Assembly: GCA_934402375.1 (NCBI GenBank)
Contig: CAKRUB010000006.1
Span: forward strand, 1-64,000
Length of the DNA stretch: 64,000 bases
Direction: 5' to 3'
DNA from: an uncultured Acetatifactor sp.
GTDB lineage: Bacteria > Bacillota > Clostridia > Lachnospirales > Lachnospiraceae
Each line of letters begins with the position of its first letter. Positions within the stretch are counted from its first letter, which is position 1. The notes under the pieces were generated by a model. It searched no databases and was not told the origin of the DNA. It was given only the letters and a program-made list of their open reading frames with translations. Below are positions 1 to 64,000 of this stretch, piece by piece. A program made the position numbers and the translations under genes.

Positions 1-300
1 TGCACAGAGCCCGGCTACACGGGAGACACCTGCTGTACGGCATGTGGCGAGGTGCTGACAAGCGGAACTGAAATTCCCGCGAAGGGACACAAGGGCGGAA
101 CGGCGAGCTGTACGAAGAAGGCAGTATGTGAGGTATGTCAGGAAGAGTACGGCGAGGTCAATGCGACAAAGCACCTTGCAAGTGAGCTCCGAAATGAAAA
201 GGAAGCGGGCTGCACAGAGCCCGGCTACACGGGAGACACCTGCTGTACGGCATGTGGCGAGGTGCTGACAAGCGGAACTGAAATTCCTGCGAAGGGACAT
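1..300 (+). repeat. 210-bp direct repeat within the surface protein gene
   Basis: Bases 1-89 recur at 211-299 with one or two mismatches, giving a 210-bp (70-codon) period. The unit encodes the C-x-x-C/IPAKGH module. Near identity at DNA level suggests recent duplication or ongoing homogenisation; more copies may lie upstream of the window. Confidence 0.85.
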
Positions 301-1215
301 AACTACACATCAGAGATTACAAAGCAGCCGACGACCGCGGAGGAGGGTGTCAGAACCTACACTTGCGGAAACTGCGGGGATGAGTATACAGAGGCTGTGG
401 CGAAGCTTGAAAGCGACGACCCGGGAACCACTGACCCGGGAACCACTGACCCGGGAACGACCGAACCGGAAACGACGGATACCGGAAATGGCAGTCAGGG
501 AAGAACGGACAGCGGAAAGCGCCCCTTCCTTAAGGATGAGAATGGCAGAGAAGGCTGGGATGTCATCCGGGAGGATGTGAAGACTGCAGCAGAGGGCTCG
601 AATGTCACCGTCGATATGAACGGCACGACCGTAGTGCCTTCGGATGTGTTCGAGACCATCCGTGGAAGAAATGTGACGATCGCGTTTGACATGGGCGGCG
701 GCATCATCTGGCGCATAAACGGCAGAGATGTGGCAGAGAACAGAGCCGGAGACATCGACTTCGGCGTGAAAATCGGCGCAGACGCAAATAACGTCATTCC
801 GGTAGAAGTCATCAACAACGTCACCGGAGAGAAGGCGCATATGAATCTGAGCCTTGCCTATGACGGCGAGTTTGGCTTCAAGGCAGTGCTTTCGCTGAAC
901 GTGGATGCGAAAAATGTCGGTCTGTATGCAAATCTGTACTATTACAATGAACAGACGGGTGTGCTGGAATTCATGAGTGCGGGAGAAATCGCGGCGGACG
1001 GAACCGTACAGCTTGCATTTACCCATGCCTCGGAATACACGATCGTCATTGACAAGAATGTCGCGGTGAAGTCGCCGAAGACCGGAGATGCTGATGAAAT
1101 GACGGCGCCGGAGAGAAATGCGTCGCACGCTATGTGGCTGTTGCTGATATGCGCGGCTGTGTTGACGGCAGGTGCTGCGGCTGCTTACACGGCAAAGAGA
1201 AGAAATCAGAAATAA
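1..1215 (+). CDS. Cell-wall-anchored repeat protein, C-terminal part (5' truncated)
   Basis: The reading frame is open from base 1, so the start lies outside the window; 404 residues are visible. It begins with Cys-rich, Gly-rich repeats (CxxC pairs such as CCTACGE, and IPAKGH) seen in many Lachnospiraceae surface proteins, followed by a DPGTT linker repeated in tandem and a compact domain of about 170 residues. The end carries a sortase-type signal: SPKTGD, a hydrophobic stretch (WLLLICAAVLTAGAAAAY) and a basic tail KRRNQK. The motif is SPKTG rather than LPxTG, so the sortase may be a variant. Inferred role: surface adhesion or carbohydrate contact. The ligand cannot be told from this sequence. 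Confidence 0.8.
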   Translation, partial: CTEPGYTGDTCCTACGEVLTSGTEIPAKGHKGGTASCTKKAVCEVCQEEYGEVNATKHLASELRNEKEAGCTEPGYTGDTCCTACGEVLTSGTEIPAKGHNYTSEITKQPTTAEEGVRTYTCGNCGDEYTEAVAKLESDDPGTTDPGTTDPGTTEPETTDTGNGSQGRTDSGKRPFLKDENGREGWDVIREDVKTAAEGSNVTVDMNGTTVVPSDVFETIRGRNVTIAFDMGGGIIWRINGRDVAENRAGDIDFGVKIGADANNVIPVEVINNVTGEKAHMNLSLAYDGEFGFKAVLSLNVDAKNVGLYANLYYYNEQTGVLEFMSAGEIAADGTVQLAFTHASEYTIVIDKNVAVKSPKTGDADEMTAPERNASHAMWLLLICAAVLTAGAAAAYTAKRRNQK

Positions 1216-1243
1216 GCCGAACTGCAAAATAAATAGCAGTAAA

Positions 1244-1281
1244 CCAAAAAGGAAGTACCCGTCCGGGGACTTCCTTTTTGG
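1244..1281. terminator. Bidirectional intrinsic terminator
   Basis: Arms CCAAAAAGGAAGT (1244-1256) and ACTTCCTTTTTGG (1269-1281) pair perfectly. The A-rich and T-rich stem ends serve both strands. It sits between the convergent surface protein and AraC genes. Confidence 0.85.
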
Positions 1282-1285
1282 TGTT

Positions 1286-2242
1286 CTACGAATGATTTTT
1301 CAGGTAGAAGTTGTTCTTCTCGCGGTATTCGCTGGGAGTACAGCCCTTTTGCTGCTTGAAGAGACGGTTGAAGGTGGAAATGCTGGGAAAGCCTGACTGC
1401 AGTGCAACCTCTGTGATGGAGAGATCCGGCTGCTCCAACAGCTCCTCCGCAACCTTGATGCGCCGGTGGCAGAGATAGGCGCAGAAGGTGTAATTGGTAT
1501 ATTGCTTGAACAGTCTGGAAAAATGATATTTGCTGAAGCCGATGGAACTTGCAATATCCTCCAGATTTAGTTCCTCCGTGTAATGGGAATCGATGTAATC
1601 CATCACGGAGTTGAATTTCTGTACATATTCCTTCTGCTTATATACTCTGATATTTGAAAACAGGTCAATATTATCCAGATGATTTGTCCCCAGCTTCACA
1701 AAGAGATTCAACAGGAGAGAGCAGATCGTGAGCTCTGCAAATTCCTTTTTGGAAAAATATTCGTTTCTCATCTGTACCAGTATCTCGTAGATGTCGTCAT
1801 AGACATTCGGATAGGTGGCGCGCGTCAGGAGCATGGGCTTTGCCAGAATGGACTGGATGCTGGCAAAGCCGTTCAGCCGTGAAAAATTGGACAAATCGAA
1901 CATAAAAATAAAACGGTTGCCTTCCTCCGGAGCCTTTAGCGAGTGAAGCTCACTGGGCGGAATCAGCATAATGTCCCCCGGGGTCGCATGGTAATAGCTC
2001 TCTCCGACGTAAATGTCATACCAGTTTTCGACAGGCATGATGATTTCCAACGCAGTATGCCAGTGTGGATCATAATCCACGGGAAGGTCATTGTACCAGA
2101 TCCGCACAGAGGTATCCAGATGATATTGTACCAGCTCCTGCCCGGTCTCAATCAGAATACGGCTTGTGGGAGCATCGGCATTCGCATTATAGAAGAGCTC
2201 TCTGTTCTGGGAAACAGGACTGATATTGCGGCTCGTAGACAT
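1286..2242 (-). CDS. AraC-family transcriptional regulator of the xylan locus
   Basis: A 318-residue regulator. The first ~170 residues form a cupin-like sensing domain (PHWHTALEIIMPVE, then the GDIMLIPPSELH turn). The last ~100 residues carry two helix-turn-helix units (LNLEDIASSIGFSKYHFSRLFKQ, split here as two helices, and ITEVALQSGFPSISTFNRLFKQ-type second unit) ending with the usual PSEYR signature. The start at 2242 has AAGGAG about 9 bases upstream. The gene is transcribed away from the GH10 xylanase and shares a 175-bp control region with it, so it probably activates the xylanase and GH43 genes in response to xylo-oligosaccharides. The target is inferred from position only. Confidence 0.9.
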   Translation of the reverse strand: MSTSRNISPVSQNRELFYNANADAPTSRILIETGQELVQYHLDTSVRIWYNDLPVDYDPHWHTALEIIMPVENWYDIYVGESYYHATPGDIMLIPPSELHSLKAPEEGNRFIFMFDLSNFSRLNGFASIQSILAKPMLLTRATYPNVYDDIYEILVQMRNEYFSKKEFAELTICSLLLNLFVKLGTNHLDNIDLFSNIRVYKQKEYVQKFNSVMDYIDSHYTEELNLEDIASSIGFSKYHFSRLFKQYTNYTFCAYLCHRRIKVAEELLEQPDLSITEVALQSGFPSISTFNRLFKQQKGCTPSEYREKNNFYLKNHS

Positions 2243-2365
2243 AGCATGCGCTCCTTTCGTATATGTACCATTGTAGCATCTGACTTAAAAAAAGTAAATT
2301 CAAAAATTAAGCAAGGAGTGCGAGGGAAAAAGCAATGAATAGTGGGAAGTCATGAAACACAATAT

Positions 2366-2373
2366 GCTATAAT
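2366..2373 (+). promoter_or_regulatory. Extended -10 promoter of the xylanase operon
   Basis: TATAAT at 2368-2373 is preceded by TGC (extended -10). There is no good -35 box at 17 bp, which fits an activator-dependent promoter next to the divergent AraC gene. Confidence 0.55.
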
Positions 2374-2417
2374 CTGTGGGAAGCGTGAGAAGCAGGAATA
2401 TGTGGTATGGAGGAAGC

Positions 2418-3848
2418 ATGAGAAAGAAATCAATATCTGTGGTCATTGCGTTGACAATGGCGGTCGGCGTGCTTGCCGGCTGCGGTTCAGCGAAGGGGGA
2501 ACAGAACGAGAGCACAGTATCCGAGGTGAGTGATATGTCGAAGGAAAGCAGAGAACCGGAGAGCACAGTGTCAGAGGAACGTTTGCCGGAGGAGCCGGAA
2601 GAGATTGTAAGCACTGACAGTGCAGCGGAGGATACAGGAGATAACGGTACAGTACCAATCTTAAAGGATACGGTCATGGAGACCATGGGCTGCCGCATCG
2701 GGGCTGCCGCTACGGAAGGCGAATTAAATGACAGAAAGGTCTGGGAGATCATCACGACACATTTTAATGCATTGACGCTCGGAAATGAGCTGAAGCCGGA
2801 TGCCCTGTTCGGATACAGCAACGGCAGATGCCCCGGAACAGAGGAGGCGGAGCTGGACGGGAAAACGATGGTTGTTCCCAAGATGGATTTTTCCCGTGCA
2901 GAGCGAATGCTTGACAAGATATACACATGGAATGAGAACAATCCTGAAAATAAGATCATGGTGCGGGGGCATGTGCTGGTCTGGCATTCCCAGACGCCGG
3001 AGTGGTTCTTCCATGTGGATTATGACAAGAATAAGGACTATGTGGACAAGGATATTATGAACCGTAGGCTGGAATGGTACATCCGGACAGTGCTCACACA
3101 TTTTACCGGAGAGGACAGTAAGTATAAGGATCTGTTTTACGGCTGGGATGTTGTGAATGAGGCGGTGAGCGACGGCAGCGGAACCTACCGGTCGGACAAT
3201 GAAAATCCGGGTGAACCTTTGTCAAACGATACCCACGGCAGCAACTCCAGCTGGTGGCATGTCTATCAGAGCAACGAATATATTCTGAATGCCTTCCGGT
3301 ATGCGAACAAATACGCACCGGCAGAGCTTGAACTGTATTATAACGATTACAATGAATGTGATACCTTCAAGATGAAGGGAATTGAAGCACTGCTGACAGC
3401 GGTGAAGGAGGAAGAGGGTGCCCCGGGGGAGGGAACAAGGATCAGCGCCATGGGAATGCAGGGGCATTACAGCATGACGACTCCTTCGTTTGACCGTGTC
3501 GAACTGGCAATTAAGAGGTATGCGGCGATTGTCGGAAACGTCCAGATCACAGAGTTTGACCTGAAGGCAAGAGATGGCTACGACGGCAGTGAGAAGGCGA
3601 AGCAGGAGGAGTACGAAAAACAGGCGACACGCTATCAGGTGCTCTACCATGTCATGCAGAATCTGAATCAAAATGAAGATATTCAGATCACCGGCATTAC
3701 CTTTTGGGGAACGGTCGATCACTATTCATGGCTTCAGAACCGCTCTAATGTAGGAGGCGGAAGCAGTGGTAATCTGCCGCAGTGTCCCCTGCTGTTTGAT
3801 GATAAATATGAACCTAAGCCTGCATTTTATGTCTTTGCAGGGGAATGA
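2418..3848 (+). CDS. GH10 endo-1,4-beta-xylanase, surface lipoprotein
   Basis: Hydrolyses internal beta-1,4 bonds of xylan at the cell surface. The start at 2418 was chosen because GGAGG lies 4-9 bases upstream and it gives a clean lipoprotein signal: basic RKK, hydrophobic core, lipobox LAGC with Cys22. An acidic Ser/Glu linker of about 50 residues follows. The GH10 barrel shows its standard motifs: ALTLGNELKPD, VRGHVLVWHSQTP, the acid/base Glu in DVVNEAV (about residue 248), the nucleophile Glu in ITEFD (about 379), and GITFWG near the end. Length of 476 residues fits a single-domain enzyme with no binding module. Its stop overlaps the region just before GH43, so the two form an operon. Confidence 0.95.
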   Translation: MRKKSISVVIALTMAVGVLAGCGSAKGEQNESTVSEVSDMSKESREPESTVSEERLPEEPEEIVSTDSAAEDTGDNGTVPILKDTVMETMGCRIGAAATEGELNDRKVWEIITTHFNALTLGNELKPDALFGYSNGRCPGTEEAELDGKTMVVPKMDFSRAERMLDKIYTWNENNPENKIMVRGHVLVWHSQTPEWFFHVDYDKNKDYVDKDIMNRRLEWYIRTVLTHFTGEDSKYKDLFYGWDVVNEAVSDGSGTYRSDNENPGEPLSNDTHGSNSSWWHVYQSNEYILNAFRYANKYAPAELELYYNDYNECDTFKMKGIEALLTAVKEEEGAPGEGTRISAMGMQGHYSMTTPSFDRVELAIKRYAAIVGNVQITEFDLKARDGYDGSEKAKQEEYEKQATRYQVLYHVMQNLNQNEDIQITGITFWGTVDHYSWLQNRSNVGGGSSGNLPQCPLLFDDKYEPKPAFYVFAGE

Positions 3849-3859
3849 GAGGAGAAAAA

Positions 3860-5449
3860 ATGACAACTATAACTAAGAACCCTATTATGCCGGGCTTTTA
3901 CCCGGATCCGTCCATCTGCGCGGTGGGAGGAGACTACTATCTGGTAAATTCAACATTTTCCTATTTTCCCGGACTGCCGGTCTTTCACAGCCGTGATCTC
4001 GCGCACTGGGAGCAGATCGGGAATGTGCTGGATCGTGAGGAGCAGCTGCCGCTAAAGGGAGCGGGACATTCACAGGGACTGTTTGCGCCAACGATACGTA
4101 ATCATGCGGGAACCTACTATGTCATCTGTACAAATGTTTCGGGCGGCGGGAACTTCATTGTGACAGCGGAAAATCCTGCAGGACCGTGGTCGAACCCGCA
4201 TTATCTGCCGGAGGCCGGAGGTATTGACCCGAGCCTGTTCTTCGACGAAGACGGAAAATGTTATTATATCGGCACGCATCCGAATCCTGACGGCTGCAAA
4301 TATGACGGAGACTGGTATATCTGGATCAGGGAGCTGGATATCGAACAAATGAAGTTCGTCGGCGAGGAGCATGATGTCTGGAACGGCGCAATGAAGGGAG
4401 TACATTGGCCGGAGGGACCTCATCTGTACAAAATCGGTGAATATTATTACATCATGCACGCGGAGGGCGGAACCGGTCCCGATCATGCGGTGACAATCTG
4501 CCGCAGCCGCAGTATTTTCGGCCCTTATGAAAACAATTTCTGCAATCCGATTCTGACGCATCGGCATCTTGGGAAGGATTTTCCGATCAAATATGTCGGA
4601 CATGCGGATCTGATCGAAACGCCTGCGGGAGAATGGTATATGACAATGCTGGCGGTTCGTCCGGTTGAAGGTTACACAATGATGGGCAGGGAGACATTTC
4701 TGGCGAAGGTGGTCTGGGAGAATGGCTGGCCGGTGGTAAATCCGGGCATTGGTATGTTGACGGAGGAAGTCGAAATCGGACTTCCCGAATGGAATCCGGC
4801 GGAAGATCCGACTTTTGACACTGCGGCAAATGCAATTCCGGGCAGCAATCGTGTTTACAGATTTTCAGAGACAGACAGGCTCGGGGATGAATTTCTCGCG
4901 CTCAGAAATCCGGGAGAGAAGCTGTATACACTGGATGAGGAGGGCTTAAAGCTCAATTTCAGAAAGGTTACATTAAAGGAGCAGGACAGCCCGGCATATC
5001 TTGCGCTGCGGCAGCAGCATCACTGCTTCGCGTCTGAGACAGCCTTTGCCACAGAGACACTGACATCGGGCAGAAGAGCGGGAATTGCCTTGGTACAGAG
5101 CAACAAATATCATCTACGCGTGGAGGCGGGCTTTACTGAGGATGGACGGTTGATGGCAGAGGTGATTCTCTGTGAGAAGGGAGCGGATCGCGTGCTCGCG
5201 GGCGCGGAGATTTCCCAGACAGCTGGAGAGCTTAAGCTCCGGTTGAAGGTGGAAAAGCTTACGGCTACAGTGGAGGCAATTTGCGGAGACGGCAGCACGG
5301 TTTCTCTCTGCACCGGTCAGGACATCCGGGCGCTCTCCACGGAGGTTGCTGGAGGCTTTGTCGGTTGCACCGTCGGAATGTATGCGGTGGCGCCGGAAGG
5401 CAGCGATAGCGGCGCTGTGTGCTTTAAGACATTTTCCTATCAAGCGTAG
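3860..5449 (+). CDS. GH43 beta-xylosidase / alpha-L-arabinofuranosidase
   Basis: Removes xylose or arabinose from xylo-oligosaccharides, presumably in the cytoplasm because no signal peptide is present. An ATG at 3845 overlaps the xylanase stop, but AGGAG at 3850-3855 places the start at 3860, giving 529 residues. The five-blade propeller shows the three catalytic acids: Asp16 in YPDPS, Asp123 in GGIDPSLF and Glu185 in WPEGPHL. The last ~200 residues form the beta-sandwich typical of the GH43 group containing beta-xylosidases (DSPAYLALRQQH motif region). It is the second gene of the xylanase operon, so surface cleavage by GH10, uptake and internal trimming form one route. Whether xylose or arabinose is preferred cannot be decided. 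Confidence 0.93.
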   Translation: MTTITKNPIMPGFYPDPSICAVGGDYYLVNSTFSYFPGLPVFHSRDLAHWEQIGNVLDREEQLPLKGAGHSQGLFAPTIRNHAGTYYVICTNVSGGGNFIVTAENPAGPWSNPHYLPEAGGIDPSLFFDEDGKCYYIGTHPNPDGCKYDGDWYIWIRELDIEQMKFVGEEHDVWNGAMKGVHWPEGPHLYKIGEYYYIMHAEGGTGPDHAVTICRSRSIFGPYENNFCNPILTHRHLGKDFPIKYVGHADLIETPAGEWYMTMLAVRPVEGYTMMGRETFLAKVVWENGWPVVNPGIGMLTEEVEIGLPEWNPAEDPTFDTAANAIPGSNRVYRFSETDRLGDEFLALRNPGEKLYTLDEEGLKLNFRKVTLKEQDSPAYLALRQQHHCFASETAFATETLTSGRRAGIALVQSNKYHLRVEAGFTEDGRLMAEVILCEKGADRVLAGAEISQTAGELKLRLKVEKLTATVEAICGDGSTVSLCTGQDIRALSTEVAGGFVGCTVGMYAVAPEGSDSGAVCFKTFSYQA

Positions 5450-5474
5450 GATTCAATAGAGGCGATAAAGAAAG

Positions 5475-5502
5475 CAGGAGGCGGTTGTTTGACCGCCTCC
5501 TG
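5475..5502. terminator. Bidirectional terminator between GH43 and GH9
   Basis: Arms CAGGAGGCGGT (5475-5485) and ACCGCCTCCTG (5492-5502) form a perfect 11-bp stem with a 6-base loop between two convergent genes. T-runs are short, so efficiency is uncertain. Confidence 0.7.
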
Positions 5503-5509
5503 TCTGGGT

Positions 5510-7105
5510 TTACAGAACAGATGCCATGAGCTGCAGAAGTGCAGAATTCCAGTAGATCGTCACCTCGTTTGTGGAGTAGCTGTCCGTCATGTCAACAAGA
5601 CATTTCGCGGGAGCGGTTTCGGGGGTGAGCACTCCCTTCGCGGCAGCGTCAGCCATCCAGTCGCAGGGACCGCCGGAGAGCATACCGGGCATTGCCTTTC
5701 CCTGAAAACCGGAGGGACGGTGGTGGGGATGCTTTATGGCATCCGTGCCGCAGCCGGTGACATAGCTGAGTCCCATAGGGTTTCTGCCGAGGAGGTAATG
5801 CAGCTGTTCGGCAGCGGCATCCAGATATTCGTGTCTGCCGGTGAGTGCCCAAGCGTCATAGAGGTGAAGCCCATTGTTTGCGACGCTTAAGTTGCTGCCC
5901 CAGATATATTCCTTCTCCGTCAGGGCGGTTCCATAGCCGTCTGCATTTACCGTCGCCAGAAGAGCATCGGCGCGCTCGAGCATGGCATTTCTGATGGAGT
6001 TTTTAAGCTCCTCATTTACCGGGCGGTCGGTGGAGAGGTAAGCAAGGTTTCCATAGCTTCCCATGTTTACCCAGCCGTAGCCCTGATAGATATTCTCTGC
6101 GGCGAGCCTTTCAAAATCAAGACGGTATTCCTCGTCTCCGAATGCCTTGTACAGCTCCGCTGCCGCCCAGTATCTCTCGTCCGTGTCGTCGGGATCGCCG
6201 TATTCGCCGGTGGAGATTTCGGGGGGATTCCGAAAGCCGCCGGGCAGTTCCATGGTCTTCATGGCAACGTATGCCCTGCGGGATGCGGCGGTGAGCGTTT
6301 CCGCATAAGCGGTATCATAGGGGGCATAGAAGCTGACAGCCATTGCGCAGACAGCGGCGAAATTGCCTGTTGCGGTGACGGAGACGGGACTGAGGACAAG
6401 CTCCTCCTGTTCCTCCTCTGGCATGACAAAGCCGCAGAAGCCGCGGCAGGTCGCCTTGTGGTAGAGTGCGCCGTCCTCACGCTGCATCTTCAGCATCCAG
6501 TCCAGCTCGTATTTGATCTCCTCGAGGAATGACGGCAGGGCAGATGCATTTTCTGTGTCAGGGCAGGTATAGCGGTCGCATAAAGCCTGTTTTCTCTCGT
6601 AGGCATAGAGAAGCTGTGCGACAGCCATGGCGCCGGGACCTACATAGCGGCCGTAATCTCCGGCATCATGCCAGCCGCCGCTGACTTCCTTTCTGCCATT
6701 TTCTCCATAGATGGCAGCCGTGCCGGTATGACAGGCGCGATGCGCATAGATGCCTGCGGCATTTGAAGGAAGATTGCAGCCGCAGCGCTGCAGGTAGAAG
6801 AACTGCATACCCTTGTGAAAGACGTCATCAAAGGCGTCCTCACAGATGACAAAGGTGTCCGATTCGCTGTGATTCTCTGTCAGAATGTAATAGCGTCCCG
6901 GCTCACGGATACCGGAAAAGTCACCGATATAATCGGTTTCACCGGCAGCTGCGTTCTTTACACAGCGGTCTGCGATACCGTTATATACGGCGCTGCCATC
7001 CGAGCGGCGTACCTCGAAGGAAACCGGAGCCTCACTGCGGATCGTGACGTGCTTTTTCATCCCTGGCAGATAACCGATCTGGTCTACAAAGACATTTTTG
7101 TACAT
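5510..7105 (-). CDS. GH9 glycoside hydrolase (glucanase/cellodextrinase), cytoplasmic
   Basis: A 531-residue GH9 enzyme. The first ~90 residues are the Ig-like cellulase N-terminal domain (FVDQIGYLP start). The (alpha/alpha)6 barrel then shows SGGWHDAGDYGRYV with the base-side Asp147 and Asp150, PHHRPSG, and the acid Glu514 in STNEVTIYWNS. It begins directly with the Ig-like domain and has no signal peptide or anchor, so it should act inside the cell on imported cello- or mixed-linkage oligosaccharides. GGGAGG precedes the start at 7105. It is convergent with the xylan operon. Exact substrate (cellodextrin, glucan or xyloglucan oligomer) is not visible. Confidence 0.92.
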   Translation of the reverse strand: MYKNVFVDQIGYLPGMKKHVTIRSEAPVSFEVRRSDGSAVYNGIADRCVKNAAAGETDYIGDFSGIREPGRYYILTENHSESDTFVICEDAFDDVFHKGMQFFYLQRCGCNLPSNAAGIYAHRACHTGTAAIYGENGRKEVSGGWHDAGDYGRYVGPGAMAVAQLLYAYERKQALCDRYTCPDTENASALPSFLEEIKYELDWMLKMQREDGALYHKATCRGFCGFVMPEEEQEELVLSPVSVTATGNFAAVCAMAVSFYAPYDTAYAETLTAASRRAYVAMKTMELPGGFRNPPEISTGEYGDPDDTDERYWAAAELYKAFGDEEYRLDFERLAAENIYQGYGWVNMGSYGNLAYLSTDRPVNEELKNSIRNAMLERADALLATVNADGYGTALTEKEYIWGSNLSVANNGLHLYDAWALTGRHEYLDAAAEQLHYLLGRNPMGLSYVTGCGTDAIKHPHHRPSGFQGKAMPGMLSGGPCDWMADAAAKGVLTPETAPAKCLVDMTDSYSTNEVTIYWNSALLQLMASVL

Positions 7106-7153
7106 AAGAAATCCCTCCCATTCTATATAAATAAAGTGCTGAACAGCCCAAAA

Positions 7154-8311
7154 TTAAGCCTCGGCATCCTCCTCGTCTTCACTGTCGGCGCCGGGGCGGA
7201 CGGTGATGCCATTGACCATGACGCCGCCGTCTAAGCGGATCACAAGGCATTCCTGTCCGTTGATGTTGCGTGTCTCGATGAGATCCGTGCGGTCGGGGCT
7301 TACCTTGATGACAATATCCGGGGTCTTGACCTCGAAGGTTCTTGTGTTCATGACATTGCTGGCGAGCAGCGAGGTCGCTTCGCCGGCGGTCTCGTCGTAA
7401 TGACGGTCAAACTCCTCCAGCTTCTCGTTGGAAACGCCGCTGTCGGCCAGTATAGTCTTTACTTCGTTCTTATCCAGAACAAGCGGTTCCGGCTCTTCTT
7501 TGTGCTCCTCCGCCATTTCCGTAAGGCGGTCGTGGATATTCTTGACAAGCTCGATACCGCAGTCCTCGCCGAGCGTTTCCTCGATCAGCGCCTGAAAGGT
7601 TTCCTTTTGGTCGCCCGCAGAGAGCGGCAGCGGACAGCCGAGAAGCTCTCCGACAAAGCCGGCGTTCAGCTCCTCGGGATCCTTTGAATAATAGAGGGCG
7701 CTGTGAAGGTCGGTGCTGCGATCCGTGAATGCCGGGAAGAGGAAGCCGGTCTCCGGCAGACTTACCACCCAGTCGCGGATACGGTTCTGGAAGGTGTTTT
7801 CCACGGCGTTGTAGGAGAGCCCGGGCTTGGAGAGCTCGACGGGGCAGATACAGGTCAGTATGTACTCGTAAATCTCATCCGAAGCGTCTTCCATGTCGAT
7901 TCCGTCCGAGGTGCGCCCCGGAACGTCGTAGACATCATGTACGATCAGAATGAGGTAGTTGCCGACATATTCATAGTTGGCGATGATCCGGTCATAGTAT
8001 TCCTCGAGCAGGGCATCATCCTTGAGCTTACTGTCGCGCAGCCGCAGCAGAAATTCCTGTGCGCCGCCCTCTTCCTCGCTCTTTAAGGGAAATTCCAGCG
8101 TCAACAGATTTTTCCCGAGCGTGCCGGAGAGATTTTTGCGGAGAATCTCAAAGTATTTGAACATCTCCTCCTCCGGCAGCGCAAGGAATGCCTGTTTCAG
8201 TTCGGTTTTCTTATTCTTCTCACCGTCCACATAGCAGCCGCAGATGCGTGTGATCGAGCAGTTCTTCGGGGTGAGTAGCTTCTTGATTTCAGATATTTCC
8301 TGTTTTGTCAT
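7154..8311 (-). CDS. DUF4317 family protein
   Basis: A 385-residue cytoplasmic protein matching my recollection of DUF4317, a family common in clostridia and of unknown function. No membrane segment, signal peptide or catalytic motif stands out; the C-terminus is acidic (DSEDEEDAEA). The frame stays open upstream, but AAAAGG ends 6 bases before the ATG at 8311, and the upstream codons belong to a repeated leader element (8325-8408), so 8311 is the true start. The leader with three hairpins suggests post-transcriptional control. Function is unknown. Confidence 0.8.
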   Translation of the reverse strand: MTKQEISEIKKLLTPKNCSITRICGCYVDGEKNKKTELKQAFLALPEEEMFKYFEILRKNLSGTLGKNLLTLEFPLKSEEEGGAQEFLLRLRDSKLKDDALLEEYYDRIIANYEYVGNYLILIVHDVYDVPGRTSDGIDMEDASDEIYEYILTCICPVELSKPGLSYNAVENTFQNRIRDWVVSLPETGFLFPAFTDRSTDLHSALYYSKDPEELNAGFVGELLGCPLPLSAGDQKETFQALIEETLGEDCGIELVKNIHDRLTEMAEEHKEEPEPLVLDKNEVKTILADSGVSNEKLEEFDRHYDETAGEATSLLASNVMNTRTFEVKTPDIVIKVSPDRTDLIETRNINGQECLVIRLDGGVMVNGITVRPGADSEDEEDAEA

Positions 8312-8324
8312 TGTATATCCTTTT

Positions 8325-8408
8325 CTGCGCACGTTTTTTGCGCATAGCGAGTTTGTGTCAAGTGCGCGCAGACACAAACTCGTGATTGAAAAATTCAATT
8401 TTTCAATC
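8325..8408 (-). repeat. Three-hairpin leader element, copy A
   Basis: Read on the minus strand, three hairpins stand in tandem: GATTGAAAAATT... (8408-8384, nearly a perfect palindrome), CGAGTTTGTGTC paired with GACACAAACTCG around a TGCGCGCACTT loop (8382-8348), and a TGCGCA/TGCGCA stem (8347-8325). The ribosome site and the DUF4317 start follow at once. The same three parts recur at 34756-34840 and 54177-54261, and the last part at 35001-35040. Similarity to the 34.9-kb copy extends further upstream (about 8430-8466). Confidence 0.85.
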
Positions 8409-8498
8409 TTTTACCTCGTGCTTTAAGTTTATGGTTTCAGTATAGCTCAATTTCGCTGTGCGGGCAAGCGCGGAATGCTGGATGGGAAAAATCAGTGA

Positions 8499-8527
8499 TT
8501 GTAGAGAGCAGGAGAATGTGGTAAAAT
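8499..8527 (+). promoter_or_regulatory. Probable mscL promoter
   Basis: TTGTAG (8499-8504), 17-bp spacer, TAAAAT (8522-8527), 65 bp before the mscL start. Confidence 0.6.
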
Positions 8528-8592
8528 GACCGTATTCGGGGCAGAGAGAGTCCAACTGCCGGCAGAGAGAGAAAACGGGGGAGGAACCTAAG

Positions 8593-9045
8593 ATGAAAAA
8601 CGATAAGAGCAAGGGCTTTATTGCGGAGTTCAAGAAATTTATCATGAGAGGAAACGTGATGGACATGGCGGTCGGTGTAATTGTCGGCGGAGCCTTTACG
8701 ACCATCGTTAATTCTTTAAATCAGGATATTCTCACACCGATTCTGGCAATTTTTGGAGGAACGGATTTCAGTTATCTGACATTGACGCTCGGCTCTGGGG
8801 AGAATGCGCCGGTATTAAATTACGGAAGCTTTATAACGGCAGTCATCAATTTCCTGATTACGGCGCTGGTGATTTTCCTGCTGATCAAGCTGATCAATAA
8901 GATCGGGGACAAGCTCAGCCACAAGGAGAACAAGCCGGCGGCGCCCACGACGAAGAAATGTCCGTTCTGCAAGAGCGAGATAGCGATAGAGGCGACGAGA
9001 TGCCCTCACTGTACTTCGATGCTGGAGGAGACGAAGCAGGGATAA
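8593..9045 (+). CDS. mscL: Large-conductance mechanosensitive channel MscL with zinc-ribbon tail
   Basis: Pentameric membrane channel that opens on hypo-osmotic shock. The N-terminal amphipathic helix and first membrane segment are typical (FKKFIMRGNVMDMAVGVIVG), with the second segment at about residues 75-100 (FLITALVIFLLIKLIN). The family usually ends in a short cytoplasmic helix; here the last ~35 residues instead contain CPFCKSEIAIEATRCPHC, two CxxC pairs that make a zinc ribbon. Such tails occur in some clostridial MscL proteins. GGGGGAGGAACC precedes the start. The gene is alone, with its own promoter; the following 240 bp are filled by a large inverted repeat. Confidence 0.95.
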   Translation: MKNDKSKGFIAEFKKFIMRGNVMDMAVGVIVGGAFTTIVNSLNQDILTPILAIFGGTDFSYLTLTLGSGENAPVLNYGSFITAVINFLITALVIFLLIKLINKIGDKLSHKENKPAAPTTKKCPFCKSEIAIEATRCPHCTSMLEETKQG

Positions 9046-9061
9046 GAGTTTACAGCAGACA

Positions 9062-9268
9062 GGCAATTACGAAACGCACGTTTTTACAAGTGACGTTGCA
9101 CGAAATGCACAGACCACCGCAGGCACGCTTTCGCTACCTTCCGCACGCAACGGACGCATAAGATGCCGCAGTACGGCATCTAAGCGCCGGCGGCTCCAGA
9201 GTGCACTGCTTGTGGTCAGGTGCATCTCGTGCAACTGTTGATTGAAGTTTGTGCGTTTCGCAATTGCC
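9062..9268. repeat. Long imperfect inverted repeat, family member 1
   Basis: Outer arms GGCAATTACGAAACGCAC (9062-9079) and GTGCGTTTCGCAATTGCC (9251-9268) match at 17 of 18 bases; inner arms GTTGCACGAAATGCAC.. and ..GTGCATCTCGTGCAAC continue the pairing, and a GATGCCG/CGGCATC hairpin sits in the centre. The inner ~150 bp recur at 43659-43865, and a 27-bp fragment at 14347-14373. No open frame of note. Confidence 0.8.
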
Positions 9269-9285
9269 AGAGTTAATTCATAGAA

Positions 9286-10359
9286 ATGAGGAAAATAGTG
9301 AGAGCTACAGAGGATAAAAAAGGGAAAAAGTACATGGCTGCTGCGCTGTGCATCGGTCTGCTTGCAGGCATGACCGGCTGCGGGAATGCGGTGACAAAGA
9401 TAGATACGGCGACGGAGCTGATCCGTAATCTGGACTATCAGGGGGCGCTGGAGGAGCTTGATGCGGCGGAGGCAGAGGGCGAAAACATGCGTCTGGTGGA
9501 ACGCTCCAGAGGCATCGCCTATATGGGACTGACAGAGTACGGCGAGGCGGTACAAGCGTTTCTAAGCTCGTTGGAGGGAAGCAACGGCTTTCTGGAGGAA
9601 ATTGACTTTGATCTGAATTATTATCTTGCGGCAGCTTATACGAAGAATGAGCAGTATGCGGAAGCGGAAAGCACCTATGATGCGATACTTGCGCTGCGTC
9701 CGGACGAGAAGGATGCTTACTTTCTGCGGGGAAATGTCCGTATGAGTCTCGGGGATTTTCAGGGGGCGAAGGAGGATTTTGACCGCGTTGTCTCTATGGA
9801 ACCCAGAAATTATGACCGGTTGATCAGCATTTACGAGGTGCTGGCGCATTTCGGCTATAAGGAGGCAGGACAGGAGTATCTTCAGACGGCGCTTGCGTCG
9901 GGCGATAAACAGATGGATAACTATGTCATTGGGCGGATCTACTATTATCTCGGGGAATATCAGAAGGCGTGTATTGCCCTTGAGGAGGCGAGAGAAAAGG
10001 GAGGTGTCCGGAGCTATCTGTATCTGGGACGCTCCTATGAGGCGACCGGTGATTACAACTATGCCGCCAGCGTATATAACAGCTATCTGGCGAAGTACGA
10101 CGGCAATGCGGAGCTGTATAACCAGCTCGGGCTCTGCGAGATGGCAAAGGGTGAATACAAGAAGGCGCTGGACGCATTCCAGACGGGTATAAAGCTCAGC
10201 GAGAGCAGCATGATGCAGTCTCTCTCCTTCAATGAGATCGTGGCTTATGAGTATCTGGAGGAGTATGAACAGGCATTTTTACTGCTTGGAACTTATCTGA
10301 AAAATTATCCTGATGATGAACAGGCACAGAGGGAATACGCTTTTCTGTCGACAAGGTAG
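9286..10359 (+). CDS. TPR-repeat lipoprotein
   Basis: A 357-residue lipoprotein with a basic N-terminus, a hydrophobic core and lipobox MTGC (Cys32), followed by roughly eight tetratricopeptide repeats (examples: YGEAVQAF, YAEAESTYDAILALRPDEKDAY-type units, YKKALDAF). TPR arrays bind proteins, so a scaffold or envelope-assembly role outside the membrane is likely, but no partner is visible. An inner ATG at 9334 has a slightly better upstream AGGG, yet starting there would leave the signal peptide without positive charges, so 9286 is preferred. The next gene is convergent, 3 bases away. Confidence 0.8.
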   Translation: MRKIVRATEDKKGKKYMAAALCIGLLAGMTGCGNAVTKIDTATELIRNLDYQGALEELDAAEAEGENMRLVERSRGIAYMGLTEYGEAVQAFLSSLEGSNGFLEEIDFDLNYYLAAAYTKNEQYAEAESTYDAILALRPDEKDAYFLRGNVRMSLGDFQGAKEDFDRVVSMEPRNYDRLISIYEVLAHFGYKEAGQEYLQTALASGDKQMDNYVIGRIYYYLGEYQKACIALEEAREKGGVRSYLYLGRSYEATGDYNYAASVYNSYLAKYDGNAELYNQLGLCEMAKGEYKKALDAFQTGIKLSESSMMQSLSFNEIVAYEYLEEYEQAFLLLGTYLKNYPDDEQAQREYAFLSTR

Positions 10360-10362
10360 CAA

Positions 10363-10707
10363 TCAGGGCTGCTTTGTCTGTAGATACCTTGCATAATCCA
10401 TGAGATGATCGACTGTGCTGCTCTCAAAGGTCAGCACAGTATTTACGATGTCGGTTACGGTGTAATGGTCAGATACGCGCAGATTCAGCACGGCGGGATC
10501 CTTGCGGTAGGAGGTTCTTCCGAGCAGGTAATCTGTTGTCACTCCAAAGAAATCAGCAAGTCGGCAAAGCGTGGAAAGGTCGGGACAATGTACGTCGTTT
10601 TCATAGTTTGACACAGTACCCACAGAGACATTCAGATAGACGGCGAGCTCTTTCTGACCGATTTCCTTTTCCTTTCTCAGTTCTGTGAGAATTCTTCCTG
10701 TAGTCAT
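10363..10707 (-). CDS. Small XRE-type HTH regulator
   Basis: A 114-residue cytoplasmic DNA-binding protein. Residues 5-65 are a standard Cro/C1-type helix-turn-helix (IGQKELAVYLNVSVGTVSNYE, followed by PDLSTLCRLADFFGVTTDYLLGR). The remaining ~45 residues are a short helical tail with no known sensor. GGAAGGAACAGG lies upstream of the start. It is divergent from the NrdD gene at 11005 across a 300-bp region, but the NrdR-like boxes there make it unclear whether this protein acts on NrdD. The target is unknown. Confidence 0.85.
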   Translation of the reverse strand: MTTGRILTELRKEKEIGQKELAVYLNVSVGTVSNYENDVHCPDLSTLCRLADFFGVTTDYLLGRTSYRKDPAVLNLRVSDHYTVTDIVNTVLTFESSTVDHLMDYARYLQTKQP

Positions 10708-10847
10708 ATGGTTCCTGTTCCTTCCCGAAGCCGTATTCTATGTATTGTAAAAATGATTTTATCCTTTTTTAGACTGCGTAAAACATAACTTCACAAAACC
10801 AATAAAAAAATTGAAATTGGGAGGAAAAATTCAGCAAAACTAAAACG

Positions 10848-10895
10848 ACACAACATATTCCGAAAAGACGATTTGAACACCACCATATCTTGTAT
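10848..10895 (+). promoter_or_regulatory. Pair of NrdR-like boxes upstream of nrdD
   Basis: Two 16-mers at 10848-10863 and 10880-10895 each match the NrdR consensus ACACWATATATWGTGT at about 12 of 16 positions. Their starts are 32 bp apart, the phasing known for NrdR box pairs. They end 6 bp before the -35 element of the nrdD promoter. Confidence 0.6.
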
Positions 10896-10901
10896 CATAC
10901 A

Positions 10902-10969
10902 TTGACTTTTAGGGTATGGAATGCTAAGATAGGTACATGTGCGGTCCTGAGACGCAGGTGTCTCGGGAC
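10902..10969 (+). promoter_or_regulatory. nrdD promoter and leader hairpin
   Basis: TTGACT (10902-10907), 17-bp spacer, TAAGAT (10925-10930). Downstream, GTCCTGAGAC (10944-10953) pairs with GTCTCGGGAC (10960-10969), placing a strong hairpin at the start of the transcript. There is no T-run, so it is more likely a stability element than a terminator. Confidence 0.7.
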
Positions 10970-11004
10970 GGAACGGTTCAGTATGACAGGGGAGGTTTCC
11001 GGGT

Positions 11005-13392
11005 ATGCAGGTAATCAAGAGAAATGGGGAAAAGGCGGATTTTACGCTTGTGAAGATCAATGATGTCATCATGAAGGCATTTACGGCAACGCAGATGAAC
11101 TATACAAATGACATTATCGATCTGCTTGCACTGCGTGTGACGGCAGATTTTCAGGACAAGGTGAAGGAAGATGCCATCCATGTTGAGGACATTCAGGACA
11201 GTGTGGAGCGTGTTCTGGGACAGGCAGGCTATGAGGAGGTTGCAAAAGCATTCATCCTCTACCGAAAGCAGCGGGAAAAAATGCGCACAATGACATCTAC
11301 CATTCTGGATTACAAGGAAGTGGTCAACGGCTATGTCAAGGTGGAGGACTGGCGCGTCAGGGAGAATTCTACGGTCACTTACTCTGTCGGCGGTCTGATT
11401 TTAAGCAACTCCGGTGCGGTCACGGCGAATTACTGGCTCTCGGAAATCTATGACGAGGAGATCGCGGAGGCGCACAGAAATGCAGACATTCACATTCACG
11501 ATCTCTCCATGCTCACGGGCTATTGCGCCGGCTGGTCACTCAAGCAGCTGATTCAGGAAGGGCTTGGGGGCATTACGGGGAAGATCACGTCGGCTCCGGC
11601 AAGGCATCTCTCCGTGCTCTGTAACCAGATGGTTAATTTTCTCGGAATCATGCAGAATGAATGGGCGGGAGCGCAGGCATTCTCTTCCTTTGATACCTAT
11701 CTTGCGCCCTTTGTAAAGGTAGATCATTTAAGCTACGGTGAAGTAAAAAAATGCATCGAGGCATTTATCTACGGCGTGAATACGCCGAGCCGGTGGGGAA
11801 CGCAGGCGCCCTTTTCCAACATCACGCTCGACTGGACAGTACCGGATGATCTCGCGGAGCTTCCGGCAATTGTCGGCGGCATGGAAATGGATTTCAAGTA
11901 CAAGGATTGCAAGCCGGAGATGGATATGGTCAACAGGGCGTTCATCGAGACGATGATCGAGGGGGATGCGAACGGAAGAGGCTTCCAGTATCCGATTCCT
12001 ACCTATTCCATTACAAAGGATTTCGACTGGTCGGACACGGAGAATAACCGGCTTTTGTTTGAGATGACAGCAAAGTACGGTACACCTTACTTCTCAAATT
12101 ATATCAACTCGGACATGCAGCCGAGCGATGTGCGCAGCATGTGCTGTCGTCTGCGCCTTGATCTCCGCGAGCTGCGGAAGAAGACGGGCGGCTTTTTCGG
12201 CTCGGGTGAGAGCACGGGAAGCGTCGGCGTTGTGACGATCAATCTTCCGAGGATTGCTTATCTGTCCGCGAACGAGGACGAATTTTTTGCAAGACTGAAT
12301 CATATGATGGACATTGCCGCACGATCCCTGAAGATCAAGAGAGGCGTCATTTCCAGACTTCTCGAGGAGGGACTGTACCCCTATACCAGACGGTATCTCG
12401 GCTCCTTCGACAATCATTTCTCAACGATCGGACTGATCGGCATGAATGAGGTCGGATTGAATGCTAACTGGCTGCGCGCGGATATGACGAATGAGAAAAC
12501 ACAGGAGTTTGCCAAGAAGGTGCTCAACCATATGCGCAGCCGCCTGTCCGATTATCAGGAGCTGTACGGGGATCTTTACAATTTGGAGGCGACACCGGCG
12601 GAGAGTACGACCTATCGTCTGGCGAAGCATGATAAGAAGCGCTGGCCGGCAATCCGCACTGCGGGAAAGCCCGGAGACATTCCTTATTATACAAATTCCT
12701 CGCATCTGCCCGTGGATTACACGACGGATATTTTCGATGCGCTCGATATTCAGGATGAATTACAGACGCTGTACACCTCGGGAACAGTGTTCCACGCATT
12801 CCTCGGTGAGAAGCTGCCGGACTGGAAGGCGGCGGCAGCCCTTGTGCGCACGATAGCGCAGAATTACAAGCTGCCCTACTACACGCTTTCCCCGACCTAT
12901 TCTATCTGTAAGACCCATGGCTATCTCGCGGGGGAGGTAAAGATCTGTCCTCACTGCGGGGCGAAGACGGAGGTCTACAGCCGTATCACCGGTTATTACA
13001 GACCGGTTCAGAACTGGAACGACGGAAAGCTTCAGGAGTATGCGAACCGTAAGGAGTACGACATTGAACATTCTGTCTTAAAGCGTCCGGCGCGGACAAT
13101 GGTGAAGCTGTCTGATTTTGCGGGGAATGTTGAGGTTGAAATCGAACAGCCGAAGAATATGCGTTATCTGTTCACGACGAAGACCTGTCCGAACTGCCAG
13201 CTGGCGAAGGAATATCTTCGGGACGTCAGCTATGTGATTATAGATGCGGAGGAAAATATGGAGCTTGCACAGCGTTACGGTGTGATGCAGGCGCCGACGC
13301 TGGTTGTGATAGACGGGGATGTTCAGAGAAAATATGTCAATGCATCCAATATCAGAAAATTTGCGGAGCAGTTACAGGTTACACAGGGATGA
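11005..13392 (+). CDS. nrdD: Class III ribonucleotide reductase with C-terminal redoxin domain
   Basis: Makes deoxyribonucleotides from ribonucleoside triphosphates without oxygen, using a glycyl radical. Residues 1-90 form an ATP-cone (QVIKRNGEKADFTLVKI). The barrel follows. The radical site is Gly663 in SRITGYY, preceded by a zinc site with Cys635, Cys648 and Cys651 (CPHC). After that, about 75 residues form a glutaredoxin/thioredoxin-like fold with a CPNC active site (Cys728, Cys731), so this NrdD subtype carries its own likely reductant instead of relying on formate. GGGGAGG precedes the start at 11005. No activase gene is adjacent; NrdG at 33847 would have to serve it, or another exists elsewhere. 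It is followed at 20 bp by pyrF. Confidence 0.9.
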   Translation: MQVIKRNGEKADFTLVKINDVIMKAFTATQMNYTNDIIDLLALRVTADFQDKVKEDAIHVEDIQDSVERVLGQAGYEEVAKAFILYRKQREKMRTMTSTILDYKEVVNGYVKVEDWRVRENSTVTYSVGGLILSNSGAVTANYWLSEIYDEEIAEAHRNADIHIHDLSMLTGYCAGWSLKQLIQEGLGGITGKITSAPARHLSVLCNQMVNFLGIMQNEWAGAQAFSSFDTYLAPFVKVDHLSYGEVKKCIEAFIYGVNTPSRWGTQAPFSNITLDWTVPDDLAELPAIVGGMEMDFKYKDCKPEMDMVNRAFIETMIEGDANGRGFQYPIPTYSITKDFDWSDTENNRLLFEMTAKYGTPYFSNYINSDMQPSDVRSMCCRLRLDLRELRKKTGGFFGSGESTGSVGVVTINLPRIAYLSANEDEFFARLNHMMDIAARSLKIKRGVISRLLEEGLYPYTRRYLGSFDNHFSTIGLIGMNEVGLNANWLRADMTNEKTQEFAKKVLNHMRSRLSDYQELYGDLYNLEATPAESTTYRLAKHDKKRWPAIRTAGKPGDIPYYTNSSHLPVDYTTDIFDALDIQDELQTLYTSGTVFHAFLGEKLPDWKAAAALVRTIAQNYKLPYYTLSPTYSICKTHGYLAGEVKICPHCGAKTEVYSRITGYYRPVQNWNDGKLQEYANRKEYDIEHSVLKRPARTMVKLSDFAGNVEVEIEQPKNMRYLFTTKTCPNCQLAKEYLRDVSYVIIDAEENMELAQRYGVMQAPTLVVIDGDVQRKYVNASNIRKFAEQLQVTQG

Positions 13393-13411
13393 GACAACAG
13401 GAGGAGAGAGT

Positions 13412-14344
13412 ATGATTAACAGGCTTATTGCAGGAATTAGGAAGACGAATGCACCGATCGTGGTCGGTCTGGATCCGATGATGAAATTTGTGCCGGAATA
13501 TATCAAACAGCAGGCATTTGCGGAGTTTGGAGAGACGTTGGAGGGAGCGGCAGAGGCAATCTGGCAGTACAATAAGGGACTGGTAGATGCGATTTACGAT
13601 CTGATTCCGGCGGTAAAGCCGCAGGTTGCGATGTATGAACAGTTCGGCATACCGGGCATGATCGCCTTTAAGAAGACCGTTGACTACTGTAAGGAGAAGG
13701 GACTGGTCGTGATCGGTGACATCAAGCGCGGAGACATCGGCTCCACCTCGGAGGCATATGCAGTCGGACATCTGGGAAGGGTTCAGGTCGGCAGCAGGAG
13801 CTATGCCGGCTTTGATGAGGACTTTGTGACGGTGAATCCCTATCTCGGCTCTGACGGTGTGAAGCCGTTTACCAAGATCTGCGCGGAGGAGAAAAAGGGT
13901 ATTTTTGTACTGGTAAAGACCTCCAACCCCAGCAGTGGGGAATTTCAGGACAGACTGATCGACGGAAGACCGCTCTATGAATATGTCGGTGAACAGGTGG
14001 CGGCATGGGGAGCGGAGTGCATGCCGGAAACCGGTGATTACAGCTATGTGGGCGCTGTGGTCGGTGCAACCTATCCCGAGCAGGGGAAGGTTCTGAGAAA
14101 GCTGATGCCGAAGACCTTTATTCTTGTTCCCGGCTATGGAGCGCAGGGCGGAAAGGGCGCTGATCTGGTACACTTCTTTAATGAAGATGGCTTGGGCGCG
14201 ATTATCAATTCCTCCAGAGGCATCATTGCGGCTTACCAGCAGGAGCAGTATGCCGGTTACGGTGAGAAGGCATATGCGGATGCGGCAAGGGCGGCAGTGC
14301 TTGCGATGCGGGAGGATATTGCAGCGGCGCTGCAAAATAGATAA
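13412..14344 (+). CDS. pyrF: Orotidine 5'-phosphate decarboxylase
   Basis: Converts OMP to UMP, the last step of pyrimidine synthesis. The protein has 310 residues, the longer PyrF subgroup. Signature motifs are VVGLDPMMKF near the start, the catalytic DIKRGDIGSTS (Lys105 with flanking Asp residues) and the phosphate-binding end GAIINSSRGI. The frame is open upstream into nrdD, but AGGAGGAGAG 6 bases before the ATG at 13412 fixes the start. It lies 20 bp after nrdD, so nucleotide and deoxynucleotide synthesis are probably co-transcribed. The rest of the pyrimidine operon is not here. Confidence 0.95.
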   Translation: MINRLIAGIRKTNAPIVVGLDPMMKFVPEYIKQQAFAEFGETLEGAAEAIWQYNKGLVDAIYDLIPAVKPQVAMYEQFGIPGMIAFKKTVDYCKEKGLVVIGDIKRGDIGSTSEAYAVGHLGRVQVGSRSYAGFDEDFVTVNPYLGSDGVKPFTKICAEEKKGIFVLVKTSNPSSGEFQDRLIDGRPLYEYVGEQVAAWGAECMPETGDYSYVGAVVGATYPEQGKVLRKLMPKTFILVPGYGAQGGKGADLVHFFNEDGLGAIINSSRGIIAAYQQEQYAGYGEKAYADAARAAVLAMREDIAAALQNR

Positions 14345-14346
14345 GG

Positions 14347-14373
14347 AAGTGACGTTGCACAAAATGCACAGAC
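14347..14373 (+). repeat. Short remnant of the 9-kb/43-kb inverted-repeat family
   Basis: AAGTGACGTTGCACAAAATG and the next 7 bases match the inner arm of the elements at 9062-9268 and 43659-43865. Only this arm is left, in the pyrF-response regulator gap. Confidence 0.65.
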
Positions 14374-14403
14374 AGATATAACATAAGAAAGGTATGGTAC
14401 AGC

Positions 14404-15186
14404 ATGGGAGAGAATGAGGCTGGGACGCATAAGATCCTGCTTGTGTCGGAGACGCAGGGATATTTGGTGACATCTCTCAAAAATAAACTTGAGGCGGCAA
14501 ATTATGAAGTCATTGTCTCGCGCGTAGAGATTGATTCCCTGTGCCGGACACTGAAGGAGGCGGAAGCGGTGTTCCTCTTTGCCGAGGAGGAGCTTGAGGA
14601 GCTGCAGCAGGGCGTGGTCTATCTGAAAGATACAGTTCTGGAGAATGAAGTTCCGTTGTTTGTCACGGGAGGCGTGCGGGAGCTGGACGAGGTACATAAG
14701 AACATTCCGGCGAGTATGATAAAGAAAGAATTTCCGCGACCGCTCAATGTGAACGAGGTTTGTACCGAGATAGACGGCTATATGAAGACAGAGGCAAAGC
14801 ACAACAAGAAGATCGTGCTTGTGGTGGATGATTCCGGTGCAGTACTGCGCAATGTGAAGGGCTGGCTTGAGGATAAATATCAGGTTGTCCTTGCAAATTC
14901 CGGCACTATGGCGATCAAATATCTTTCCACGAACCGGCCGGATCTCGTCCTGTTGGACTATGAGATGCCGATTCTGGATGGCAGACAGGTTCTGCAGATG
15001 ATCCGGAGCGAGATTGAGTTTGCAGATATTCCCGTGATTTTCCTGACAAGCAAGGGAGACAGGGAGAGCGTTATGCAGGTGATGGCGCTCAAGCCGGACG
15101 GGTATCTTTTAAAGACCCTGCCGCCGGAGGAGATCAGACAGTCAGTGGATAATTTCTTTGAGAGACAGAAAATAAGTGGAAAATAG
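14404..15186 (+). CDS. Response-regulator protein with pseudo-receiver and receiver domains
   Basis: A 260-residue cytoplasmic protein. Residues 1-125 look like a degenerate receiver fold without the acidic pocket. Residues 135-255 are a true receiver: VLVVDDS acidic pair, phosphorylation Asp185 in LLDYEMP, Thr in IFLTSK and the conserved Lys. There is no DNA-binding or enzyme output domain, so it probably works by protein contact. No histidine kinase is in the window. It sits 60 bp after pyrF and 20 bp before the ThrH-like gene, likely one transcript. The partner is unknown. Confidence 0.85.
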   Translation: MGENEAGTHKILLVSETQGYLVTSLKNKLEAANYEVIVSRVEIDSLCRTLKEAEAVFLFAEEELEELQQGVVYLKDTVLENEVPLFVTGGVRELDEVHKNIPASMIKKEFPRPLNVNEVCTEIDGYMKTEAKHNKKIVLVVDDSGAVLRNVKGWLEDKYQVVLANSGTMAIKYLSTNRPDLVLLDYEMPILDGRQVLQMIRSEIEFADIPVIFLTSKGDRESVMQVMALKPDGYLLKTLPPEEIRQSVDNFFERQKISGK

Positions 15187-15206
15187 AATGAGGGAGATTT
15201 AATTGT

Positions 15207-15815
15207 ATGTTTATTACATGTTTGGACCTGGAAGGGGTACTGGTACCGGAAATCTGGATTGCGTTTGCAGAGGCAAGCGGCATTCCCGAGTTAAAGAGAA
15301 CGACGAGAGATGAGCCTGATTATGACAAGCTCATGAAATGGCGTATCGGAATACTGAAGGAGCATGGGCTGGGCTTGAAGGAGATTCAGGAGACGATCGA
15401 GAAGATTGATCCGATTCCGGGAGCGAAGGAGTTTCTGGATGAGCTGAGGAGTTTTTCCCAGGTCATTATCATCAGTGACACCTTTACGCAGTTTGCAACG
15501 CCCCTGATGAAAAAGCTGGGATGGCCGACCATCTTCTGCAACTCTCTGGAGGTTGCTGAAAATGGAGAAATCACAGGCTTTCAGATGAGAATCGAGAATT
15601 CCAAGCTCACGACGGTGAAGGCGTTACAGTCGATCGGCTATGAGACGATTGCCAGCGGAGACAGCTATAATGATCTGGGAATGATCAAGGCGAGCAAGGC
15701 GGGTTTCCTGTTTAAGAGCACGGACAAGATCAAGGCGGAGAACCCGGAGCTGCCTGCATACGATACCTACGAAGAGCTGATGGCAGCGATCAAGGCGGCG
15801 ATGAAGGAACAGTAA
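15207..15815 (+). CDS. thrH: ThrH-like phosphoserine phosphatase / homoserine phosphotransferase
   Basis: A 202-residue HAD-superfamily enzyme. The N-terminus CLDLEGVLVPEIW is characteristic of the ThrH branch, which dephosphorylates phosphoserine and can pass the phosphate to homoserine. Further motifs are IISDTF (motif II Ser/Thr), a Lys in ENSKLTT and GDSYNDLGM (motif IV Asp pair). The nucleophile is Asp7. It sits between a receiver protein and an APH-fold kinase with 11-20 bp gaps, suggesting a joint transcript. The branch assignment rests on the N-terminal signature; a general HAD phosphatase is the alternative. Confidence 0.8.
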   Translation: MFITCLDLEGVLVPEIWIAFAEASGIPELKRTTRDEPDYDKLMKWRIGILKEHGLGLKEIQETIEKIDPIPGAKEFLDELRSFSQVIIISDTFTQFATPLMKKLGWPTIFCNSLEVAENGEITGFQMRIENSKLTTVKALQSIGYETIASGDSYNDLGMIKASKAGFLFKSTDKIKAENPELPAYDTYEELMAAIKAAMKEQ

Positions 15816-15826
15816 GGGAAAGTGAA

Positions 15827-16810
15827 ATGATAAGCAAGACAAAATACGAGGCTTCACTGGCAGAGCTTGACCGCATCTTTGAAAAGGCGAAGCTGGGAAA
15901 GGTGCTCTTGGCAAAGCCGCTTGGAGAAGGAGAATTTAACGCGGCATATCGCGTGGAGACAGAGCAGGGAAGATATGTATTGAAGATCGCGCCGCCAAAG
16001 GAGGCGACGATCCTGACCTATGAGCGGGATATGATGCACTCGGAGGTTTTCTGGTATGAACAGATCAGGAAGCATACGACAGTCCGTGTGCCGGAAATCT
16101 ACTTTGTTGACGAGAGCTGCGAACTGATCCCGAGCCATTATTTTATTATGGAATACCTCACGGGAGCGCCGCTCTGGGCGATGAATTTTTCCGCGGAGGA
16201 GAGAGCGCTGGCGGACAGGGAGAAAATCCGCATGGCGGGCGAAATCCATACCATCAGGAGCCATAAGTTCGGCTACATCCAGTGTGGATTGAAGGACAGC
16301 TGGTACGATGCCGTGAGAGAGATGGTTTCGGCGCTGCTGGCTGACTGTGCCCGGTTCGGGAAGCAGTCGGAGTACGGTGAGCGTCTGCTGAGGGCGATTG
16401 ACCGGCATCAGGAGCTTCTGAAGGCGGTAGAGGGAACGATGGTAAATTTCGATCTCTGGGACAGCAATATATTCTGCGAGAGAACGGAAAACGGCTTGCA
16501 GTTTTCGTGGATTGATCCGGAGAGGAGTTTTTACGGGGATCCGATTGCCGACTGGATTGTCTGCGGCAGAGGACCGGAGCAGCCTTTGTCGGACATGGGG
16601 GAATACTTTGATTATTATGAATCTGTGTCGGGAATCCGGTTGACTGGCAGCCGGGACGAGGATATCCGCTATGCGGTGGCGCTGGGGTATCTTGCGCTGA
16701 TTATGGAGACGGAGCGCTATAACCGGTATGTGCCCGGAGATGAGGGCTGGGAGCGCAATACGGTCGATTCCGCACAGAAATTTGAGCAGGCATTGAAAAT
16801 TCTGGAGTAA
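15827..16810 (+). CDS. APH-fold (aminoglycoside/choline kinase-like) phosphotransferase
   Basis: A 327-residue kinase of the phosphotransferase (APH) superfamily. An N-lobe with YVLKIAPP (ATP Lys) is followed by the hinge region HYFIMEYL, a catalytic loop VNFDLWDSNIF (Asp209; the usual H-x-D is F-D here) and a metal-binding DPERSFYGDP (Asp230). These kinases act on small molecules such as amino alcohols, sugars or homoserine; the substrate is not visible. Lying 11 bp after the ThrH-like gene, it may act on a related amino-acid metabolite, which is inference. Resistance to aminoglycosides is not indicated. Confidence 0.8.
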   Translation: MISKTKYEASLAELDRIFEKAKLGKVLLAKPLGEGEFNAAYRVETEQGRYVLKIAPPKEATILTYERDMMHSEVFWYEQIRKHTTVRVPEIYFVDESCELIPSHYFIMEYLTGAPLWAMNFSAEERALADREKIRMAGEIHTIRSHKFGYIQCGLKDSWYDAVREMVSALLADCARFGKQSEYGERLLRAIDRHQELLKAVEGTMVNFDLWDSNIFCERTENGLQFSWIDPERSFYGDPIADWIVCGRGPEQPLSDMGEYFDYYESVSGIRLTGSRDEDIRYAVALGYLALIMETERYNRYVPGDEGWERNTVDSAQKFEQALKILE

Positions 16811-16831
16811 TGCTTTTATAACAAAATATTC

Positions 16832-16884
16832 TTGACAGATTGTCGGTGGAGTGGTAACTTACTCTTACCGACAATCTGTCGGTT
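16832..16884 (+). promoter_or_regulatory. TetR promoter with two overlapping operator half-palindromes
   Basis: TTGACA (16832-16837), 17-bp spacer, TAACTT (16855-16860). GACAGATTGTCGGT lies in the -35/spacer region and ACCGACAATCTGTCGGT at 16867-16883 is a near-perfect palindrome just downstream of -10. The same CCGACA word recurs at 17611, upstream of the next genes. Confidence 0.75.
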
Positions 16885-16919
16885 TAGGGTAATAGTGATC
16901 TATGGAGGAAGATTGAAAA

Positions 16920-17564
16920 ATGCGGGTAGTGAAGGACGCCGAAGAGCGCCGAAACGAAATACTGGATGTGGCGGAGCGCCTCTTTGCAACCAAGGGCTTT
17001 GACGGAACCAGCACGAACGACATTTTGGAGGAGATCGGGATTGCCAGAGGAACGCTGTATTACCACTTTAAATCAAAGGAAGACATTCTGGACGCCATGA
17101 TTGACAGAATTACGGTAAGACTGCTAACGGATGCGGGAAAAATAGCGAATCAGACGGAAATTCCCATATTGCAGCGAATCACGATGACGATGATGGCGAT
17201 GAAGGTGGAGAATGATCTCGGCTATGAGGTGATGGAGCAGGTGCACCGCCCGCAGAACGCATTGCTTGCACAGAAGATGCAGGAAAGGCTTCTGGACGGC
17301 ATTACCCCGATTATTACAGGGCTGATAGTGGAAGGCATCCGGCAGGGGCTGTGCAATACGGAGCATCCCGCGGAAGCGGTGGAGATGATGATGCTTTACG
17401 CACAGATTACCTTTGACTCGCAGTTGGAGCGGACAAGAGAGGTCTGGGCGCAGAAGGTTGCAGCGTTTATCTACAATGTGGAGAGACTGCTTGGGATGGA
17501 AGAAGGGAGCCTGAGGGAATATGTAGCGCCAATCTTTCAGAACGGCGGACAACAGCAAAAATAA
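16920..17564 (+). CDS. TetR-family repressor, autoregulated
   Basis: A 214-residue TetR regulator. Residues 10-60 are the DNA-binding domain (RRNEILDVAERLFATKGFDGTSTNDILEEIGI, cut here into helices, then GTLYYHFKSKEDIL). The rest is an all-helical ligand domain. GGAGGAAG precedes the ATG. CCGACA..TGTCGG palindromes cover its own promoter and that of the following transporter remnants, so it very likely represses both itself and the adjacent efflux locus. The transporters it would control are collapsed (17659-18970), leaving the repressor possibly orphaned. Confidence 0.9.
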   Translation: MRVVKDAEERRNEILDVAERLFATKGFDGTSTNDILEEIGIARGTLYYHFKSKEDILDAMIDRITVRLLTDAGKIANQTEIPILQRITMTMMAMKVENDLGYEVMEQVHRPQNALLAQKMQERLLDGITPIITGLIVEGIRQGLCNTEHPAEAVEMMMLYAQITFDSQLERTREVWAQKVAAFIYNVERLLGMEEGSLREYVAPIFQNGGQQQK

Positions 17565-17600
17565 CTGTTCAGACGGGACAGCTTCTGGACAGTTTTCTTT
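17563..17600 (+). terminator. Intrinsic terminator after TetR gene
   Basis: AACTGTTC (17563-17570) pairs with GGACAGTT (17587-17594), then TTTTCTTT. The stem begins inside the stop codon. Confidence 0.65.
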
Positions 17601-17610
17601 TGAAATAATT

Positions 17611-17636
17611 ACCGACAGACTGACGGTCTATATAAT
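17611..17636 (+). promoter_or_regulatory. TetR operator and -10 box for the transporter remnant
   Basis: ACCGACAGACTGACGGT (17611-17627) matches the palindrome upstream of the TetR gene and lies directly before TATAAT (17631-17636), so bound repressor would block the polymerase. Confidence 0.7.
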
Positions 17637-17658
17637 GAAGAAAGAAAAGGATAAACAA

Positions 17659-17787
17659 ATGGAAAAGAAAAAGAGTAATTTCCCCAAATTCATGCTGCTG
17701 TGGTCGGGCGAGCTTGTGTCGGCGATCGGCGGCGGACTGACCAGCTTCGGTCTTGGCGTTTATGCTAAGAAAGCTGATCGGGAATGA
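17659..17787 (+). pseudogene. MFS transporter, N-terminal fragment only
   Basis: An ATG at 17659 with AAGG upstream opens a frame beginning MEKKKSNFPKFMLLWSGELV, the typical first membrane segment of major-facilitator efflux pumps, up to FGLGVY. The homology then stops at about 17763 and the frame ends at TGA 17785-17787. The remaining ~370 codons of a normal MFS protein are absent. The break coincides with the first codons of an FtsX-type permease, so a deletion has joined the two genes. Confidence 0.75.
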
Positions 17788-18970
17788 TCTTCGGAATCAT
17801 GTGTTTCTATCGGTGGTGACAACGCTGTTCATGGCGATCTGTGCAATGCTGCTGGCACTGACGATCATGCTTTTTCTGAATCTGTCGGGTGCAATCGACA
17901 GCCTTATGGAGCAGGCGCAGACACCGGATTTTTTACAGATGCATGCCGGGGAGATCGACAGGGAAGCGCTGGAGCGCTTTGTGGAAGGTCGTCAGGATGT
18001 GGAGCAGTGGCAGGTCTGCGGTTTCCTGAATCTGGAAAACGGTATTATCCGCCTCGGAGAGAAAACGCTTGAGGACAGCACGCAGGACAACGGGCTTTGT
18101 GTGCAGGGGAGCGGCTTTGACTATCTTCTGGATATGGAGAACAGGCTGCCTGATGTGAGGGATGGACAAATCTATGCGCCGGTCTGCTATCGGGCGGAAT
18201 ACGGTGTCAGGGAAGGCGATGCCGTATGGATTGGAACCAGGGAATTTGTTGTTGCGGGCTTTATCCGAGATTCCCAGATGAATTCCATGATGACGAGACC
18301 GCTGAACCGCCAGATGCGCGAGCTGTACGGCACTGCGGATGCAGGAGCGTGGATAGCAGTGGGTACGGTGCTAGGGGCTCTTTTTATTGAGGGCTTATTG
18401 CTTCTGGCGATCAGCCGCCTGCTGAAGAGGATGAGACGGATTACGGCGCTTGCCGCTCTGCGGGAGGGAATGGTACATGCCGGACAGGGCGGAAAGAGGC
18501 GTTGTCTGCCGATCACGCTTGTCGTGGCGGCGGGAGCGTTTCTGATGGTTGTGCCGGGAAAACTTTACAGCACAATATCGGCTCCGCAGTTTGTGACCTA
18601 TATGGGCATCGGAGACGGGGAGGTCAGGCTGGATGTGCGGCAGACGGAGAATATCACCGGAATGACGGAACGGCTGAAGGAGCTGCTGGATGGCGATAGC
18701 CGGGTGGAGAAAAGCACGGTGCTTGTGACAAAGTCGTTCCGGCTTTTGGAAGAGGACGGCGGAAGCAGTAACCTTACCGTTGAGCTCGGCGACCACAGTG
18801 TCTTCCCCGTCACCTACAGCAGAGGAGCGGCGCCGCGCGGGGACAGAGAACTGGCATTGCCGGCGCATCAGGGGAGAGCTTTGTCTCGGGAAGCTGGCGC
18901 AGACGGCGAAAAAGGACCGGGAGAGAGCGGTTTTGGACTGGCTGGGACAGCTGGGCTGGTAGAGAAATAA
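17762..18970 (+). pseudogene. FtsX/MacB-type ABC permease, truncated remnant
   Basis: An ATG at 17762, inside the MFS fragment and without its own ribosome site, starts MLRKLIGNDLRNH, a common N-terminus of clostridial FtsX permeases, with a first membrane segment (ATTLFMAICAMLLALTIML-like region near residue 20) and an extracellular domain. A second membrane pair follows near residues 200-270. Such permeases usually have 650-800 residues; this frame has 403 and its last ~45 residues (after PVTYSRG) are out-of-frame sequence. From about 18876 another frame reads GKLAQTAKKDRERAVLDWLG to a stop at 18960, perhaps the tail of a different gene. I read this as a multiply deleted pseudogene, although the 403-codon frame could still be translated. 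Confidence 0.65.
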
Positions 18971-19040
18971 AATCATCATTTTTCACAGAAAATCACATCC
19001 AAAAGGAGAATGTAAAAATAAAAAGATAAAAAATTTACTA

Positions 19041-19102
19041 AACTTGCAAGGTGTGGGAATACTTCAGTATTGGGAGAAGTGCGCATTTTGCAAGTTTTTT
19101 TT
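19041..19102 (+). terminator. Terminator with large loop
   Basis: AACTTGCAA (19041-19049) pairs with TTGCAAGTT (19088-19096), followed by TTTTTT; an inner AATACTTCAGTATT hairpin closes part of the loop. It ends the decayed permease transcript. The 380 bp between the permease remnant and the solute-binding gene hold only this and the next two sites. Confidence 0.65.
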
Positions 19103-19115
19103 ACGGAAAAACAAC

Positions 19116-19127
19116 GAAAACGTTTTC
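19116..19127 (+). promoter_or_regulatory. LacI/CcpA-type operator upstream of the maltodextrin operon
   Basis: GAAAACGTTTTC is a perfect palindrome with central CG, as bound by LacI-family regulators and CcpA. It lies about 110 bp before the promoter of the solute-binding gene. No LacI gene is nearby, so a distant maltose repressor or CcpA is inferred. Confidence 0.5.
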
Positions 19128-19234
19128 TGAATAGTTTCGAAACAAACGCGAAAAAAGGTTCGAAATGGGGTAAAAAATATACAAAACATACATCAAAACG
19201 ACGCAAAAGTGTATATTTTGCACAAAAACCATGC

Positions 19235-19263
19235 TTGACGGAAGAAAAATCATGTGCTACCAT
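19235..19263 (+). promoter_or_regulatory. Promoter of the maltodextrin operon
   Basis: TTGACG (19235-19240), 17-bp spacer, TACCAT (19258-19263), about 90 bp before the first start codon. Confidence 0.65.
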
Positions 19264-19352
19264 GACATTGTGAACAGGAAAGAGGTTCACAGAAAAATCT
19301 GTAAACCGTCAGTGGGAAACACTGACAAAGAGAAACAGGGAGGAAAATCAGA

Positions 19353-20669
19353 ATGAAGAAAAAAGTAATCGCTATTTTGATGGCAACAGCAATGGTTGCA
19401 GCAATGGCAGGTTGCGGAAACAACGATACGCCCGCGAGCAGCTCGGACAACAGCTCCAGCACACAAAGCTCTGAGGCGTCCAAGGAGGAAAGCTCCAGCG
19501 CAGCGGACACGCCGGCAGAGGTAACAGATGTTACCCTGAAGGTATGGGTACCTAACAACCAGGTAGACACCGGTATCATCGACGAGCAGGAGAAAGCTTT
19601 CGCAGCAGCTCATCCCGAATGGAACATTAAATGGGTGACCGAGATCGTCGGAGATGATACGGCAAAGACAGAGCTTTTGAAGGATGTTGATGCAGGAGCT
19701 GACGTATTCATGTTCGCATCCGATCAGCTGCTTGAGATGGTTGACGCAGGCGCAATCGCTCAGCTGGGTGGCGAGGCAGAGAAGATGGTTCAGGAGACCA
19801 TCGATGAATCTGTTCGGGCTACCGCAATGGCAGGAGACGAGACCTACGCAATTCCTTATACTCACAACACGTTCTTCATGTACTATGACAAGAGCATCAT
19901 GAGTGATGACGATATCACTTCCCTTGAGAAGATCATGGCGAAGGATACCGCAGACAATGTTTACAATTTCTACTTTGAGTCCGCAGGCGGCTGGAAGCTC
20001 GGTGCTTATTACTACGGCGCTGGACTGACCGTATTCGGACCGGAAGGAAATGATCTTTCTGTAGGCTGTGACTGGAACAACGAGACCGGTTATGCGGTAA
20101 CAAACTACCTGATTGACCTGATCAACAATCCGAAATGTGCATACGACGGCGAAATTTCCGTATCTGAGCTGATCGCAGACCACAGACTCGGCGTTTGGTT
20201 TGACGGCGCATGGAACTACAATATGTACGCAGATGCTCTTGGCGATGACCTCGGCATGGCAATCCTGCCCACCTTCAATCCCGACGGAAACGATTACCAG
20301 CTTAAGGGCTTCTACAGCTCCAAGTGTATCGGCGTAAACGCTCACTCCAAGAATATGGCAGCAGCGGTAGCCTTTGCAACGTTTCTTGGAAATGAGGAGA
20401 ACCAGCTCCTCCGTTTTGAGAAGTCTGCACAGGTTCCTGCAAATATCAACGCAGCAGCTAACGAGAAGGTTACCTCAGATCCGCTGTCCGCAGTTATCGC
20501 ACAGGAGGCTAGTGAGGCAAGCGTTATGCAGCCTACCCACACCACCTTCTCCAGCAGATACTGGACTTATGCAAACGCAATTCCTACCGAGATCAGAAGC
20601 GGTGATTTGAACAAGAACAACATTCAGGAAAAGCTGGATACCTTCGTAGCATCCATGACTGCTGAATAA
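19353..20669 (+). CDS. Maltodextrin ABC transporter, solute-binding lipoprotein (MalE-like)
   Basis: Captures oligosaccharides outside the cell for the CUT1 permease encoded next. The 438-residue protein starts with a lipoprotein signal (MKKKVIAILM, lipobox MAGC, Cys21) and a Ser-rich linker. The mature part is a two-lobe family-1 binding protein: DVTLKVWVPNNQ start, EYAIPYTHNTFFMYYD-like hinge strand near residue 165, and GVWFDGAWN. GGGAGG precedes the ATG. First gene of a starch/maltodextrin locus that continues with two permeases, pullulanase and amylase. Maltodextrin as ligand is inferred from the neighbours. Codon use is that of a highly expressed gene. Confidence 0.92.
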   Translation: MKKKVIAILMATAMVAAMAGCGNNDTPASSSDNSSSTQSSEASKEESSSAADTPAEVTDVTLKVWVPNNQVDTGIIDEQEKAFAAAHPEWNIKWVTEIVGDDTAKTELLKDVDAGADVFMFASDQLLEMVDAGAIAQLGGEAEKMVQETIDESVRATAMAGDETYAIPYTHNTFFMYYDKSIMSDDDITSLEKIMAKDTADNVYNFYFESAGGWKLGAYYYGAGLTVFGPEGNDLSVGCDWNNETGYAVTNYLIDLINNPKCAYDGEISVSELIADHRLGVWFDGAWNYNMYADALGDDLGMAILPTFNPDGNDYQLKGFYSSKCIGVNAHSKNMAAAVAFATFLGNEENQLLRFEKSAQVPANINAAANEKVTSDPLSAVIAQEASEASVMQPTHTTFSSRYWTYANAIPTEIRSGDLNKNNIQEKLDTFVASMTAE

Positions 20670-20686
20670 ATTCAGGAAAACAGAAG

Positions 20687-20721
20687 CAGGATAAGGAAGC
20701 CAGTCTGGTTTTCTTATCCTG
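20687..20721 (+). terminator. Intercistronic hairpin between binding protein and permease
   Basis: CAGGATAAG (20687-20695) pairs with CTTATCCTG (20713-20721). No long T-run follows, so it probably stabilises the upstream mRNA or attenuates, giving more binding protein than permease. Confidence 0.6.
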
Positions 20722-20746
20722 TCTTCCAGACTATGAGGAGGTTTTT

Positions 20747-22147
20747 ATGGGACTGTTTCAGAAAAAACCAAAAGTAAAAATAGCAAGCCACAGGCCCAGC
20801 GATGCAAGTGTGGGTGAGGCACTGCGGAAGGGAAATGTACTTACAAGGCTTTCCCTCGTGGTCTTTGGACTGGGAAATATTGTCAATAAGCAGTTTGTGC
20901 GCGGCTTTGTCTTTCTGGCTCTTGAAGCTGCCTATATTTATTATATGATCTCCTTTGGTGCACAGGCGCTCGTCAATATGAGAACGCTGGGCACGGTAGA
21001 GCAGCGGAAGGTCTACAATGAGGCTCTGGGTATCTATGAGTATGCAGCCGGAGACAACTCGATGCTGTTCCTGCTGTATGGTGTTATTACAATTGTCATT
21101 ACACTCGCTGCAATCTTTGCGGCATGTATGTCCATGAAGAGCGCATACTGTACACAGGTGCGCAAGGACAGGGGGATGCTGGTCCCCAAATTTAAAGATG
21201 ATCTGCGCTCCGTGAAGGAGGAGAACCTTCACACCGTAATGCTTACGCTTCCGATTCTCGGAATTCTTGCATTTACGATCATTCCTCTGGTGTTCATGAT
21301 CCTGATCGCGTTCACCAGCTATGACAGAGAACATCAGCCGCCCGGAAATCTTTTCACATGGGTAGGTTTAGATAATTTCAAGGCGATGCTGGCATCCGGC
21401 AGCAAGCTGGCAGCAACCTTCTGGCCGGTGTTGCAATGGACCCTGATCTGGGCAGTATTCGCCACCTTCAGCTGCTTCTTCCTCGGCATGCTGCTGGCGC
21501 TTTTAATTAACCGCAAGGGAACCAGATGTAAGGGCTTCTGGAGATTCATGTTTGTGCTCTCCATTGCCATTCCGCAGTTCGTTTCCCTGCTGAGCATGAG
21601 GACGATCTTCAACGCGAACGGCCCGGTAAACGTTATTTTAAGACATCTCGGCGTGATCGGTATGACGGAATCCATTCCGTTTTTCACAGATCCGACGCTG
21701 GCTAAGATTACGATTATTATGATAAACATATGGATCGGTGTTCCGTACACAATGCTTTCCACCACCGGAATCCTGCAGAACATTCCGACGGAGCTGTATG
21801 AGGCTGCAAGAATTGACGGAGCAACAGCACCGGTCATTTTCAGAAAGATTACACTGCCGTATATGCTGTTCGTCATGACACCGACCCTGATTACCAGCTT
21901 TACGGGAAATATTAATAACTTCAACGTTATCTTCCTGCTGTCAGGAGGAGGCCCCGATACCATGGAGTACTATTACGCGGGGCGGACGGATCTGCTGGTT
22001 ACCTGGCTGTACCGTCTTACAATCACCCAGAAGGACTACAACCTTGGCGCCGTAATCGGCATCATGGTATTCATTATTCTGGCTACTTTGTCACTGTTGA
22101 CTTACCGGCGTACCGGTTCCTACAAAGATGAGGGGGCGTTCCAATAA
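20747..22147 (+). CDS. Maltodextrin ABC transporter permease (MalF-like)
   Basis: One of the two membrane subunits of the CUT1 importer. The 466-residue protein has two extra membrane segments in the first ~150 residues (RGFVFLALEAAYIYYMI; LLYGVITIVITLAAIFAAC), then the usual six. The coupling loop EAARIDGATAPVIFRKITLP is the classic EAA motif contacting the ATPase. GAGGAGG lies 6 bases before the start. The stop overlaps the next start by one base. No ATPase gene is present in the locus; a shared MsmK-type ATPase encoded elsewhere is expected, as usual in Firmicutes. Confidence 0.93.
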   Translation: MGLFQKKPKVKIASHRPSDASVGEALRKGNVLTRLSLVVFGLGNIVNKQFVRGFVFLALEAAYIYYMISFGAQALVNMRTLGTVEQRKVYNEALGIYEYAAGDNSMLFLLYGVITIVITLAAIFAACMSMKSAYCTQVRKDRGMLVPKFKDDLRSVKEENLHTVMLTLPILGILAFTIIPLVFMILIAFTSYDREHQPPGNLFTWVGLDNFKAMLASGSKLAATFWPVLQWTLIWAVFATFSCFFLGMLLALLINRKGTRCKGFWRFMFVLSIAIPQFVSLLSMRTIFNANGPVNVILRHLGVIGMTESIPFFTDPTLAKITIIMINIWIGVPYTMLSTTGILQNIPTELYEAARIDGATAPVIFRKITLPYMLFVMTPTLITSFTGNINNFNVIFLLSGGGPDTMEYYYAGRTDLLVTWLYRLTITQKDYNLGAVIGIMVFIILATLSLLTYRRTGSYKDEGAFQ

Positions 22148-22998
22148 TGAAAGCGAGAAGATTTATTTCAAATACCTTATGTCATGTATTGCTTGCGATC
22201 CTCAGTGTCATCTGGGTACTGCCGATCGGCTATGTAATCCTGACCTCCTTCCGAAAGGAGGGCGGTTCCTACAAGAGCTATATCTGGCCGAGAGGGTTCA
22301 CACTGGATAATTACAAGAATCTTTTCTCGCCGACCAGCCAGATTAATTTCGGAAGATGGTTCCTGAATACACTGGTTATCGCGCTCATCAGCACAGTGAT
22401 AGCGGCATTCTTCGTATTGTGCGTGTCCTACTGCATGAGCCGCCTGCGCTTCAAGATGAGAAAACCGTTCATGAATATTGCACTGATCCTTGGCATGTTC
22501 CCCGGATTCATGTCCATGATCGCGGTATACTACATCTTAAAGGGTCTGGGACTGCTGGAGACAGGTCTGCTGAAGCAGGTTGCGCTCATCATAGTCTACT
22601 CGGGAGGCGCCGGACTGGGTTTCTACATGGCGAAGGGCTTCTTTGATACCATTCCGAGAACGATCGATGAAGCGGCCTATATCGATGGCGCGACAAAGTG
22701 GGATACCTTTACAAAGATTACGATCCCGCTCTCCAAGCCGATTATCACCTACACCCTGATTACAACGTTCATGGGGCCGTGGGTAGACTATATCTTTGCA
22801 AAGGTCATTATGGGTAATGACACAAAGTACTATACGATTGCCATTGGTCTGTGGACGATGCTGGAGAAGGAGTACGTGGAATACTTCTATACACAGTTCT
22901 ATGCGGGATGTGTATTGATCTCCATACCGATAGCAATTCTGTTCCTGCTGACACAGAAATGCTATGTGGAAGGCGTATCGGGAGCTGTTAAGGGCTGA
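22147..22998 (+). CDS. Maltodextrin ABC transporter permease (MalG-like)
   Basis: Second membrane subunit of the importer, 283 residues with six membrane segments. The EAA loop reads DEAAYIDGATKWDTFTKITI. The ATG overlaps the stop of the MalF-like gene (TAATG), indicating translational coupling. It is followed by a strong hairpin terminator at 23016-23063, so the three transport genes form a unit separable from the downstream pullulanase and amylase genes. Confidence 0.93.
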   Translation: MKARRFISNTLCHVLLAILSVIWVLPIGYVILTSFRKEGGSYKSYIWPRGFTLDNYKNLFSPTSQINFGRWFLNTLVIALISTVIAAFFVLCVSYCMSRLRFKMRKPFMNIALILGMFPGFMSMIAVYYILKGLGLLETGLLKQVALIIVYSGGAGLGFYMAKGFFDTIPRTIDEAAYIDGATKWDTFTKITIPLSKPIITYTLITTFMGPWVDYIFAKVIMGNDTKYYTIAIGLWTMLEKEYVEYFYTQFYAGCVLISIPIAILFLLTQKCYVEGVSGAVKG

Positions 22999-23015
22999 TC
23001 CTGTTCAGAATGCGG

Positions 23016-23063
23016 ACGGCTGCTGCGGAATAATAGCGTTTATTTTGCAGCGGCTGTTTTTTT
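23016..23063 (+). terminator. Intrinsic terminator after transport genes
   Basis: ACGGCTGCTGC (23016-23026) pairs with GCAGCGGCTGT (23047-23057) with two wobble or mismatch positions, followed by seven T. Confidence 0.75.
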
Positions 23064-23115
23064 GCACTTTATTCCTAAAAAAATTTCTATATGAGCTAGA
23101 AGGAGACGAAATACC

Positions 23116-25119
23116 GTGAAAAGACAAGGCTTCCATTATACAAGGGAATTTGATGAGGCTTATGAATATCAGGGTAAGGATCTAGGGTCTTTCTGCGGCG
23201 CGGCGGAGACCACCTTTAAGATCTGGGCACCCTTTGCGGAGAGAGCAAGGCTCTGCCTGTACAGAGACGGCGGCAGCAGCATGAAGCTGACAGCGGAGGA
23301 TTCGCTGCGGGATGCCGACAGGATCATGGATATGGAGTCCGCACCGGGAGGTGTCTGGGCGCTTACCGTGCCGGAGAGGCTGCACGGCTGGTACTATGAT
23401 TTTCTGGTCAGCACGGACGGAGAGACAGTGAGGACGGCAGACCCATATGCAAGAGCCTGCTGCTGCAACGGGCAGAGAAGCATGGTGGTCGACCTGGCGG
23501 AGACAGACCCGGCGGGCTTCGGCGAGGATCATGCGCCGGAGAGACCTGTGGAGAACATTATCTACGAATTGCATATCAAGGATTTTTCCTATGATAAGGA
23601 CAGCCGTATCCCTGCGGAATACAGGGGAAAATACAAGGCATTTTCCGCAGAACCGGCGGAGGGCGGCTATCCGGTCTGCCTGGAATATCTGAAGCAGCTC
23701 GGCATCACGCATGTGCACCTGCTTCCGTGCTTTGATTTCGGATGGCTGGACGAGGCTGGGGAGGACAGCCAGTTTAACTGGGGCTATGATCCCGTCAACT
23801 ACAATGTGCCTGAGGGGTCCTTTGCCACGGATGCGAAGGACGGAACGGTGCGTATCAGGGAGTTCAAGGAGATGGTGCAGGCGCTGCACCGGGCGGGCAT
23901 CCGCGTGGTGATGGATGTGGTCTACAACCATACCTTTGAGCCGGATTCCTGGCTGGAGCGGCTGGCACCCGGATATTTCTGCCGGAGATATGCAGACGGA
24001 AGCCTGTCCGACGGCTCGGCATGCGGAAGCGACCTTGCGGTGGGAAGAGCCATGGTCGACCGCTATATTCTGGACTCCGTGTGCTACTGGGCGGAGGAGT
24101 ACCATATCGATGGCTTCCGCTTTGACCTGATGGGACTGCTGACGACAGAACTGATGAACCGGATCAGGGACGCGTTGGACGCAGAGTACGGCAGCGATGA
24201 GAAGCTCCTGTACGGAGAGCCGTGGAGAGCACAGGACACTTCCATGGAGGAGGGAACGCACGCGGCGATAAAGGACAATATCAGACTGCTGAGTGAGAAT
24301 ATTGCCATTTTCAGCGACGACACCCGAGATGTAATAAAGGGGGACGTGTTCTATCCGAAGGTGCCCGGCTTTGTCAATGGCGGCAGGGGGCTGGAGGACA
24401 GGGTTCTTGACGCTGTTACCGGCTGGAGAGATAATATAGACGGCTTCTGTCCCAGAACCTGTAACCAGATTATTAACTATGTCTCTGCCCATGACAATTT
24501 TACGCTGTGGGATAAGCTCCTTCTGACGCTGAAGGAGGATGCGATGAAGCAGCAGGAGACCTGTCTGGAGCCATATCCGGACATTGTCAGAGCGAATAAA
24601 TTCGCAGCGCTGATTTATTTCACCTGTCAGGGACACCTGTTCTTTCAGGCGGGTGAGGAGTTCGGACGGACAAAGTTCGGAGATGAGAACAGCTTCCGGT
24701 CCGACCCGGAGGTGAATATGCTCCGTTGGGGGCAGACGGTGCGTTTCCGTGAGCTGGTGGATTATTACAGGGGGCTGATTTCCCTAAGAAAACAGTTCCC
24801 CGGTCTGTGCGACAAGAGCGCGGGCGCGCGTTACCGCATCAGCGGAAAGACGGTACACCGCGAACGGGTGGTCTCCTTTATCGTAGACAACAGGAGCGAG
24901 GAGAGCGGTACATGGGATGAACTTTACATTATCTATAACGCATCCGGTGTGGATTTCAGTGTTCAGCTTCCGGGAGATTCCAGAGGAAGCATTTCGCCGA
25001 ACTGGGAGATTCTTGCGGATGCTCTGGAGGCGGACTGCCGCAAGCCTGCACAGGACAAGGTCGTTGTGGCGGCGGGAAGCGGAATGATTCTCGGGAGAAG
25101 AACCGGAGAGGGGTGTTAA
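23116..25119 (+). CDS. pulA: Type I pullulanase / alpha-glucan debranching enzyme (GH13)
   Basis: Cleaves alpha-1,6 branches of starch- or glycogen-derived dextrins, inside the cell because no signal peptide exists. It starts with GTG at 23116, 7 bases after AAGGAGA. Residues 25-110 are a CBM48-like beta domain (TTFKIWAPFA), then the GH13 barrel: YELHIKDFS (type I pullulanase signature YNWGYDP is present as FNWGYDP near 221), VVYNHT, the nucleophile Asp337 in GFRFDLMG, acid/base Glu368 in LYGEPW and Asp460 in SAHDNF. At 667 residues it is a normal-length intracellular form. The amylase gene follows after 3 bases, so both are translated together; they process maltodextrins imported by the upstream transporter. 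Confidence 0.92.
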   Translation: MKRQGFHYTREFDEAYEYQGKDLGSFCGAAETTFKIWAPFAERARLCLYRDGGSSMKLTAEDSLRDADRIMDMESAPGGVWALTVPERLHGWYYDFLVSTDGETVRTADPYARACCCNGQRSMVVDLAETDPAGFGEDHAPERPVENIIYELHIKDFSYDKDSRIPAEYRGKYKAFSAEPAEGGYPVCLEYLKQLGITHVHLLPCFDFGWLDEAGEDSQFNWGYDPVNYNVPEGSFATDAKDGTVRIREFKEMVQALHRAGIRVVMDVVYNHTFEPDSWLERLAPGYFCRRYADGSLSDGSACGSDLAVGRAMVDRYILDSVCYWAEEYHIDGFRFDLMGLLTTELMNRIRDALDAEYGSDEKLLYGEPWRAQDTSMEEGTHAAIKDNIRLLSENIAIFSDDTRDVIKGDVFYPKVPGFVNGGRGLEDRVLDAVTGWRDNIDGFCPRTCNQIINYVSAHDNFTLWDKLLLTLKEDAMKQQETCLEPYPDIVRANKFAALIYFTCQGHLFFQAGEEFGRTKFGDENSFRSDPEVNMLRWGQTVRFRELVDYYRGLISLRKQFPGLCDKSAGARYRISGKTVHRERVVSFIVDNRSEESGTWDELYIIYNASGVDFSVQLPGDSRGSISPNWEILADALEADCRKPAQDKVVVAAGSGMILGRRTGEGC

Positions 25120-25122
25120 GGA

Positions 25123-26799
25123 ATGGAAAAAGGTTATTTGCTTGGAAAAATCGGTGCCGGACTGGCGGGGCTGTCCCTGCTTGTGTTACTTACAGGCTGC
25201 GGCAAGGAGGCGGAGCCTGTCTATGTCGGGCAGAGCCTTGTGTCCGGGCAGGAGGTCGAGACGCTTGCGCCGGAGGATAAGTACAGAACCTATTATGAGA
25301 TATTTGTCGGTTCCTTCTGGGACAGCAATGGGGACGGAACCGGGGATCTGGCAGGAGTGACAGAGAAGCTGGACTACCTGAACGATGGGGACAGTTCAAC
25401 GGACTCCGATCTGGGGATCACCGGTATCTGGCTGATGCCTATCATGCCGGCGAACACTTATCACAAGTATGATGTGATGGACTATACGATGATTGATCCG
25501 GACTATGGAACGATGGCGGATTTTGACGAGCTTGTCGCTGCCTGCAATGAGCGTGGGATCAATCTGATTATTGATCTGGTGATGAACCATACTTCCTCCT
25601 CGCACCCATGGTTTAAGGCGGCAACGGCATATCTGCGCGAGATCGGGGACGCAGAGCCCGATCCGCAGGAATGTCCTTATGTGGAATATTATCATTTTAC
25701 AAAGACACCGCTGGTCGGATATGCCAAGGTGAGCGGTACGGACTGGTATTATGAATGTCCCTTCTGGTCGGAGATGCCGGATCTGGATCTCTACAATGAG
25801 AATGTCAGGGCGGAATTCAAGGAGATCTGCAAATTCTGGCTTGACAGAGGTGTTGCGGGCTTCCGCCTTGACGCAGTGAAGGAGTTTGTCTCCGACAATA
25901 CGGAGAAGAATGTGGAGATCCTGACATGGTTCAACGACATGGTAAAGGAGATGAAGCCGGATGCCTACCTCGTCGGCGAGGCATGGACCTCCCAGCCGGA
26001 GTATGCAAAATACTATGCAAGCGGAATTGACAGTCTGTTTGACTTTGCCTTTGCCGATCAGACAGGAAATCTCGTCAAATTTGTGTCGGGAACCTATCTG
26101 GCAAATTCCTACGGCGAATATATCAACCGCGGCGAGGAGCGTTTTGCCGAGCAGAGTGATCATGCGATCAATGCGCCCTTCTACAGCAATCATGACATGG
26201 ATCGCGCTGCGGGCTATTATACCGGGGAATGGGCGGCGCAGCAGGTCAAGATGGCAGGAGCCCTGAACATGACGATGACAGGGAATGTCTTCTTATATTA
26301 TGGTGACGAGATCGGCATGCAGGGAAGCGGAAAGGACGAGAACAAGCGTCTTGCCATGCGTTGGTCGGCGGATGAGAAGGCTGCGGGAATGTGCAAGAGC
26401 CCTGCGGCGGCAGACACAAATATACAGCAGACCTATCCGGCGCTGGACGAGCAGATGCAGGATGACAGTTCTCTTTATAATTATTATAAGAATGTGATCC
26501 GGCTGAGAAACCAGTTTCCTTCCATTCGCAAGGGAAGCACGCAGCAGTTGGACAGCCTTTCCGACAGTGAGGTATGTGCTCTGCTGAAGGAGGATGGGGG
26601 GGAGCGCGTGATTTTGCTCTATAATATGTCAGCAACGGTGAAGACGGTCGAGCTTGCCGGAGCGACGTTGGAGGACGGCACGGAGCTTAACGTGAAGATG
26701 CTCGAGGCGACGCTGGTCTCCGGGGAGACGCCTGTCACTGTCGATGGTACGACGCTCACTCTGCCGGAATATTCCGTGGCGGTGCTGCTGGTAAAATAA
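25123..26799 (+). CDS. Alpha-amylase, GH13 surface lipoprotein
   Basis: Cuts internal alpha-1,4 bonds of starch at the cell surface. The 558-residue protein begins with a signal peptide and lipobox LTGC (Cys26). GH13 motifs are in order: DLVMNHTS (region I), nucleophile Asp250 in GFRLDAVKEF, acid/base Glu286 in LVGEAWTS and Asp358 in SNHDMDR. A calcium-type DSNGDGTGD loop occurs near residue 67, and a beta-sandwich C domain ends the protein. It is anchored outside while its operon partner PulA is cytoplasmic, so starch is first cut outside, imported, then debranched inside. Confidence 0.94.
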   Translation: MEKGYLLGKIGAGLAGLSLLVLLTGCGKEAEPVYVGQSLVSGQEVETLAPEDKYRTYYEIFVGSFWDSNGDGTGDLAGVTEKLDYLNDGDSSTDSDLGITGIWLMPIMPANTYHKYDVMDYTMIDPDYGTMADFDELVAACNERGINLIIDLVMNHTSSSHPWFKAATAYLREIGDAEPDPQECPYVEYYHFTKTPLVGYAKVSGTDWYYECPFWSEMPDLDLYNENVRAEFKEICKFWLDRGVAGFRLDAVKEFVSDNTEKNVEILTWFNDMVKEMKPDAYLVGEAWTSQPEYAKYYASGIDSLFDFAFADQTGNLVKFVSGTYLANSYGEYINRGEERFAEQSDHAINAPFYSNHDMDRAAGYYTGEWAAQQVKMAGALNMTMTGNVFLYYGDEIGMQGSGKDENKRLAMRWSADEKAAGMCKSPAAADTNIQQTYPALDEQMQDDSSLYNYYKNVIRLRNQFPSIRKGSTQQLDSLSDSEVCALLKEDGGERVILLYNMSATVKTVELAGATLEDGTELNVKMLEATLVSGETPVTVDGTTLTLPEYSVAVLLVK

Positions 26800-26843
26800 A
26801 TAGAGAACTCTCGATTGTTCAGAGCGAAAAAAACTGAATGGAG

Positions 26844-26896
26844 TAGACAAAGCTAACTTCGGGTAGTATACTGTATCGCGGTTAGGGATTTCTAAC
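26844..26896 (+). promoter_or_regulatory. Promoter and GTTAG/CTAAC operator of the ABC exporter pair
   Basis: TAGACA (26844-26849), 17-bp spacer, TATACT (26867-26872). GTTAGGGATTTCTAAC (26881-26896) is an inverted repeat with perfect 5-bp arms near +1, as used by MarR- or TetR-type repressors. No regulator gene is adjacent. Confidence 0.65.
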
Positions 26897-26924
26897 TATA
26901 AAATAACGAATCGCGGAGGAAACA

Positions 26925-27461
26925 ATGGAAACGAAAAAGAGCAGTTGGACGAAGTCTCTGTTTGCTTACGCGCAGGGCTGGCAGACCGCTTCTTACATGC
27001 TCAAGGACATGCCGCTGTCACAGCTTTCGGAGTATGTCAGCTTTGTCACGCAGGATAATTTCCTGTTCCGGTGCTCCCTTCTGGAGAATATCCGTCTCGG
27101 CAATCCCAAGGCGACGGATGAGGAGGTAAAGGCGGCGGCGAGAGCGGCGCAGTGCGAGGAATTTATTGAGAAGCTTCCGCTGGGCTATGACACTCCTGCG
27201 GGAGAGGCGGGAAAGCGTCTTTCCGGCGGTGAGAAGCAGCGTATCGCTGCGTTGACGAAAGGAAAGACTTTGCTTGTGATTGCACACAGACTTTCCACCA
27301 TCAAGGCGGCAGACAATATCGTCGTGTTAAAGAGCGGCACAATCCTTGCCGAGGGAAAGTAGGAGGAGCTGCAGGAGAGCTGTCCTCTGTACAAGGATAT
27401 GTGGGAGGCGCATATCGGTGCGAAAAACTGGGCGGTATCTTCCGCAGCAAAGGAGGCATGA
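26925..27461 (+). pseudogene. ABC exporter (membrane-ATPase fusion) gene 1, internally deleted
   Basis: The start METKKSSWTKSLFAYAQG is the typical N-terminus of a heterodimeric exporter half. It then jumps straight into the ATPase domain: FVTQDNFLF (Q-loop) and the signature LSGGEKQRI. The six membrane helices and Walker A are missing. A second gap removes the Walker B segment, joining EKQRI directly to AALTKGKTLLVIAHRLSTI (H-loop). The frame finally meets TAG at 27360, while homologous sequence (EELQESCPLYKDMW) continues to TGA 27459. Two in-frame deletions plus a nonsense codon make it non-functional. GGAGG precedes the start. Confidence 0.85.
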
Positions 27462-27465
27462 CGAT

Positions 27466-29044
27466 ATGTTCAGAACAGTAAAACGTATCATAGACTGGTG
27501 CGGTGAATTTAAGGGCAGACTTTACGCAGGCTTTGTCTTTTCGTTTTTTTCACATATTTTTACAGCGCTGCCGATTATGGTGGCGGCATATACGATCGGT
27601 CTGCTGATCGAATCATCCGCAACAGGGACAGCCTTTGACCGGGCATGGATCGGAAGGACGATTATTATCCAGATTGTCCTTGTCCTGCTCAGATTTCTCT
27701 TTGACTATCTCAGAGCGAGATTTCAGGAGTCGATCGGCTATGAACTGACGGCGCGTGACCGCCTGGCGGTCGGAGACGCATTGAAGAGAGTTTCGCTCGG
27801 ATATTTCCAGCAGGTATTGTTATCTTCTTAAGCCTTGCCGTGTTCAGTCCGTTGACAGCGCTGATCGCGCTTGCAGCTGCTGCGGTTTCGTTTGTGTTCC
27901 TGCTGCTTATCTCGCATTACAGTGCACAGAATGCACCGGTCGAGGCACAGGCAAACCGGGATATGACGGGAGCGATTCTGGAGTATGCGAGAGGACTTGC
28001 CGTGGTGAAGTCCTTTGGAAAGAGCGGCGCTTCCATGGAGGCTGTGACAAAGGCGATTGATGACAGCAAGAAGATCCATATCAAGGTTGAATGGGGCTAT
28101 GTTCCGTCCAATGCACTGCATCTTCTGGCATTGAAATGCGGTTCGGTGGGACTGGCGCTCGCTTCCTGTCTGATGTGCCTGAACGGCAAGATGGATTTTT
28201 CGGTCATGCTGATGTTTGTCTTTTTCTCGTTCGTTGTGTTTGCGAGTCTGGAGCCGATCAGCGACAGTGCGCATACACTCAGCGTAATTGACGATGCAAT
28301 GGATCAGCTCGATGCCTTAAGGGGAGAGCACCTGATCGATGCGGACGGCAAGGATGTCCGTCTGGAGCATTTTGACATTGAATTCAAGGATGTGGATTTC
28401 GGCTATGACTCCCGCAAGATATTGAAGCAGGTGAGCTTCCGGATTCCCGAGAGGACATCGACGGCAATCGTCGGTTCGTCCGGCTCCGGTAAGACGACCA
28501 TATGCAGCCTGATCGCAAGATTCTACGATCCGCAGGGCGGAAGCATAAAGATCGGCGGACATGATCTGCGGGAATTTACCTGTGACAGCCTTTTGTCGAA
28601 CATCTCCATGGTGTTCCAGAATGTCTATCTCTTTAACGATACGATCCGGGCGAACATCTGCTTCGGAAAGCCGGATGCGATGGAGGAGGAGATGATCGCG
28701 GCGGCGGAACGCTCTCAGGCGGTGAAAAGCAGCGTATTTCCATTGCGCGTGCGATGCTGAAGGATGCGCCCATCATCATTCTGGATGAGGCAACGGCGAG
28801 CATTGATCCCGAGAATGAGCATCTGATCCAGTCCGCGATCTCCGAACTGACAAGGGGAAAGACAATCATTACGATCGCACACCGTCTCGCAACCATCCAG
28901 AAGGCGGATCAGATTCTTGTCGTCGAGGACGGCAGGATCGCAGAGAGCGGAACACATGAGGAGCTGGTTGCCAGAGAAGGAACCTATAAGCATTTCATGC
29001 AGATCCGCGAGAAGGCGGAGGGCTGGCGGATCGCCGGAGTTTAA
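27466..29044 (+). pseudogene. ABC exporter gene 2, broken by two frameshifting deletions
   Basis: The frame opens at 27466 (MFRTVKRIIDWCGEFKGRLY) with GGAGG upstream, four bases after gene 1. It covers the first membrane helices and ends near YFQQ at about 27812. Homology resumes in another frame (GIVIFLSLAVFSPLTALIAL) with the later helices, Walker A (GSSGSGKTT), Q-loop and a region up to AAERS at about 28710. A second deletion joins this to SGGEKQRISIARAMLKDAP in a third frame, with Walker B (IIILDEATAS) and H-loop to the stop at 29042-29044. The pieces together would equal one exporter half lacking ~60-100 codons. Confidence 0.85.
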
Positions 29045-29070
29045 GCTTTATCTATTCAGAATTCTATACA

Positions 29071-29113
29071 GGGCATGGTCGAGAGCATAAGGAGCTGCGA
29101 CCGTGTCCTTTTT
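29071..29113 (+). terminator. Terminator after the ABC pseudogenes
   Basis: GGGCATGGTCG (29071-29081) pairs with CGACCGTGTCC (29098-29108), followed by TTTTT. Confidence 0.7.
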
Positions 29114-29144
29114 CCTTTCTTTATTATTGTTTATACTTATTTAA

Positions 29145-29172
29145 TTGAAATTCGCATATTGAAGTGTAAAAT
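29145..29172 (+). promoter_or_regulatory. Promoter of the zinc-ribbon/DUF5685/DnaJ operon
   Basis: TTGAAA (29145-29150), 16-bp spacer, TAAAAT (29167-29172), about 40 bp before the first start. Confidence 0.55.
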
Positions 29173-29210
29173 AGAATTAAATTCAAAGTGACGGAAAGGT
29201 GGAAACAGGG

Positions 29211-29603
29211 ATGAGAGAAAAGCTACAACGGTTTATGTGGGGACGATATGGGAATGATAAGCTGAATCAGATGTTGATGATCGTTGCAATGGTCTGTCTT
29301 GTGCTTTCCATGATCTTCAGGGGACCGTTCTATCTGCTGGCGGTAGCAGCCATGATTTATGTGTATTTCCGCATGTTTTCCAGAAACATTCCGAAGCGTT
29401 CCGCTGAAAATCAGTGGTATCTGGCGAAAACGAGGAAGTTGAGGGATGCTGTCGGGAAGAAGAAACGGGAGCTTGGACAGCTGAAACAGTATCATATCTA
29501 TAAGTGTCCGAAGTGCAGGCAGAAGATCCGTGTGCCCAGAGGAAGAGGACGGATTGCAATCACCTGCAGAAAGTGCGGAACGGAGTTTGTAAAGAAGAGC
29601 TGA
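29211..29603 (+). CDS. Small membrane protein with C-terminal zinc ribbon
   Basis: A 130-residue protein of unrecognised family. Two close hydrophobic segments (MLMIVAMVCLVLSMIF and FYLLAVAAMIYVYFRMF) form a hairpin anchor. A basic linker and a zinc ribbon follow, with CPKC and CRKC pairs at about residues 102-105 and 121-124. Both ends are probably cytoplasmic. An upstream GTG at 29199 is in frame, but AAAGGTGG is spaced correctly only for the ATG at 29211. It heads a three-gene operon with DUF5685 and DnaJ-like genes, so a role in protein quality control or membrane assembly is possible but unproven. Confidence 0.75.
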   Translation: MREKLQRFMWGRYGNDKLNQMLMIVAMVCLVLSMIFRGPFYLLAVAAMIYVYFRMFSRNIPKRSAENQWYLAKTRKLRDAVGKKKRELGQLKQYHIYKCPKCRQKIRVPRGRGRIAITCRKCGTEFVKKS

Positions 29604-29646
29604 GAACCGACGGACGGAGAGCGCGTGTGCGGAAAGGAGGATTGCG

Positions 29647-30504
29647 GTGTTCGGATATATCATTGTCAATAAGGCGGAAATGAAATTCAAAGAGTTTGAT
29701 GTGTATCATTCCTTTTACTGCGGAATCTGCCGCGATCTGAAGAGGAAGTACGGGGCGCTCGGACAGCTGTCCCTGAGCTATGATATGACCTTTCTTGCCA
29801 TTCTGCTGACAGGACTGTATGAACCGGAGACGCAGGAGGGAAGCTGTAAATGCGTCGCACATCCCTTTGAAAGCCACCCGACGAAAAATAATATTTTTAC
29901 GGAATATGCGGCGGATATGAATGCTCTGTTTGCCTATTATAAATGTAGTGACGATTGGGAGGATGATAAGAAGCTCTGGAAGCTGATCTACGGACAGCTC
30001 CTCGCGGGAAAGGGCAGAAAGCGGAGAAAGCTCTATGTCGATAAGATTAAGAGAATCGAGCTTCTCATGCAGGATTTCACGGAGGCGGAGAGCGATGGCA
30101 ATGCCGACATTGATACCATGGCGGGACTGTTCGGCAAGGTCATGGCGGAAATCGTCACGCCGAGGGAGGATGAATGGTCGGAGAACCTGAGAGCCTTTGG
30201 TTTCTTCCTCGGTAAATTCATTTATCTCTGTGATGCCTATGAGGACGTCGAGAAGGACATCAAAAGGGGCAGCTTTAACCCTCTGAAGAGGAGGTTTGAA
30301 AGCCCGGATTTCGAGGAGGAATGCAAGACGATCCTGACGATGATGATGTCGGAGTGCAGCAGGGAATTTGAGAGACTGCCGATCCTTGAAAATGTGGAAA
30401 TTCTGCGGAATATTCTCTATTCCGGCGTCTGGTGCCGCTATGAGGCGGTGCATGAGAAGAGAATGCGGGAGCAGGGGACATTCGGTGTGAAGAAGGAGAG
30501 CTGA
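29647..30504 (+). CDS. DUF5685 family protein
   Basis: A 285-residue soluble protein resembling DUF5685, a clostridial family of unknown function. It starts with GTG at 29647, 6 bases after AAAGGAGG. The N-terminus [17 protein letters not shown] is followed by CGICRDL and a C-x-C pair (SCKC), giving a conserved cluster of Cys/His ([19 protein letters not shown]) that could bind a metal or cofactor. An Asp-rich DAYEDVEKD near residue 200 recalls all-helical isoprenoid-synthase-like folds, but this is only a resemblance. It lies 43 bp after the zinc-ribbon gene and 4 bp before the DnaJ-like gene, so one transcript. Confidence 0.75.
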
Positions 30505-30508
30505 TGCT

Positions 30509-31321
30509 ATGTACGATCCATACAGTGTGTTGGGCGTGAGCAGAAATGCTACGGAGGAAGAGATAAAAAAAGCATATAAGGCGCTGAGCCGCAAATATCA
30601 CCCGGATGCGAATATCAATAACCCAAACAAGGCGCAGGCGGAGGAGAAGTTCAAGGAGATCCAGTCTGCCTATCAGCAGATTATGAAGGAGAGAACCTCT
30701 GGCTATGGGAGCTACGGAGGAGGCTACGGAAGCAGCGGCGCCTACGGCGGACAGAGAAGTACCGGCGGAGGCTACAGCTATAGCGGTCAGCAGAGTACCG
30801 GCTATGACGACTATGAGCAGGGAGATTTCGGCGGCTTCGGCTACGGTCCGTTCGGCGGCTTCGGGTTCGGCTTTGGCGGCTATGGCGGCAACAGTGCGTC
30901 CGGCCAGCAGACGGGCTATGAGGAGAATACCTACATCCGGGCAGCGGGCAACTATATCAGGAACGGTTATTACAGGGAGGCGAGGACGACGCTTGACAGC
31001 CTGAACGGTGCAGAGCGGACTGCCAGATGGTACTATTACAGCGCGATTGCCCATTCCGGGCTCGGCAATAATGTCGCGGCTCTGGAGCATGCGAGAAAGG
31101 CAGCAGCCATGGAGCCGGACAACATCAGCTATCGCAGTCTGGTGCAGCGCTTTGAGAGCGGCGGAAGCTGGTATGAGCAGCGGCAGGCGTCCTACGGCTA
31201 TCCCATTTCGGGCGGCGGCAGTGCCTGCATGAAGTTCTGCATCGCCAATCTGATCTGTAACTTCTGCTGTCTGGGCGGCGGCTGCTGCGGCGGTATGGCG
31301 GGACCGGCAGGTTACAATTAA
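30509..31321 (+). CDS. J-domain protein with Gly/Tyr-rich linker, TPR-like region and Cys-rich tail
   Basis: A 270-residue Hsp70 co-chaperone type protein. Residues 1-65 are a complete J domain with the HPD triad (KYHPDAN, about residue 31). A repetitive Gly/Tyr/Ser linker of about 65 residues follows ([12 protein letters not shown]). Residues ~135-210 hold TPR-like helices ([26 protein letters not shown]). The end is unusual: a Cys- and Gly-rich hydrophobic tail ([20 protein letters not shown]) that could be lipidated, metal-bound or membrane-associated. It is not DnaJ itself, which has a zinc-finger and peptide-binding domains. Third gene of the operon starting at 29211. Confidence 0.85.
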
Positions 31322-31327
31322 TTGATA

Positions 31328-31484
31328 AGAATTCGTTACTGTTCACTCCGTTCACAGCAACACGCTTCGCGATGCACACAAAATGCATTTTCAATGCATT
31401 TTGGCGCCTGCAAGTCTCGCAAAATTGCATTTCATGCAATTTTGACTTCGCGGAATATGGACTGTGAACAGTAACAAGAATTCT
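31328..31484. repeat. Intergenic long inverted repeat with two internal hairpins
   Basis: Outer arms AGAATTCGTTACTGTTCAC (31328-31346) and GTGAACAGTAAC + AAGAATTCT (31464-31484) pair almost fully. Inside, AAAATGCATT/AATGCATTTT (31380-31402) and CAAAATTGCAT/ATGCAATTTTG (31420-31444) are perfect hairpins. It fills most of the DnaJ-nrdD gap. It could act as terminator or as a mobile palindromic element. Confidence 0.75.
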
Positions 31485-31487
31485 CCC

Positions 31488-31516
31488 TTGCTTTTTATTC
31501 TGTTCTCATATATAAT
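31488..31516 (+). promoter_or_regulatory. nrdDG promoter
   Basis: TTGCTT (31488-31493), 17-bp spacer, TATAAT (31511-31516). Confidence 0.7.
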
Positions 31517-31520
31517 AAAT

Positions 31521-31568
31521 GTACAAGATGTAGATACGAATTGTGCATGCATACACAAAATATAGAAG
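31521..31568 (+). promoter_or_regulatory. Probable NrdR box pair at nrdDG
   Basis: ACACAAAATATAGAAG (31553-31568) fits the NrdR consensus at about 12 of 16 bases; a weaker box starts 32 bp upstream at 31521 with the core ACAAGATGTAG. Both lie just downstream of the -10 box, where NrdR would block transcription. Only the second box is convincing alone; the phasing supports the pair. Confidence 0.45.
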
Positions 31569-31679
31569 GGTCGTATCCGCGAAAGGCTTGCGGTACGGCT
31601 CTTTTCTGCGCCCTGTGCAGGGGAGCCTGATAGAAGAGAAGCATCTTGGGCAGAATGAAAACAGGGAGATGTGACGGAT

Positions 31680-33806
31680 ATGAGGATTCAGAAGAGAGAT
31701 GGCAGAGTAGTGCCCTACGAGGAAGAGAAAATCGTAGCGGCGATTCACAAGGCGAACAATGAGGTCGAGGAGAAGGACCGGGCGGATGAAGCCCTGATCG
31801 CGGAGATTCTCCGTGCGGTCAAGGAGGAAGGAAGGGAGCTTCAGACGGTCGAGCATGTTCAGGATCTGATCGAGCAGCATCTGGTCGAGGCGAATAAGTA
31901 TGTCCTTTCCAAGAAATACATGGTGTACCGCTACCAGAGAAGCCTGCTCAGAAAGTCCAACACGACGGATGAATCTATTCTGAAGCTGATCCGCAATGAA
32001 AATAAGGAGCTTGCGGAGGAGAATTCCAACAAGAACACCAGACTTGCCTCCACACAGCGGGATTATATCGCGGGGGAGGTCTCCAGGGATGTCACAAGGC
32101 GTATGCTGCTCCCGGAGCATATTTCGATGGCGCATGACAACGGTGTCCTGCATTTCCATGATGCGGATTACTTTATCCAGCCGATCTTCAACTGCTGTCT
32201 GATCAATATTCAGGACATGCTCGACAACGGCACCTCCATCAATGGGAAAATGATCGAGTCGCCGAAGAGCTTTCAGGTTGCCTGTACTGTGACGACCCAG
32301 ATCATTGCGGCGGTCGCCAGCAACCAGTACGGCGGTCAGTCCGTGAACATCAAGCATCTCGGGAAATATCTGCGCAAGAGCAGGGAAAAATTTACGCATC
32401 AGCTCGATGAAGAGCTTGGTGACAGCATAGATACTGTGACAAAGAATAAGATTGTGGAGATGCGTCTGCAGGACGAGCTGAAGTCCGGCGTCCAGACGAT
32501 CCAGTATCAGATCAACACACTGATGACGACGAACGGTCAGTCGCCCTTCGTGACGCTGTTCCTCCATATTGACGAGAACGATGAATATGTCGAGGAGACG
32601 GTACAGATCATTGAGGAAATCTTCCGTCAGCGGATTCAGGGAACAAAGAACGAAAAGGGGGTCTATGTCACGCCCGCCTTCCCGAAGCTGGTCTATGTGC
32701 TCGACGAGAACAACTGCTTAAAGGGCGGGAAGTACGATTATGTGACGAAGCTGGCGGCACAGTGCTCTGCGAAGAGAATGTATCCGGACTATATTTCCGC
32801 CAAGAAGATGCGCGAGAACTATGAGGGAAATGTGTTCTCCTGCATGGGCTGCCGTTCCTTCCTGTCCCCGTGGAAGGATGAGAACGGGAACTATAAATGG
32901 GAGGGACGGTTCAATCAGGGCGTCGTCTCCCTGAACCTGCCGCAGATCGGTATCATCGCGGAGGGGAACGAGGAGGTCTTCTGGCGTCTGTTGGACGAGC
33001 GCCTTGAACTCTGTTATGAGGCACTGATGTGCAGGCATAAGGCGCTCCTCGGCACGCTGTCGGATGTCAGCCCGATTCACTGGCAGTACGGAGCAATCGC
33101 CAGACTGAAGAAGGGAGAGCCGATTGACAAGCTGCTGCTCAACGGCTATTCGACGATGTCGCTCGGCTACATCGGTCTGTATGAGCTGACCTGGCTGATG
33201 AAAGGCTGTAGTCATACGAAGCCTGAGGGCAAGGAATTTGCGCTGCGCGTCATGGATCATCTGAAGGACGCGGCAGCGAGGTGGAAGCGGGAAACGGGCA
33301 TCGGCTTTTCCCTGTACGGCACTCCGGCGGAGACACTCTGTTACCGGTTCGCGCGTATCGACCGGGAGAAATATGGCGATATTCCGAATGTGACGGACAA
33401 GGGCTATTACACAAATTCCTACCATGTGGATGTCAGAGAGCCGATCGACGCCTTTACGAAGTTTGCTTTTGAGAGTGAATTCCAGAATAAGTCTCTGGGC
33501 GGTGCAATCTCCTATGTGGAGATTCCGAATCTGGTCAACAACCTCGACGCAATCGAGGAGCTGATCCGTTTCATCTATGACAATATCCAGTACGGAGAGT
33601 TCAACACTAAGTCCGACTACTGCCATGTCTGCGGCTTTGACGGCGAGATCATTGTCAATGAGGACAATGAGTGGGAATGTCCCCAGTGTCATAATAAGGA
33701 TCACTCAAAGATGAATGTCACAAGGCGGACCTGTGGGTATCTGGGAGAAAACTTCTGGAACGCGGGAAAGACGAAGGAGATTAAGGCAAGGGTGCTGCAT
33801 CTGTAG
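31680..33806 (+). CDS. nrdD: Anaerobic (class III) ribonucleoside-triphosphate reductase
   Basis: Canonical formate-type NrdD of 708 residues. Residues 1-95 are an ATP-cone (RIQKRDGRVVPYEEEKIVAAI split: RDGRVVPY then EEEKI). The barrel contains the conserved FHDADYF and cysteine loop FSCMGCRSFLSPW. The C-terminus holds a zinc site (CHVCG and CPQC) and the glycyl-radical Gly in RRTCGYLG (about residue 686), followed by NAGK. A GTG at 31671 is in frame, but AGGGAG is placed better for the ATG at 31680. Its activase NrdG is encoded next. It is the second class III reductase in the window; unlike the one at 11005 it lacks a redoxin tail. Confidence 0.96.
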   Translation: MRIQKRDGRVVPYEEEKIVAAIHKANNEVEEKDRADEALIAEILRAVKEEGRELQTVEHVQDLIEQHLVEANKYVLSKKYMVYRYQRSLLRKSNTTDESILKLIRNENKELAEENSNKNTRLASTQRDYIAGEVSRDVTRRMLLPEHISMAHDNGVLHFHDADYFIQPIFNCCLINIQDMLDNGTSINGKMIESPKSFQVACTVTTQIIAAVASNQYGGQSVNIKHLGKYLRKSREKFTHQLDEELGDSIDTVTKNKIVEMRLQDELKSGVQTIQYQINTLMTTNGQSPFVTLFLHIDENDEYVEETVQIIEEIFRQRIQGTKNEKGVYVTPAFPKLVYVLDENNCLKGGKYDYVTKLAAQCSAKRMYPDYISAKKMRENYEGNVFSCMGCRSFLSPWKDENGNYKWEGRFNQGVVSLNLPQIGIIAEGNEEVFWRLLDERLELCYEALMCRHKALLGTLSDVSPIHWQYGAIARLKKGEPIDKLLLNGYSTMSLGYIGLYELTWLMKGCSHTKPEGKEFALRVMDHLKDAAARWKRETGIGFSLYGTPAETLCYRFARIDREKYGDIPNVTDKGYYTNSYHVDVREPIDAFTKFAFESEFQNKSLGGAISYVEIPNLVNNLDAIEELIRFIYDNIQYGEFNTKSDYCHVCGFDGEIIVNEDNEWECPQCHNKDHSKMNVTRRTCGYLGENFWNAGKTKEIKARVLHL

Positions 33807-33846
33807 GAGGAGTGACGGCGCGGTCAGCGCAGAAGCGAGGGTGTCA

Positions 33847-34371
33847 ATGAATTATGCAGTGATAAAAAAGACGGATGTCGCCAACGGCTCCGGCGTCCGT
33901 GTGTCCCTGTTTGTCAGCGGGTGCACACATGCCTGCAAGGGCTGCTTCAACAGCGAGGCATGGGATTTTCACTACGGCCGGCCGTTCACGGAGGAGACGG
34001 AGGCAGAGATTCTGCGTGCACTCGCCCCGGATTACATCAAGGGGTTCAGTGTGCTTGGCGGCGAACCGCTGGAGCCGCAGAACCGTGGTACGGTGCTGCA
34101 TATCGTGGAGGCGGTGCGGAAGGCATATCCGGAAAAGAGTATCTGGTGCTATACCGGCTACACCTATGAGACTGATCTGCTGAGATGGGAGGCAGAGGGC
34201 GATGAGACCATACGCCGGCTTCTGGAGCTGATTGACGTACTGGTCGACGGGGAGTTTGTGGAAGAAAAGAAAAATCTGCGGCTGGCATTTCGCGGCAGCG
34301 AGAACCAGCGGCTGATTGACATGAAAAAAACACGCGCCCGGGGGCGCGTGGTGTGTCTGGAACAGTCCTGA
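33847..34371 (+). CDS. nrdG: Anaerobic ribonucleotide reductase activating protein
   Basis: Radical-SAM activase that abstracts a hydrogen from the glycine of NrdD. The 174-residue protein has the cluster motif CTHACKGC (Cys26, Cys30, Cys33), the SAM-binding GGEP and the expected compact length. The start at 33847 is set by GAGGGTG just upstream and by alignment with the family N-terminus (MNYAVIKKTDVANG). It follows nrdD by 40 bp. The last codons overlap a hairpin that serves as terminator of the convergent DtxR gene. Confidence 0.95.
   Translation: MNYAVIKKTDVANGSGVRVSLFVSGCTHACKGCFNSEAWDFHYGRPFTEETEAEILRALAPDYIKGFSVLGGEPLEPQNRGTVLHIVEAVRKAYPEKSIWCYTGYTYETDLLRWEAEGDETIRRLLELIDVLVDGEFVEEKKNLRLAFRGSENQRLIDMKKTRARGRVVCLEQS
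34324..34350 (-). terminator. Minus-strand terminator embedded in the 3' end of nrdG
   Basis: On the minus strand CACGCGCC-CCCG-GGCGCGTG is followed by TTTTTTT (plus strand 34324-34330). It terminates the DtxR-family gene while encoding the nrdG residues KKTRARGR on the plus strand. Confidence 0.8.
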
Positions 34372-34373
34372 CC

Positions 34374-34742
34374 TCAGGTCGTGATCCCGAGGTGGCGCTT
34401 GATGGCATCGAAGCTCTCCTTGCTGATGACATGCTCAATCTTGCATGCATCCTCAAGCGCGACGTTCTTGTCGACGCCAAGCTGCATCAGCCAGCTCGAC
34501 AGAAGCTCGTGCCGCTCGTAGATCATCTCGGCGATTGCCCGGCCAGAGGGGGTCAGGGTAATGAAGCCGGATTTGTCCATGATGATATGCTCCTTCTGGC
34601 GAAGGTTTTTCATTGCGACACTGACGCTGGACTTTTTAAAGCCGAGCTCTGCGGCGATGTCCACTGAGCGGACGACAGGGAGCTGTCTGCTCAAGATTAA
34701 TATGGTTTCCAGATAATTTTCCGCTGATTCGTTTACTGCCAT
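34374..34742 (-). CDS. DtxR/MntR-family metal-dependent regulator (short form)
   Basis: A 122-residue regulator. Residues 5-65 are a winged helix (YLETILILS; VVRSVDIAAELGFKKSSVSVAMKNL). The rest is the metal-binding/dimer domain with E-R-H-E-L-L and an ACKIEH..S motif typical of MntR-like proteins. It lacks the SH3-like third domain, as MntR does. Manganese or iron could be the signal; the ligands cannot be sorted by eye. GAGG precedes the ATG at 34742, and the codons upstream belong to the repeated three-hairpin leader. No transporter target is adjacent. Confidence 0.87.
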   Translation of the reverse strand: MAVNESAENYLETILILSRQLPVVRSVDIAAELGFKKSSVSVAMKNLRQKEHIIMDKSGFITLTPSGRAIAEMIYERHELLSSWLMQLGVDKNVALEDACKIEHVISKESFDAIKRHLGITT

Positions 34743-34755
34743 TTTTTCCTCATTT

Positions 34756-34840
34756 CTGCGCACGCTCTTTGCGCATATCGAGTTTGTGTCAAGTGCGCGC
34801 AGACACAAATCTCGTGATTGAAAAATCTTATTTTTCAATC
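34756..34840 (-). repeat. Three-hairpin leader element, copy B
   Basis: Same order as copy A on the minus strand: GATTGAAAAATAAG..TTTTTCAATC (34840-34816), CGAG-TTTGTGTC with GACACAAACTCG (34814-34779) and TGCGCA/TGCGCA (34778-34756), ending 13 bases before the DtxR start. Upstream flanks (about 34891-34930) also resemble copy A. Confidence 0.85.
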
Positions 34841-35000
34841 TTATCCTCGATTCTGTTATAATATGTAAATTATGGGCTGTATGCGTTTACTTTATGGATT
34901 CAGTGTAGCATAATTTTGCTGTGAAAGCAAATTTTATCTGGTAACTTTTGGAGGAAACCTGTATAATTAAGAATACGAGGGTCAAAGGATCCGAAAATTA

Positions 35001-35040
35001 ACAAACTTGCTATGCGCAAAGGACATGCGCAGAAATGGGG
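35001..35040 (+). repeat. Three-hairpin leader element, partial copy D
   Basis: ACAAACTTGCTATGCGCAAA followed by GGACATGCGCAGAAATGGGG reproduces the last part of copies A-C (end of hairpin 2, all of hairpin 3 and the ribosome site), here on the plus strand before the TetR gene. Confidence 0.75.
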
Positions 35041-35046
35041 ATAAAT

Positions 35047-35601
35047 ATGTCACAACTAACAGAGAGGGCGATCGTAGAGGCATTTATTGAACTTTTGAAT
35101 GAGAGACCTCTGGATAAGATCAAGATAAAGGATATTACGGATCGGTGCGGTGTCGCGCGGAATACCTTTTATTATCATTTCGCAGACATTCCGACGCTGC
35201 TGGAGAGCATTTTTACCGCGGAGACGAGGAAGATCATACTCAGCCGGGACGATATGTTTTCGTGGGAGGACAGCTTTATCTTAGCGGCGCAGTTCGCGCT
35301 CGAGAATAAGAAGCTGATTTACCATATCTATAATTCTGTCGAGAGAGAGAACCTTGAGCGCTATCTGAATGACATAGCTGGTGAGGTCATGCGCCAGTAT
35401 GTGGAGCGGGCGGCACAGGGAATGACGGTGTCGGAGGAGGATAAAAAGCTGATCGAGGACTTCTACCGGTCGGCTCTCGTCGGACTGATTTTAGACTGGC
35501 TGGGCAGCGGCATGAAGTATGATCCTCTGCAATATATCAAGCGCGTGGGCTATATGCTGAGGGGAAATATCGAGTTCGTGCTCGAAAAAGTGCAAAAATA
35601 A
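35047..35601 (+). CDS. TetR-family regulator of the MMPL exporter
   Basis: A 184-residue TetR protein. The DNA-binding domain (LTERAIVEAFIELL, then VARNTFYYHFADI) covers residues 5-55; the C-terminal domain is of the TetR_C type found near exporters. An ATG at 35035 is in frame, but GGGGA from the leader element is spaced for the ATG at 35047, as in the other leader copies. It stands 180 bp before the MMPL gene, and a TGTAT/ATACA inverted repeat lies between, so it probably controls that exporter. The inducer is unknown. Confidence 0.85.
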   Translation: MSQLTERAIVEAFIELLNERPLDKIKIKDITDRCGVARNTFYYHFADIPTLLESIFTAETRKIILSRDDMFSWEDSFILAAQFALENKKLIYHIYNSVERENLERYLNDIAGEVMRQYVERAAQGMTVSEEDKKLIEDFYRSALVGLILDWLGSGMKYDPLQYIKRVGYMLRGNIEFVLEKVQK

Positions 35602-35605
35602 AATT

Positions 35606-35620
35606 TGTATAAACAATACA
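35606..35620 (+). promoter_or_regulatory. Candidate TetR operator before the MMPL gene
   Basis: TGTATAAACAATACA has perfect 5-bp inverted arms. A TATAAT follows at 35630-35635, so the site would lie in the spacer/-35 region. Confidence 0.45.
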
Positions 35621-35678
35621 TAAATTTAATATAATATTTGTGCAAATTGCTGTAAATGTACAAAAATTGGACTTTTTG

Positions 35679-35713
35679 AGAGTGGTGTATGTTTTTTCGA
35701 CACCACTCTTTTT
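35679..35713 (+). terminator. Intrinsic terminator between TetR and MMPL genes
   Basis: AGAGTGGTGT (35679-35688) pairs perfectly with ACACCACTCT (35700-35709), then TTTTT. It ends the TetR transcript; since the TATAAT at 35630 lies upstream, it may also attenuate the MMPL transcript. Confidence 0.8.
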
Positions 35714-35782
35714 CTGTATATTTCCAAAAGGGAAAAATATGCATAAAATGGGTGGCAGTTAAGAGAGAAGGAGGAGATGAAC

Positions 35783-37891
35783 ATGAAATTCGGAAAAGCG
35801 GTCGTAAAGTGCCGCATCCCAATTCTCATTCTGGCACTGGTGCTTTTGGTTCCGTCAGTGATCGGAATGGTAAGTACGAGAATTAACTATGATATGCTGA
35901 CCTATCTTCCAAAGGACATCGATACGGTCACAGGGCAGGACATCCTGATGGAGGACTTCGGCAAGGGTGCGTTTTCTTTCGTCATCATTGAGGGCATGGC
36001 GCCGAAGGATGTCTCGGCATTGAAGGCAGACCTCGAGACGGTGGAGCATGTGGAGACGGTGCTGTGGTATGACAGCTTCACGGACGTATCCGTGCCGATG
36101 GAGCTTCTGCCGGATAAGTATTACAATGCGTTTAACAACGGAGACGCCACGATGCTGGCGATCTTCTTCGATTCTTCGACTTCCGCGGATGCGACGATGG
36201 ATGCGATCAGCGAGATCAGGCAGCTCGCCGGGGAACAATGCTTTGTATCCGGCATGTCGGCGATGGTGACGGATTTGAAGAATCTGTGCGAGGAGGAGGA
36301 ACCGATCTATGTAGGACTTGCGGTTCTGCTTGCCTGCGTCGCCATGATGATCTTCCTTGACAACTGGATCATCCCCTTTGTATTCCTTGCAAGTATTGGC
36401 ATGGCAATCCTTTTGAACCTGGGAACGAATTATTTCCTCGGAGAGATTTCCTACCTGACGAAAGCACTTTCCGCTGTTCTGCAGCTGGCGGTCACGATGG
36501 ACTATTCGATCTTCCTGTGGCACAGCTACGAGGAACAGAAGGAACAGGTGGATGACAACAAGGAGGCGATGAGTATCGCCATCAGCAAGACGCTGACATC
36601 CGTTGTCGGAAGCTCCATCACGACAGTGGCCGGATTTATCGCGTTGTGCTTCATGAGCTACACGCTGGGGCGCGACCTCGGAATCGTTATGGCGAAGGGA
36701 GTTGTGCTCGGTGTAATCGGCTGTGTGACGACACTTCCCGCAATGATCCTTGTGCTGGATAAGCTCCTGTCGAAGACGAAGCACCGTTCGCTTCTACCAG
36801 ATATGGGAAAGCTGGCGCAGGGAATTACGAAGCACTTCCCGGTGTTCCTCGTCCTGTTCCTTGTCATTCTGATTCCGGCATTTTACGGATACCAGAAGAC
36901 GAATGAGGAGGTCTACTACGACATGAGCGACAGCCTGCCGGAGGACATGGATTATGTCATTGCCAATTCCAAGCTGAACGAACTGTTTGATGTCGGTTCC
37001 ACACATATGATTCTGGTGAGCACGGATGTCTCTGCAAAAGACGTAAGGAGCATGATCTCCGAAATGGAGCAGGTAGACGGCATGAAATATGTGCTCGGCA
37101 TGGAGTCGGTTGTCGGCTCCCTCGTGCCGGAGGAGACGCTTCCGAAGTCCGTGAACGACATGCTGAAGAGTGAAAACTGGGAGCTGATCCTTGCCAATTC
37201 GGAATACAAGGTTGCTTCGGACGAGGTTAATGCGCAGATTGATGCGCTGAATGAGATTCTGAAGAAATACGATCCGACGGGAATGCTGATCGGAGAGGCA
37301 CCCTGCACGAAGGATCTGATCGAGACAACGGATGAAGATTTCAAGGTGGTAAATGCGATCTCCATTATTGCGATCTTTGTGATCATTGCACTGGTGGAAA
37401 AGAGCGTCACCCTTCCGGTAATCCTTGTGGCGGTAATCGAGTTTTCCATTTTCATCAACCTTGGACTGCCGCACTTTACAGGGACGTCGCTTCCCTTCAT
37501 TGCGCCGATCTGCATCAGCACGATCCAGCTGGGAGCAACGGTTGACTATGCGATACTGATGACGACCCGGTACAAGGAAGAGAGATACGGCGGCTGTGAT
37601 AAGAGAACAGCGATCAGCAATGCGCTCGGAGCCTCCATTCCCTCCATTATCGTCAGTGCGCTGGGATTGTTCTCGGCAACCTTCGGTGTGGCGGTTTACT
37701 CGGACATTGACATTATCAAATCTCTTTGCAATCTGATGGCGAGGGGCGCTATTGTCAGCATGTTCAGCGTCATCCTGATACTGCCGGCGATGTTCATGCT
37801 GTTTGACAGAGTAATCTGTGCGACAAGCATTGGATTCCGGCAGAAGAAAGTGAAAGAAGAAAGCAGAATAGGAAAGGAAGCGTTATCATGA
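35783..37891 (+). CDS. MMPL/RND-type membrane transporter
   Basis: A 702-residue proton-driven exporter of the MMPL family, with twelve expected membrane helices in two halves. It starts with a helix (IPILILALVLLVPSVIGM), a large outer loop, then a five-helix block containing LAVTMDYSIFLWHSYEEQ (conserved D-Y pair of helix 4). The second half repeats this with LGATVDYAILMTTRYKEE. These D-Y pairs carry the proton relay. AAGGAGG is spaced for the ATG at 35783 rather than 35777. The stop overlaps the next start by four bases (ATGA), coupling it to the heptad-repeat protein. Likely cargo is a lipid or amphipathic compound; not identifiable here. Confidence 0.92.
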   Translation: MKFGKAVVKCRIPILILALVLLVPSVIGMVSTRINYDMLTYLPKDIDTVTGQDILMEDFGKGAFSFVIIEGMAPKDVSALKADLETVEHVETVLWYDSFTDVSVPMELLPDKYYNAFNNGDATMLAIFFDSSTSADATMDAISEIRQLAGEQCFVSGMSAMVTDLKNLCEEEEPIYVGLAVLLACVAMMIFLDNWIIPFVFLASIGMAILLNLGTNYFLGEISYLTKALSAVLQLAVTMDYSIFLWHSYEEQKEQVDDNKEAMSIAISKTLTSVVGSSITTVAGFIALCFMSYTLGRDLGIVMAKGVVLGVIGCVTTLPAMILVLDKLLSKTKHRSLLPDMGKLAQGITKHFPVFLVLFLVILIPAFYGYQKTNEEVYYDMSDSLPEDMDYVIANSKLNELFDVGSTHMILVSTDVSAKDVRSMISEMEQVDGMKYVLGMESVVGSLVPEETLPKSVNDMLKSENWELILANSEYKVASDEVNAQIDALNEILKKYDPTGMLIGEAPCTKDLIETTDEDFKVVNAISIIAIFVIIALVEKSVTLPVILVAVIEFSIFINLGLPHFTGTSLPFIAPICISTIQLGATVDYAILMTTRYKEERYGGCDKRTAISNALGASIPSIIVSALGLFSATFGVAVYSDIDIIKSLCNLMARGAIVSMFSVILILPAMFMLFDRVICATSIGFRQKKVKEESRIGKEALS

Positions 37892-40191
37892 TAGAGAAGA
37901 AGAGCAAGGCAATCAAAATCGGTGCGGTGTGTCTCGCGGGGGCGCTGGTCATCGGCGTGGCAGGAACCAATGTATATGCAATGGGAAAGAATAACAGCTC
38001 CGCCAAGAGCAGCGACGAGAAGAAAATGGAAGAGGAGCTGAAGGACACAGTCAAGAATCTCTGGAATCCGGTATCAGATGCTGACACCTGCAAAGAGGAA
38101 ACGGTCTATGTCATGGCAGGAGCGGACGGCAGCACCAACAAGATTATTGTCAGTGACTGGATCAGAAATGCGGGACAGGAGAAGAGCCTTACAGACTTCA
38201 CAGAGCTGAAGGACGTCGAGGCAGTCAAGAATGGCGAGAGCTACACTGTGAAGGGTGATAATTATGTATGGGACACCGACGGAGGCGACGTCTATTATCA
38301 GGGCACTTCTGACAAGGAGCTGCCGCTGACGGTGACAGCGACCTACACGCTGGATGGCAAGGAGCTTTCAGCGGAGGAGATTGCCGGAAAGAGCGGTCAT
38401 GTGGTGATTCGCTACAGCTTCGAGGTAAAGGAATATGTGACCGCAGAGATTGCCGGAAAGAAGGAGAAGATCGCGGTTCCGTTCACGGTCATAACGGGAA
38501 TGATTCTCGACGGGCAGAATTTTTCCAATGTAGAGGTTTCCTCCGGAAAGCTCGTAAATGATGGGGATAAATCCGTTGTTGTCGGTCTTGCGTTCCCCGG
38601 AATGAACGAGAACCTTCAGATGGATGAGGAGGTTTCCATCCCGGACTATGTGGAGGTGGAGGCAGATGCGGAGGACTTCTCACTGGGAAGCACCTATTGT
38701 ATCGCGGTCAACAACCTGTTCAGCAGTCTGAATCTGGATGAGGTGGGCAGTCTGGATGAGCTGAGCGATGCCATGGAGGATCTGGCAGACGGCATGACAA
38801 AGCTTCTGGACGGTTCCTCCGATCTGTATGACGGTCTTGCAACGCTCTACGATAAGTCCGGCGAATTGAAGGATGGTGTAGATCAGCTGGCAAAAGGAGC
38901 AGGAGACCTGCAGAGCGGAGCGGGAACTCTGCGCGACGGCGCAAAGCAGCTGGCGGACGGTGCAGGCACCCTGAAAAACGGTGTGGGTTCCTTAAAGAGC
39001 GGCGCGGCACAGCTCAACGCCGGACTTGGTACACTGACGTCCAAGAACGGGGAGCTGACCGACGGTGCAAGACAGGTGTTTGAGACTCTGTTGAAGACGG
39101 CGAACGATACCTTGAACAGCAATGCCCAGATGCAGCAGCTCGGCATTACAGCGAACATGACGATTGATAATTATGCAACGTTTCTGGATGGTCTTCTGAG
39201 TCAGCTCGGCGGTAGCGAGATTCAGGGAACGGTGTATGCCAAGGTGGTGGCTGCGGTGACGGCCGAGGTGGAGAATAATACATCGGCGATCACAGCGGCA
39301 GTAGCTGCGGAGGTTGAGAAGAGCGACGCGGCGATCAGAGCAGGTGTGACAGCGGCAGTCAAGGAGAATGTATTGACGCAGGTCATCGCGTCCGACACCG
39401 TCCAGAAGGCATGCCCCGGCTTCAACCGTGAGATGTATGAGCAGGCAAAGGGCATATCCGTGTCCGGCGGAGACGCACAGCTCGCAGCCTTACAGGCACT
39501 TGCAGCACAGATCAATGCAGCGGTGGATGCAAAGATGCAGTCTGCAGAGGTTCAGGCGGTGATTGACTCCAATGTAGCCGCAAAGAAGCAGGAGCTGATC
39601 GACACAAATGTGGCAGCGAAGAAGAAGGAACTGATCCAGACCAATGTAGAGGAGCAGATGAAGACACAGGCGGGCAATCTGAGTGCCGGAGCGGCACAGA
39701 TCGCAGGACTGAAGGCATCGCTTGACAGCTATAACACGTTCTATCAGGGACTGATTGCTTATACGAACGGTGTGGCTTCGGCGAAGGACGGTGCGGCACA
39801 GCTGGAGAGCGGCGCGGCACAGCTCGAAGGCGGCGCAGGAACACTTGCCTCCGGTGCGGGAGAGCTTGCAGCAGGAACGGAGAGTCTTAAGAACGGCACT
39901 GACACGTTGAAGAAGGGAATTGATTCCCTTGCGGAAGGTGCAGATGCGCTGCTGGATGGCGTAAAGCAGTTGAAGGATGGCTCGATGGAATTGAGAGACG
40001 GACTTGTGACCTTTGATGAGGAGGGTATCAGCAAGATTCTTGATGCCTTCGATGAGGACAGCCTGACAGAGAAGCTTGACCGCTTCAAGGCAGCAGCGGA
40101 TGCGGCAAAGAGCTATCGCTCCTACGCAGGTATTGCGGAGGACATGGAGGGAAGCGTCAAGTTCATCTACAAGCTGGAGGAGATCCAGTAA
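37888..40191 (+). CDS. Heptad-repeat (YhgE/Pip-like) partner protein of the MMPL exporter
   Basis: A 767-residue exported protein. One N-terminal membrane segment (GAVCLAGALVIGVAGTNVYA) is followed by a beta-rich region of about 250 residues and then two blocks of the L-x-x-G heptad repeat (LKDGVDQLAKGAGDLQSGAG; LASGAGELAAGTESLKNG) around residues 290-390 and 625-720. Between them is an Ala/Val-rich coiled coil. Unlike YhgE/Pip it has no C-terminal membrane helices. It is translationally coupled to the MMPL gene, so it probably forms an extracytoplasmic conduit or adaptor. A broken paralogue is at 59161-60461. A perfect terminator follows. Confidence 0.85.
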   Translation: MIEKKSKAIKIGAVCLAGALVIGVAGTNVYAMGKNNSSAKSSDEKKMEEELKDTVKNLWNPVSDADTCKEETVYVMAGADGSTNKIIVSDWIRNAGQEKSLTDFTELKDVEAVKNGESYTVKGDNYVWDTDGGDVYYQGTSDKELPLTVTATYTLDGKELSAEEIAGKSGHVVIRYSFEVKEYVTAEIAGKKEKIAVPFTVITGMILDGQNFSNVEVSSGKLVNDGDKSVVVGLAFPGMNENLQMDEEVSIPDYVEVEADAEDFSLGSTYCIAVNNLFSSLNLDEVGSLDELSDAMEDLADGMTKLLDGSSDLYDGLATLYDKSGELKDGVDQLAKGAGDLQSGAGTLRDGAKQLADGAGTLKNGVGSLKSGAAQLNAGLGTLTSKNGELTDGARQVFETLLKTANDTLNSNAQMQQLGITANMTIDNYATFLDGLLSQLGGSEIQGTVYAKVVAAVTAEVENNTSAITAAVAAEVEKSDAAIRAGVTAAVKENVLTQVIASDTVQKACPGFNREMYEQAKGISVSGGDAQLAALQALAAQINAAVDAKMQSAEVQAVIDSNVAAKKQELIDTNVAAKKKELIQTNVEEQMKTQAGNLSAGAAQIAGLKASLDSYNTFYQGLIAYTNGVASAKDGAAQLESGAAQLEGGAGTLASGAGELAAGTESLKNGTDTLKKGIDSLAEGADALLDGVKQLKDGSMELRDGLVTFDEEGISKILDAFDEDSLTEKLDRFKAAADAAKSYRSYAGIAEDMEGSVKFIYKLEEIQ

Positions 40192-40233
40192 GAGGCTGAC
40201 AAGCTACATTATATAGAAGAAATATACAGTCCG

Positions 40234-40289
40234 AGGACTGCCGTATCCCACCACAAAAGGTGACACGATACGGCAGTCCTTGTTTTCTT
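40234..40289 (+). terminator. Strong intrinsic terminator
   Basis: AGGACTGCCGTATC (40234-40247) pairs perfectly over 14 bp with GATACGGCAGTCCT (40267-40280), followed by a T-rich tract. Confidence 0.9.
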
Positions 40290-40309
40290 AAAAAAATATA
40301 AAAAAGTTA

Positions 40310-40367
40310 TTGACAAGCGACAGCGGTTCGCATATACTAACCAATGAAGAAATGAAAATGATTCTCA
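40310..40367 (+). promoter_or_regulatory. feo promoter with Fur box
   Basis: TTGACA (40310-40315), 17-bp spacer, TATACT (40333-40338). TGAAAATGATTCTCA at 40353-40367 matches the 7-1-7 Fur consensus TGATAATNATTATCA at all but two positions and sits just downstream of +1, a repressing position. Confidence 0.88.
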
Positions 40368-40396
40368 AATAGTGATAGTGTACGAAAGGAGAATGC

Positions 40397-40609
40397 ATGA
40401 TGCCTTTGTCAATGGTTCCCGCAGGGGAGAGCAATGTGATCAAGAAGGTTGGTGGCAAGGAGGAAACCAGACTGTTTTTGGAGAAGCTGGGCTTTGTTGT
40501 CGGCAGCAGTGTGACGGTGATTTCCGAAGCAGCGGGCAATATCATCGTGAACATCAAGGAATCCAGAGTTGCCATAGGAAAAGATATGGCGAATAAAATA
40601 ATGGTGTAA
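40397..40609 (+). CDS. feoA: Ferrous iron transport protein FeoA (first copy)
   Basis: A 70-residue cytosolic SH3-like protein that assists the FeoB ferrous iron channel. It begins MMPLSMVPAGE, the usual FeoA start, and contains LEKLGFVVGSSVTVISE and the ending strand. An ATG at 40400 is equally possible given AAGGAG at 40386-40391. It is the first gene after the Fur-controlled promoter and is followed by a second feoA at 22 bp. Confidence 0.93.
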   Translation: MMPLSMVPAGESNVIKKVGGKEETRLFLEKLGFVVGSSVTVISEAAGNIIVNIKESRVAIGKDMANKIMV

Positions 40610-40631
40610 GAGAAATAGGAAGGAGAATGTT

Positions 40632-40853
40632 ATGAAAACACTGAAGGAAGTTGCCGTTGGGCAGACCGTAACGGTCAAGAAGCTTTCCGGAGAAGGACCT
40701 GTCAAGAGACGTATCATGGACATGGGAATTACAAAGGGAGTGGAGATCTATGTGAGAAAGGTAGCTCCGTTGGGAGATCCCGTCGAGGTCACAGTGAGAG
40801 GCTATGAGCTTTCCCTGCGTAGAGCAGATGCGGAAATGATTGAGGTAGAATAA
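40632..40853 (+). CDS. feoA: Ferrous iron transport protein FeoA (second copy)
   Basis: A 73-residue FeoA-fold protein of a different subgroup from the preceding copy: LKEVAVGQTVTVKKL, then KRRIMDMGITKGVEIYVRKVAPLGDP, cut here at VRKVAPLGDP, the classic FeoA signature. AAGGAGA precedes the start. Two FeoA proteins ahead of FeoB is a common clostridial arrangement and may give a regulatory heterocomplex. Confidence 0.95.
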   Translation: MKTLKEVAVGQTVTVKKLSGEGPVKRRIMDMGITKGVEIYVRKVAPLGDPVEVTVRGYELSLRRADAEMIEVE

Positions 40854-40889
40854 GCTGAAATTGTGACTGCGTCTTTTTTTTAGAAGAGT

Positions 40890-40907
40890 GGTTAGCAAGA
40901 GCTAACC
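40890..40907 (+). other. Hairpin between feoA and feoB
   Basis: GGTTAGC-AAGA-GCTAACC, a perfect 7-bp stem without T-run, in the 98-bp gap before feoB; probably an mRNA processing or stability element. Confidence 0.6.
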
Positions 40908-40951
40908 AAAGGTAGTAAAGACAAATCTTTGAGAGAGGAAGAAGGAACAAA

Positions 40952-43432
40952 ATGTCAATCAAAATTGCATTAGCAGGTAACCCTAACTGCGGTAAAACAA
41001 CATTATTCAATGCATTGACCGGTTCCAACCAGTATGTAGGTAACTGGCCCGGCGTAACGGTAGAGAAAAAGGAAGGTAAGCTGAAGGTAGACAAAGAGGT
41101 CACCCTGATGGACTTACCCGGTATCTATTCACTTTCTCCGTACACCCTTGAGGAAGTGGTGGCAAGAAATTATCTGATCAATGAGAAGCCTGATGCGATC
41201 ATCAATATCATCGACGGAACAAACCTTGAGAGAAACCTGTATCTTTCCACACAGGTCATCGAGCTTGGCATTCCGGTCATCATGGCAATCAACATGATGG
41301 ATATTGTCAAGAAGAGCGGAGACCAGATCAATACCGCAAAGCTGTCCGAGAGCCTCGGATGTGAAGTGGTTGAGATTTCCGCACAGAAGGGAACCGGTAT
41401 CGAGGAGCTTGCAAAGAAGGCAATCGCTCTTGCAAAGAAGAAGGCTCCCGTGAAGCTGGTACATAAGTTTGATGCAAAGCTGGAGAACGCGATCAGCGAG
41501 GTAGAAGCAAAGCTGACAGCAGAGGAAGAGAGCCAGAAGAGATTCTTCGCGATCAAGCTGCTGGAGAAGGATGACAAGATCAGTGCTGCAATGAAGAGCA
41601 CTCCCGATGTGTCAGCCCAGATCAAGGCTCTGGAGGATGCCTTCGATGATGATACCGAGAGCATTATTACCAACGAGAGATACAGCTTTATCTCTTCCAT
41701 CATCGGAAGCTGCCTGAAGAAGGCGAAGGCAAAGAATGAGATGACGGTTTCCGATAAGATCGATAAGATCGTAACAAACCGTATTCTGGCTCTGCCGATC
41801 TTCTTCGTGGTAATGTGGCTGGTATACTATATTGCAATGTCAACGGTTGGTGCAGCGGCAACCGACTGGACAAATGATAATCTTTTCGGTGACGGCTTCC
41901 ATCTTTTCGGCATCGGTTCCAAGGCTTACGGCGAGGTTTCCGAGGAGTATGGTGATGCACAGACGATAATCGACGGCTTTGTCTCCTATGCGGAAGAGCA
42001 GGGAATGGATGTGGAAGCAATCGCAGACGCTCTGGACACAGAGTCCAAGGAGTTTGACGGCGATGCAGCGGCAGCAGCACTGGATGAGCTGGTTGGCATG
42101 TTCGACGCATCCGCAGAGGCAACCTATCTTGTAGAAGATGAGGAGACGCTGGCAACTGAGGAAGTTTCTTCGAGCTATGACGAGTTGGTTGATGCTGTGG
42201 CTGTTGCAAAGTCTTACGGCTGTGAGGAGCCTGATCCCGCTGAGTACGGCGTATTCGTTCCCAGTATCCCGGATGCAATTTCCGCAGGTCTGGAGAAGAT
42301 CAACTGCGCTGAGTGGCTGCAGGGTCTGATTGTTGATGGTATTGTAGCAGGTGTCGGCGCTGTGTTGGGCTTCGTGCCTCAGATGCTGGTACTGTTCATC
42401 CTGCTGGCATTCCTTGAGTACTGCGGATATATGGCTCGTATCGCATTCATCATGGATCGTATCTTCCGTAAGTTTGGTCTTTCCGGTAAGTCCTTCATTC
42501 CTATGCTGATCGGTATGGGCTGCGGCGTTCCCGGTGTCATGGCATCCAGAACGATCGAGAACGAAAAGGATCGTCGTATGACGATCATGACGACAACCTT
42601 CATCCCCTGTGGTGCAAAGGTTCCCTTTATTGCAATGATCGCAGGCGCAATCTTCGGCGGATCACCGCTGGTATCTGCAAGCGCATATTTCATCGGAATT
42701 GCAGCAATTATCTGCTCCGGTATTATTTTGAAGAAGACAAAGATGTTCTCCGGCGATCCGGCTCCCTTCGTTATGGAGCTTCCCGCTTACCACTGGCCGA
42801 AGGTCAGCGCTGTACTGCGCAGCATGTGGGAGCGTGGCTGGTCATTCATCAAGAAGGCAGGAACCATCATTCTGCTTTCCACCATCGTCGTATGGTTCAC
42901 GACTTACTTCGGAGTTGTTGACGGTACATTCAGAATGCTTGCTGAGGACGAGATCGAGTTCAGTATTCTGGCAAAGATCGGCAGCGCGATTGCATGGATC
43001 TTCATTCCTCAGGGCTGGGGCAACTGGCAGGCGACCGTTGCATCTATCACCGGTCTGGTTGCAAAGGAGAACATTGTAGGTACAATGGGTATCCTCTACA
43101 GCAGCGGTGACGGAACCATCTACCAGAATATGGCGGGTGTGTTCACCGGTGCAAGTGGCTTCTCCTTCCTGGTATTCAACCTTCTCTGCGCTCCCTGCTT
43201 CGCAGCAATGGGTGCAATCAAGAGAGAGATGAACAATACCAAGTGGTTCTGGTTCGCAATCGGCTATCAGTGTGGTCTGGCTTATCTGGCATCTCTGGTA
43301 GTATACAGAATTGCAGGACTGTTCACAGGTGCATGTAGCTTCGGTATCTGGAGCATCATTGCCATCCTGATTGTAGCATTTTTCTTCTATATGCTTTTCA
43401 GACCTGACAAGAATAAAAAAGTTGTAAAGTAA
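40952..43432 (+). CDS. feoB: Ferrous iron transporter FeoB
   Basis: GTP-gated membrane transporter for Fe2+. An N-terminal G domain shows GNPNCGKTT (G1), MDLPGIYSLS (G3) and NMMD (G4), followed by a helical GDI domain to about residue 260. The membrane part has two Gate motifs: CGYMARIAFIMDRIF..GMGCGVPG and IPCGAKVPFI. The loop after the first membrane helix (about residues 310-450) is much longer than usual and very acidic, an extracellular insertion of roughly 110 residues. GAGGAAGAAGG precedes the start. It is the main gene of the Fur-controlled operon, and codon use suggests high expression. Confidence 0.96.
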   Translation: MSIKIALAGNPNCGKTTLFNALTGSNQYVGNWPGVTVEKKEGKLKVDKEVTLMDLPGIYSLSPYTLEEVVARNYLINEKPDAIINIIDGTNLERNLYLSTQVIELGIPVIMAINMMDIVKKSGDQINTAKLSESLGCEVVEISAQKGTGIEELAKKAIALAKKKAPVKLVHKFDAKLENAISEVEAKLTAEEESQKRFFAIKLLEKDDKISAAMKSTPDVSAQIKALEDAFDDDTESIITNERYSFISSIIGSCLKKAKAKNEMTVSDKIDKIVTNRILALPIFFVVMWLVYYIAMSTVGAAATDWTNDNLFGDGFHLFGIGSKAYGEVSEEYGDAQTIIDGFVSYAEEQGMDVEAIADALDTESKEFDGDAAAAALDELVGMFDASAEATYLVEDEETLATEEVSSSYDELVDAVAVAKSYGCEEPDPAEYGVFVPSIPDAISAGLEKINCAEWLQGLIVDGIVAGVGAVLGFVPQMLVLFILLAFLEYCGYMARIAFIMDRIFRKFGLSGKSFIPMLIGMGCGVPGVMASRTIENEKDRRMTIMTTTFIPCGAKVPFIAMIAGAIFGGSPLVSASAYFIGIAAIICSGIILKKTKMFSGDPAPFVMELPAYHWPKVSAVLRSMWERGWSFIKKAGTIILLSTIVVWFTTYFGVVDGTFRMLAEDEIEFSILAKIGSAIAWIFIPQGWGNWQATVASITGLVAKENIVGTMGILYSSGDGTIYQNMAGVFTGASGFSFLVFNLLCAPCFAAMGAIKREMNNTKWFWFAIGYQCGLAYLASLVVYRIAGLFTGACSFGIWSIIAILIVAFFFYMLFRPDKNKKVVK

Positions 43433-43443
43433 TGAGATTGAAG

Positions 43444-43475
43444 GGGGAGGGGTTGCGGAACGGCAATCCCTCCCC
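43444..43475 (+). terminator. Hairpin after feoB
   Basis: GGGGAGGGGTTGC (43444-43456) pairs with GCAATCCCTCCCC (43463-43475), one wobble. The following tract (ATGTCTTT) is only weakly T-rich, so partial read-through to the next small gene is likely. Confidence 0.7.
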
Positions 43476-43510
43476 ATGTCTTTAGAGTAATTAGATGGGA
43501 GGCATCCGAT

Positions 43511-43645
43511 ATGGGAACATTTGTAGTAGGAGCGGTACTGGTACTTGTTGTGGCGGCGATTGTACGCAGCCTGATAAAGGATAAGAAGAGCGGAAAGTCT
43601 ACCTGTGGCGGCGACTGTTCTCATTGCAGGGGCTGCTCCCACTAA
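43511..43645 (+). CDS. FeoB-associated Cys-rich membrane peptide
   Basis: A 44-residue peptide: a single membrane segment (FVVGAVLVLVVAAIVRSLI) followed by a basic stretch (KDKKSGKS) and a Cys-rich tail CGGDCSHCRGCSH. This matches the FeoB-associated Cys-rich membrane protein family that accompanies FeoB in Firmicutes and may bind iron or link to other partners. GGGAGG lies 10 bases before the ATG. It is 78 bp after feoB. Confidence 0.9.
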   Translation: MGTFVVGAVLVLVVAAIVRSLIKDKKSGKSTCGGDCSHCRGCSH

Positions 43646-43658
43646 CAGGGCAGCGGTC

Positions 43659-43865
43659 AGGCGATTGAGAAATTCGTTTTTTTGCCAGTGACGTTGTACA
43701 AGATGCACAGACCACCGCAGGCACGCTTGCGCTACCCTCCGCACGCAGCGGTGCGTAAGTCTCCAAAATATGGAGACTAAGCACCGGCGGCTCCAGAGTG
43801 CGCTGCTTGCGGTCAGGTGAATCTTGTGCAACTGTTTACGGAAGGCTGTAAGTTTCGTATTGCCT
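43659..43865. repeat. Long imperfect inverted repeat, family member 2
   Basis: The inner ~150 bp (from AGTGACGTTG to GTGCAACTG) closely follow the element at 9062-9268, including CAGACCACCGCAGGCACGCT and CGGCGGCTCCAGAGTGC. The central hairpin differs in sequence (GTCTCCA/TGGAGAC) but keeps its pairing, a compensatory pattern. Outer arms (AGGCGATTGAGAAATTCG / AAGTTTCGTATTGCCT) are more diverged. Confidence 0.8.
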
Positions 43866-43894
43866 GTTTTCGGATAAAGAAAAGGAGATAACGA

Positions 43895-44362
43895 ATGGGT
43901 GGAGTACAGACCGCTAACGGTTCGGGGAATATGAGGAGCTATCAGAGGACACAGATGCAGAGAGAGCTTATCATCCAGAAGCTCCGCGAACAGGGCTGCC
44001 GCATCACGAAGCAGCGCCTTATGCTGCTGGACATTATTCTGGAGGAGGACTGCTCCTGCTGCAAGGAGATCTTCTATAAGGCATCAAAGCAGGATAAGCA
44101 GATCGGTACGGCGACTGTTTACCGCATGATCAACACATTGGAGGAGATCGGGGCGATCAGCAGAAAGAATATGTATAAGATTGCCTGCGGAAATAATTGC
44201 CAGGTGGAGAACGCCTGCATGATAGAGTTTGACGACGACAGTGTTGTAGAGCTTTCTGCCCGGAGCTGGCACGAGATCATCGAGAAGGGGCTTGAGGCGT
44301 GCGGTTTCCTAGGCAACCGGAACCTGCGGAGCGTGGTTGCCAAGACCTGTGACTGTGAATGA
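43895..44362 (+). CDS. Atypical Fur-family protein
   Basis: A 155-residue protein with a Fur winged helix (CRITKQRLMLLDIILE; then GTATVYRMINTLEEIGAI) at residues 30-95. The metal-site signatures of Fur (an H-H-x-H cluster and paired CxxC motifs) are missing; instead there are Cys residues at 53, 55, 56, 98, 102, 108, 136, 152 and 154. It may bind metal through cysteines, bind an Fe-S cluster or use no metal. AAGGAGATAACG precedes the start. Lying right after the Fur-boxed feo genes, it may regulate iron uptake, but a separate canonical Fur could also act on the box. Confidence 0.8.
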   Translation: MGGVQTANGSGNMRSYQRTQMQRELIIQKLREQGCRITKQRLMLLDIILEEDCSCCKEIFYKASKQDKQIGTATVYRMINTLEEIGAISRKNMYKIACGNNCQVENACMIEFDDDSVVELSARSWHEIIEKGLEACGFLGNRNLRSVVAKTCDCE

Positions 44363-44374
44363 CGCAAATAACTG

Positions 44375-44403
44375 TTGATTTTTAGGGGCATATCCCTTAT
44401 AAT
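44375..44403 (+). promoter_or_regulatory. Promoter of the MATE gene
   Basis: TTGATT (44375-44380), 17-bp spacer, TATAAT (44398-44403), about 110 bp before the start codon. Confidence 0.75.
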
Positions 44404-44452
44404 GACGACATAAAACCCAATGGGTGTGGATTTTTCAAGATTAAAATCTTTT

Positions 44453-44489
44453 TTCGCCACATAGCTGAACGGCTGTGTGGCGAATTTTT
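44453..44489 (+). terminator. Terminator-like hairpin in the MATE leader
   Basis: TTCGCCACATAGC (44453-44465) pairs with GCTGTGTGGCGAA (44472-44484), one wobble, then TTTTT. It lies between the promoter and the ribosome site, so it is either an attenuator of the MATE gene or the terminator of the Fur-like gene. Two smaller hairpins (ACCCAATGGGT and AAGATTAAAATCTT) precede it. Confidence 0.7.
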
Positions 44490-44511
44490 GTGTCTGCAGG
44501 AGGAAAAACTT

Positions 44512-45843
44512 ATGAATCAGACCTTTATGAAAGAGAAGAAGATATTTCCGCTAGTGCTGTCCATGGTGCTGCCGATGATGCTTTCGATGGCATTCAATTC
44601 CCTTTACAATATTGTTGACAGCTATTTTGTCGCAAAGCTCTCTGAGGACGCCATGACGGCGCTGTCGCTCGTGTACCCTGCGCAAAACCTGATGACTGCC
44701 GTGGCGGTCGGCTTCGGCGTGGGAGTGAACGCCATGATCGCGTTTTATCTTGGGGCGGAGAAGAAGGAGAAGGCGGATGAAGCCGCAACGCAGGGAATTC
44801 TGTTCAGCGTGCTGCACGGAATCCTGCTGATGGTGCTCTGTTTTATCGGTATGCGGGCATTCCTGGGGGCATTTACCTCGAAGGACACGGTTGTCCGGCT
44901 GGGGCTGGATTATTCCTATATTGTCTTTCTCTTTGCCATAGCGGTCAATGTCGGGATTACCTATGAGAAGATATTCCAGGCAGTCGGAAGAATGAAGGAG
45001 ACGATGTTCTGCATGGTGATGGGCTTTGTGGCGAATATTGTGCTGGATCCGCTTTTGATCTTCGGCATCGGATTTTTCCCGAGAATGGGAATCAGGGGAG
45101 CAGCGCTTGCGACGGGAATCGGGCAGGTGCTGACACTGGCTGCGTATCTTGGGTTTGCAAAGGTGAAACCACTGCCCGTCAACATCCGGCGGGAAAAGCT
45201 TAAGCCGGGCAGGGAGGTCTGCGGGCGCATGTATGGGATCGGCATTCCCGCAACGCTCAACATGGCGCTGCCCTCCGTGCTGATCTCCGCGCTGAACGGG
45301 ATTCTTGCGGCATATTCCGAGACCTATGTGCTTGTACTCGGAGCCTACTATAAGCTCCAGACCTTTATCTATCTGCCGGCGAACGGTATCATTCAGGGAA
45401 TCCGTCCACTGGTCGGTTATAATTACGGTGCAGGGGAAAACAGGCGTGTGGAAAAGATCAGCAGACTGTCTCTCGGCATGATCATGCTGATCATGGCGCT
45501 CGGAACGGCGGCATGCTACCTCCTGCCGGAGCAGCTGATCGGACTCTTTACGGAGAATGCGGATACAATACTGATCGGCAGAACGGCTCTCCGCATCATC
45601 AGCCTTGGCTTTGTCGTATCGTCGGTATCTGTGAATTGCTCTGGGGCGCTGGAGGCGCTTGGCGAGGGGCTGGCATCGCTTACGATCTCGCTGCTCCGGT
45701 ACATTGTTGTCATCATACCGGCGGCATATCTTCTGAGCCGGCGTCTGGAGGCGTCGGGTGTGTGGTGGGCGTTTGTCTTGACCGAGGCCGTGGCGGCATG
45801 CGTGGCTGCCTGTGTATTCCGCAGGATATGGAGAAGGAAGTGA
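44512..45843 (+). CDS. MATE-family multidrug/metabolite efflux pump
   Basis: A 443-residue, twelve-helix Na+- or H+-coupled exporter. The N-terminus FPLVLSMVLPMMLSMAFNSL and LYNIVDSYFVAKL motif are characteristic, and the second bundle begins near residue 240 with GIPATLNMALPSVLIS. AGGAGG precedes the ATG at 44512; an upstream in-frame ATG at 44488 lies inside the leader hairpin region and is unlikely. The leader (44404-44511) carries a terminator-like hairpin, hinting at ligand-controlled attenuation. The substrate is unknown. Confidence 0.92.
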   Translation: MNQTFMKEKKIFPLVLSMVLPMMLSMAFNSLYNIVDSYFVAKLSEDAMTALSLVYPAQNLMTAVAVGFGVGVNAMIAFYLGAEKKEKADEAATQGILFSVLHGILLMVLCFIGMRAFLGAFTSKDTVVRLGLDYSYIVFLFAIAVNVGITYEKIFQAVGRMKETMFCMVMGFVANIVLDPLLIFGIGFFPRMGIRGAALATGIGQVLTLAAYLGFAKVKPLPVNIRREKLKPGREVCGRMYGIGIPATLNMALPSVLISALNGILAAYSETYVLVLGAYYKLQTFIYLPANGIIQGIRPLVGYNYGAGENRRVEKISRLSLGMIMLIMALGTAACYLLPEQLIGLFTENADTILIGRTALRIISLGFVVSSVSVNCSGALEALGEGLASLTISLLRYIVVIIPAAYLLSRRLEASGVWWAFVLTEAVAACVAACVFRRIWRRK

Positions 45844-45880
45844 AAAAATTATACTGCATAGATTATTTTCTGAGGTTGTG

Positions 45881-45952
45881 GTATAATAATTCTGCGGACG
45901 CAGAATGAAAGACAGCAGAGCTGTCTTGCCGCCACTTCGTGGCGTATTATAC
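45881..45952. repeat. Cloverleaf-like inverted repeat with three internal hairpins
   Basis: GTATAATA (45881-45888) pairs with TATTATAC (45945-45952). Inside are ATTCTGC/GCAGAAT, GACAGC/GCTGTC and CGCCAC/GTGGCG hairpins, each perfect, spaced by 2-5 bases. It is not a tRNA (no T-arm consensus, no 3' CCA). The rest of the 240-bp gap before 46087 contains a second GTCCCTGCGGGAC hairpin and another GGTATAATA copy near 46010. Confidence 0.75.
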
Positions 45953-46086
45953 AAAGCCATGGCTCGAAAAGTAAATGTCCCTGCGGGACGCTTCCTTTTC
46001 TTCGCACATGGTATAATAACTTTGCTATATGTATATTTTATATGCAGTTGATTATCGGTTGCTGAAAAAGGCAGGGAGGTTATGCG

Positions 46087-47517
46087 ATGGCAGAAGGGAC
46101 AATGTTTTCAGGTGAATCGAAAAATGTTGAGTACAAGGTGTCTGTACCGGACAGAAGTGAAAATTATATGAAGACAATAGTAGCTTTTGCCAATACGCAG
46201 GGTGGAAAGCTGCTGATAGGAATTAAAGATAAGACGCACCAGGTTGTTGGCGTGGATAGCACGGAATTGTTTCAGATTATGGACAGTATTGCAAACGCTG
46301 TCTCTGATTCCTGTGAGCCGCAGATTGTTCCCGATATTGAGCCACAGACGATAGATGGAAAGAATATCATTGTAGTTACGGTAGAGGCGGGCAAAAACCG
46401 TCCCTATTATCTGAAGTCTAAAGGAAAAGAAAATGGCACCTACATTCGTGTGGCGGGAACATCCCGGCTGGCATTTCCAGAGAAGATCACAGAGTTAGAG
46501 ATGGAAGGCGCGCGCGTTTCATGGGATGAACTTACCTGTGTGGGTTATCCGGTCACGAAGGAAGCAACCGGGAGGCTCTGCAGAGATATTGCGATGTTCC
46601 GCAGGAAAGCAGGTATGACAGAACATGAAGTGAAAGAAGAACAGCTTATCAACTGGAAAATATTAAAGCAAAGCGAGGGGCGACTGCTGGCAACGAATGC
46701 CTATGCGCTGCTGACATCAGATTATTTTCCGTTTTCCAAGACACAGTGTGCAGTGTTCAAGGGAACGGACAGGACGGTATTTTTGGATAAAAGGGAATTT
46801 ACCGGTCCGATATATACACAGATCGAAGAGGCTGTAGATTTTGTGTTGCGCAATATCAGACTTGGGGCAACGATTGATGGACTGGTGCGGAAAGAGAGAT
46901 ATGAGCTTCCGCCGGAAGCCATCAGGGAAATGATTATTAATGCGCATTGCCATAGGAATCTGTTGGATGAGTCCTGTATACAGGTGGCAATTTATGATGA
47001 CCGGCTGGAGGTTACATCTCCCGGAGGACTATACAATGGTCTGACATACGAAGAGATCATGAACGGACATTCTAAAATCAGAAACAAGGGCATTGCAAAT
47101 ATATTTAACCAAATGGGTCTTGTGGAAGCATGGGGCAGTGGAATAAAGCGTATTTTTAGTGAGGCTGCCGAATATGGACTTTCACAGCCTAAGGTGCAGG
47201 AATTTGACGATATGTTCCGTGTGGAGTTATACCGTAAATCGTTTCTGGCGGCTCTGGACTATATCATCATCGGAGAAGCATCGGAGAACATCGGAGAAGC
47301 ATCGGAGAAGCATCGGAGCTGTGAATTGAATGATACGCAGGAAAGGATCATTGCATTGCTGGTGGAAAATAATCAGTATTCGGCGTCTAAGCTGGCGGAA
47401 AGGATCGGTGTGGCGAGCAGAAATATAGAAGCGAACATTAAGAAACTGAGGGAACAGGGGATTTTAGTGCGGCATGGATCGCCGAAAACCGGATATTGGG
47501 AAGTTGAAAAAAAATAA
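46087..47517 (+). CDS. Schlafen/AlbA-type ATP-binding protein with winged-helix tail
   Basis: A 476-residue protein of the 'divergent AAA/AlbA_2' family. Residues 10-130 are the AlbA_2 (Schlafen-like) nucleic-acid domain (ESKNVEYKVSV; IVAFANTQGGKLLIGIKD). Residues ~270-375 form a GHKL-type ATPase-like domain (IREMIINAHCHRN; VTSPGGLYNG; NIFNQMGLVEAWGSGI). The last ~65 residues are a winged helix (IIALLVENNQYSASKLAERI). An 11-bp tandem repeat at 47268-47321 lies exactly between the ATPase and winged helix and could switch the last domain off by frameshift. Proteins of this family act as regulators or in phage defence; this one is alone, with no defence partner. Confidence 0.87.
   Translation: MAEGTMFSGESKNVEYKVSVPDRSENYMKTIVAFANTQGGKLLIGIKDKTHQVVGVDSTELFQIMDSIANAVSDSCEPQIVPDIEPQTIDGKNIIVVTVEAGKNRPYYLKSKGKENGTYIRVAGTSRLAFPEKITELEMEGARVSWDELTCVGYPVTKEATGRLCRDIAMFRRKAGMTEHEVKEEQLINWKILKQSEGRLLATNAYALLTSDYFPFSKTQCAVFKGTDRTVFLDKREFTGPIYTQIEEAVDFVLRNIRLGATIDGLVRKERYELPPEAIREMIINAHCHRNLLDESCIQVAIYDDRLEVTSPGGLYNGLTYEEIMNGHSKIRNKGIANIFNQMGLVEAWGSGIKRIFSEAAEYGLSQPKVQEFDDMFRVELYRKSFLAALDYIIIGEASENIGEASEKHRSCELNDTQERIIALLVENNQYSASKLAERIGVASRNIEANIKKLREQGILVRHGSPKTGYWEVEKK
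47268..47321 (+). repeat. 11-bp tandem repeat inside the ATP-binding protein gene
   Basis: Five units of CATCGGAGAAG (11, 10, 11, 11 and a final degenerate CATCGGAGCTG). The unit is not a multiple of three, and TGA codons stand in both other frames directly after it (47322-47324 and 47327-47329). Confidence 0.9.
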
Positions 47518-47626
47518 TATGGTGAACCCCGCCATGACTCATTGAGAGAGTTTTATTGGACTTTAAATTTTATATAATATGCCTGTAAAGATCATTTGAC
47601 CATCGATTTGATACGGAGGAGAGACA

Positions 47627-48013
47627 ATGAGAAAAAATGCAGGCAGTCTTGGGTTCTGGGCTGCAACAATACTGTTGGTGTTGGTTGCAGCCTTTTTCGT
47701 TACAGCGACGGTGAGGAGCAGGACAGCGCTCGACCGGGCAGAACTGGAGGGATATTACCGGGAAAAGGAGGAACAGCTTGTCCGGGAGGCGAGGAAGTAC
47801 CTGAATGCACAGGGATATCAGGACAGCGGGGTCATGCTGACGCGTGTGGTCGGGGCAGATGGAAGCCGTGTGTACACCGTGACACTTCATCACAGTGATT
47901 TTGACAGGCTGGAGGAAGAGGAAAGAGAAGCGCTGGTCAGGGAACTGTCGGGGCTTGAATTTGCCGATGAGAATGCTGTTTTCTGCCATAAATTTTTAGA
48001 CAATGAGCAGTAA
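47627..48013 (+). CDS. Small membrane-anchored protein of unknown function
   Basis: A 128-residue protein not recognised as a known family. Residues 9-29 are a single membrane segment (FWAATILLVLVAAFFVTA) with a basic N-terminus, so it is a signal-anchored protein with its ~95-residue soluble part outside. The soluble part is charged and predicted helical at first (RAELEGYYREKEEQLVREAR), then contains a Val/Thr strand and ends in Glu-rich helices. It resembles small stage-specific or envelope proteins of clostridia but nothing definite. GGAGGAGAG precedes the ATG. Confidence 0.7.
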   Translation: MRKNAGSLGFWAATILLVLVAAFFVTATVRSRTALDRAELEGYYREKEEQLVREARKYLNAQGYQDSGVMLTRVVGADGSRVYTVTLHHSDFDRLEEEEREALVRELSGLEFADENAVFCHKFLDNEQ

Positions 48014-48027
48014 CCCAGAGAAAAGAT

Positions 48028-48056
48028 ATGACTTTTCGGAAAATGTGGGGTATACT
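48028..48056 (+). promoter_or_regulatory. Promoter before the DUF1653 gene
   Basis: ATGACT (48028-48033), 17-bp spacer, TATACT (48051-48056). Confidence 0.5.
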
Positions 48057-48108
48057 TTCTATAAGAGTTTTTCAGAGAGAGATTCTCAGAGAGAAAGGAG
48101 CCCCGGAC

Positions 48109-48705
48109 ATGACATTTATTCCGAAACCACATGAAATTTACAAGCATTTTAAGGGAGGCCTTTATCAGATTACTGCGATAGCGGAGCACACAGAGACTGG
48201 AGAGCAGCTTGTCATTTATCAGGCGCTGTATGGAGATTTTAAGACTTATGCGAGACCGCTCTCCATGTTTGTCAGCAGGGTTGACAGGGAAAAATACCCG
48301 GAGGCGGCGCAGGAGTTTCGATTTGAGCTGCAGGGACCGGAAGCAGACAGGCAGAGGAGGGAGTCGGAGGGCGTTGACGGAAACAGCATGAGCAGGACGG
48401 AGGAGAAGCAGCCTGCCTCACAGCTAACTTTGCAGTCGGATATCCAGCCTGCCCCGCAGCCGGAGGAACCGGACGGCGAGGCCGCTCTTGATCCGCTCGT
48501 GCTGGAGTTTCTGGATGCGGACAGTTACGAGCAGCGTTTGAATATCCTTGCCGGACTGCATCACCGGATCACGGATGAAATGATCACGACCATGGCGATT
48601 GCATCCGATGTGGAAATCGAGGACGGCGATACGGAGGAGCGGTATGAAGCGCTGAAGAATTGTCTTCTGACTCTGGAAAAGTATGAGTGCAACCGACTCA
48701 GGTAA
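48109..48705 (+). CDS. DUF1653 domain protein
   Basis: A 198-residue cytoplasmic protein. The first ~70 residues are a DUF1653 domain (HFKGGLYQITAIAEHTETGE and PLSMFVSRVD), a small beta fold with unknown role, often found next to nucleotide or phosphatase genes. A Gln/Glu/Pro-rich linker and a helical C-terminal ~70 residues (LEFLDADSYEQRLNIL) follow. AAAGGAG 8 bases upstream fixes the start at 48109. It precedes the 5'-nucleotidase gene by 34 bp, probably co-transcribed. Confidence 0.82.
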   Translation: MTFIPKPHEIYKHFKGGLYQITAIAEHTETGEQLVIYQALYGDFKTYARPLSMFVSRVDREKYPEAAQEFRFELQGPEADRQRRESEGVDGNSMSRTEEKQPASQLTLQSDIQPAPQPEEPDGEAALDPLVLEFLDADSYEQRLNILAGLHHRITDEMITTMAIASDVEIEDGDTEERYEALKNCLLTLEKYECNRLR

Positions 48706-48739
48706 TGAAAAGGGCTCTCTGTGATGGAGGGTGAAACAT

Positions 48740-49726
48740 ATGACGGTGAAACGGACGGACAAAGCTGCCGGAACAGGCAGAGAAGAGAAGAAAATGGTGA
48801 TTGGAGTTTCCTCGAGAGCCTTGTTTGATCTGACTGTGGAGAATGAGATTTTCGAGAAGCAGGGGCTGGAGGCATATTGCAGGTATCAGGTCGAGCACGA
48901 GAAGGAGGTGCTGAAGCCCGGGCCGGGGTTTCGGCTGATACGGTCGCTGTTAAGACTGAATGACTGCGTGGAAGGGCGGGAGTTGATTGAAGTGATTATC
49001 ATGTCCCATAACAGTCCGGACACATCGCTCAGGGTATTTCACTCGATCACTCATTACGGTCTGCCGATCACGCGCTCCGTGCTGGTCAGCGGCGCATCGC
49101 TCGCCCCCTATCTTTCCGCTTTCGGAACAGACCTGTTTCTGTCAGCCTGTGAGGAGGATGTACAGTGTGCGATTGACAATGGTATTGCCGCGGGGATTAT
49201 CTGTACGGAAGGCGTGCAGGAAAGCAACGGATATGGGCACGGGGAAGGCAGGACGACAGAGGTAATTCCAATGCCGGTCAAGGCAGGACAGATACGGATC
49301 GCATTCGATGGAGATGCCGTGCTCTTTGCCGATGCCTCAGAGGCAATTTTCCAGCGGGAAGGGCTGGAGGCATTTGAGGAAAATGAGAGAGTACACGCGA
49401 TGGAACCGCTTGAGGAGGGTCCCTTTGCAAAATTCCTGAAAAAGCTTTCCGCTCTGCAGCGGGAGCTCGGAAGGGAGAACTGTCCGATCAGGACGGCGCT
49501 TGTCACTTCGCGCAGCGCACCCGCACATGAGAGGGTGATCCGCACGCTGCGGGCATGGAACGTGTGGGTTGATGAAGCTTTCTTTCTGGGCGGTATGGAG
49601 AAGAAGGAGTTTTTGAGGGCATTCGGCGCCCAGATTTTCTTTGACGATCAGTCGGTACATACGAAAAATGCGTCGCTGGCTGTCCCAGCGGCAAGAGTGC
49701 CTTATCGGCGCATCTCAGCGCTTTAG
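48740..49726 (+). CDS. Cytosolic 5'-nucleotidase (NT5C1/AMP-specific family)
   Basis: A 328-residue enzyme matching the family of cytosolic 5'-nucleotidase 1A-like proteins, which dephosphorylate AMP or deoxynucleotide monophosphates. Motifs are VIGVSSRALFDLT near the N-terminus, IIMSHNSPDTSLR, RIAFDGDAVLFAD (the HAD Asp-x-Asp pair) and IFFDDQSVH. The start at 48740 has GGAGGG 9-14 bases upstream; GTG at 48731 is a weaker option. Its last four codons overlap the 3' end of the convergent AraC gene. Confidence 0.87.
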   Translation: MTVKRTDKAAGTGREEKKMVIGVSSRALFDLTVENEIFEKQGLEAYCRYQVEHEKEVLKPGPGFRLIRSLLRLNDCVEGRELIEVIIMSHNSPDTSLRVFHSITHYGLPITRSVLVSGASLAPYLSAFGTDLFLSACEEDVQCAIDNGIAAGIICTEGVQESNGYGHGEGRTTEVIPMPVKAGQIRIAFDGDAVLFADASEAIFQREGLEAFEENERVHAMEPLEEGPFAKFLKKLSALQRELGRENCPIRTALVTSRSAPAHERVIRTLRAWNVWVDEAFFLGGMEKKEFLRAFGAQIFFDDQSVHTKNASLAVPAARVPYRRISAL

Positions 49727-50548
49727 GCGCCTGTATTGGGTGGGAGAGAGTCCGACGGCTCTGCGGAAGACCTTACAGAAGTAGTTTCCTCCGGCAAAGC
49801 CGTTCCTGCGGGCAACTGTCTCGAGATCGGCTTCGGAGTTCAGAAGGTCATTCATGGCGGCCTCCAGACGCAGCTTTGTCAGGTAGCGTATGGGACTGAC
49901 TCCCATGCAGGCGGAAAACTGCCTTGTCAGGTGGGCGGTGGAGACATGCAGGCGCTGGGCGAGCTCTTCCACACCGGAGAGCACCGCATATTCCGACTGC
50001 ATCAGCTCGGAAGCGTGTTTGACGAGCGAAGGGACGGTTTTCCCCTTCGGCTGTTCGATTTCGCGCAGCAGAGCGCATAGAAACCGATAGAGAAATTCGC
50101 CGCCCTCATATTTCGCCAGATGTCCGCCGGAGGTAAGGCGGTTCTGGAGATTCAGGAGCATATGGATCGGTGAGCTTTCCGGCGAAAGATGCAGAATGCC
50201 GCCGGTGAGGGCAGTAATCCGCTGGACAAGAGGCTGTGCCGCCGCTCCGTCAAAGTGTAGGTACAGGAATTCCCAGGGAAACTCGCCGAGAAAATATCTG
50301 CTGTCGCCCGGGACAGGCACGAGAAAGCCGCTTCCGGGAGGGAGTGCCGTAGTGGCATCGTCCTTCTGAAAATAGCCCTCTCCACCCAGTGTGTACTGGA
50401 AGAGGTAGCCTTTGAAATCCGGGCGGTCAGCATTGTTAAAATCATATTTTTCCTGCTGGCGGAGTTCGATTCCGCCGTCGTAGAGCAGGAGGGGAGAATC
50501 CTGCTCATCTATATTCAGTACTCCAAAGCAGCTTCTGTTTCTATGCAT
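49715..50548 (-). CDS. AraC-family regulator of the alpha-galactosidase gene
   Basis: A 277-residue regulator with an N-terminal cupin domain (DFKGYLFQYTLGGEGYF; GSGFLVPVPGDSRYFL) and a C-terminal pair of helix-turn-helices (VEELAQRLHVSTAHLTRQF; LETVARRNGFAGGNYFCKVF) ending SPTQYRRLKR. AAAGGG precedes the start. It is divergent from the GH27 gene across 125 bp and probably activates it when galactosides are present. Its 3' end overlaps the 5'-nucleotidase gene by 12 bp. Confidence 0.9.
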   Translation of the reverse strand: MHRNRSCFGVLNIDEQDSPLLLYDGGIELRQQEKYDFNNADRPDFKGYLFQYTLGGEGYFQKDDATTALPPGSGFLVPVPGDSRYFLGEFPWEFLYLHFDGAAAQPLVQRITALTGGILHLSPESSPIHMLLNLQNRLTSGGHLAKYEGGEFLYRFLCALLREIEQPKGKTVPSLVKHASELMQSEYAVLSGVEELAQRLHVSTAHLTRQFSACMGVSPIRYLTKLRLEAAMNDLLNSEADLETVARRNGFAGGNYFCKVFRRAVGLSPTQYRRLKR

Positions 50549-50581
50549 CAGAAAATTACCCTTTCAGTCAGCTTTTTATCC

Positions 50582-50610
50582 TTGTGAAATACGATATGCA
50601 TTATTATAAT
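50582..50610 (+). promoter_or_regulatory. Promoter of the alpha-galactosidase gene
   Basis: TTGTGA (50582-50587), 17-bp spacer, TATAAT (50605-50610). Confidence 0.7.
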
Positions 50611-50672
50611 TGAAATTACAGAGGAAGACAAGAGTGTCAGAAAAATACTAATTAAAATAAGAGGAGGAAAAC

Positions 50673-51995
50673 ATGGATAAGAACAAATTTGCACTGACAC
50701 CGCCGATGGGGTGGAACAGCTATGACTACTATGATACGACGGTGAATGAGGAGCAGATCAAGGCAAATGCCGATTTCATGGCGGCAAATATGAAGGAGTT
50801 CGGCTGGGAGTATGTGGTGATCGACATTGAATGGTTTGCGCACGGTGCGGGGAGCCAGAGAGACAAGTATCAGTATATTCCCTTCAATGAGCTGGAGATG
50901 GATGAATACGGCAGACTGCTGCCGGATCCGGAGCGCTTTCCGTCTTCCGCCAATGGGGCAGGCTTCAAGCCGTTGGCGGACTATATACATGCGCTCGGCT
51001 TAAAGCTGGGCATCCATATCATGAGGGGTATTCCCAGAGATGCTGCGCACAGACACCTTCCGGTAAAGGGAACAGCGACGACCGCTAACGAGATCGCCGA
51101 TCCGTCCTCGATTTGCAGATGGAACCCGGATATGTACGGCGTGCGGAACCTGCCGGAGGGACAGGCATATTATGATTCCATTCTTGAGCTCTATGCGCAG
51201 TGGGGTGTTGACTTCATAAAGTGTGATGATATTTGTAATACCAACATGTATCCGCATGATCCTTATTCCGCGCGGCACGAGATCGAGATGCTGGCGAAGG
51301 CGATCCAGAAGTGCGGAAGAAGTATTGTCCTCTCTCTGTCACCGGGACCCGCACTCATTGAGGAGGCATGGCATTATGAGACCTATGCCAATATGTGGCG
51401 CATCACGGACGATTTCTGGGATGACTGGAGGCTGTTGAAGGATATGTTCCACCGCTGTGAGCTCTGGCAGAAGCATGTGTCGGAAGGCTGCTTCCCGGAT
51501 TGTGACATGCTTCCGGTCGGGCAGCTCGGCAAGGGCTTTGGTGCGGAGCGCAGCTCAAACTTTACGCCGGATGAGGAGCATACCATGCTGACACTGTGGT
51601 GCCTGTTTGGCTCACCGCTCATGATCGGCGGAGAACTGACGAAAATGGACGACAGACGGATGAAGCTCCTGACGAACAGGGAAGTGCTGGCAATGCTGAC
51701 ACCAGAGTGTAAGCCGTGGCAGATCTGCCGGGATGATGGGAAGGCAATCTGGAGAGCAGCAAACGAAAAGACAGGGCAGAAATATGTCGCACTGTTTAAT
51801 CTGGGCGAAGAGGAGGCAGTGCTCTCGGTGGAATTACAGGCAGCAGGCATGGACGAGAGCAGTAAGCTGACAGAACTCTGGACCGGAGCCGCAGCAGAGG
51901 TGTCTGATGGAAAGCTGCAGCTCAGCATTCCCGCTCATGGCTGTGCTGTCTTCGGGGACGTTTCTTCTGTTACGAAGAGTGATACACTGGCCTGA
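50673..51995 (+). CDS. GH27 alpha-galactosidase
   Basis: Removes alpha-1,6-galactose from oligosaccharides such as raffinose or galactomannan fragments, in the cytoplasm (no signal peptide). The 440-residue barrel shows TPPMGWNSYD at the start, YVVIDIEW, the nucleophile Asp185 in DFIKCDD and the acid/base Asp pair 246-247 in WRITDDFWDDW. A beta-sandwich domain of about 85 residues ends the protein (YVALFNLGEEEA). Beta-L-arabinopyranosidase is a possible alternative within GH27. AGAGGAGGA precedes the start. Controlled by its own promoter next to the divergent AraC gene; no transporter is adjacent. Confidence 0.93.
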   Translation: MDKNKFALTPPMGWNSYDYYDTTVNEEQIKANADFMAANMKEFGWEYVVIDIEWFAHGAGSQRDKYQYIPFNELEMDEYGRLLPDPERFPSSANGAGFKPLADYIHALGLKLGIHIMRGIPRDAAHRHLPVKGTATTANEIADPSSICRWNPDMYGVRNLPEGQAYYDSILELYAQWGVDFIKCDDICNTNMYPHDPYSARHEIEMLAKAIQKCGRSIVLSLSPGPALIEEAWHYETYANMWRITDDFWDDWRLLKDMFHRCELWQKHVSEGCFPDCDMLPVGQLGKGFGAERSSNFTPDEEHTMLTLWCLFGSPLMIGGELTKMDDRRMKLLTNREVLAMLTPECKPWQICRDDGKAIWRAANEKTGQKYVALFNLGEEEAVLSVELQAAGMDESSKLTELWTGAAAEVSDGKLQLSIPAHGCAVFGDVSSVTKSDTLA

Positions 51996-52003
51996 TTTGA
52001 TTC

Positions 52004-52032
52004 TTGCGGAAATAGTGCACTTGTGCTAGGAT
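52004..52032 (+). promoter_or_regulatory. Promoter before lipoprotein gene
   Basis: TTGCGG (52004-52009), 17-bp spacer, TAGGAT (52027-52032), 40 bp before the start. Confidence 0.5.
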
Positions 52033-52072
52033 GTTCCCTGTATGAAAGAGTGAAAGCAGGGGAGAAATGCAG

Positions 52073-52891
52073 ATGAAGAGAATGGTTTTGACAGCGGTTA
52101 TTATGGGCTGTCTGATCGGGCTTGCCGGATGCGGCGCGGAAGCAGAGGGGGACATCGAACCGACCGGAACAGAAAATACAGAGGACATCCTGCAGAGTGA
52201 TGCAGAGGAGAACAGCGGCACAGGAGATACAAAGGATTCCACGGAGTCATTGCCGGAAGAATCGTCGGGGAAAAGTCTTAATGCGCAGCTGCAGGTGATT
52301 GCGGAGTGCAGAGACCTTTGGATGCAGGCGGCAGAGTATGCGGGCGATTTTTGCCAGTATGCGGTGACGGATCTTGACCATAACGGAAGATATGAAATTA
52401 TTGTAGCCGAGGTCACAGGCACGGGAATTTATACCTACAGCAGCTTCTATGAGGTCAATGAGAATTATGACGGGCTGAATGAGTGTGAGACGGACTTCGT
52501 GGAAGGGGATTCCCAGCCCGATATTGTTTCCGATACGCTGGAGACCTATACGGACGAACAGGGGCGCTATTTTTATGCTGTATATGATTGGATAAGGAAC
52601 GGGGCAGCGGAATATTATGAGAATGTCCGTGAACTCACTCTTTCGGACGGAAGGATCAGTACAGCGCCGATAGCCTACAGGACGACCATATACGACGAGG
52701 GAGTGCCGACCGTTACCTGTGAGGATGCCGACGGAAATGCAATCACAGAGGAAGAGTATGAAAGTGCGGCAGAGAATTACTTTGTAGGGTACAGCAAAAG
52801 TACGACGAGCATCGTCTGGCAGGAAATCAGCGAGCTTGGAGAGACTACGGAACAGATCGTTGCCCAGTTAAGCCAGTCCGCGGGGATGTAG
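52073..52891 (+). CDS. Lipoprotein of unknown function
   Basis: A 272-residue lipoprotein: signal MKRMVLTAVIMGCLIGLAGC with Cys20, then an acidic Thr/Glu/Ser linker of about 50 residues. The folded part contains AVTDLDHNGRYEIIVAEV, an Asp-rich loop like those of FG-GAP or EF-hand-like calcium repeats, and ends in a helix. Such proteins are frequent in clostridia without known role. The ATG at 52067 is in frame, but GGGGAG is spaced for 52073. Confidence 0.75.
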   Translation: MKRMVLTAVIMGCLIGLAGCGAEAEGDIEPTGTENTEDILQSDAEENSGTGDTKDSTESLPEESSGKSLNAQLQVIAECRDLWMQAAEYAGDFCQYAVTDLDHNGRYEIIVAEVTGTGIYTYSSFYEVNENYDGLNECETDFVEGDSQPDIVSDTLETYTDEQGRYFYAVYDWIRNGAAEYYENVRELTLSDGRISTAPIAYRTTIYDEGVPTVTCEDADGNAITEEEYESAAENYFVGYSKSTTSIVWQEISELGETTEQIVAQLSQSAGM

Positions 52892-52974
52892 TTTTTGCCA
52901 TAGTTGGGATTGTGGAAGGTGCTGGGCGCAGAAAAGGTGCATATGCAAAGCAGGTAAGTGTACTTGAGGAAGGC

Positions 52975-53022
52975 GGGAGAAGCAGGAAACTGTGACTTGT
53001 CACATGGTTTTATTCTTCCCGC
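52975..53022. terminator. Shared hairpin between convergent lipoprotein genes
   Basis: GGCGGGA and TCCCGCC pair around an inner GTGACTTGTCAC palindrome (52993-53004). It covers the 3' end of the minus-strand gene. T-runs are short; it is plausible rather than certain. Confidence 0.45.
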
Positions 53023-53582
53023 CATGTGTAATATACCGTTATTGTATCTTGTGTGTCGTTGCTATAAGTTATGTTACAGGTAATTTCGTTTTCTTGATTT
53101 AAATTAAGATATCCAGTTTGTATAAAATAATAATCATTCACTTCTTCTATATAAACGTTGGAAGAAATGTCTTTTACATTACTTACACCACCAGGAACAT
53201 ACAGACAAATTACATCGTCCCCTTCGTAGGAGGCACCGTTGGATAACATATACGCCGAGTCATGAGATACTGCCCATACAACTATTTTGGGTTCATTGTA
53301 ATCAGCATCAGACATCCACTCGGGCATCGTCATATACTTATTGACATCAATTTCTTCAACAAGATTTGTCTCTGATTCTGTATCTTCATTAGAACTACCG
53401 GATTCAGATGTATCGCTCTCCGCAGCCACGGTAGATTCCTCATTCTCTTCAATTTCCCTCGAAGCTTCAGCTACAGAAGAATTGGAAGTGCTTTCCATAT
53501 TTTTTTCTTTACCACAGCCAGTGGTCGATGCCAGTATAAGAGCCAAAATTGCAATCGTTTTAAAGAACAGTTTCTTTTTCAT
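53010..53582 (-). CDS. Lipoprotein of unknown function in the AT-rich segment
   Basis: A 190-residue lipoprotein. The signal peptide ends with lipobox TTGC (Cys23), followed by about 55 Ser/Glu/Thr-rich residues and a small beta-rich domain (KIVVWAVSHDSAYML; GDDVICLYVPGG; ITCNITYSNDTQDTITV). GGAGG precedes the start. Base composition is clearly more AT-rich than the neighbours at its right side (52 kb) and it begins an AT-rich stretch reaching 56 kb. No function is recognised. Confidence 0.78.
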   Translation of the reverse strand: MKKKLFFKTIAILALILASTTGCGKEKNMESTSNSSVAEASREIEENEESTVAAESDTSESGSSNEDTESETNLVEEIDVNKYMTMPEWMSDADYNEPKIVVWAVSHDSAYMLSNGASYEGDDVICLYVPGGVSNVKDISSNVYIEEVNDYYFIQTGYLNLNQENEITCNITYSNDTQDTITVYYTWREE

Positions 53583-53611
53583 ACAGTTACCTCCTGATAA
53601 TTTATGAGGCT

Positions 53612-53640
53612 ATTCTATATGATTTTCTACGCATTGTCAA
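53612..53640 (-). promoter_or_regulatory. Promoter of the minus-strand lipoprotein gene
   Basis: On the minus strand TTGACA (53640-53635), 17-bp spacer, TAGAAT (53617-53612). Confidence 0.75.
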
Positions 53641-53669
53641 TGAGCAAGCGTTTTTTTTTTGGCGGTATT

Positions 53670-54161
53670 TCAAACAGAACTTGAACAGGGAGAGGAAATA
53701 GTAGAGGGATTTTCCAGAACGAATCGAAAAACTTTAACCTTTCCATCCATTTCGGTGGATTCAATATCAAATCCGCACTTTTCCGTATAAAACTTTACAT
53801 TTTCTTCTTTGTCAACGGGGGTAATTAACGTAAATTTATCCCAGTCATTGCAATGAGACATTATAAATTTCATGGCCTGTGTTCCGATTCCCTTTCCCTG
53901 AAACTCAGGGATTACGCACAGACAGCCAATATCATATACGCCGGGTTCCTCCTCCTTGCAGGAAATACAACCAACAGGTATGCCGTCACAGGTGATAATG
54001 AATTTGGGATAATTGAGTATCGACTGCTCCATCATTTCTTTTGTTTTACCATAGGCAGGACATTGTCCATATTTCATATAATCACTGTAAAAAGAGGCAT
54101 TGTAGATGGCTATTAAGGATTCGGCATCTTCAATTTCTGCGGGTCTATATTTGATTTCCAT
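53670..54161 (-). CDS. GNAT-family N-acetyltransferase
   Basis: A 163-residue acetyl-CoA-dependent transferase. The acceptor side opens with IKYRPAEIEDAESLIAIYN; the acetyl-CoA loop is CVIPEFQGKGIGTQAMKF (R/Q-x-x-G-x-G/A form) and the last strands are VKFYTEKCGF. Substrate unknown. Upstream in-frame codons reach 54197, but GGGAG is spaced for 54161 and the sequence upstream is leader copy C. AT-rich like its neighbours. Confidence 0.87.
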   Translation of the reverse strand: MEIKYRPAEIEDAESLIAIYNASFYSDYMKYGQCPAYGKTKEMMEQSILNYPKFIITCDGIPVGCISCKEEEPGVYDIGCLCVIPEFQGKGIGTQAMKFIMSHCNDWDKFTLITPVDKEENVKFYTEKCGFDIESTEMDGKVKVFRFVLENPSTISSPCSSSV

Positions 54162-54176
54162 AGTTTTCTCCCATTT

Positions 54177-54261
54177 CTGCGCACGTTTTTTGCACATAGC
54201 GAGTTTGTGTCAAGTACGCGCAGACACAAATTTTGAAGTGATTTTTGGATTATATCACTTC
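54177..54261 (-). repeat. Three-hairpin leader element, copy C
   Basis: On the minus strand: GAAGTGAT/ATCACTTC hairpin (54261-54235; same place, different sequence from A and B), then TTTGTGTC with GACACAAACTCG (to 54200) and a TGTGCA/TGCGCA stem (54199-54177), ending 15 bases before the GNAT start. The first hairpin is replaced while pairing is kept. Confidence 0.8.
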
Positions 54262-54311
54262 CTTCCAGCGTTTACAACCATGAAATGGGGTGTAACTGCG
54301 GAAAAGAGTGG

Positions 54312-54340
54312 TTGCAAGAAAGAAACGTCTGTGTTATCAT
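54312..54340 (+). promoter_or_regulatory. Promoter of the XRE-TPR regulator
   Basis: TTGCAA (54312-54317), 17-bp spacer, TATCAT (54335-54340). Confidence 0.65.
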
Positions 54341-54419
54341 ATTATTGTGAGACGCACTTTAATGAGATAGCAAGAGATGTTTAGGTAATTCTGAATTGTA
54401 TATAAAACAGGAGGAAGTA

Positions 54420-55337
54420 ATGGAAGTATATAGGATAGGTGAAATTATTAGAGTAGAACGTAAAAGAAAGAAAATTTCTCAGGAAGAATTATGCTTTGGG
54501 CTTTGCTCAGTAACAACCCTATCACGTATTGAAAACGGAAGTCAGAAGCCATCTTTGAAAGTTGAGGAGGCATTATTAGAACGTTTGGGACATAGTACCG
54601 AAAACTTGATTATTTATGCGGATGGTCTTGAAATTAAAAAGCACCGTTTGGAAGAAAAGATAAGGCTAGGTATGATGGACTTAGAAGATACAGAGAAATT
54701 GATAGAAGAGTACCGACGGTTGATAACAGTAAGAGGCACTGAGGGGGTATTGGAAAAACAGTTTTTGATAATGTCCGTGGCAATTCAGAATTTATATCAG
54801 AGAAGGGAAAAATTGACGGAAATAAGGCAGCAGCTGAACTATGCATTGCGACTCACGGTTCCAGAGTTTGATGAAGGAATGATGTATAAGCCCATTTTAT
54901 TGACATCCACAGAAATAGAAATATTAAATAATCTAGCTCTCATTGATGCCAAGGAAGGAAATGGTGGTAGAGCGATTAGGATATTCAAGTTTTTGGTAGA
55001 TTTTTTAGAGCAAGATATGTTATGTGAAAATATAACCAGAAGACATTATAATATGTTGACTTGTAATTTGGTAAAGCAATTAGAAATTGCTAAAAAGCAT
55101 GATGAAGCAGAGAGATATAGTCAAAAAGGGATTGACTACTGTAAAAAAAATAGAAGAATGAATGGACTGCCGCAATTACTTTACTATAATGCTGTGGCTA
55201 ACTCACACCTTGGAAGATACGAGTTAGCCATAGAACGTTATGAACAGGCAATTGTTTTGTTTAAATTACTGGATAAGAAAAAAATAGCGTTGGCAGTAGA
55301 GGAAGAGTTGAACGATTTAAAATGTCAACAATCTTGA
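54420..55337 (+). CDS. XRE-TPR (RNPP/Rgg-like) peptide-responsive regulator
   Basis: A 305-residue protein with an N-terminal Cro/C1 helix-turn-helix (RKKISQEELCFGLCSVTTLSR; residues ~8-60) and a long helical C-terminus with TPR-like units (EAERYSQKGIDYCKK; YELAIERYEQAIVLFKLL). This layout (XRE domain plus ~230 residues of TPR) is that of RNPP regulators such as Rgg, PlcR and PrgX, which bind re-imported peptides. AGGAGG precedes the ATG at 54420. It is AT-rich. A short exported peptide ORF overlaps its 3' end on the other strand, and a secreted Cys-rich protein follows. That this peptide is its ligand is inference. Confidence 0.8.
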   Translation: MEVYRIGEIIRVERKRKKISQEELCFGLCSVTTLSRIENGSQKPSLKVEEALLERLGHSTENLIIYADGLEIKKHRLEEKIRLGMMDLEDTEKLIEEYRRLITVRGTEGVLEKQFLIMSVAIQNLYQRREKLTEIRQQLNYALRLTVPEFDEGMMYKPILLTSTEIEILNNLALIDAKEGNGGRAIRIFKFLVDFLEQDMLCENITRRHYNMLTCNLVKQLEIAKKHDEAERYSQKGIDYCKKNRRMNGLPQLLYYNAVANSHLGRYELAIERYEQAIVLFKLLDKKKIALAVEEELNDLKCQQS

Positions 55338-55480
55338 TAGGTATCGTCTAAATCTATTAAGCAATACTGCGTTAAATGTGATGGGGTTAAAGTCCAATTA
55401 TTAGTTTTGAGATGTTGTATAATTGGAGTATGCGTACATAGTATAATAATCACAAGTAATTTGACGGTTACTTTTTTCAT
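55325..55480 (-). CDS. Small exported peptide precursor, possible signal peptide pheromone
   Basis: A 51-residue peptide starting KKVTVKLLVIIILCTHTP after Met1: basic N-terminus and hydrophobic core of a signal sequence, then a short polar tail ending CLIDLDDTYQDC. GGAGG lies 8-9 bases before the ATG at 55480. Its last four codons overlap the 3' end of the XRE-TPR gene on the opposite strand. Size, export signal and position fit a precursor of an RNPP-type signalling peptide, whose active form would usually be the C-terminal 5-10 residues. Chance ORF is the alternative; the good ribosome site and signal sequence argue against it. Confidence 0.55.
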   Translation of the reverse strand: MKKVTVKLLVIIILCTHTPIIQHLKTNNWTLTPSHLTQYCLIDLDDTYQDC

Positions 55481-55611
55481 AAATATTGCCTCCCTACAAG
55501 TTGTCATGTGTATGTATAAGATAAGAATATAGTAAAACAGCGTTAATAAACAGAGCGTATTGCGAAAAGAAAAATTGCGTCAGACGATATGGTGGAAAAG
55601 AGTATCTCTGC

Positions 55612-55641
55612 TATACTGAAATTAATTTCATGCGCATGAAA
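55612..55641 (+). promoter_or_regulatory. Promoter and 16-bp palindrome before the Cys-rich secreted protein
   Basis: TGC-TATACT extended -10 box (TATACT 55612-55617). TTTCATGCGCATGAAA (55626-55641) is a perfect palindrome between the start of transcription and the ribosome site, a candidate operator for the neighbouring XRE-TPR regulator. The stretch 55481-55611 holds no gene. Confidence 0.55.
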
Positions 55642-55664
55642 AAAACAAAAGGAGAAAAATAAAT

Positions 55665-55994
55665 ATGATTAGATTGAAAAAAGCAATTGCCACCATGGGA
55701 TTAGTGATAGCAATGGGTATTGCGGCAGGAGGAAATGCGTCGGCGTGCACAGCAACACCAGAGTGTGGTGCGACGGGAACGACTGTTGTATGTGGAACCC
55801 AATATGGAAGTACAACTACACATACAATTAGGTATCCGAATGGGTATGTGAGAACATGTGTTGTTACAACGGTTAGTGCTCAACACAAAATTTATTGTTC
55901 TGGGTGTGGGGCACTTCTTAAGACAGAATTCAGAACCTGTGCGATAGAACATAGTGATAGTCACTGCTTTGATAGCCATAATTTGTGTAAATAA
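55665..55994 (+). CDS. Secreted nine-cysteine protein
   Basis: A 109-residue protein with a signal peptide (RLKKAIATMGLVIAMGIAAG) and a probable signal-peptidase site after NASA (residue 27). The ~82-residue mature part begins with Cys28 and has Cys at 28, 34, 43, 65, 78, 81, 92, 101 and 108, with YCSGCG and a His pair (HSDSHC), suggesting disulfide knots or a zinc-ribbon-like fold. No known bacteriocin or toxin family is recognised. AAAGGAG precedes the start. It lies in the same AT-rich unit as the XRE-TPR regulator and the peptide ORF, so it may be their output. Confidence 0.7.
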   Translation: MIRLKKAIATMGLVIAMGIAAGGNASACTATPECGATGTTVVCGTQYGSTTTHTIRYPNGYVRTCVVTTVSAQHKIYCSGCGALLKTEFRTCAIEHSDSHCFDSHNLCK

Positions 55995-56048
55995 AACGTC
56001 AAGATGCACTATTACAACCCCAGATAACGATGCACGAGGAGGCAAGGA

Positions 56049-58391
56049 ATGCGATCAACAATAAGAAAAGCCATGGCGCTGTTCGGTATGTCGGTTTTAC
56101 TGCTGGCAGGCTGCGGGAGAACGGCAGGAACAGAGACGGCGGAGGGCAGTCACACGGAAAACTCTGCGGAGCAGTCACAGCAGAGGGAAGCGGATTTGCT
56201 TTCGACAGAGTGGAAATTTTCCGGAGAGATAACGGAAGCCGGGAATATGTGGTCGGTCGCGGACTATGTGGAGGGCTTTCTGCCGAGGGCGGAGGGAAGA
56301 ACACCGGGTATCTGCCTCCGTGCATCAGACGGGGCATCCTATTTTGTGCTGTCGGAGTTTTATGCACTGCACAACGGAGAACAGAGCAGAGAATGGTTTC
56401 TGACGGAATATAATACGGACAGGATGGACGGCGGGACGCAGCCGTTTACGTTGAAGGCGACAGAGGGGACGGCTGAGCTTGCTTCCGCATTGGAAGCGAT
56501 GGAAAATCTGCGGGCAAACATTGTCGGAATGGACGTTGTTTCTGGTGTGTTCAGGTATTTTCTACAAGTGCACGATGAGGAGGGAGCAACGATTCAGTTG
56601 CTTTCAATCAGTGCCGACCGTGACGGAAATGTGTCGACTGCGGTGGATCTGCTGCCTGCGCTGACGGCAGCAGGCTTTGGCGTGCAGAAGGGAGAAATGA
56701 TCAGCGGATGCTACTGCGATGCCGAAGGCAGGGCGTATGTCAGCGCTTCCGATGGAACCGCTGTCTATATCCTTGACCGGGGAGGCACATTGCTGCACAC
56801 GATGACGACGGAAAGGCAGGAGCTGCTGAGCTATAGGGGGAAGCTGCCTGCGGGAATTCCGGTCTTTGAGTATTGGAGAATGCAGGATGGTCAAAATGTT
56901 CTGATTGCCTTTGACGGGGAGAAAACGGCTGTCTTATATAGCGGGGAAGGCTTTTTAGGGGAAGAAAAGGATTTCAGCCGGAGCGGGGAGATCTATTTTT
57001 TGAATGGAGGAAAGCTGTACTGCTGGAATGCTCCTGTCGGCAGTTGCCAGATGATATATGATAAGATGCCGGACAGCGGCTGTGATGCAATTTTGCAGAA
57101 TGCGGCAGGAGATATTTTTGCATTCTTTCAGGAGAGCAATGAACAATATGTGATCAGGCTGGTAAATAAGCCAGAGGCGGAGCCGGTGGAACTCGAGATC
57201 CTCATGACGACTTTCGATGAGTATGTGAGTGACTGCGCGGCAGCCTACACAAGAAGGCATCCGGGAGTAACAATAGAGGTGAAGTCTCCTGACGGAGTGT
57301 TTGGGGATGTGCTGCTGAATCAGTTGCTGACAGATATTTCTCAGGGGAACGGACCGGAGCTTCTTGTGCTGAGAAGAGAGCAGCTCCTTGCGCTGCAGGA
57401 TAAGGGAGCCTTGGAGGATTTGAGCGGAGTTCTGCACGACGAGACGGTTTCACAGATTTATCCGGGAGTGCTGCAGAATGGCATGGTAGGGGATGCCCTA
57501 TACGGAATTACCTGTGAAACTTCGGTTTCGACCCTGCTTGTTTCCGGAAATATCTGGAAGGAGAGAACATGGACGCTGGATGAGGTGCTGGCGCTGATGG
57601 AGGAAAGCGCTGTGTTAGAGCGTTTTGCCTGTCTGCCCTACGATACCACAGCAGCACAGATGCTGTACGAGCTGGCGCTGACGGACATGGAAAACTCGCC
57701 TTTTCTGGATACGGCAGATAAGAAATGCAGCTACGGGACACCGGAGTTTGAGGAGTTGCTTGAGCTGTGTAAACGCTACGGAAAGGAAACGGCGGGAGAC
57801 GGCAATCTCTCACTGGAGGAACAGCGGCAGGAAATGTCGGAGGGCAGGGCGCTGGCATATGTTTTCGATGGCGGGTTTCTGGAATTCGGCAGAGCTTTGG
57901 CAGCAATGGGAGAAGACTATCGTTGCGTCGGTTATCCGACACAGGGTGAAAGCGGCAGCTATTTCAATTTCTACAATGGATGCGTGGCGGTCAGCGCCGG
58001 TGCGGAGCACAGGGAGATCATAGATGATTTCCTGAATTATCTGCTGGATTATGAGACACAGCGGCGGTACTGCACAGACTGGGTGAGAAAGGATGTCTTG
58101 CAGGACAGTGTGAAGGAGCAGGTGGAGCTGTACGGAGAGAAGGCACCGATACCGATCTTTGTCATGGGTGAGAGGGAGGTAATCCCGCTGACCGGCAGGG
58201 AGGATGGAACCTCCTATCTGCCGGAGTATCTGGAGCTGATGGAACAGTGTATTCCGAGAAAAACGGAATGGAATACGGTCAGAAGTATTGTTATGGAAGA
58301 AGCAGCCGCCTTTTTTGCCGGGGATAAGAGCGCACATGAGGCCGCAGGGATCATCCAGAACAGAGTACAGCTGTATCTGGATGAACTTTAA
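56049..58391 (+). CDS. Large lipoprotein: propeller-like N-terminal half fused to a family-1 solute-binding domain
   Basis: A 780-residue lipoprotein with lipobox LAGC (Cys22). Residues ~50-375 contain repeated strand-turn motifs (FSGEITEAGNMWSVADYV; DAEGRAYVSASDGTAVYILDR, cut here at ASDGTAVYI) resembling beta-propeller blades. Residues ~380-780 look like an ABC solute-binding protein: LEILMTTFDEYVSDCAAAY, TDISQGNGPELLVL and the NFYNGCVAVSAGAEH hinge. No permease genes are adjacent, so a sensing rather than transport role is plausible. GGAGG precedes the start. Its 3' end overlaps the convergent TetR gene by four bases. Confidence 0.75.
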   Translation: MRSTIRKAMALFGMSVLLLAGCGRTAGTETAEGSHTENSAEQSQQREADLLSTEWKFSGEITEAGNMWSVADYVEGFLPRAEGRTPGICLRASDGASYFVLSEFYALHNGEQSREWFLTEYNTDRMDGGTQPFTLKATEGTAELASALEAMENLRANIVGMDVVSGVFRYFLQVHDEEGATIQLLSISADRDGNVSTAVDLLPALTAAGFGVQKGEMISGCYCDAEGRAYVSASDGTAVYILDRGGTLLHTMTTERQELLSYRGKLPAGIPVFEYWRMQDGQNVLIAFDGEKTAVLYSGEGFLGEEKDFSRSGEIYFLNGGKLYCWNAPVGSCQMIYDKMPDSGCDAILQNAAGDIFAFFQESNEQYVIRLVNKPEAEPVELEILMTTFDEYVSDCAAAYTRRHPGVTIEVKSPDGVFGDVLLNQLLTDISQGNGPELLVLRREQLLALQDKGALEDLSGVLHDETVSQIYPGVLQNGMVGDALYGITCETSVSTLLVSGNIWKERTWTLDEVLALMEESAVLERFACLPYDTTAAQMLYELALTDMENSPFLDTADKKCSYGTPEFEELLELCKRYGKETAGDGNLSLEEQRQEMSEGRALAYVFDGGFLEFGRALAAMGEDYRCVGYPTQGESGSYFNFYNGCVAVSAGAEHREIIDDFLNYLLDYETQRRYCTDWVRKDVLQDSVKEQVELYGEKAPIPIFVMGEREVIPLTGREDGTSYLPEYLELMEQCIPRKTEWNTVRSIVMEEAAAFFAGDKSAHEAAGIIQNRVQLYLDEL

Positions 58392-58960
58392 GCGCCCAGC
58401 GAGAGTACAGTCGGCAGCGAGGTATGAATCATGACGGAGAGGTAGTCAAGCAGCTCTGTCTTGTCATACTCGTCCGGCTTCTGGAACAGGTCGATCAGCA
58501 GCCCTGCGGTGGCTTCGGTGTAGAAATTGCACAGGAAATGCCGGAAGCTGTCGGAAACGCAGGTATTCAGTTTTTTTTCATTATCCCTCACGATCCGCTC
58601 AATCAGCCCGATGAAATCCTGATAGAAGAATCTTTTGAGCTCGTCGCGGCCGACGGAGTCATAAATGCAGTTCAAAAAGAAGGAGTTCTGCTCTACATAG
58701 TTAATTGCAAAATCAAAGGCATCCCTGTAGTCGACGAGCAGATCGAACTGCTTGACGACCTCAAAGGCTTCCTGTTCCAGCATCCATTTCAGCAGCCCGT
58801 AGATGTCCTCAAAATGATAGTAAAAGGTCTTTCTGTTTACATTACAATTCTGAATCAATTCACTTACCGTTATCTTTGAAAATGCTTTGTGCGTCATGAT
58901 CTTTTTCAGTGAAGTGCAAAGCATCTTTTTTGTCTGAAGAGAAGTTTCCTGATGTGTCAC
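58388..58960 (-). CDS. TetR-family regulator next to broken exporter
   Basis: A 190-residue TetR protein of the group with the DhaS/YxaF-like C-terminal domain. The DNA-binding part reads TSLKKIMTHKAFSKITVSEL then CNVNRKTFYYHFEDIYGLL. The start is a GTG at 58960: GGGAGGG lies 5-11 bases upstream of it, while upstream in-frame ATGs lack a ribosome site. A GTTCCTAT/ATAGGAAC palindrome in the divergent region is its likely operator. The layout mirrors the TetR-MMPL-heptad locus at 35 kb, but here the exporter is lost. Confidence 0.82.
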   Translation of the reverse strand: MTHQETSLQTKKMLCTSLKKIMTHKAFSKITVSELIQNCNVNRKTFYYHFEDIYGLLKWMLEQEAFEVVKQFDLLVDYRDAFDFAINYVEQNSFFLNCIYDSVGRDELKRFFYQDFIGLIERIVRDNEKKLNTCVSDSFRHFLCNFYTEATAGLLIDLFQKPDEYDKTELLDYLSVMIHTSLPTVLSLGA

Positions 58961-59113
58961 GCTGCGCCCTCCCATTCTGGATTTAGATACAATTATTATA
59001 CAACTGTCCATGAAAAAGGCAATTTATTTTCTGAAGCATTTGCCCATCAAATCAGGCGATTTGTCCGTATTTGCACACTGCTGTCGGTTTGACCGTGGAA
59101 TAGAGAAGTGACC

Positions 59114-59138
59114 GTTCCTATAATTCCGGCATAGGAAC
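59114..59138. promoter_or_regulatory. Candidate TetR operator
   Basis: GTTCCTAT (59114-59121) and ATAGGAAC (59131-59138) are perfect 8-bp inverted arms with a 9-bp spacer; a TATAAT overlaps the first arm at 59119-59124. Confidence 0.65.
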
Positions 59139-59160
59139 GATTTTCAAGAGAAAGGAAATA

Positions 59161-60461
59161 TTACCTGATGAGCTGGCGGGAAGTACCGGTGAACTGGGCA
59201 TAGCGCTGAAGATTGAAAAAAATGATGCCTGCAAGGGAGATTTTTATGAGGATTATGCATTGCAGGTCAATATGACGCTCTCCACGGAGAATTGTGAAAA
59301 TATCAGTGCCGAAGGAGCGACGGTTGCGAACATCGGTGCGGATAAGCAGATCAGCTACACGGTTCTTCCGGGAAAAGGACTTGATGCGGAGGTGACTGCA
59401 GAGGTCAGAGACTTTGAGATGGATGCGATAGCGATCAACGGCATAAAGCTCGACCTTGACATAGAGGTCGATGACAAAGAGCTGATGGAAAAGGTCACGG
59501 AAATCATGAATGCTGCCAGAGATCTGGATGACGGTGCGGCGTCACTTCAGGCGAGCCTTTCCTATGAAAAATACATGGCATCGCTGAAGGAGGCAGGGCT
59601 CGACCTTACACAGCTTCAGACGGGAAACACGGCGGCAATACAGATGTTGACTGCGCAGATCAATGAATTGTCTGCCGCGATGGAACAGATAAAGAGCATA
59701 CCGGGATATGAGAGCGATGAGACCTGTATGGGACAGCTCGCACAGCTGGAGGCGCAGGTCCCCAGCCTGAGCAATATCGTGACACTTCTCGGCGGAAGTA
59801 ATGCCGCCATTCTCGGCACGGCACAGTATTTCGAGGCAGTGCAGGGAGGAGCGACAGAGCTGGTAAACGGTCTGGCACAGCTGGACGGCAGCTATGAACA
59901 GTTTGATGCAGCGATCGCTAATCTTGTCAATTCTGTCTCGGGCATTGCAGACAAGGTAGGTGCGCTGAAGTCGGGCGTCGATCAGCTGGCTGAGAGCTAC
60001 GGAAGTCTGAATGGGGAATCAACAGCTACACAGGCGGTGTCGGCTCCATTGCTTCCGCTTATTCGCAGATTGTCACGGCGACGGAGGCACTCGTGGAGGG
60101 CAGCGGGAAGCTGACAGAGGGTTCTGCGAGCCTGAGACAGGGAACGGCAGACCTGTATGACGGAATCATATCGCTGGATGACGGGGCGAAGGAACTGAAT
60201 GACGGAACAAAGGAGTTCCATGAAAAGACAGACGGTATGGACAGTGAGATAGAAGATAAGATTGACGATATGCTGAACACCATTTCGCGCAGCGATGCCG
60301 TGATCAGATCTTTTGTCTCCGAGAAGAATACAAATGTGGAGTCTGTGCAATTCGTGATAAAGACAGGGGCGATTGAGAAGCCGGAGGTGGTGCAGACGGT
60401 CGAAGATGAGACGCAGCAGCTGAATCTCTGGGAGAAATTTTTAAGGCTTTTCGGCAGATAA
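59161..60461 (+). pseudogene. Heptad-repeat exporter partner, 5'-deleted and frameshifted
   Basis: From about 59161 the frame reads LPDELAGSTGEL without a start codon, aligning with EEIAGKSGHV of the intact protein at 37888. It continues through the beta-rich part and a coiled-coil region to about 60035, then goes out of frame (ATQAVSAPLL). Homologous sequence resumes in another frame (SIASAYSQIVTATEALVEGS) with L-x-x-G heptads (LRQGTADLYDGIISLDDGAKEL) to the stop at 60459. The whole MMPL gene and the first ~150 codons are missing between the TetR operator and this remnant. An internal ATG could still start a 284-residue product. Confidence 0.82.
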
Positions 60462-60504
60462 AAGAAATTCTTTAACACTTTTTACTGGTAAATTGATAAA
60501 GTGC

Positions 60505-60533
60505 TTGTAAATCTCCTGTTACTGTGGTATATT
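60505..60533 (+). promoter_or_regulatory. Promoter of the NhaC gene
   Basis: TTGTAA (60505-60510), 17-bp spacer, TATATT (60528-60533). Confidence 0.6.
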
Positions 60534-60577
60534 TCTCATGAAAAAACGTAAAAGCTTGCGCGGGAAAGAGGTTTATT

Positions 60578-62212
60578 ATGAGAAAAACAAAAGAGATGAA
60601 AGCAGGCAGGTGGCTGCTTGCGCTGGCTGTCGGATGTATGATGATCATGCTTCCGGGAATCACGGCATTTGCCGAAGAGGCAGGTGAGGCGGCAGAGACG
60701 GTGTCCAGATTTTATCAGACAATCTGGTCGCTGCTGCCTCCGGTAATCGCCATAGGACTGGCACTGATTACGAAGGAGGTTTACTCGTCGCTGTTTGTGG
60801 GGGTCATTGTTGGCGGTCTGCTCTATTCCAATTTTAATTTTGAGGGCACGCTGACACATGCCTTCAACGAGGGTATTGTGGCGTCTCTGGCAGACTCCTA
60901 TAATGTCGGCATTCTGGTCTTCCTTGTCATTCTGGGAGTCATGGTGATGCTGATGAACAAGGCGGGCGGCTCCGCAGCGTTCGGAAGATGGGCGGCAAAG
61001 CGCATTAAGACGAGGGCGGGAGCACAGCTGGCAACGATAGCTCTCGGTGTACTGATTTTTATCGACGACTATTTCAACTGTTTGACGGTTGGCTCCGTCA
61101 TGCGCCCGGTCTCTGACAAGAGCAAGATTTCAAGGGCGAAGCTGGCATATCTCATTGACGCGACGGCGGCGCCGGTCTGCATTATTGCGCCGGTTTCCTC
61201 ATGGGCAGCGGCGGTTTCTTCTTATGTGGAGGACGGAAACGGTCTGTATCTCTTCATCTGTGCGATTCCGTTTAATTTCTACGCACTGCTTACGATTGTC
61301 ATGATGATATTCCTTGCGCTGACAAATCTGGACTATGGTCCGATGGCAAAGCACGAGAAAAATGCTACCGAGAAGGGAGACATTTTCTCGGGCATGAAGG
61401 AGATGGCAAATGCAGCTGCGGAGAAGGAGAATCCGAAAGGCAAAGTGATCGATCTGGTGCTTCCGATTGCGGTGCTCATTGTTGCATGTGTAATTGGTAT
61501 GATTTATTCCGGCGGATTCTTCGAGGGTGTGAACTTTGTCAAAGCCTTTTCCAACTCGGATGCGTCAGAGGGACTGATGCTGGGTTCCGCGGTCACACTC
61601 GTAATTACAATTATTTACTACCTGTTCCGCAGAGTGATGTCCTTTAAGGATATAGCGGAATGTATTCCGGAAGGCTTTAAGTCCATGGTTCCGGCGATTC
61701 TGATTCTGACGCTGGCATGGAGCTTGAAGGCTATGACAGACAGTCTTGGCGCAAATCAGTTCGTGGAGGAGGTTGTAAAGAGTTCCGCAGGCGGCTTCCA
61801 GGCATTCCTGCCCGCTATTGTGTTCCTGATCGCAACGTTCCTCGCTTTTGCAACCGGAACGAGCTGGGGAACTTTCGGCATTCTGATCCCGATCACGCTG
61901 GGAGTCTTCCCGCTGACTGACCCGCTCGGCGTTGTCTGTGTCAGCGCCTGCATGGCAGGAGCGGTCTGCGGAGACCATTGTTCGCCGATTTCCGATACGA
62001 CGATTATGGCGAGTGCCGGAGCGCAGTGCGACCATGTGACCCATGTCTCGACACAGCTGCCCTATGCGTTTACGGTTGCAGGAGTCAGCTTTGTGAGCTA
62101 TATTATTGCGGGACTGATCCCGAATGCGGTTATTGTTCTGCCGATAGCGATTGTTCTGATGATCGGCACGCTGCTTGTCACGAGAAAGCTTATGACCGGA
62201 GAGAAGGCCTGA
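60578..62212 (+). CDS. nhaC: NhaC-family Na+/H+ (or amino-acid) antiporter
   Basis: A 544-residue membrane exchanger of the ion-transporter superfamily, with about 11-12 helices. Motifs include FIDDYFNCLTVGSVMRPV, DATAAPVCIIAPVSSW and the conserved GTSWGTFGILIPI and AGAVCGDHCSPISDTT, both NhaC hallmarks. The N-terminus looks like a cleavable signal peptide (LALAVGCMMIMLPGITAFA), an addition seen in some clostridial members. Some relatives exchange malate/lactate or tyrosine/tyramine, so the cargo is not certain. GAAAGAGG precedes the start. Confidence 0.88.
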   Translation: MRKTKEMKAGRWLLALAVGCMMIMLPGITAFAEEAGEAAETVSRFYQTIWSLLPPVIAIGLALITKEVYSSLFVGVIVGGLLYSNFNFEGTLTHAFNEGIVASLADSYNVGILVFLVILGVMVMLMNKAGGSAAFGRWAAKRIKTRAGAQLATIALGVLIFIDDYFNCLTVGSVMRPVSDKSKISRAKLAYLIDATAAPVCIIAPVSSWAAAVSSYVEDGNGLYLFICAIPFNFYALLTIVMMIFLALTNLDYGPMAKHEKNATEKGDIFSGMKEMANAAAEKENPKGKVIDLVLPIAVLIVACVIGMIYSGGFFEGVNFVKAFSNSDASEGLMLGSAVTLVITIIYYLFRRVMSFKDIAECIPEGFKSMVPAILILTLAWSLKAMTDSLGANQFVEEVVKSSAGGFQAFLPAIVFLIATFLAFATGTSWGTFGILIPITLGVFPLTDPLGVVCVSACMAGAVCGDHCSPISDTTIMASAGAQCDHVTHVSTQLPYAFTVAGVSFVSYIIAGLIPNAVIVLPIAIVLMIGTLLVTRKLMTGEKA

Positions 62213-62271
62213 GTTGAACTAAAGGTGAAGTAATTGTAATAAAAATAAAGCAAATGTATAAATAATAGTTG

Positions 62272-62316
62272 AAAAAATGCTTCAGGGATGCTACACTTTC
62301 CTTGGAAGCATTTTTT
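62272..62316 (+). terminator. Terminator after nhaC
   Basis: AAAAAATGCTTC (62272-62283) pairs with GAAGCATTTTTT (62305-62316), followed by CTTTT. The rest of the gap to 62479 shows nothing recognisable. Confidence 0.85.
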
Positions 62317-62478
62317 CTTTTACACTATATGTGTCTGAAGCTCATCTGAAACATCTGAAGGAATCTATGCTTTTCAACGAATACCCATTGACAGCAGGAG
62401 ACCTTGGAGTAAAGATGTATCGGATGCCGGACAGTCTGTTCTTTATAGGTTTCCCACTTATCAGGAGAGGAGAAACCT

Positions 62479-63375
62479 ATGAACGAGAACAGAGAGTACA
62501 AAAGTGACGTGTTTTCCATGCTGATGGAAAACAAGAGCTATGCATTGGAGGTCTACAATGCGCTGAACCATTCGGATTACAGGAATCCGGAGGAGGTGGA
62601 GATCATCCGGCTGGAGCGGGGAATATCCCTGTCGATACGGAATGATGCTTCGTTTCTGATCGATATGAACATGAGCTTCTATGAACACCAGTCTACCTAC
62701 AACCCCAACATGCCGCTCAGAAGTATGATTTATTATGTAAATGCACTGGAGGACTGGCTGAAACGGAAGAACTTGGACTTATTCGGCAGAAAGCGGATAC
62801 AGATACCCACGCCGCACTTTGTGGTATTCTATAATGGAACGGAAAAGAGACCGGAATATGAGGAAATGAGACTGTCGGAGGCGTTCTGCCATAAGACGGA
62901 TGAGCCGGGGATAGAGGTAAGGTGCAGGGTCTATAACATCAATCCGGACAATAACCGGTCATTGAAGGAGAGATCTGCTGTGCTGGAGGGCTATACCTAC
63001 TTCGTGGAGAAGGTGAGAACCTACCAGAAGCGGAATGTGGGGCTGGAAGAAGCGGTGGATCGTGCGATAGAGGACTGTATCGAAAATCATGTGCTGGAGG
63101 ACTTTTTCAGAGACAGGAAGGATGAGGTGAAGAAGATGACGCATCTGGATTACACATGGGAGAAGCGGGAGCAGATGATCCGGAAGGAAGAGTTTGAAGA
63201 GGGCATTGCAGAGGGCATGGAGCGCGGCATTGCACAGGGTATTCAGCGTGGGGCTGAGCAGGAAAAGCGGAATACGGCAGCTAGAATGGTGAAGTTGCAG
63301 ATTCCCGTGGAGCAGATTGCTCAGGCGGTTGGAGAGAGCGTCGAGACCGTGGAAAACTGGCTGAAGGAAGCATAG
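62479..63375 (+). CDS. Rpn/PD-(D/E)xK nuclease-family protein (recombination-promoting nuclease type)
   Basis: A 298-residue protein of the Rpn/transposase_31-like group of PD-(D/E)xK nucleases. The core has a conserved Asp in FLIDMNMSFYEHQS with the following Glu-His-Gln in place of the usual E-x-Q, and the MPLRSMIYYVNALEDW helix that is characteristic of the family. The C-terminal third is helical with a repetitive amphipathic segment (GIAEGMERGIAQGIQRG) and ends in a small helical bundle (VEQIAQAVGESVETVENW). Such proteins often occur as many copies in clostridial genomes and can promote RecA-independent recombination. AGGAGAGGAG precedes the start. Confidence 0.87.
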   Translation: MNENREYKSDVFSMLMENKSYALEVYNALNHSDYRNPEEVEIIRLERGISLSIRNDASFLIDMNMSFYEHQSTYNPNMPLRSMIYYVNALEDWLKRKNLDLFGRKRIQIPTPHFVVFYNGTEKRPEYEEMRLSEAFCHKTDEPGIEVRCRVYNINPDNNRSLKERSAVLEGYTYFVEKVRTYQKRNVGLEEAVDRAIEDCIENHVLEDFFRDRKDEVKKMTHLDYTWEKREQMIRKEEFEEGIAEGMERGIAQGIQRGAEQEKRNTAARMVKLQIPVEQIAQAVGESVETVENWLKEA

Positions 63376-63407
63376 GCGATAAAAATTGATTCCAAAAACA
63401 ATTTTAG

Positions 63408-63436
63408 GGGCAGCGTCAGAAAGGCGGTGCCCTTTT
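63408..63436 (+). terminator. Weak terminator before hisS
   Basis: GGGCA (63408-63412) pairs with TGCCC (63428-63432), then TTTT. The stem is short. Confidence 0.45.
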
Positions 63437-63462
63437 CTGAAATAGGAAACAAAAGCAAAATA

Positions 63463-63491
63463 TTGACAGGCACCGAGAAAGAAAGTATCAT
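63463..63491 (+). promoter_or_regulatory. hisS promoter
   Basis: TTGACA (63463-63468), 17-bp spacer, TATCAT (63486-63491). The 40-bp leader is too short for a T-box. Confidence 0.85.
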
Positions 63492-63532
63492 AGTATAGAT
63501 AAAATCATAACGATTCAGAAGTGAGGAAGAAT

Positions 63533-64000
63533 ATGGCACTGAGTAAGAAGCCTGTGACAGGCATGAGGGATATTCTGCCGGAGGAGATGCAGATCAGGGA
63601 TTATGTGATCAGCGTCATCAAGGAGACCTACGGCAAATTCGGGTTTACCTCCATTGAGACGCCCTGTGTGGAGAACATTGCAAACCTGACCAACAAGCAG
63701 GGCGGAGACAATGAAAAGCTGATCTTCAAGATTTTAAAGAGGGGCGAGAAGCTGAATGTCGCTGAGGCGACGACGGAGGAGAGCGTTGTGGACAGTGGGC
63801 TGCGGTATGATCTGACAGTGCCGCTGGTTCGCTATTACTCCAACAATGCTGCTAATCTGCCCTCGCCGTTCAAGGCGCTGCAGATGGGAAATGTCTGGCG
63901 TGCCGACCGCCCACAGAGGGGACGCTACCGCCAGTTCATGCAGTGCGATATTGATATTTTCGGCGAGCCGACCAATCTTGCGGAAATCGAGCTGATCCTT
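63533..64000 (+). CDS. hisS: Histidyl-tRNA synthetase, N-terminal part (3' truncated by window)
   Basis: Charges tRNA-His with histidine. The 156 visible residues include KPVTGMRDILPEEM (start of the class II fold), motif 1 region (YGKFGFTSIETP), the histidine-loop GLRYDLTVPLVRY and motif 2 (QMGNVWRADRPQRGRYRQF). GTGAGGAAG precedes the ATG at 63533. The gene has its own consensus promoter. Confidence 0.97.
   Translation, partial: MALSKKPVTGMRDILPEEMQIRDYVISVIKETYGKFGFTSIETPCVENIANLTNKQGGDNEKLIFKILKRGEKLNVAEATTEESVVDSGLRYDLTVPLVRYYSNNAANLPSPFKALQMGNVWRADRPQRGRYRQFMQCDIDIFGEPTNLAEIELIL

What the first reader, a model, noticed from the sequence alone, without database searches (positions are those of the whole stretch)
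8325..8408. Portable three-hairpin 5' leader shared by unrelated genes
Seen directly: the same ordered set of three hairpins, about 85 nt, stands just upstream of the ribosome site of a DUF4317 gene (8325-8408), a DtxR-type regulator (34756-34840) and an acetyltransferase (54177-54261), always in the direction of the gene; a shorter copy precedes a TetR gene (35001-35040). Hairpin 1 of copy C has a different sequence but keeps its pairing. The element ends in GCAGAAA plus the ribosome site. Inference: a mobile or conserved RNA element that brings its own translation control, such as an RNA switch, protein-binding leader or thermosensor.
Basis: seen in the sequence. Interest (0 to 1): 0.82.

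Follow-up and report, generated by a model that had tools for sequence, protein, structure and literature searches.

The report
Mobile leader inserted at ribosome-binding sites
A 92-base piece of DNA that folds into three hairpins appears to have spread, up to dozens of times per genome, into the ribosome-binding sites of unrelated genes in some gut bacteria, bringing a spare ribosome-binding site so that the gene can still be translated.

Summary
Three ordered hairpins plus an SD-bearing tail (consensus GAAATGAGG) stand just 5' of a DUF4317, a DtxR-like and a GNAT gene; a shorter copy precedes a TetR gene. A covariance model finds the element in 20 of 397 Lachnospiraceae genomes and in no genome of a 391-genome Clostridia sample except the reference G005 (both lower bounds), yet at up to 97 places in one genome. 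Helices covary. Of 71 matches in 60 regions, 62 lie just 5' of an ATG on the same strand; the genes are mostly unrelated, many housekeeping. Orthologous sites give no match in 37 of 40 and 20 of 20 regions. Before hairpin 1 stands an older Shine-Dalgarno (SD) motif in 27 of 54 copies, against 0-5 in earlier windows. Best reading: a mobile element that lands a few bases 3' of an SD and carries a replacement SD, which explains place and direction. A switch or thermosensor is not supported. The mover is unknown; Y1 transposases do not track copy number. In passing: an IS110 element of the same genomes also inserts at SDs, with a CCTCC motif in its presumed bridge-RNA region.

The parts
8317..8408 (-). 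copy A: hairpin 1 (8384-8408), hairpin 2 (8348-8382), hairpin 3 (8326-8344), tail GAAAAGGAT with its SD (8317-8325)
8409..8420 (-). older SD-like sequence CACGAGGTAAAA directly 5' of hairpin 1 of copy A
7154..8311 (-). gene behind copy A, DUF4317 (PF14199), ATG at 8311
34748..34840 (-). copy B: hairpin 1 (34816-34840), hairpin 2 (34779-34814), hairpin 3 (34757-34775), tail GAAATGAGG (34748-34756)
34841..34850 (-). older SD-like sequence TCGAGGATAA directly 5' of hairpin 1 of copy B
34374..34742 (-). gene behind copy B, DtxR-like (Fe_dep_repress, Fe_dep_repr_C), ATG at 34742
54169..54261 (-). copy C: hairpin 1 with different sequence (54235-54261), hairpin 2, hairpin 3 (54178-54196), tail GAAATGGGA
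54262..54266 (-). GGAAG, a weak SD-like sequence directly 5' of copy C
   Evidence: by eye
53670..54161 (-). gene behind copy C, GNAT acetyltransferase, ATG at 54161
35001..35040 (+). copy D: 3' part of hairpin 2, hairpin 3 (35013-35031), tail GAAATGGGG
35047..35601 (+). gene behind copy D, TetR family

Best explanation
It is a non-coding mobile element of about 92 bp (three hairpins, then GAAATGAGG) that inserts between the SD sequence and the start codon, typically 2-7 nt after the native SD, in the direction of the gene, and carries an SD at its own 3' end. The native SD is pushed about 90 nt upstream and translation starts from the carried SD. Shown by sequence: many dispersed copies, fixed position and direction, orthologous sites without the element, an SD-like remnant 5' of the element, tandem copies joined SD-to-hairpin-1, near-identical copies in diverged genomes, base-pair covariation. 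Inferred: that it moves by insertion, that an enzyme acting in trans recognises the SD-spacer sequence together with the hairpins, and that insertion is close to neutral because the new SD is accessible. Not known: the enzyme and the exact 3' boundary (within about 6 nt).
For: Matches per genome 2-97 in 11 genomes at E<=0.1. In 60 regions fetched from three genomes (20 each, chosen among listed matches), 62 of 71 matches have an ATG with an ORF of >=60 aa within -8..+22 nt of the end on the same strand; random positions 1922 of 14200, random non-ORF positions 278 of 6400, opposite strand 3 of 71. GGAG/GAGG in the -9..+4 window before hairpin 1 in 27 of 54 copies with an intact hairpin 1 start, against 0-5 of 54 in eight earlier windows; TA directly before hairpin 1 in 33 of 48 non-tandem copies. 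Orthologous regions without a model match at E<=0.05: 37 of 40 for 11 G005 genes and 20 of 20 for 11 G001 genes. Four G016 copies are 98-99% identical over 98-100 nt to a G005 copy, while 12 compared gene starts are 72-87% identical. Tandem units with the SD as junction in 4 loci. Covariation: 93.9% of cells paired, 23 of 29 pairs with two-sided changes, 0 of 500 shuffles as high. Start region opens more easily with the element in 42 of 58 copies, mean -1.3 kcal/mol. Thirty gene products scanned, 29 with Pfam families of mostly unrelated function.
Against: No mover and no autonomous copy was found: in two genomes searched with the element no widely separated left and right ends were seen among the listed matches, and no left end lies in the 3 kb upstream of six 3'-only copies. 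About half of the copies have no clear GGAG/GAGG close before hairpin 1 (21 of 54 none within 25 nt; 24 of 48 no GGAG within 16 nt), ascribed here to decay of a no longer used SD. No pair of near-identical strains was available, so the exact junction and any target duplication are unresolved; the bases after GAGG vary. holB carries a match in both G005 and G016, and two other relatives' sites carry weak matches, which could mean retention or function. By eye the gene behind one near-identical G016 copy (L278) resembles the gene behind a different-looking G005 copy (L115), so 'different genes' is not proved for all. Covariation controls do not remove relatedness and A4 was fitted to the model.
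Confidence: 0.78

Rival explanations
1. Conserved regulatory leader: a regulon of unrelated genes shares a three-hairpin RNA bound by a protein, sRNA or ligand, and copies are kept because they regulate.
For: Covariation in all three helices; stands in the mRNA leader; both G005 and G016 carry it at holB; a gene that looks like the same aldo/keto reductase follows a copy in two genomes (the second by eye).
Against: Genes scanned share no pathway; orthologous sites mostly without it; only 20 of 397 family genomes at E<=1e-6 (lower bound); SD behind the hairpins, more open with the element in 42 of 58; hairpin 2 loop / hairpin 3 pairing not clearly above shuffles (cells paired 111 of 500 as high, covariation score 34 of 500).
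Confidence: 0.11
2. A MITE or REP of the IS200/IS605 (Y1, HUH) kind, moved by a TnpA or RAYT through single-stranded hairpins, with the SD-spacer as cleavage site.
For: No terminal inverted repeats, hairpins near both ends, fixed direction, left flank resembling the right end.
Against: Y1_Tnp does not follow copy number in 28 genomes (rho -0.22, p 0.26); G012 (51 matches), G034 (34) and G016 (30) have none, all four zero-match genomes have it. GTA before hairpin 1 in 5 of 48. One of six Y1 loci searched has a match nearby, in front of another gene by eye.
Confidence: 0.1
3. Moved in trans by an IS110-type, RNA-guided recombinase whose bridge RNA is directed at the SD.
For: An IS110 element of the same genus inserts at SDs; Transposase_20 count follows leader copy number, rho 0.51, p 0.006 uncorrected, best of three families tried, genome size rho 0.34.
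Against: By eye the leader shares no ends with that IS and no constant CT core fits both leader junctions; G034 (34 matches) and G020 (19) have no Transposase_20 match.
Confidence: 0.12
4. A DNA-level operator (TGCGCA-N7-TGCGCA) for a repressor.
For: Palindromic half sites, highly conserved.
Against: Placed next to the SD; hairpin pairing kept through base changes; unrelated genes.
Confidence: 0.03

Closest known systems
BOX, RUP and SPRITE repeats of pneumococcus (PMC3049150; found passages read)
   Same: Short, dispersed, RNA-folding repeats (BOX modular), suggested to be parasitic.
   Different: Those are over-represented between convergent genes; this one stands directly 5' of start codons, at the SD, in gene direction, with its own SD.
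GTAG and CGTC REPs with RAYT transposases (PMC3733652; found passages, and listing)
   Same: Palindromic, multi-copy, with alternative complementary stems.
   Different: REPs are 20-40 bp with a terminal tag; GTA precedes hairpin 1 in only 5 of 48 copies here and Y1 transposases do not follow copy number.
TD-2 RNA (Rfam RF03162)
   Same: Sub-threshold match over the three hairpins of copy A (29.3 bits).
   Different: Below the gathering score of 48.7, on the opposite strand, and not listed for B or C.
Rickettsia palindromic elements (recalled, no call)
   Same: Insertions that leave gene function intact.
   Different: Those lie in frame inside proteins; this one lies in the ribosome-binding site.

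Membership tests
Small interspersed repeat / miniature non-autonomous mobile element | many short non-coding copies per genome, present or absent at orthologous sites | tested here: met
MITE (DDE type) | terminal inverted repeats | tested here: not met
   by eye, ends GTGTGAAAA and GAAATGAGG are not inverted repeats
MITE (DDE type) | target-site duplication | tested here: inconclusive
   SD-like sequence on both sides, but the 5' one varies while the 3' one is nearly constant in recent copies; no strain pair
REP / RAYT | GTAG tag at the foot of the palindrome | tested here: not met
   GTA before hairpin 1 in 5 of 48 non-tandem copies
REP / RAYT or IS200/IS605 derivative | Y1 transposase in the carrying genomes | tested here: not met
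   no match in G012, G016 and G034; rho -0.22 over 28 genomes; genomes may be incomplete
Riboswitch or cis-regulatory leader | covarying RNA structure | tested here: met
Riboswitch or cis-regulatory leader | consistent gene or pathway association | tested here: not met
   30 of 60 listed genes and 4 window genes scanned
Riboswitch or cis-regulatory leader | conditional hiding of the SD | tested here: inconclusive
   SD unpaired in the predicted folds of A and B, partly paired in the minimum-energy folds of C and D; opening energy lower with the element in 42 of 58; loop pairing not clearly above shuffles; no experiment
Any Rfam 15 family | match at or above the gathering score | tested here: not met
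   window: none; 18 loci with copies: only a tRNA, a TPP and a purine riboswitch
IS110-mobilised element | shared ends and constant core dinucleotide at both junctions | tested here: not met
   by eye against one IS110 subfamily only

The most novel reading that the evidence does not exclude
A class of ribosome-binding-site-homing mobile DNA exists in Lachnospiraceae: elements that recognise the SD as landing site and are self-healing because they carry a replacement SD, moved by an RNA-guided recombinase whose guide is an anti-SD sequence. The three-hairpin leader would be the non-autonomous form and the SD-targeting IS110 the autonomous relative in strategy.
Probability: 0.15. Interest if true: 0.92.

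Novelty: new variant of a known kind. Interest (0 to 1): 0.76.

Why it matters
If true, translation start regions are a safe harbour for mobile DNA: the SD is a sequence shared by many genes, so an element that lands there and supplies a new SD can spread into front positions of core genes at little cost. It would explain dozens of leader insertions per genome, would reset the 5' leaders of core genes, and would mislead searches for regulons and riboswitches in gut bacteria.

Tried and rejected
Rfam at gathering and by E-value: nothing but the weak antisense TD-2 match for A and lower-scoring ones, treated as chance because TD-2 is not listed for B and C. Target-site duplication: not shown, since in the recent G005/G016 copies the 3' SD is nearly constant and the 5' one varies. 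Hairpin 2 loop / hairpin 3 pseudoknot as a switch: complementary in 90% of cells, but paired cells and pair changes are reached by many shuffles (111 and 158 of 500), the covariation score by 34 of 500. Autonomous copy with separated ends: none seen. Y1, reverse transcriptase and IS110 families against copy number: only IS110 correlates, uncorrected. Viral collection: the one match looks like chance in coding sequence by eye. Plasmid records: no match. The 18 'phage' records are human faecal contigs; the eight opened are marked UNVERIFIED and are probably bacterial (inference). Base before GGAG: T in 18 of 24 copies against 2 of 20 control ORF starts, but the control used the first ATG of long ORFs, so it is not used as proof. 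Literature searches listed no paper whose title or shown abstract names this element or an SD-directed mobile element; they cover only the open-licence library.

Full report
What is in the window. Copies A (8317-8408, minus), B (34748-34840, minus) and C (54169-54261, minus) each show hairpin 1, hairpin 2, hairpin 3 and a purine-rich tail with an SD, followed by the ATG of a DUF4317, a DtxR-like and a GNAT gene; D (35001-35040, plus) has hairpin 3 and tail in front of a TetR gene. RNA folding of A, B and C is far better than shuffles (z -5.5, -4.6, -3.9; D -0.5). TGCGCA-N3-10-TGCGCA occurs 3 times against 0.04 expected. No Rfam family reaches its threshold in the window.

Relatives. An exact core pattern found 46 stretches in a collection of 84,980 species genomes; 33 of 46 record titles name Lachnospiraceae, Lachnospira, Roseburia or Lachnoclostridium. 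Five of the rest look like chance matches by eye (L013, L014, L021, L027, L034). A covariance model R1 was built from 13 full copies. At E<=0.1 it matches 97 places in G001, 49 in G008, 48 in G005, 28 in G003 and 2-19 in seven others, 293 in 11 genomes, all of which were chosen because they held a copy. In the genus of G005, 24 of 28 genomes have a match at E<=1e-3. In an even sample of the family, 20 of 397 genomes at E<=1e-6, G005 itself included; in an even sample of the class, 1 of 391, and that one is G005 itself. The last two scored only about ten candidates per genome with stricter filters, so they are lower bounds.

Position. Sixty regions (20 each from G001, G005, G008, chosen among listed matches) hold 71 matches outside the window at E<=0.01. 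In 62 of 71 an ATG with an ORF of at least 60 aa starts within -8..+22 nt of the end on the same strand; random positions score 1922 of 14200, random non-ORF positions 278 of 6400, and the opposite strand 3 of 71. The nine exceptions: two antisense matches of copies already counted (L117, L122), two upstream units of tandem arrays (L078, L134), one whose ATG lies 25 nt on because the match ended early (L125), and four with only short ORFs (L081, L109, L127 and L136, the last a match whose hairpins have other sequences).

Genes. Of 60 downstream genes with coordinates, 30 were scanned: 29 have Pfam families, among them phosphoglycerate kinase, GroES, TrmD, lumazine synthase, threonine synthase, a DNA polymerase III subunit, RF3, GcpE, RimM, an EF-G-like GTPase, an ammonium transporter, SpoVAD and an IstB/DnaA-like ATPase. 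TrkA domains, the elongation-factor GTPase domain and alpha/beta hydrolases occur twice each. That many are core genes is recalled knowledge.

Old SD in front of hairpin 1. Among 54 matches with an intact hairpin 1 start (three of them in the window, tandem units included), GGAG or GAGG falls in the -9..+4 window in 27, against 0-5 in eight earlier 13-nt windows; the last such motif ends 2-7 nt before hairpin 1 in 31 of 54, and 21 of 54 have none within 25 nt. Leaving out tandem units and the window and adding six G016 copies, TA precedes hairpin 1 in 33 of 48 and GGAG is found in 24 of 48. In tandem arrays (L078, L126, L128, L134) the tail of one unit is the sequence before the next hairpin 1. 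In the window A reads CACGAGGTAAAA, B TCGAGGATAA and C GGAAG at this place.

Sites without the element. For 11 G005 genes, 40 orthologous upstream regions from relatives were fetched; R1 finds a match at E<=0.05 in 3 (L177, L178, L180; the L178 one, E 0.035, is weak). One region (L168) is mostly N, one is short (L189), and remnants too weak for the model are possible in L167, L183 and L189 by eye. Example groES: G034 AAAGGAGGCTGTTCATATG; G005 ACGGAGGCTG, then the element, then GAAATGGAGATTATTATG. For 11 G001 genes, 20 regions from relatives (11 from the closest, G046) give no match; two of these starts aligned poorly (L293, L294) and by eye L288 may be a remnant. Sites of A and B were compared by eye: several clear orthologs (L222, L228, L240, L246) show no element, while many of the fetched loci did not align at the start.

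Recent activity. Four G016 copies are 98-99% identical over 98-100 nt to a G005 copy, while the 12 compared G005/G016 gene starts are 72-87% identical. By eye the gene behind one of the four (L278) resembles the gene behind a different-looking G005 copy (L115). GAAATGAGG is constant in most of the recent copies and the bases after it vary, so the SD seems to belong to the element, with the boundary close behind it.

Structure. On the 75-match alignment 93.9% of cells pair, 23 of 29 pairs have two-sided changes, and no measure is reached in 500 shuffles; slides by 1-3 columns fall to 28-68%. The alignment was fitted to the model and sequences are related, so this is support, not proof; hairpin 1 alternates GTGTG/CACAC with GATTG/CAATC. 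The complementarity of hairpin 2 loop and hairpin 3 is kept in 90% of cells but not clearly above shuffles (paired cells 111 of 500, covariation score 34 of 500).

How it most likely works. Insertion between SD and start codon leaves the gene with a new SD about 5-8 nt from its ATG. The computed cost of opening -12..+6 is lower with the element in 42 of 58 copies (mean -1.3 kcal/mol against joined flanks). So a nearly neutral insertion, perhaps a mild insulator of the start region, is the simplest reading. That an enzyme sees the SD-spacer plus the hairpins is inference.

The mover. Y1_Tnp (rho -0.22) and RVT_1 (0.00) do not follow copy number over 28 genomes; Transposase_20 of IS110 does (0.51, p 0.006, uncorrected, three families tried; genome size 0.34). 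Looking at the IS110 copies gave the side result listed under noticed in passing; its ends do not match the leader by eye, so it is at most a precedent.

Literature. PMC3049150, PMC3733652, PMC11208160, PMC11187229 and PMC2864571 were read only as found passages; other papers only as search listings. Rickettsia palindromic elements are recalled.

Noticed in passing
L306, L307, L308 (G012), L311 (G005), L317-L323, L324: An IS110-family element (438-aa transposase, about 1.8 kb): of 12 left junctions looked at, 10 abut AGGAGG (the others read AGGTAGG and AGGTGG), and in 11 of 12 a start codon with an ORF of >=50 aa follows within 34 nt, the transposase pointing away from the gene. Copy L316 (apparently the same place as L306) and L314, L315 (this end missing) were left out. 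About 170 nt upstream of the transposase start the non-coding region holds CCTCCTTGG in 9 of 12; in 7 of these 9 the 2-4 letters before CCTCC equal those of the target. This looks like a bridge RNA set to the SD; no paper saying so appeared in the one search made or in passages of two IS110 papers.
   Followed up: partly
window 9053-9260 (+) and 43651-43857 (+): A second repeated non-coding leader of about 205 nt, 78-82% identical, just 5' of a TPR-protein gene and of a FUR-family gene, with a hairpin that by eye changes sequence but keeps pairing; no Rfam match up to E=1 for 9000-9300, no match in the phage collection.
   Followed up: partly
window 8428-8446 (-) and 34891-34909 (-): Copies A and B share a promoter-like block GCTAYACTGAAWCCATAAA upstream of the leader; 2 matches against 0.03 expected for a pattern drawn from these two.
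   Followed up: no
L110, L116, L115, L272, L274 (G005); L117, L121, L122 (G008): By eye some leader copies hold an extra palindrome between hairpins 1 and 2 or in hairpin 3, suggesting modular growth.
   Followed up: no
L078, L099, L106 and many others: In many copies the ATG inside AAATGAGG is in frame with the gene's ATG (M-R-I-I-M...), so an N-terminal extension is conceivable.
   Followed up: no
L136 1551-1626 (+), G008: A match (45 bits) with three hairpins of wholly different stem sequences, perhaps a distant relative of the leader.
   Followed up: no
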